From Cyanobacteria bacterium HKST-UBA02 (GTDB lineage Bacteria > Cyanobacteriota > Vampirovibrionia > Obscuribacterales > Obscuribacteraceae), in assembly GCA_020431945.1 (NCBI GenBank), contig JAGQHH010000221.1, positions 1 to 14,745 of the forward strand: DNA of 14,745 nt, in the 5' to 3' direction. The notes under the pieces were generated by a model, which was given only the letters and a program-made list of their open reading frames with translations, ran no database searches and had not been told where the DNA came from. Below are positions 1 through 14,745 of the stretch, one piece after another (within the stretch, counting starts at the first letter, position 1; each line of letters begins with the position of its first letter). A program made the translations under genes and the position numbers.

Positions 1-102
1 TTCTTCGCTCAGAGCGCAAAAGCAGGCGGCGGTCCCGATGCTTACCAGAACGCTCAGAGACTCATCCTGTTCCAACAGACCAACGGCGCCAGCAATTCCT
101 GA
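1..102 (+). CDS. 3' end of an unrecognised protein gene (partial)
   Basis: Frame 1 is open from the first base to a TGA at 100-102, giving the last 33 residues of a protein that begins outside the window. The tail is polar, rich in Gln, Ala, Gly and Asn, and ends in NGASNS. It has no membrane segment and no motif I recognise. The reading is supported by the strong intrinsic terminator starting 21 bp after the stop, in the position expected for the end of a transcription unit. Nothing can be said about function. The terminator and the following gap suggest that it is not part of the next operon. Confidence 0.6.
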   Translation, partial: FFAQSAKAGGGPDAYQNAQRLILFQQTNGASNS

Positions 103-122
103 TAGACATCTAAACTATCGCG

Positions 123-150
123 AAAGCCGCCGGAGATCGGCGGCTTTTCT
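123..150 (+). terminator. Rho-independent terminator
   Basis: A perfect 10-bp stem has arms at 123-132 and 138-147 (AAAGCCGCCG and its complement) around a 5-base loop GAGAT, and the right arm runs into TTTT (145-148). It lies 21 bp after the TGA of the partial upstream gene. The stem is GC-rich with an A-run on the left and a T-run on the right. It should work well for + strand transcripts and could act weakly in the other direction. Confidence 0.9.
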
Positions 151-168
151 GCGTGCTTCGATAAATTC

Positions 169-197
169 ATAACAACATAATTTAGTAGACATATATT
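169..197 (+). promoter_or_regulatory. Candidate sigma70-type promoter for the envelope cluster
   Basis: Within the AT-rich stretch at about 160-200, ATAACA (169-174, 4 of 6 matches to TTGACA) is followed after exactly 17 bp by TATATT (192-197, 5 of 6 matches to TATAAT). This would start transcription near 203-205, about 45-70 nt before the possible starts of the glycosyltransferase gene. It is the only gap in the window with room for a conventional promoter. The assignment rests on consensus matching alone in an AT-rich region, and the host's promoter rules are unknown. Confidence 0.35.
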
Positions 198-250
198 ACT
201 TATGGGGTGGCTTCAGGCTCTATACTTGACTGCCTGAAAACCCTTACCCG

Positions 251-2071
251 TTGGAATTTGCTTTGATCCGGAGCATGCCGGTCTCACCAGGGCCGAAATC
301 ACAAGCAGTGAACGGATACCTGCCGCTTGCTCTGGCGGTGGTCTTTTTCTTCGCCTGCACGCTCCTGGTCTCCCCGCAGGGCGAATTCCCCATCAATGAC
401 GACTACACCTATTACCAGTCCGTCCTCACCTTTCTGTCCAGTGGACGATTCGAGCTCTTTGCCAGCTCCTCGAGCTGCTACCTGCATATTCTCGCCGGGG
501 CGCTGATCGCCAAGCTCTTCGGATTCTCCTACGAGAATCTTCGCTTCCTCTCCATCGGCGCCACACTGATAGCCATCCTGGCCCTCTACCACACAGCCCG
601 CCGGCTCGAGGTGAGCAGGGAGCTCGCCGGTCTTGCCTGCCTGGCATTCGCCGTCAATCCCCTGGTGATCAACCTGCAGTTCAGCTATATGACCGACATG
701 CCCGCCGTGGCCCTGATAAGCTGCGCCCAGCTTCTCACCATCACTGCCATCAAGAGCGAGAACCGCAAGCACTATCTCCTTGCCGGGCTTCTTTTCGTGA
801 TTTCGATAGGAATCAGACAGTCTTGCGCAATCTGGGCTCTGCCGAATCTTCTATTGATCGCCCTGAAATTGATGAAACGGCAACTTCCGCTTCTGCAGGC
901 GGCTCTTCTGGTTGTCATTCCGGTGATCCTGGCAGTCGCTCTGGACCGTTACATGGAATCCTCAGGCACCATGCTCGACGCTTATCACTGTCATAAAGAG
1001 CGGGCCCGGGCTTTTCTCGATCTGATCGTCACCATGCCAAGAGAAAGCGGTCAGATAATCCTCCTGCGTGCAGGACAGGTGATCGCTTATCTTTCGGTGT
1101 TCCTCCTGCCATTTATCGTGGCGAGCTTCAAACGCGAAAATCTCAAGAATCTCCTCGACCGCAGCTCCCTGCTCTGGGCACCGGCCCTGGCCATGGTGGC
1201 GGGAACCCTCTACGGCGTCTTCGCCAACGACGACATGATGCCTTTTTTCCGGAATCTCTGGCACATCGATCAGATCGGCTCTCGCACCATCGTCGGCAAC
1301 TGGCATCTGGCCAGGACGTCGGTGTTCTATGTCCTGGCGACAGCCTCGGTAGTGGTGCTATCCCTCATGCTTCTGCCTCTTCTGGTCAACGGCGCTCGTC
1401 TGTTCTTCGAAAGCCTGAAAAAAGCTTGCTTCCCGATCACCGCTGAAGACGACGATCGGGATCGCACTGCCATGCTCTATGCCGGAGCCGTCTTTCTTCT
1501 GGGCTTCGCCTACTGCGTGTTCCATATCGCCGTTCGTGGCTACGACCGCTATCTAGTGGACCTGCTGGTACCGGTCCTGGTCTTCGTCTGCCTGACCATG
1601 AGCCGCCTGAATCTCAAACCGGCGATGGTCCCCGCTCTTCTGATCGCCCTTTCCATGGGAGCGCTCTGCGAAGGACAGCAAGAGACTTATATGAGCTGGA
1701 ATCGTGCTCGCTGGCAGGCGATAGCCAGCCTGGAGAAGAAAGGAATCACTCCCGGTAGAATCGACGGCGGGGCCGAGCATATCTTCAACACGAACATCGC
1801 GGCATGGAATCTTTTTGTCAAAAAAGACCTGGAGCATTCGGTACCCAGAGAGAAGCGCGGTCAGAGCCCCTATAACATGCTGCGCTGGTGGCCTGTTTTC
1901 AGCGAGGACTATGTGATCTCGTTCATACCGCTTGCCGGCTACAGACAGATCGACAGCGTCCCCTTCCACTCCTGGCTGCCCTGGAAATACAGGGAAGTCC
2001 TGGTCCTGGAGAATTACGACATTCCTCTGAGGAAGATTTCCTCCCGGTACGGTCATGAGCATCTCAACTAG
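251..2071 (+). CDS. GT-C-fold membrane glycosyltransferase (ArnT/PMT-like)
   Basis: This is a polytopic protein of up to 606 aa with about ten or more hydrophobic segments, the first at residues 24-41. Just after it comes the loop motif PINDDYTYY with acidic residues D50 and D51, the place where GT-C enzymes such as ArnT and protein O-mannosyltransferases carry their catalytic aspartate. A second family-like motif, SYMTDMP, has D149. The last 110 or so residues are largely soluble and would be extracytoplasmic. Such enzymes move a sugar from a polyprenyl-phosphate carrier to a lipid, glycan or protein on the outer face of the inner membrane. Donor and acceptor cannot be read from the sequence. 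The start is uncertain: TTG at 251, TTG at 263 or ATG at 275 all lack a well-placed Shine-Dalgarno site. The 3' end overlaps lnt by 17 bp, so the two are probably translated from one mRNA. Confidence 0.85.
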   Translation: MEFALIRSMPVSPGPKSQAVNGYLPLALAVVFFFACTLLVSPQGEFPINDDYTYYQSVLTFLSSGRFELFASSSSCYLHILAGALIAKLFGFSYENLRFLSIGATLIAILALYHTARRLEVSRELAGLACLAFAVNPLVINLQFSYMTDMPAVALISCAQLLTITAIKSENRKHYLLAGLLFVISIGIRQSCAIWALPNLLLIALKLMKRQLPLLQAALLVVIPVILAVALDRYMESSGTMLDAYHCHKERARAFLDLIVTMPRESGQIILLRAGQVIAYLSVFLLPFIVASFKRENLKNLLDRSSLLWAPALAMVAGTLYGVFANDDMMPFFRNLWHIDQIGSRTIVGNWHLARTSVFYVLATASVVVLSLMLLPLLVNGARLFFESLKKACFPITAEDDDRDRTAMLYAGAVFLLGFAYCVFHIAVRGYDRYLVDLLVPVLVFVCLTMSRLNLKPAMVPALLIALSMGALCEGQQETYMSWNRARWQAIASLEKKGITPGRIDGGAEHIFNTNIAAWNLFVKKDLEHSVPREKRGQSPYNMLRWWPVFSEDYVISFIPLAGYRQIDSVPFHSWLPWKYREVLVLENYDIPLRKISSRYGHEHLN

Positions 2072-3686
2072 AACACCGGCGAAGCTCTTCGAGACGGCGG
2101 ACGCCGTCCGGAGAAACGCGGCTTATTACAGGCACGAGCACCTGGTCTATCTGGCCCTCAGCCTGGCCGGAGCGATTTTCGCCCTCAGCTCGCCGGGTAT
2201 CGATCAATGGTATATAGCCTGGTTCGGCCTGATTCCTCTGCTTGCCGCGATCTTCACGAGCGGCAACGTATCGCAGGCTTTCTACAGAGCCGTCTTTTTC
2301 GGTTATGCCTATAACCTCGTCTACAACAATTTCATGCTCAATTTCGACCCGCTGGTCTGGCCGGAAGGTCTGAGACCGTACACCGCCATCGCCAACAGTA
2401 CCGTCTGGATTCTGGTGGCGCTGCAACAGGGCGCGCTCTACGGCACCTTCGCCTCGGTACTGCGTTATCTGCCTATGACCGGCGGTCTGGTCCCGCTCAA
2501 GCGAGAAGGTCGGGTGCTCCTGCCGGCCATGCTCGTGGTGCCCCTCGTCTATGTGCTCATCTTCAATAAGCTGGGCAACCACCTGTCATCGGTGGCGGTG
2601 CCCTGGTCTTTGATCGAATATTCTCAGTACGATTGCAAAGAGCTTATCCAAATCGCCAGTATCGCTGGCGGTATCGGCATAAGCTTCCTGATCGTCACGA
2701 CCAATACTTTTCTACTGTCGCTTTTCGCCAGTATCTACCGTCTTGCCGATCGCCTGGGGCCGCCCTTCCCCTCCAGAGCGAGCCTGATTGCCTCCCTCCT
2801 TGTCCTGGAAGGCATTCTGGTGGCGTCCCTGGTCTACGGAGCCTGCCGTCTGGGCACCGACTGGGAAAAGCCCGTGGGCAAACCGGTGACCGTCTCCGTC
2901 TTGCAGGGAAATCTACTTTTCGGGCTCAATGAGATCGATCCCAAAAAGCACTTCGATCGTTATCAGGGTCTGGCGGTCAAAAGCCCTCCGGGGATCTGCG
3001 TCTGGCCCGAATGGTCCATGCCGGTGCCTGTTAGCACTTATCCGGAGGTCTTCGACAAACTGGGGAAAAATGCCACCGCCGCCGACCAGGACTGGCTTAT
3101 CGGAGCCGTGGATGAAGACGAACAACAAAGGGACGGGGACCGAGCTCCGCACCGGACTTATAATGCTGCTGTGGTTTTCGGAAAGACCGCCAGAGGCCAG
3201 GCTGAGATCTATCGCAAGCGTTATCTTGTTCCTTTCGGCGAGCATACCCCGGCATGGATCCTGAATTCGCCATTGGGCGGTCTCTGCGGCACGCTCACAC
3301 CACGCCGGGAAGGCTTCACCGAAGGGAAGGACCCGGTTGTCTTCACCGTCAGAGATCACAAGATCGCGCCTCTTATCTGCTGCGAGCTCATCTCGCCCGA
3401 GCTGGCGGCGGATAGCGTCAGGCAGGGTGGCGAGATCCTCGTGGACTCCAGCAATACCATGTGGTTTCAGACCAGGCTCCTGGGCGACCAGTCCATAGCC
3501 GTAGCCATTTTGAGAGCGGTGGAGAACCACCGTTATTTCGTCTTCGGAACCAGCATCGGTCCATCCGCTTTTGTCGACGCCCGGGGGCGAGTGCTCAAGC
3601 GCGCGCCTCTCAGGCGGGCCTGCTCCCTGACCCAGGAAGTGCAATTCTTCGACGACACGACTCCATTCACCAGGTGGTTCAGGTAG
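2055..3686 (+). CDS. lnt: Apolipoprotein N-acyltransferase
   Basis: Lnt adds the third acyl chain to the amino-terminal cysteine of lipoproteins at the inner membrane, taking it from a phospholipid. The 543-aa protein has the family layout: a multi-helix membrane domain (about residues 25-270) followed by a periplasmic nitrilase-like domain and a short tail. The catalytic triad is visible: E319 in WPEWSMP, K388 in YRKRYLVPFGE and C442 in LICCEL. The first of the two adjacent cysteines fits the I-C-x-E pattern of known Lnt proteins. SNTMWF and RAVENHRY, typical of the C-terminal half, are also present. The ATG at 2055 lies inside the end of the glycosyltransferase gene and has no strong ribosome site, which suggests translational coupling. 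The length is slightly above the roughly 510 aa of E. coli Lnt. The lipoprotein fusion subunit encoded at 11366-12580 would be a natural substrate. Confidence 0.95.
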   Translation: MSISTRTPAKLFETADAVRRNAAYYRHEHLVYLALSLAGAIFALSSPGIDQWYIAWFGLIPLLAAIFTSGNVSQAFYRAVFFGYAYNLVYNNFMLNFDPLVWPEGLRPYTAIANSTVWILVALQQGALYGTFASVLRYLPMTGGLVPLKREGRVLLPAMLVVPLVYVLIFNKLGNHLSSVAVPWSLIEYSQYDCKELIQIASIAGGIGISFLIVTTNTFLLSLFASIYRLADRLGPPFPSRASLIASLLVLEGILVASLVYGACRLGTDWEKPVGKPVTVSVLQGNLLFGLNEIDPKKHFDRYQGLAVKSPPGICVWPEWSMPVPVSTYPEVFDKLGKNATAADQDWLIGAVDEDEQQRDGDRAPHRTYNAAVVFGKTARGQAEIYRKRYLVPFGEHTPAWILNSPLGGLCGTLTPRREGFTEGKDPVVFTVRDHKIAPLICCELISPELAADSVRQGGEILVDSSNTMWFQTRLLGDQSIAVAILRAVENHRYFVFGTSIGPSAFVDARGRVLKRAPLRRACSLTQEVQFFDDTTPFTRWFR

Positions 3687-3688
3687 GC

Positions 3689-4795
3689 ATGTTCAAGATC
3701 CTCGATCGCTATTGCTATTACGAATTCGTCGTCATGCTCCTGATCGGCACCACGCTTCCGGCCGGTCTTCTCCTTTTCACTGATGAAGTGAAAAAGATGC
3801 TCTCTTATGTCAAAGATTTCGGCTGCCCGGTGGATCTCTTCTTCCTGATGACCGCCCTGCAACTCCCGGAGATTATCGTGCGCTGCCTGCCCGCCGGGGT
3901 GCTGATCGGCACCATGATGGTGCTGCACAGGATGCTTGCCGATTCCGAGCTGACAGCTCTTCAAACGAGCGGTGTGAGCACCAACCGGATCTTTCTGCCC
4001 TTCATCGTCATCGCCGTCAGCTGCGCCGGCGTCTCCTTCGCCATCAACGAATTCGTCGCTCCCGACTGCCTGAAATCCTCCCTCAAGCTGACCGTAGTGG
4101 CGGCGTCCCGACATGACCTTCCCCAGCTCTACGGGATCAACGATTTCACCAGTGCAGTCAAAGATGATGACGGGAGTGTCAACAAGATCTATATGATCCA
4201 TTCCCGGCACGGCTCGGAGTTCGAGATGGCCACCATATTCGATATCGCCGACCGGAAAAATATACAGATCACCTGGGCACCGACAGGGTATTACAAGAAC
4301 CAGAGCTGGTACCTCTTCGACGGCAACGCCTACACTCTCCCGGAAGATCCCGATCATTCGGTCTCGAGCAGCCACTTCAAGAGAATGCTCATCACTCCGC
4401 CTGATATAGGCCGGTTTCTCCCGGAGAATCGCGAGCCCTTCCCATTCGAGCTCAGCTCCGGCAAGCTCAGACAGCATATCGAAAAGCTGAGAGCCTCGGG
4501 CAAACCGGTCCCGCCCGAGACCTGGACCGACTACTACAGGAAATTCATCGATCCCCTGGCCTGCCTGGTGATCACCTTTGCCGCCTTCCCCATTACTCTT
4601 ATCGGGCGTCGCCGCCGGACCGTAGCCGGAGTGGCCTACGGAGGCGCCCTTCTGGTCTCTTATTTCTCGATTCGCTCGGCATCAGGAGCCCTTGCCACCA
4701 ATAATCTCCTGCCACCGCTTGTGGCGGCGCTTCTGCCCTGCCTGGCGCTAGTTGCCCTTGGCGCCGTCATGTACGCCATCGCCAACAGGCGCTGA
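3689..4795 (+). CDS. LptF/LptG family (YjgP/YjgQ) lipopolysaccharide export permease
   Basis: The predicted protein is 368 aa, matching the 360-366 aa of E. coli LptG and LptF. It has the family architecture: membrane helices in the first 110 residues, a periplasmic beta-jellyroll-like region (about 125-285), then three C-terminal helices with an RRRR motif between the first two. These proteins form the membrane part of the LptB2FG transporter that extracts LPS from the inner membrane. The sequence does not tell LptF from LptG, and no second copy or lptB is in the window. The ATG at 3689 is chosen because it begins the typical N-terminus (MFKILDRY), follows an AGG-rich ribosome site and lies 2 bp after the lnt stop. 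A longer open frame from 3461 runs inside lnt and is not used. The last 48 bp overlap the convergent hydrolase gene. Confidence 0.92.
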   Translation: MFKILDRYCYYEFVVMLLIGTTLPAGLLLFTDEVKKMLSYVKDFGCPVDLFFLMTALQLPEIIVRCLPAGVLIGTMMVLHRMLADSELTALQTSGVSTNRIFLPFIVIAVSCAGVSFAINEFVAPDCLKSSLKLTVVAASRHDLPQLYGINDFTSAVKDDDGSVNKIYMIHSRHGSEFEMATIFDIADRKNIQITWAPTGYYKNQSWYLFDGNAYTLPEDPDHSVSSSHFKRMLITPPDIGRFLPENREPFPFELSSGKLRQHIEKLRASGKPVPPETWTDYYRKFIDPLACLVITFAAFPITLIGRRRRTVAGVAYGGALLVSYFSIRSASGALATNNLLPPLVAALLPCLALVALGAVMYAIANRR

Positions 4796-6499
4796 GACAG
4801 CCACGACTTTGTTCTGCAGCCAGCCGTCCAGACAGTCGATTATCCACTCGGGACATTCGCCTTCCTCGAAAATCAGGTGCTCTTGATCCCCCACCACGAT
4901 CAGATCTTTTCGGGGACACTTGACGGCCCTATAGATCTCGGCAGTGCCTTTCGGCTTCACCAGCCTGTCGCTGAAACCCTGGAAGAATATGCTGGGCACA
5001 TTCTCGATCTGCGGGGCTATCCTGACACTCTGTCGCATGAATTTCTGGAATCGCCTGAGCTCTTCCGGTGCCACCATGCCCCGGGAATTGTCCAGATCCT
5101 CGAGCTTCTGCTTTTCCGGATCGAGGAACATCTGCTTATTGATATCGGTGCCTATATCGATCGGTTTCCACTTGCTGCGCAAGAATCTTCTTGCCACCAT
5201 CAGCGACTCACGGACCTGGCCGTATCGCTCGCCGCCCGGTACAGAGCAGATAAGCCCGCCCAGCCTGTCCTGACACAGTGCGGCGCTCTGAAGCGCGATG
5301 GCACCGCCCATGGACTCGCCCATCAAGACGACTTTGAGACCGGGATTATTACGGCGCAGCTCATCCACCACAGACACCACCTGCTTGAGCCAGATGCCGG
5401 TATTGATGGTATCGGTTCCCTTTTTCAAGGAGAAATCTCCGAAGCCGAGCATATCCATGGCCAGCACCACATGCCCGCGCTTCGCCATGCGCCTTCCGAA
5501 GTCGGCGTAGGAATCACCGGAAAGCCCGAAGCCGTGAATACAGATGATGAAAGTGCGCACGGGCTGGAAAGGATCGATACAGACCGGCGTCATCTGGCGA
5601 TTCTCCCCGAAGACCGGCAGAGTCCAGTTGTCGAAATTCTGAGGTCGGACATGACCGCTTACCCCGGGGCTGTTGAAGAGCACCGGCAGAAAGCTGGCTA
5701 GCTTGTTCCTGGCCGCGTCCCGGTCCGAGCCCCCGAGCACCAGGGAGCGCACCCGCCGATCCGCGGCATCGAGATCGACCTGGCTGATCTGTCCTTGTCC
5801 GAGCGCCCGCTTCGGACCTTCCATGACCCGCTCGTAGTCGCTATAGCGAGCACTGGCCATGCTGAATCCGCTGAGGGCATCGGCGATATCGCTGCGCCCC
5901 ATGCCGGCATAGCAGGCGGTGAGCATTCTCAAGGTCAGATAGAAACGCTCGCCGGTCTCGCCGTAGAGAGTCCGATCGATAACAGCGATACTGGTGAGAA
6001 GCTCGGCAGCCTCTTCGAACTTCTTCTTGCGGATCAGGCTTCCGGCAAGACCTTCCATACAGACGATATTATCGGCGCTCAAAAGCCCGAAAGCGCGCCC
6101 GTAAATGCTCCAGGCGAACTCATAGTGAGCCAGGGCATGATCGATCTGGCCGCTGTCGTACTCGCACTCGGCAAGGGCCGCCTCGACATCGGCCCGCATC
6201 AGTACCGGGCAGCTGGTGGAGGTCTTGAGGCGGGTATCGATGGCCTTGAGAGCCTTGAAAGCATTCTTCTTGCGGCCCTGAATGATATCGAGAAGGGCGA
6301 GATTCAGCCTGGCCCTGTCATCGCTGGTCGCACCGGTCTTTTCCATGATCGCTCTGGCCCGGTCGTATTGCCCGGCAAAGAAAAGGCGACTGGCTTCGTC
6401 CCGGCCCGGAACAGACTGCGATTCCGGAGAAGAGAGAGCCGCATCACCGGCAATCAGGCCGGAGAGAAGCAAAACGATTACAAATAGGAATCTGGTCAT
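4748..6499 (-). CDS. Exported TPR-like / alpha-beta hydrolase protein
   Basis: Read from the ATG at 6499-6497 the protein has 583 aa. The N-terminus MTRFLFVIVLLLSGLIAGDA is a convincing signal peptide. Residues about 30-215 are helical with tetratricopeptide-like repeats (patterns such as FFAGQYDRARAIM and KKKFEEAAELL). From about residue 310 there is an alpha/beta hydrolase resembling monoacylglycerol lipases and lysophospholipases: HG of the oxyanion region at 322-323, nucleophile S396 in GESMGG, acid D511 in FSDRL and H541 in QEHLIF. The triad looks complete, so it is probably an active serine hydrolase acting outside the cytoplasm. The substrate is unknown; a lipid or ester is a guess from the subfamily and the envelope-gene context. 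The frame is open upstream to a TTG at 6577, but that would bury the signal peptide and overlap the divergent gene. The 3' end overlaps the LptF/G gene by 48 bp. Confidence 0.85.
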   Translation of the reverse strand: MTRFLFVIVLLLSGLIAGDAALSSPESQSVPGRDEASRLFFAGQYDRARAIMEKTGATSDDRARLNLALLDIIQGRKKNAFKALKAIDTRLKTSTSCPVLMRADVEAALAECEYDSGQIDHALAHYEFAWSIYGRAFGLLSADNIVCMEGLAGSLIRKKKFEEAAELLTSIAVIDRTLYGETGERFYLTLRMLTACYAGMGRSDIADALSGFSMASARYSDYERVMEGPKRALGQGQISQVDLDAADRRVRSLVLGGSDRDAARNKLASFLPVLFNSPGVSGHVRPQNFDNWTLPVFGENRQMTPVCIDPFQPVRTFIICIHGFGLSGDSYADFGRRMAKRGHVVLAMDMLGFGDFSLKKGTDTINTGIWLKQVVSVVDELRRNNPGLKVVLMGESMGGAIALQSAALCQDRLGGLICSVPGGERYGQVRESLMVARRFLRSKWKPIDIGTDINKQMFLDPEKQKLEDLDNSRGMVAPEELRRFQKFMRQSVRIAPQIENVPSIFFQGFSDRLVKPKGTAEIYRAVKCPRKDLIVVGDQEHLIFEEGECPEWIIDCLDGWLQNKVVAVSAPVGDGVHDGAKGN

Positions 6500-6517
6500 A
6501 GTCTTTAAGAGTAGCAA

Positions 6518-8239
6518 ATGAAAGGCTCTGTGCATCCGGCTAAACTCAAGTCGAGCGATTCCGGACAGAGTATCCAAGTGCCAGATTCTGGGAAATTTTC
6601 CATCCTTCTGAGCGCGAGGCTCATTGCGAGCCTGGCCGGCGCTCTCCTGGCTCTCTCCCTGACAACGCTGTTGCTACCGGTCCGGGCAGCCGATGAGCTC
6701 AGACCCCCCATCGATGATTTCGACCAGATCGAAGAGAAAGAGACGATTCTCATCGACCCGGAGAAAATGATTGTCAAGCCCCCCGCCCTGAAAGCCCTGA
6801 TCACTCTGGAGCAGCCCCTCGATCCGCTTCATATAGACGCCGACGGCAAGCGCGAGATCAATCTCGGCGAGGTGCTCAAAGAAGCCCTGGGAAACAACAT
6901 GGCGATCAAGATTTCCAGGGCCGACGAGAAAGCCGGCGAATGGGACTACTATGGCGCCCTGGGACGCTTTCTACCGGACCTGATGAACAGCGTCAGCTAC
7001 CAGGGTCTCAAAGGCGCCTTCGCCAGCCCGGCCGGTGCGGCAATCAGAATCAACAGCCCCTATCTGAATACAGTCAGCGGCTTCAATCTCTACCTCTACC
7101 GCGGGGGCGGTATCGTCCACGGTGCGCTTCTGGCGCGCCACCAGCTCAAAGCAACCAGACAGGGTCTGTCCGGCACCATAAATGATGTCTTGCTCGAGGC
7201 CACGAGGCTCTACTACAACCTGGTACTACAGGACGCGCTTCTCCAGATCCGGGTGAAAGCGGTGGAGGAGTCGAAGTCGATCTTGAAGCTCAACGAGGAT
7301 CTCTACGCCGAAGGCGCCGCCACCAGGCTGGAAGTGATGCAGGCCCGCAGCCAGATGAGCAGGGATCGCCAGGCGCTCATCTCCCAGCAAGTGAAAAGGC
7401 GGCAGGCCGCCATCGATCTGGCCACGGCTCTTTATCTCAATCCAGAGCTCGACCTCACCGTCCACGACCGGATCCTGGCTAAGACCCGCCTGGTGGACAG
7501 CCGCCTGCCGATAGGCTCCCTGGTCAACGCCGCCGTCAAGTCGAGACCGGAGCTGGCCCGATACGAGCAACTGAGACTGGCGGCCCGGGAGCAGGTAAAG
7601 GTGGCGAAGGCACCGCTTCTCCCTACCGTCTCTTTCGGCGGGGCGGTGGCAGGCACCGGAGCCAGTGTCGCCCGCAACACCAATTCTCAGCAGGTGCCTC
7701 TCGCGTCCGGAACCAGTGGTGATGCCTCAGTGACACCGGTGGTGTCAGGCGGGGGCTCTCTTCCCCTGGTGCAGGGCGTAGGCACCACCCGGGAGTTCGA
7801 TATGCGGGCGCTCTTTCTTATCGGTGTCGATGTCGAGTGGAAGCTCGGAGCCATGGGGGTCCCGGACCTGGCCAATATCCAGAAGAGCCGCTGGCTCGCC
7901 CGCCGCGCCCAGCTCGAATTCAACAGCGAGCTCTACAAGGTCTACCAGCAGGTCCGCACCGCCTTTACCGGCTCTATAGACGCAGAGAGCCTGGTCAGAG
8001 AAACCACCGCCGAAGTGGACTCCTCGGAAGAGGCTCTGCGCATAGCGGTCCTGCGCCTCAAAGAGGGACTTGGAACCCAGACCGACGTGGTGGTGGCCCA
8101 GCGAGACTACACCCAGGCTCTGATCAACAAAGCAAGCGCCCTGATTCAATACAATACGGCCCAGGCAACCCTGCTCCACCGTCTCGGTCTGATTTCTTTC
8201 AACACCCTGACCCGTGGGCTCAAGACTTTGCCGCAGTAG
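6518..8239 (+). CDS. TolC-family outer-membrane efflux channel
   Basis: The 573-aa protein has a hydrophobic signal segment at about residues 33-57 ending in VRA, a linker to about 112, then the duplicated outer-membrane efflux region with long helices (first half about 113-320, second about 325-560). Family-like features include the INLGEVLKEALGNN start of the first half, the LEVMQARSQM helix and the closing YNTAQATLLHRLG segment. It should trimerise as the channel for the RND pump and fusion protein encoded convergently at 8220-12580. The ATG at 6518 has an AAGAG site 6 nt upstream but puts about 30 polar residues before the signal segment. A GTG at 6578 is an alternative start. Unusually, the second half carries a Gly/Ser/Val-rich stretch of about 48 residues (roughly 378-426) where an extracellular loop is expected. 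Confidence 0.9.
   Translation: MKGSVHPAKLKSSDSGQSIQVPDSGKFSILLSARLIASLAGALLALSLTTLLLPVRAADELRPPIDDFDQIEEKETILIDPEKMIVKPPALKALITLEQPLDPLHIDADGKREINLGEVLKEALGNNMAIKISRADEKAGEWDYYGALGRFLPDLMNSVSYQGLKGAFASPAGAAIRINSPYLNTVSGFNLYLYRGGGIVHGALLARHQLKATRQGLSGTINDVLLEATRLYYNLVLQDALLQIRVKAVEESKSILKLNEDLYAEGAATRLEVMQARSQMSRDRQALISQQVKRRQAAIDLATALYLNPELDLTVHDRILAKTRLVDSRLPIGSLVNAAVKSRPELARYEQLRLAAREQVKVAKAPLLPTVSFGGAVAGTGASVARNTNSQQVPLASGTSGDASVTPVVSGGGSLPLVQGVGTTREFDMRALFLIGVDVEWKLGAMGVPDLANIQKSRWLARRAQLEFNSELYKVYQQVRTAFTGSIDAESLVRETTAEVDSSEEALRIAVLRLKEGLGTQTDVVVAQRDYTQALINKASALIQYNTAQATLLHRLGLISFNTLTRGLKTLPQ
6581..6601. other. Two abutting short inverted repeats near the divergent starts
   Basis: CCAGATTCTGG (6581-6591) and GGAAATTTTCC (6591-6601) are each 5-bp inverted repeats around one central base, and they share one G. 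They lie about 80-100 bp upstream of the hydrolase start at 6499 and just inside the 5' end of the TolC-like gene, immediately after the alternative GTG start at 6578. They could be an operator for one or both divergent genes. Short palindromes occur often by chance, and this region is coding if the ATG at 6518 is the true start. Confidence 0.25.
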
Positions 8240-11200
8240 CTTTGAAAAAGCGCGCGATACTCGTCTTCAGGTTATTGATCACGACATAGATGACCGGGAC
8301 GACAAGAAGGCTCATAACAGTAGCCACTGTCATCCCTCCGCATACCGCCGTACCCAGCGAATTGCGGCTGGCCGAGCCGGCACCGGTGGCGAAGACCAGG
8401 GGAAGAATACCGATGATGAAAGCCAGGGCCGTCATCAGGATCGGTCTCAGACGCAGGACCGAGGCTTTGATCACGGCGTGGACCATGGGCATGCCGGCAC
8501 TGTCCCTCAGATGGTTGGCGAACTCGACGATCAGAATGGCGTTCTTGCTTGCCATGCCGATAAGCATCACCAGTCCAATCTGACAGAAGATATCATTCTC
8601 GAGCCCGCGCATGAGCTGGAAAGAGAAAGCGCCCAGCACCGCCAGCGGCACCGACAACATGATGATCAGGGGATCGACATAGCTCTCGTACTGCGCCGAG
8701 AGAACCAGATAGACGAAGACAATCCCCAGCAGGAAGATGAATATGGCGCTCGAGCCGGCCTGGATCTCTTCCAGCGAGATTCCCGACCACTCGTAGGTCA
8801 TGCCTGCCGGCAGGAGACCGGTAGCGAGATTCTCCATGGCTTTGATCCCCTCGCCGGAGCTTCTGCCCGGCGCCGGGTTGCCGTTTATCTCGGCGCTCCG
8901 GAAGAGATTGTAGTGAGAAATCACCTGGGCGGTAAGGTCGAAATTCTCGTCGATGAGGTTTTTCATGGAGACCATGGACCCGTCCCGGGAGCGGACATAA
9001 TACTCGAAGAGATCCCTGGGCTTGGTGCGGAAGGCATCCCCTGCCTGAACATAGACTCGATAGGTCTTGTTGAGAAAGTCGAAGTCGTTTATATAGGCAG
9101 AGCCGGAGAGGGTCTGGAGCGTGTCGAGGACATCGCCGATATCGACATTGAGCCGCTCGGCCTCGTCTCTTCTCACTGCCAGCTTGAGCTGGGGCGTATT
9201 GGCGCTGAAACTGGTGAAGAGCCCCTGCAGATCCCCGGATGAATTGCCTTTTTTAATCAGTTGACCGGCCATATTGTTGAGATCCTGGATGTCGGTACCC
9301 AGCAAATCCTGCAACTCGAAGACGAAACCACCGAAACTGCCGAGCCCTTCGATGGCAGGCGGCAGGAAAGGCACCACCGAAGCACCGGTGATTCCCGCAA
9401 GGGGCTTGCGCAGGCGTTTGAGCACGCCCTTCACGGTTTTCTCAGGAGCCTTGCGCTCGTCCCAGTGCTTCAGGGTGGTGAACATGATACCGAGATTGGG
9501 ACCATTGCCCTGGAATCCGAAGCCACCAAGACCGGTGACGGATTCGACCTCGGGAAGCTTTCTCTGAATCGCGGCAGCCTGATCGATGATGCCGGTGGTG
9601 TACTCGAGAGAAGTGCCCTCCGGGGCTCTTATCATGGTGTAGAAATAGCCCTGGTCTTCATCTGGCACGAAAGCTGTGGGCAGAATCTTAGAAATCCACC
9701 AGGTCAGTCCCAGGCAGCAGGCGAAAACAATCAGCACAATCGGCGTGAAACGAATACATTTCACCAGGACATGCTTATATCCCCTGGTCACCCAGTTGAT
9801 GAAGTCATTGATTTTACGGAAGAGGATGAACTGCCGGGCTCGGTCCTCGGGCCGCAGCCAGAGCGCACATAGAGGCGGGCTCAGAGTGAAAGCATTGATC
9901 ATCGAGAGGCCTACCGAAAAGCTTATGGTGATGGCGAATTGCTTGTAGAGCTGCCCGGTGGTGCCGGGGAAAAACGCCACCGGCACGAACACCGCGAAAA
10001 GCACCAGGGTGGTTGCCACCACCGCCCCGGATATCTCGCGCATGGCGGCAAAAGCCGCGCTCATCGGGCTCATGCCCTCCTCGTCGATGAGACGTTTGAT
10101 GTTCTCCACCACAACAATCGCATCATCCACCACCAGCCCTGTCGCAAGGGTAAGGCCGAACATGGTGAGAGTGTTGATGGAGAAACCCAGCATCTTCATG
10201 AACACGAAAGTGCCCACCAGAGACACCGGTATCGCGATGGAGGGGACCAGGGTGCTGCGCCAGTCCTGAAGGAAGAAGAAGATCACCACGATCACCAGGA
10301 AGATGGCCTCGATGAGTGTGTGAACAACTTCTTTGATCGACTCTTTGACGGCTTCTGTAGTATCGAGGGCGACATCGACTTTGAGACCGGGCGGAAAGTG
10401 CTTTTCGAGCCTGGCAAGCTCGGCGCTGACTGCATCTGAAACCTGCACGGCATTGCCGCCGGGTCTCAGATAGACGACCACCACCACGGCTTTTTTGCCG
10501 TTATAAGTACCGTTGGTGTCATAGCTCTCGGCGCCCAGGTTGACGGTGCCGACATCTTTGAGCTTCACCAGGGCGCCCTCATCCGAGCGCGCGATAACCA
10601 TCTCGGCGAACTGCTCCGGCTCCACCAGACGGCCGATGGCCCGCAAGTTGATCTGGTACATCTGTCCCGGAGGAGCCGGGGCTCGTCCCAGATCCCCTGC
10701 TCCCACCTGCTTGTTCTGTCTCTGAATCGCCCTCGATACGTCCAGAGGCGTGAGCTTGTACTGGGCGAGCTTCTTTGGATCGAGCCAGACCCGCATGGCA
10801 TATTTGCGCTCACCGACGATACTTACGTCACCGACGCTGGGCAGCCGTTTGAAAGAATCTTTCAGATAGAGGTCCACATAGTTGGATATGAACTCGCTGG
10901 AATATTCGCCCCCCTCGGCATAAACACCGAGGACCATGACTATGGAGGTGGAAACTTTCTTTATGCTCGTCCCGGTCTTTTTCACGTCCTCAGGGAGTTT
11001 GCCCGAGACCGCCGCCACCCTTGTCTGAACGTCCACCGATGCCAGATCGACATCGCGCTCCAGATCGAAAGTGCAGACGATTTTGCTCCTCCCGTCATTG
11101 GCGCTCTGGGACTGGATATACTTGAGGCTGTCTACACCGTTGATCTCGCGCTCCAGGAGCTGCGTCACCGAAGACTCCACCTGCTCGGCATTGGCACCGA

Positions 11201-11351
11201 TATAAGTGGACTCGATGCTCACCTGCGGTGGCGCAATCTGGGGATACTGGGCGATAGGCAGATTGGGTATGACTATTCCGCCTATCAGCACCATGATTAT
11301 GGCAATCACGGTGGCGAATACCGGTCGTTTGATGAAGAAGTCCGAGAACAA
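8220..11351 (-). CDS. HAE1-type RND efflux pump, inner-membrane subunit (AcrB/MexB-like)
   Basis: This is a proton-driven drug exporter of 1043 aa, close to the 1049 aa of AcrB, with the usual two halves of six helices and large periplasmic loops. The opening FIKRPVFATVIAIIM and PIAQYPQIAPP are hallmark HAE1 sequences. The proton-relay residues are present: D409 and D410 in GLVVDDAIVVVEN and K936 in MASKNAILIVEF, with the following arginine in RLRPILMTALAF. The double aspartate separates it from heavy-metal RND pumps. The start is a TTG at 11351-11349, supported by a GAGG site 7 nt upstream and by the exact family N-terminus. It lies 14 bp after the fusion-protein gene, the usual operon partner. 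Its last 20 bp overlap the convergent TolC-like gene, which probably supplies the outer-membrane channel. The substrate is unknown. Confidence 0.96.
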   Translation of the reverse strand: MFSDFFIKRPVFATVIAIIMVLIGGIVIPNLPIAQYPQIAPPQVSIESTYIGANAEQVESSVTQLLEREINGVDSLKYIQSQSANDGRSKIVCTFDLERDVDLASVDVQTRVAAVSGKLPEDVKKTGTSIKKVSTSIVMVLGVYAEGGEYSSEFISNYVDLYLKDSFKRLPSVGDVSIVGERKYAMRVWLDPKKLAQYKLTPLDVSRAIQRQNKQVGAGDLGRAPAPPGQMYQINLRAIGRLVEPEQFAEMVIARSDEGALVKLKDVGTVNLGAESYDTNGTYNGKKAVVVVVYLRPGGNAVQVSDAVSAELARLEKHFPPGLKVDVALDTTEAVKESIKEVVHTLIEAIFLVIVVIFFFLQDWRSTLVPSIAIPVSLVGTFVFMKMLGFSINTLTMFGLTLATGLVVDDAIVVVENIKRLIDEEGMSPMSAAFAAMREISGAVVATTLVLFAVFVPVAFFPGTTGQLYKQFAITISFSVGLSMINAFTLSPPLCALWLRPEDRARQFILFRKINDFINWVTRGYKHVLVKCIRFTPIVLIVFACCLGLTWWISKILPTAFVPDEDQGYFYTMIRAPEGTSLEYTTGIIDQAAAIQRKLPEVESVTGLGGFGFQGNGPNLGIMFTTLKHWDERKAPEKTVKGVLKRLRKPLAGITGASVVPFLPPAIEGLGSFGGFVFELQDLLGTDIQDLNNMAGQLIKKGNSSGDLQGLFTSFSANTPQLKLAVRRDEAERLNVDIGDVLDTLQTLSGSAYINDFDFLNKTYRVYVQAGDAFRTKPRDLFEYYVRSRDGSMVSMKNLIDENFDLTAQVISHYNLFRSAEINGNPAPGRSSGEGIKAMENLATGLLPAGMTYEWSGISLEEIQAGSSAIFIFLLGIVFVYLVLSAQYESYVDPLIIMLSVPLAVLGAFSFQLMRGLENDIFCQIGLVMLIGMASKNAILIVEFANHLRDSAGMPMVHAVIKASVLRLRPILMTALAFIIGILPLVFATGAGSASRNSLGTAVCGGMTVATVMSLLVVPVIYVVINNLKTSIARFFKATAAKS

Positions 11352-11358
11352 AGTCGAT

Positions 11359-11362
11359 CCTC
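11359..11362 (-). promoter_or_regulatory. Ribosome binding site fixing the TTG start of the RND gene
   Basis: On the - strand GAGG lies 7 nt before the TTG at 11351 and 3 nt after the fusion-protein stop codon. No ATG or GTG is close by in frame, and the protein read from this TTG begins exactly as HAE1 pumps do (FSDFFIKRPVF). The site therefore supports TTG as the real initiation codon. Confidence 0.7.
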
Positions 11363-11365
11363 GCT

Positions 11366-12580
11366 CTATGACTTCGTGACGATGGGAGCGCCGTCAGAGA
11401 GGTTCTGTACACCGGATACGATGAGCTCCTCCCCGGCAGCCAGTCCGGTCTCGACCAGGACTCCGTTGCCGCTTTGCAGCTGTCCTAGCTTCACCGGCTT
11501 CTGCCTGGCGACGGCATTACCCTTATCGTCCTTCTGAGCGACATAGACGAAGGGCTGGCCGCCGACTATGGCCAGGCAGCGAGTCGGCACCACTATCCCC
11601 CGACTGCGCCCCCAGACAACCCGGGCCGTGACATTCTGCTCCGGACGCAGGATGTTGTCCTGATTCTCATAGAGAGATTTGACCAGCACCGACTGAGTGC
11701 TGGTATCTACCGTGGGCGACACATAGAAAACACTGGACATGCCGATCACCTTGCTCTCTTCGTCCAGTAGCTCCACGGTGGTGCCATGATGGACCTTTTT
11801 AGCCTCGTCCTTGGGCACCTGAATATAAGCCTCCAGAGGCTTTCTCTGGCTGACACTGGTGATCTCGGAGGCGGGCGTGACATAGTCCCCGATCTTCACC
11901 GGGATATTACCGACGGTGCCTGCAAAGGGAGCCTTGATGACATGATACTCGAGCTCCTCCTCCTGCACTTTGACGTCTGATTTGGACTGATTCATCTGAC
12001 GCTCCGCTGCTTTCACGGCAGCAAGCTGGGCGCTTATCTGGGCCTCCAGGGACTCGGCGTCCGAACGCTTCACCTTGAGAGCCCGCTCTTTCTCTTCCTG
12101 TCTCTCCTTCGAAACAGCGCCCCGATTGAGAAGGTTGGTGTAACGGGTGAATTCTTTCTCGGCGAATTCGACATTGGCCTCGCTGCCGGCTCTCTGAGCC
12201 TCGAGGGCTTTGAGCTTGCGCATCTGCGCATAATATTCCGCCTGGGCCGACTCGAACCCTGCTTCCTTGCTTGCCACGCTCGCCTGCACCTGGAAAGGAT
12301 CGATCTCGATAAGGGGCTGACCTGCCTTCACCACCTGCTCCGGGTCCACCATAATCTTGATTACATGACCATCGACCTTGGGTCTGAGCACCACTGTCTT
12401 GCGCGAGTCCATTCGTGCCACATAGGTGGAGGAGTCGACCACCGGCACCGCCTGGACCTGCTCCACTTCCACGGGAAATGCCTTCGGTCCCTCGACTTTT
12501 GGAGCCTCTTTGCTGCAAGAGACAAGGAGAAGAGAGATAGCGAAAGTTGAGCAGAGGAATCTTCTATGAGCTCTCATCAT
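11366..12580 (-). CDS. RND membrane-fusion (periplasmic adaptor) lipoprotein
   Basis: This 404-aa protein is an AcrA/MexA-type adaptor that bridges an RND pump to a TolC-like channel. It begins with a lipoprotein signal and lipobox LVSC, so the mature N-terminus is the lipidated C22. A first lipoyl half-motif at about 65-96 (VDGHVIKI, then VVKAGQPLIEID) is followed by a long alpha-helical hairpin (about 100-212, rich in Ala, Glu, Lys and Gln) and the second lipoyl half (VIKAPFAGTVG, about 215-245). Beta-barrel and membrane-proximal regions close the protein. The start codon at 12580 overlaps the PII-like stop as ATGA, and a second in-frame ATG follows directly. A weak AGG lies upstream, so coupling to PII-like translation is likely. 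The RND gene follows after 14 bp. Confidence 0.95.
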   Translation of the reverse strand: MMRAHRRFLCSTFAISLLLVSCSKEAPKVEGPKAFPVEVEQVQAVPVVDSSTYVARMDSRKTVVLRPKVDGHVIKIMVDPEQVVKAGQPLIEIDPFQVQASVASKEAGFESAQAEYYAQMRKLKALEAQRAGSEANVEFAEKEFTRYTNLLNRGAVSKERQEEKERALKVKRSDAESLEAQISAQLAAVKAAERQMNQSKSDVKVQEEELEYHVIKAPFAGTVGNIPVKIGDYVTPASEITSVSQRKPLEAYIQVPKDEAKKVHHGTTVELLDEESKVIGMSSVFYVSPTVDTSTQSVLVKSLYENQDNILRPEQNVTARVVWGRSRGIVVPTRCLAIVGGQPFVYVAQKDDKGNAVARQKPVKLGQLQSGNGVLVETGLAAGEELIVSGVQNLSDGAPIVTKS

Positions 12581-12888
12581 GATGACCTGGGGATTCTTAT
12601 AGCTTCGTCGAGATCCGAGATGAACATCATGCCCCCGGAATCTTTGCCTGGTTTGGAAAGAGCTTCTTTGACCATTTCAACGATGGGCTGGAGTTCATCG
12701 GGGTTGACTGCCACCTCGATCTTGGCTCTCGGATTGAGCCTGCCGAACAGGTCGACATCGGCAGCCAGATGCTCGCTGCCGAAACCTTCTACTTTGGAAA
12801 CCGTCACCCCCGACACCCGGGCTCTTCTCAGAGCGCTGGCCAGCCTCGAAACAGCCGTCGGGCGAACAATCACTGTGATCAGTTTCAT
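12577..12888 (-). CDS. Divergent PII-like signalling protein associated with RND efflux
   Basis: The 103-aa protein aligns without gaps to GlnB over residues 1-37, including P10, G27, T29, V30 and GFG at 35-37. The KIE strand (56-58) and the C-terminal IRI (97-99) are also kept. By comparison with E. coli GlnB the T-loop is about 4 residues shorter and has no tyrosine, so the uridylylation site Tyr51 is missing. Gln39 is replaced by Glu. The B-loop keeps GK but reads GKDSGGMMF, losing the lysine equivalent to Lys90, and Arg103 is replaced by Pro. Canonical ATP/2-oxoglutarate sensing is therefore doubtful. The start at 12888 has AGGA 5 nt upstream. The gene shares ATGA with the fusion-protein gene, which points to a role in controlling the pump or sensing a ligand for it. 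PII-like proteins linked to metal-efflux genes (PII-NG) are the closest described class I know of. Confidence 0.82.
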   Translation of the reverse strand: MKLITVIVRPTAVSRLASALRRARVSGVTVSKVEGFGSEHLAADVDLFGRLNPRAKIEVAVNPDELQPIVEMVKEALSKPGKDSGGMMFISDLDEAIRIPRSS

Positions 12889-12898
12889 CTAGATCCTG

Positions 12899-13516
12899 TC
12901 AGTCTTCGTACTCCAGACCTGTCTGGCTGGTGCGTGCCGTGCCCAGATAGCCGAGTTTGTCATTGGTGATCTCGAAAGCGCCGGACATGGTCTTTTTCAA
13001 GGTGGTGACCGTCTTGTCCGGTCGGTAGATCTTCACCTGCCCGCTCGAATCACGCTCGAGGCGACCCTGGACACCGTTGGGATATTTGACGATGAAACTG
13101 GTGGGACCGTCGGGAATCACCACAGTGCCATCGAATACGCTGCCATTGGCCCGGAAGCTGCGATCGGGATAGCGAACGATCTCGCAGGTGGAGCCGTCGG
13201 TATACATTATGTGGAGGATGGTGGCTTTCTTGTCCAGAGGCGGGCCGCTCTTCTCGTAAGGATCGATGTCCTGCACCGAGAGAAACATGAAGAGGTCCTT
13301 GGCCAGATACTCGCCGGACTTGCCCAGCTCTTTGCCCAGGCCTTTCATGAACTTGCGCACCGGCTTCTTCTTCTTCGGCTGGGAGCCTTCTTCGGTAAGA
13401 CCCAGGGGATCCGGCCCGGTATCGAGCTCAGCCATATACTTCTTCGTTTCCTCGGCAAACGCGGAGGAAGCCGTCAATGCAGTAATGCAGGCGGCTATGA
13501 GAAGCTTACGTTTCAC
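12899..13516 (-). CDS. Small exported protein with beta-hairpin-like repeats, function unknown
   Basis: The 205-aa product starts with a clear signal peptide (MKRKLLIAACITALTASSAFA, cleavage before EET), then a Lys-rich segment (PKKKKPVRKFMKG). The C-terminal half, from about residue 100, carries recurring short motifs of the type aromatic-Pro-Asp/Asn-Gly: YTDGS, YPDRS, IPDGP, YPNGV and YRPDK. They are spaced about 12-20 residues apart, as in beta-hairpin repeat proteins. I do not recognise the family and propose no activity. The start is a GTG with an AGAGGAG ribosome site 7 nt upstream. The gene lies 12 bp after the acidic-repeat gene and 10 bp before the PII-like gene, so it is almost certainly in the efflux operon and probably acts in the periplasm or at the outer membrane. 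Confidence 0.8.
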   Translation of the reverse strand: MKRKLLIAACITALTASSAFAEETKKYMAELDTGPDPLGLTEEGSQPKKKKPVRKFMKGLGKELGKSGEYLAKDLFMFLSVQDIDPYEKSGPPLDKKATILHIMYTDGSTCEIVRYPDRSFRANGSVFDGTVVIPDGPTSFIVKYPNGVQGRLERDSSGQVKIYRPDKTVTTLKKTMSGAFEITNDKLGYLGTARTSQTGLEYED

Positions 13517-13523
13517 TTGCTTT

Positions 13524-13530
13524 CTCCTCT
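13524..13530 (-). promoter_or_regulatory. Strong Shine-Dalgarno site fixing a GTG start
   Basis: AGAGGAG on the - strand lies 7 nt before the GTG at 13516-13514 and overlaps the TAG stop of the preceding gene (13531-13529). It supports GTG as the start of the exported protein at 12899-13516. The close spacing points to one transcript for both genes. Confidence 0.75.
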
Positions 13531-14745
13531 ACTTCTTCTTGCTCTTCTTGAGCTTGAAGATACCTTTCTTCTCGGCCTTCTCGAGACGCTGGTCATCGAC
13601 ATCACCGGAGATCTTGGCGGAAGCGCCCGGCATCAACTGAGCCTCGGTGAGAACCTCACCGGTGAACTCCTGATGAAGCTCGACGAGGAACTCGTCACCG
13701 GGTCTGATCAGGGCTTCCTGTCCTCTGGTAACGGTGTCTTCGATGATCCAGGATCCCGGAATACCACTCAGGAACCCCCAGGCAAAACCTTTGATCCGGC
13801 GGTGGGGCTCATTGGTTCCCACCGGGCGCATGAATGCGAAACTGGGATTGACGGCTCCCATGACGCCGAGGGCGACCGGCATGGCACCAAAGCTGAAGAC
13901 TCCGGCCGGAGCGAGGGCGGCGTTGAGACCGATACGAACGGCTTTGTAGCGAAGCTGCTGGCCCCAGGGACCGGTGATCTGACCATCATGGTTGACCCCG
14001 AGCAGACGGCCTTCGGCCTTGTTCTTGACGATACGATCCTTTCTCGCCGGTTTTGCATTCGGAGCGATATGCTCGTTTTTCTCGTTGATGATCTCATCGA
14101 ACATGATGCCCACGCAGCCGGAGTTGCGATACCACCGGTGGGGACTTACAAGCGAGTGCAGAACCGTTCTGGCAGGCATGTTGTAATCGATATGACCGGT
14201 CACCAGGCTGCCCTTTTTGGCAATCAGCCGATCGCCGATCTTCAAGTCATATTTGAGACGAGCTTGAAGCACGTCGCCCCTCTTGGAGGTCTTCGAGGAA
14301 ATCTGCGAGACCATCACCACCGGGAACTGCGCACCGGTCTTGATGCGGGTCCTGGCGTCGTCGGTGGGAAGGTCCTCATAAGCGATGGTTTCCTCGACAA
14401 TTGCCGCTTCGTCATTGTCGATCACGATTACTTCGACGGCATCCTTCTCGACATAGCCTTCCTCGAGGAAAGCCAGCTCGTCGCCTTCTTCGGCACCACC
14501 TGTGGCACCGGACTCTTCAGGCTTGCTCTCGGCTACTGCCGGTTCTTCTTTCGATTCTTCTGTTTTCGCTTCAGCAGTCTCGGGAGCTGTCTCTTCGGGC
14601 TTGCTTTCAGCTACTGCCGCTTCTTCTTTCGACTCTTCTGTTTTCGCTTCAGCAGTCTCGGGAGCTGCTTCTTCGGGCTTGCTCTCGGCTACTGCCGCTT
14701 CTTCTTTCGATTCTTCTGTTTTCGCTTCAGCAGTCTCGGGAGCTG
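13529..14745 (-). CDS. Acidic tandem-repeat protein with a C-terminal beta-rich domain (5' end outside the window)
   Basis: The frame is open from the TAG at 13531-13529 through the window edge, so at least 404 residues are present and the start is missing. A GTG at 14425 could begin a shorter ORF, but the repeats continue upstream in frame without a stop. The N-terminal visible part is three copies of a 26-residue repeat rich in Glu, Ala, Lys and Pro (about 78 residues), then another acidic linker. The remainder is folded: a segment reading TGAQFPVVMVSQIS, RGDVLQARL, KKGSLVTGHI resembles the start of VirB10/TrbI-like and other envelope beta domains. A Gly/Ala-rich hydrophobic stretch follows, then PGDEFLVEL and a Lys-rich tail. 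The disordered acidic region may span the periplasm or bind cations. Function is not recognised. The next gene starts 12 bp downstream. Confidence 0.8.
   Translation of the reverse strand, partial: APETAEAKTEESKEEAAVAESKPEEAAPETAEAKTEESKEEAAVAESKPEETAPETAEAKTEESKEEPAVAESKPEESGATGGAEEGDELAFLEEGYVEKDAVEVIVIDNDEAAIVEETIAYEDLPTDDARTRIKTGAQFPVVMVSQISSKTSKRGDVLQARLKYDLKIGDRLIAKKGSLVTGHIDYNMPARTVLHSLVSPHRWYRNSGCVGIMFDEIINEKNEHIAPNAKPARKDRIVKNKAEGRLLGVNHDGQITGPWGQQLRYKAVRIGLNAALAPAGVFSFGAMPVALGVMGAVNPSFAFMRPVGTNEPHRRIKGFAWGFLSGIPGSWIIEDTVTRGQEALIRPGDEFLVELHQEFTGEVLTEAQLMPGASAKISGDVDDQRLEKAEKKGIFKLKKSKKK
14512..14745 (-). repeat. Three tandem 78-bp coding repeats
   Basis: Units at 14512-14589, 14590-14667 and 14668-14745 each encode 26 residues of the pattern PETAEAKTEESKEE, then AVAESKPEE with small variations. 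By eye any two units differ at only 4-6 of 78 bases. The changes include silent ones and Ala/Thr/Ser and Ala/Pro replacements. The array probably continues past the window edge. The near-identity points to recent duplication, and copy number could vary between strains. Confidence 0.93.

Follow-up and report, generated by a model that had tools for sequence, protein, structure and literature searches.

A divergent PII-family gene overlaps the adaptor gene of an HAE1-class RND efflux cluster and encodes a candidate modulator of the pump

What is a gene of the PII signaling family, members of which act elsewhere as metabolite sensors and transporter gates, doing directly in front of a multidrug-type efflux pump? 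The question is raised by the window, a 14,745-nucleotide stretch of contig JAGQHH010000221.1 from Cyanobacteria bacterium HKST-UBA02, a relative of the non-photosynthetic kin of cyanobacteria; its minus strand (8220-14745) carries a compact run of genes separated by gaps of 12, 10, -4, and 14 bp. In order, these genes encode a repeat-rich protein of unassigned family, the frame of which is open at the window edge (13529-14745, stop at 13529), a 205-residue protein of unassigned family that begins like a signal peptide by eye (12899-13516), directly upstream of a 103-residue PII-family protein with an ATG start (12577-12888), an RND periplasmic adaptor of the MFP type with a lipoprotein-like start by eye (11366-12580; TIGR01730, 197 bits for a cut-off of 94.9), and a 1043-residue RND pump of the HAE1 class (8220-11351). 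On the plus strand, a gene for a TolC-type outer-membrane efflux protein (6518-8239; PF02321, 140.7 bits) converges on the pump gene, overlapping its 3′ end by 20 bp. Pfam and NCBIfam confirmed the assignments as P-II protein, adaptor, pump of the AcrB type, and outer-membrane efflux protein.

A preliminary description of the locus had proposed that the PII and adaptor genes are translationally coupled, and the layout bears this out. The PII and adaptor genes share 4 bp, ATGA (12577-12580, minus strand), which contain the stop codon of the former and the start codon of the latter. The adaptor gene begins with ATGATG; the ATGA overlap uses the first ATG, and the second would give TGATG. AGGA, at 12894-12897 of the same strand and 5 bases before the PII start codon, is the likely ribosome-binding site for PII. 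The two proteins encoded upstream are probable operon members with PII. A Pfam scan gave no family for the 205-residue protein at E values up to 0.1, nor any family over cut-off for the 298-residue part of the repeat-rich protein that was scanned. The latter contains acidic head-to-tail repeats rich in Glu, Ala, and Lys where it leaves the window (14440-14745). Elsewhere in the window, a protein encoded at 4748-6577 has TPR-like and alpha/beta-hydrolase matches, and its neighbors are an apolipoprotein N-acyltransferase and a permease of the LptF/LptG type.

The 103-residue product scored 69.2 bits with PF00543 (cut-off of 25), with residues 1 to 99 covered, which upholds its placement in the PII family and not with CutA. 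The AlphaFold model of the monomer has a mean pLDDT of 88.3, and its top structure matches are GlnZ, GlnK, and PII, with DUF3240 tying in Z. We set aside a CutA identity, as neither Pfam nor NCBIfam returned a CutA family at E values up to 0.1. DUF3240 (PF11582; 3ce8) was likewise set aside, with 19.3 bits for a Pfam cut-off of 21, versus 69.2 bits for PF00543.

Gln39, Lys90, and Arg103 are given as ligand contacts of canonical GlnB/GlnK in the available part of PMC8395244, and all three are kept in the 12 canonical sequences of our alignment. In the window protein they are replaced by Glu, Met, and Pro, respectively; Lys58 is changed to Arg and Gly87 to Ser, and Arg101 and Thr29 are retained. 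The B-loop, G-D-G-K in canonical proteins, reads Asp83-Ser-Gly-Gly-Met87 (codons at 12628-12642, minus strand). The T-loop, counted from the Gly37 to the Lys58 equivalent, has 16 residues (residues 38 to 53; codons at 12730-12777, minus strand) and is devoid of Tyr, versus 20 residues and a Tyr51 in 12 of 12 canonical rows. The alignment thus bears out the shortened T-loop, the absence of Tyr, and the three substitutions noted earlier (Gln39, Lys90, and Arg103).

Among 5.8 billion proteins we found three close relatives of the window PII, 94, 62, and 53% identical to it. A profile search added P0267 (56%) and 29 proteins scoring at least 114 bits, the next score being 100 bits or less (best 120 of 6,408). 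With the window protein and eight genome loci, these 33 proteins make up a wider family of 42 rows, some of which are near-copies. Lys90 is kept in none of the 42, and Arg103 in none of the 37 that have a residue there. All 42 rows have Glu or Asp at position 39 and a 16-residue T-loop that retains Asp44 and Gly49. Tyr is absent from position 51 throughout, and it occurs elsewhere in the loop in 20 of the 37 rows outside the window group. The window-type sequences form a clade of five rows (support 100/98) marked by B-loop changes, Ser or Lys for Gly87 and Gly for Asp88; as a clade, the wider family has a support of only 85/79 in this tree of 110 columns and 73 rows. Since the altered ligand site is common to all rows of the wider family (for Arg103, to the 37 scorable ones), it probably predates the link with the pump, as judged from the alignment. 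We therefore rejected the idea that the ligand-site changes are a special adaptation to this pump: every row has them, and seven of the eight relatives with visible neighbors are without a nearby RND gene.

HAE1 pumps are trimers characterized by an Asp-Asp motif in TM4 and a Lys in TM10. The window pump has VVDDA in TM4, and ASKNA is also present. It scored 1235.7 bits with TIGR00915 (cut-off of 940.35) and 1259.8 bits with NF000282 (cut-off of 1250), and its 408.6 bits with TIGR00914 fall below the cut-off of 701.45. The HAE1 class previously proposed for this pump is therefore correct. Inspection by eye of its cytoplasmic segments next to those of 15 PII-free pumps revealed no special docking element.

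We then looked at the company kept by PII genes in related genomes. The comparison order consists of 53 genomes (the order of genome G541) that appear to be Obscuribacterales or near to them; the window apolipoprotein N-acyltransferase matched 48 of the 53 at E ≤ 1e-40, the best at 55% identity (G483). When 289 genomes from the class were searched for PII at E ≤ 1e-9, 32 of them gave a total of 38 matches. We opened 29 of these matches, namely all 27 of at most 303 bases and two of the 11 longer, canonical-length ones. Eight loci with scores of 86 to 99.6 bits represent the wider family of the window PII. Seven of these nearest relatives showed no RND match in the stretch available, and one (L140) lies between two pumps. 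Among the 19 lower-scoring loci (L142 to L160), 16 PII genes directly adjoin a gene for an adaptor or a pump, a further one is separated from an adaptor gene by 2.8 kb, and two are at contig edges with none seen. All nine pumps classed near PII genes, two at L140 and seven from L142 to L160, were over the CusA/CzcA cut-off and under that for HAE1, which sustains the contrast drawn in the preliminary description between this pump and the metal pumps known beside PII genes. The metal-pump-linked PII proteins of the order have T-loops of 11 to 13 residues, versus 16 in the window protein, and 17 of their rows form a clade (support 99/95) that leaves the window PII outside. On the window side this split is supported at 85/79, in a tree of sequences other than proteobacterial PII-NG.

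Some of these loci have features of their own. At L140 (6099-12686, genome G530), the wider-family PII gene sits between two CusA/CzcA-type pump genes, apparently a second RND link of the family. In two genomes (L137, 3504-4711; L138, 8273-9477), 2 bp separate the start of the PII relative from a preceding lipoprotein-like gene without a known Pfam family. Five metal-pump-linked PII frames (L145, L148, L149, L150, and L153) carry, ahead of the point where PII proteins usually begin, a conserved stretch of approximately 34 residues, which represents either a true N-terminal extension or an upstream in-frame start.

Conservation of the PII-HAE1 pairing in relatives, which the preliminary description had made a touchstone, held in part, probably in one lineage 62 to 63% identical to the window and at none of the HAE1 adaptor loci of the order. 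A search with the window adaptor at E ≤ 1e-60 identified 49 such loci, at most 44% identical to it and spread over 39 of the 53 genomes. At 42 of them a pump frame scored at least 1,000 bits with the window pump, and two had no pump match; the closest locus, L188, has a pump 63% identical and the order outer-membrane protein-adaptor-pump. All 49 were opened, and none had a PII gene as judged with a PII profile at E ≤ 1, the sequence available upstream of the adaptor being shorter than 350 bp at L198 and L199 and 515 to 521 bp at two more. As this profile necessarily recovers the 29 loci from which it was built, we repeated the test with held-out profiles. They recovered 27 of 27 PII genes, eight of eight from the window's family and 19 of 19 linked to metal pumps, and both gave no match in the 49 loci.

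Closer to the window, the source contigs of P0002 (62% identical to the PII protein) and P0122 (63% identical to the adaptor) are both 114,628 bp long and hence probably one and the same, and a second lineage, 62 to 63% identical, probably keeps the pairing. P0001 (94%, PII) and P0121 (93%, adaptor) are from contigs of 5,187 and 34,581 bp, in clusters with several members, and their adjacency was not seen. PII and adaptor have diverged in step, with identities of 94 and 93% in one case and 62 and 63% in the other. The adaptors of the window group form a clade (support 100/99). In the adaptor tree, a group of nine rows (90/85) comes between the window and P0122; an ancestral pairing is thus the simplest reading. 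Two adaptors inside that group came without a matching PII among the best 120 of 6,408: P0127 (58%, contig of 46,468 bp), and P0125 (61%, 20 members, longest contig of 132,107 bp), for neither of which was any PII from a contig of matching length. Thus, the link may have been lost there or have arisen on two occasions, or a PII gene was overlooked. The PII-HAE1 pairing is narrow, limited to a small lineage, and we found none in the literature among the matches listed.

We favor, with a probability of about 0.45, the reading that an atypical local PII protein was co-opted as a modulator of the trimeric HAE1 pump. A PII gene from the wider Obscuribacterales family, where RND neighbors are mostly absent, would have joined an HAE1 tripartite operon directly before the adaptor gene. 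The protein would fold as a trimer like other PII proteins, and its short T-loop might dock on the cytoplasmic face of the pump or on an assembly intermediate. A small ligand other than the canonical Mg-ATP/2-oxoglutarate pair would then alter the T-loop and thereby raise or lower efflux. The arrangement suggests metabolic control of the pump by its operon mate. The more specific proposal, that the PII trimer gates or tunes a multidrug-type HAE1 pump from the cytoplasmic side in response to a ligand other than the canonical ATP/2-oxoglutarate pair, and that this link evolved apart from that of PII to metal-class pumps, is tentative. Co-option is favored by the PII family and fold, the overlapping genes in a compact run, the probable shared contig of P0002 and P0122, the in-step divergence, the well-supported PII (100/98) and adaptor (100/99) clades, the parallel link in the order (16 of 19 metal-pump-type PII genes adjoining an adaptor or pump gene), the retention throughout the 42 rows of three T-loop features (Asp44, Gly49, and the acidic character of residue 39), and the trimeric nature of HAE1 pumps. 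We counted against it the 49 adaptor loci without PII, the lack of a PII matching P0125 and P0127 among the best 120 of 6,408, the unseen adjacency of P0001 and P0121, the seven of eight relatives without a nearby RND gene, and the lack of a clear docking element by eye.

Those same seven relatives would be expected if the PII protein were a sensor with a target other than the pump, such as gene expression or another enzyme, and were merely co-expressed with it, and the lipoprotein-like gene 2 bp before PII at L137 and L138 points the same way. The overlap with the adaptor start, the pairing probably retained at 62 to 63%, and the parallel PII-RND link in the order argue against such a target, which we regard as somewhat unlikely. 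The overlap and the probable retention in a second lineage, together with the similar divergence rates of PII and adaptor, also make it unlikely that the gene order is an accident in which a recent or neutral neighbor is functionally unlinked to the pump, even though an accident would fit a pairing limited to a small lineage and the absence of a PII matching P0125 and P0127 among the best 120 of 6,408. The protein might also be a metal sensor, as proposed for GSU2134 of the PII-NG type in the available part of PMC7726332, with the HAE1 pump recruited for a metal chelate or another metal-related solute. The efflux-linked PII genes of the order do go with CusA/CzcA-type pumps, including L140 of the wider family, and Asp44 and the acidic residue conserved at position 39 are potential metal ligands. 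However, the window pump is of the HAE1 and not the metal class, and its PII falls outside the clade of 17 metal-pump-linked rows; we consider a metal sensor improbable.

Several known systems come close to the window cluster. As far as the accessible text of PMC7726332 describes it, GSU2134-2137 of Geobacter sulfurreducens is an RND operon with a metal-class pump and the PII-like GSU2134 as its first gene. A PII-led RND operon is thus already in print, and the HAE1 partner is what differs here. Like PII-NG beside CzcA/CusA pumps, the window joins a PII-family gene and an RND tripartite system in one operon; unlike it, the pump is HAE1, and the metal-pump PII proteins of the order have T-loops of 11 to 13 residues and form a separate clade. 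The putative trimer and its putative control of a trimeric membrane transporter resemble GlnK-AmtB and SbtB-SbtA, as outlined in the portion consulted of a review (PMC10710835). Those proteins gate uptake systems, whereas the window system is an exporter whose candidate PII modulator has lost several nucleotide contacts. According to the same portion of the review, the small accessory proteins AcrZ, YajC, and WatS1 bind and tune RND pumps, AcrZ-like ones those of the drug type, and the control of AcrZ itself is unclear. The window PII is, by analogy, a candidate tuner of this kind, but it has a PII fold and is presumably soluble, whereas WatS1 has 55 residues and AcrZ, with 49, consists of one helix wrapped around the transmembrane portion. 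A report on Pseudomonas aeruginosa (PMC13029640) also ties a PII protein, GlnK, to drug susceptibility, in that case to carbapenem resistance; by its title, the route is NtrB/NtrC-OprD, without a pump operon.

If true, the coupling of a PII-type sensor to an HAE1 pump would offer a testable route by which metabolism sets efflux directly. The order supplies natural controls in the form of HAE1 pumps that lack PII, metal-class pumps that have it, and relatives of PII with no RND gene beside them.

Broader searches gave more distant PII proteins. None of 386 genomes of Cyanobacteriota gave a match at E ≤ 1e-14, and neither did any of the 145 genomes from the class to which G281 belongs, searched at E ≤ 1e-13; these draws missed the 53-genome order, none of whose genomes was among the first 386. 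A contig scan of genomes with a PII alignment, using two short peptide patterns only, found no window-type member among 169 confirmed relatives, of which 80 were kept (top identity, 37%). None of the 81 loci L001 to L081 had an RND match in the stretch available, which says little because they are mostly from Arthrobacter and its kin. No DNA match was found in phages, and viral contigs contained one match, 36% identical. Protein searches of plasmid records returned 30 for the window PII and 84 for a metal-pump-linked PII of the order, all below 60% identity. We opened four plasmid neighborhoods and found no RND gene in them. Two adjoin an ammonium transporter gene, and the two from Acinetobacter have one-carbon genes close by and, approximately 1.2 kb away, a gene for a transporter of the SMR family.
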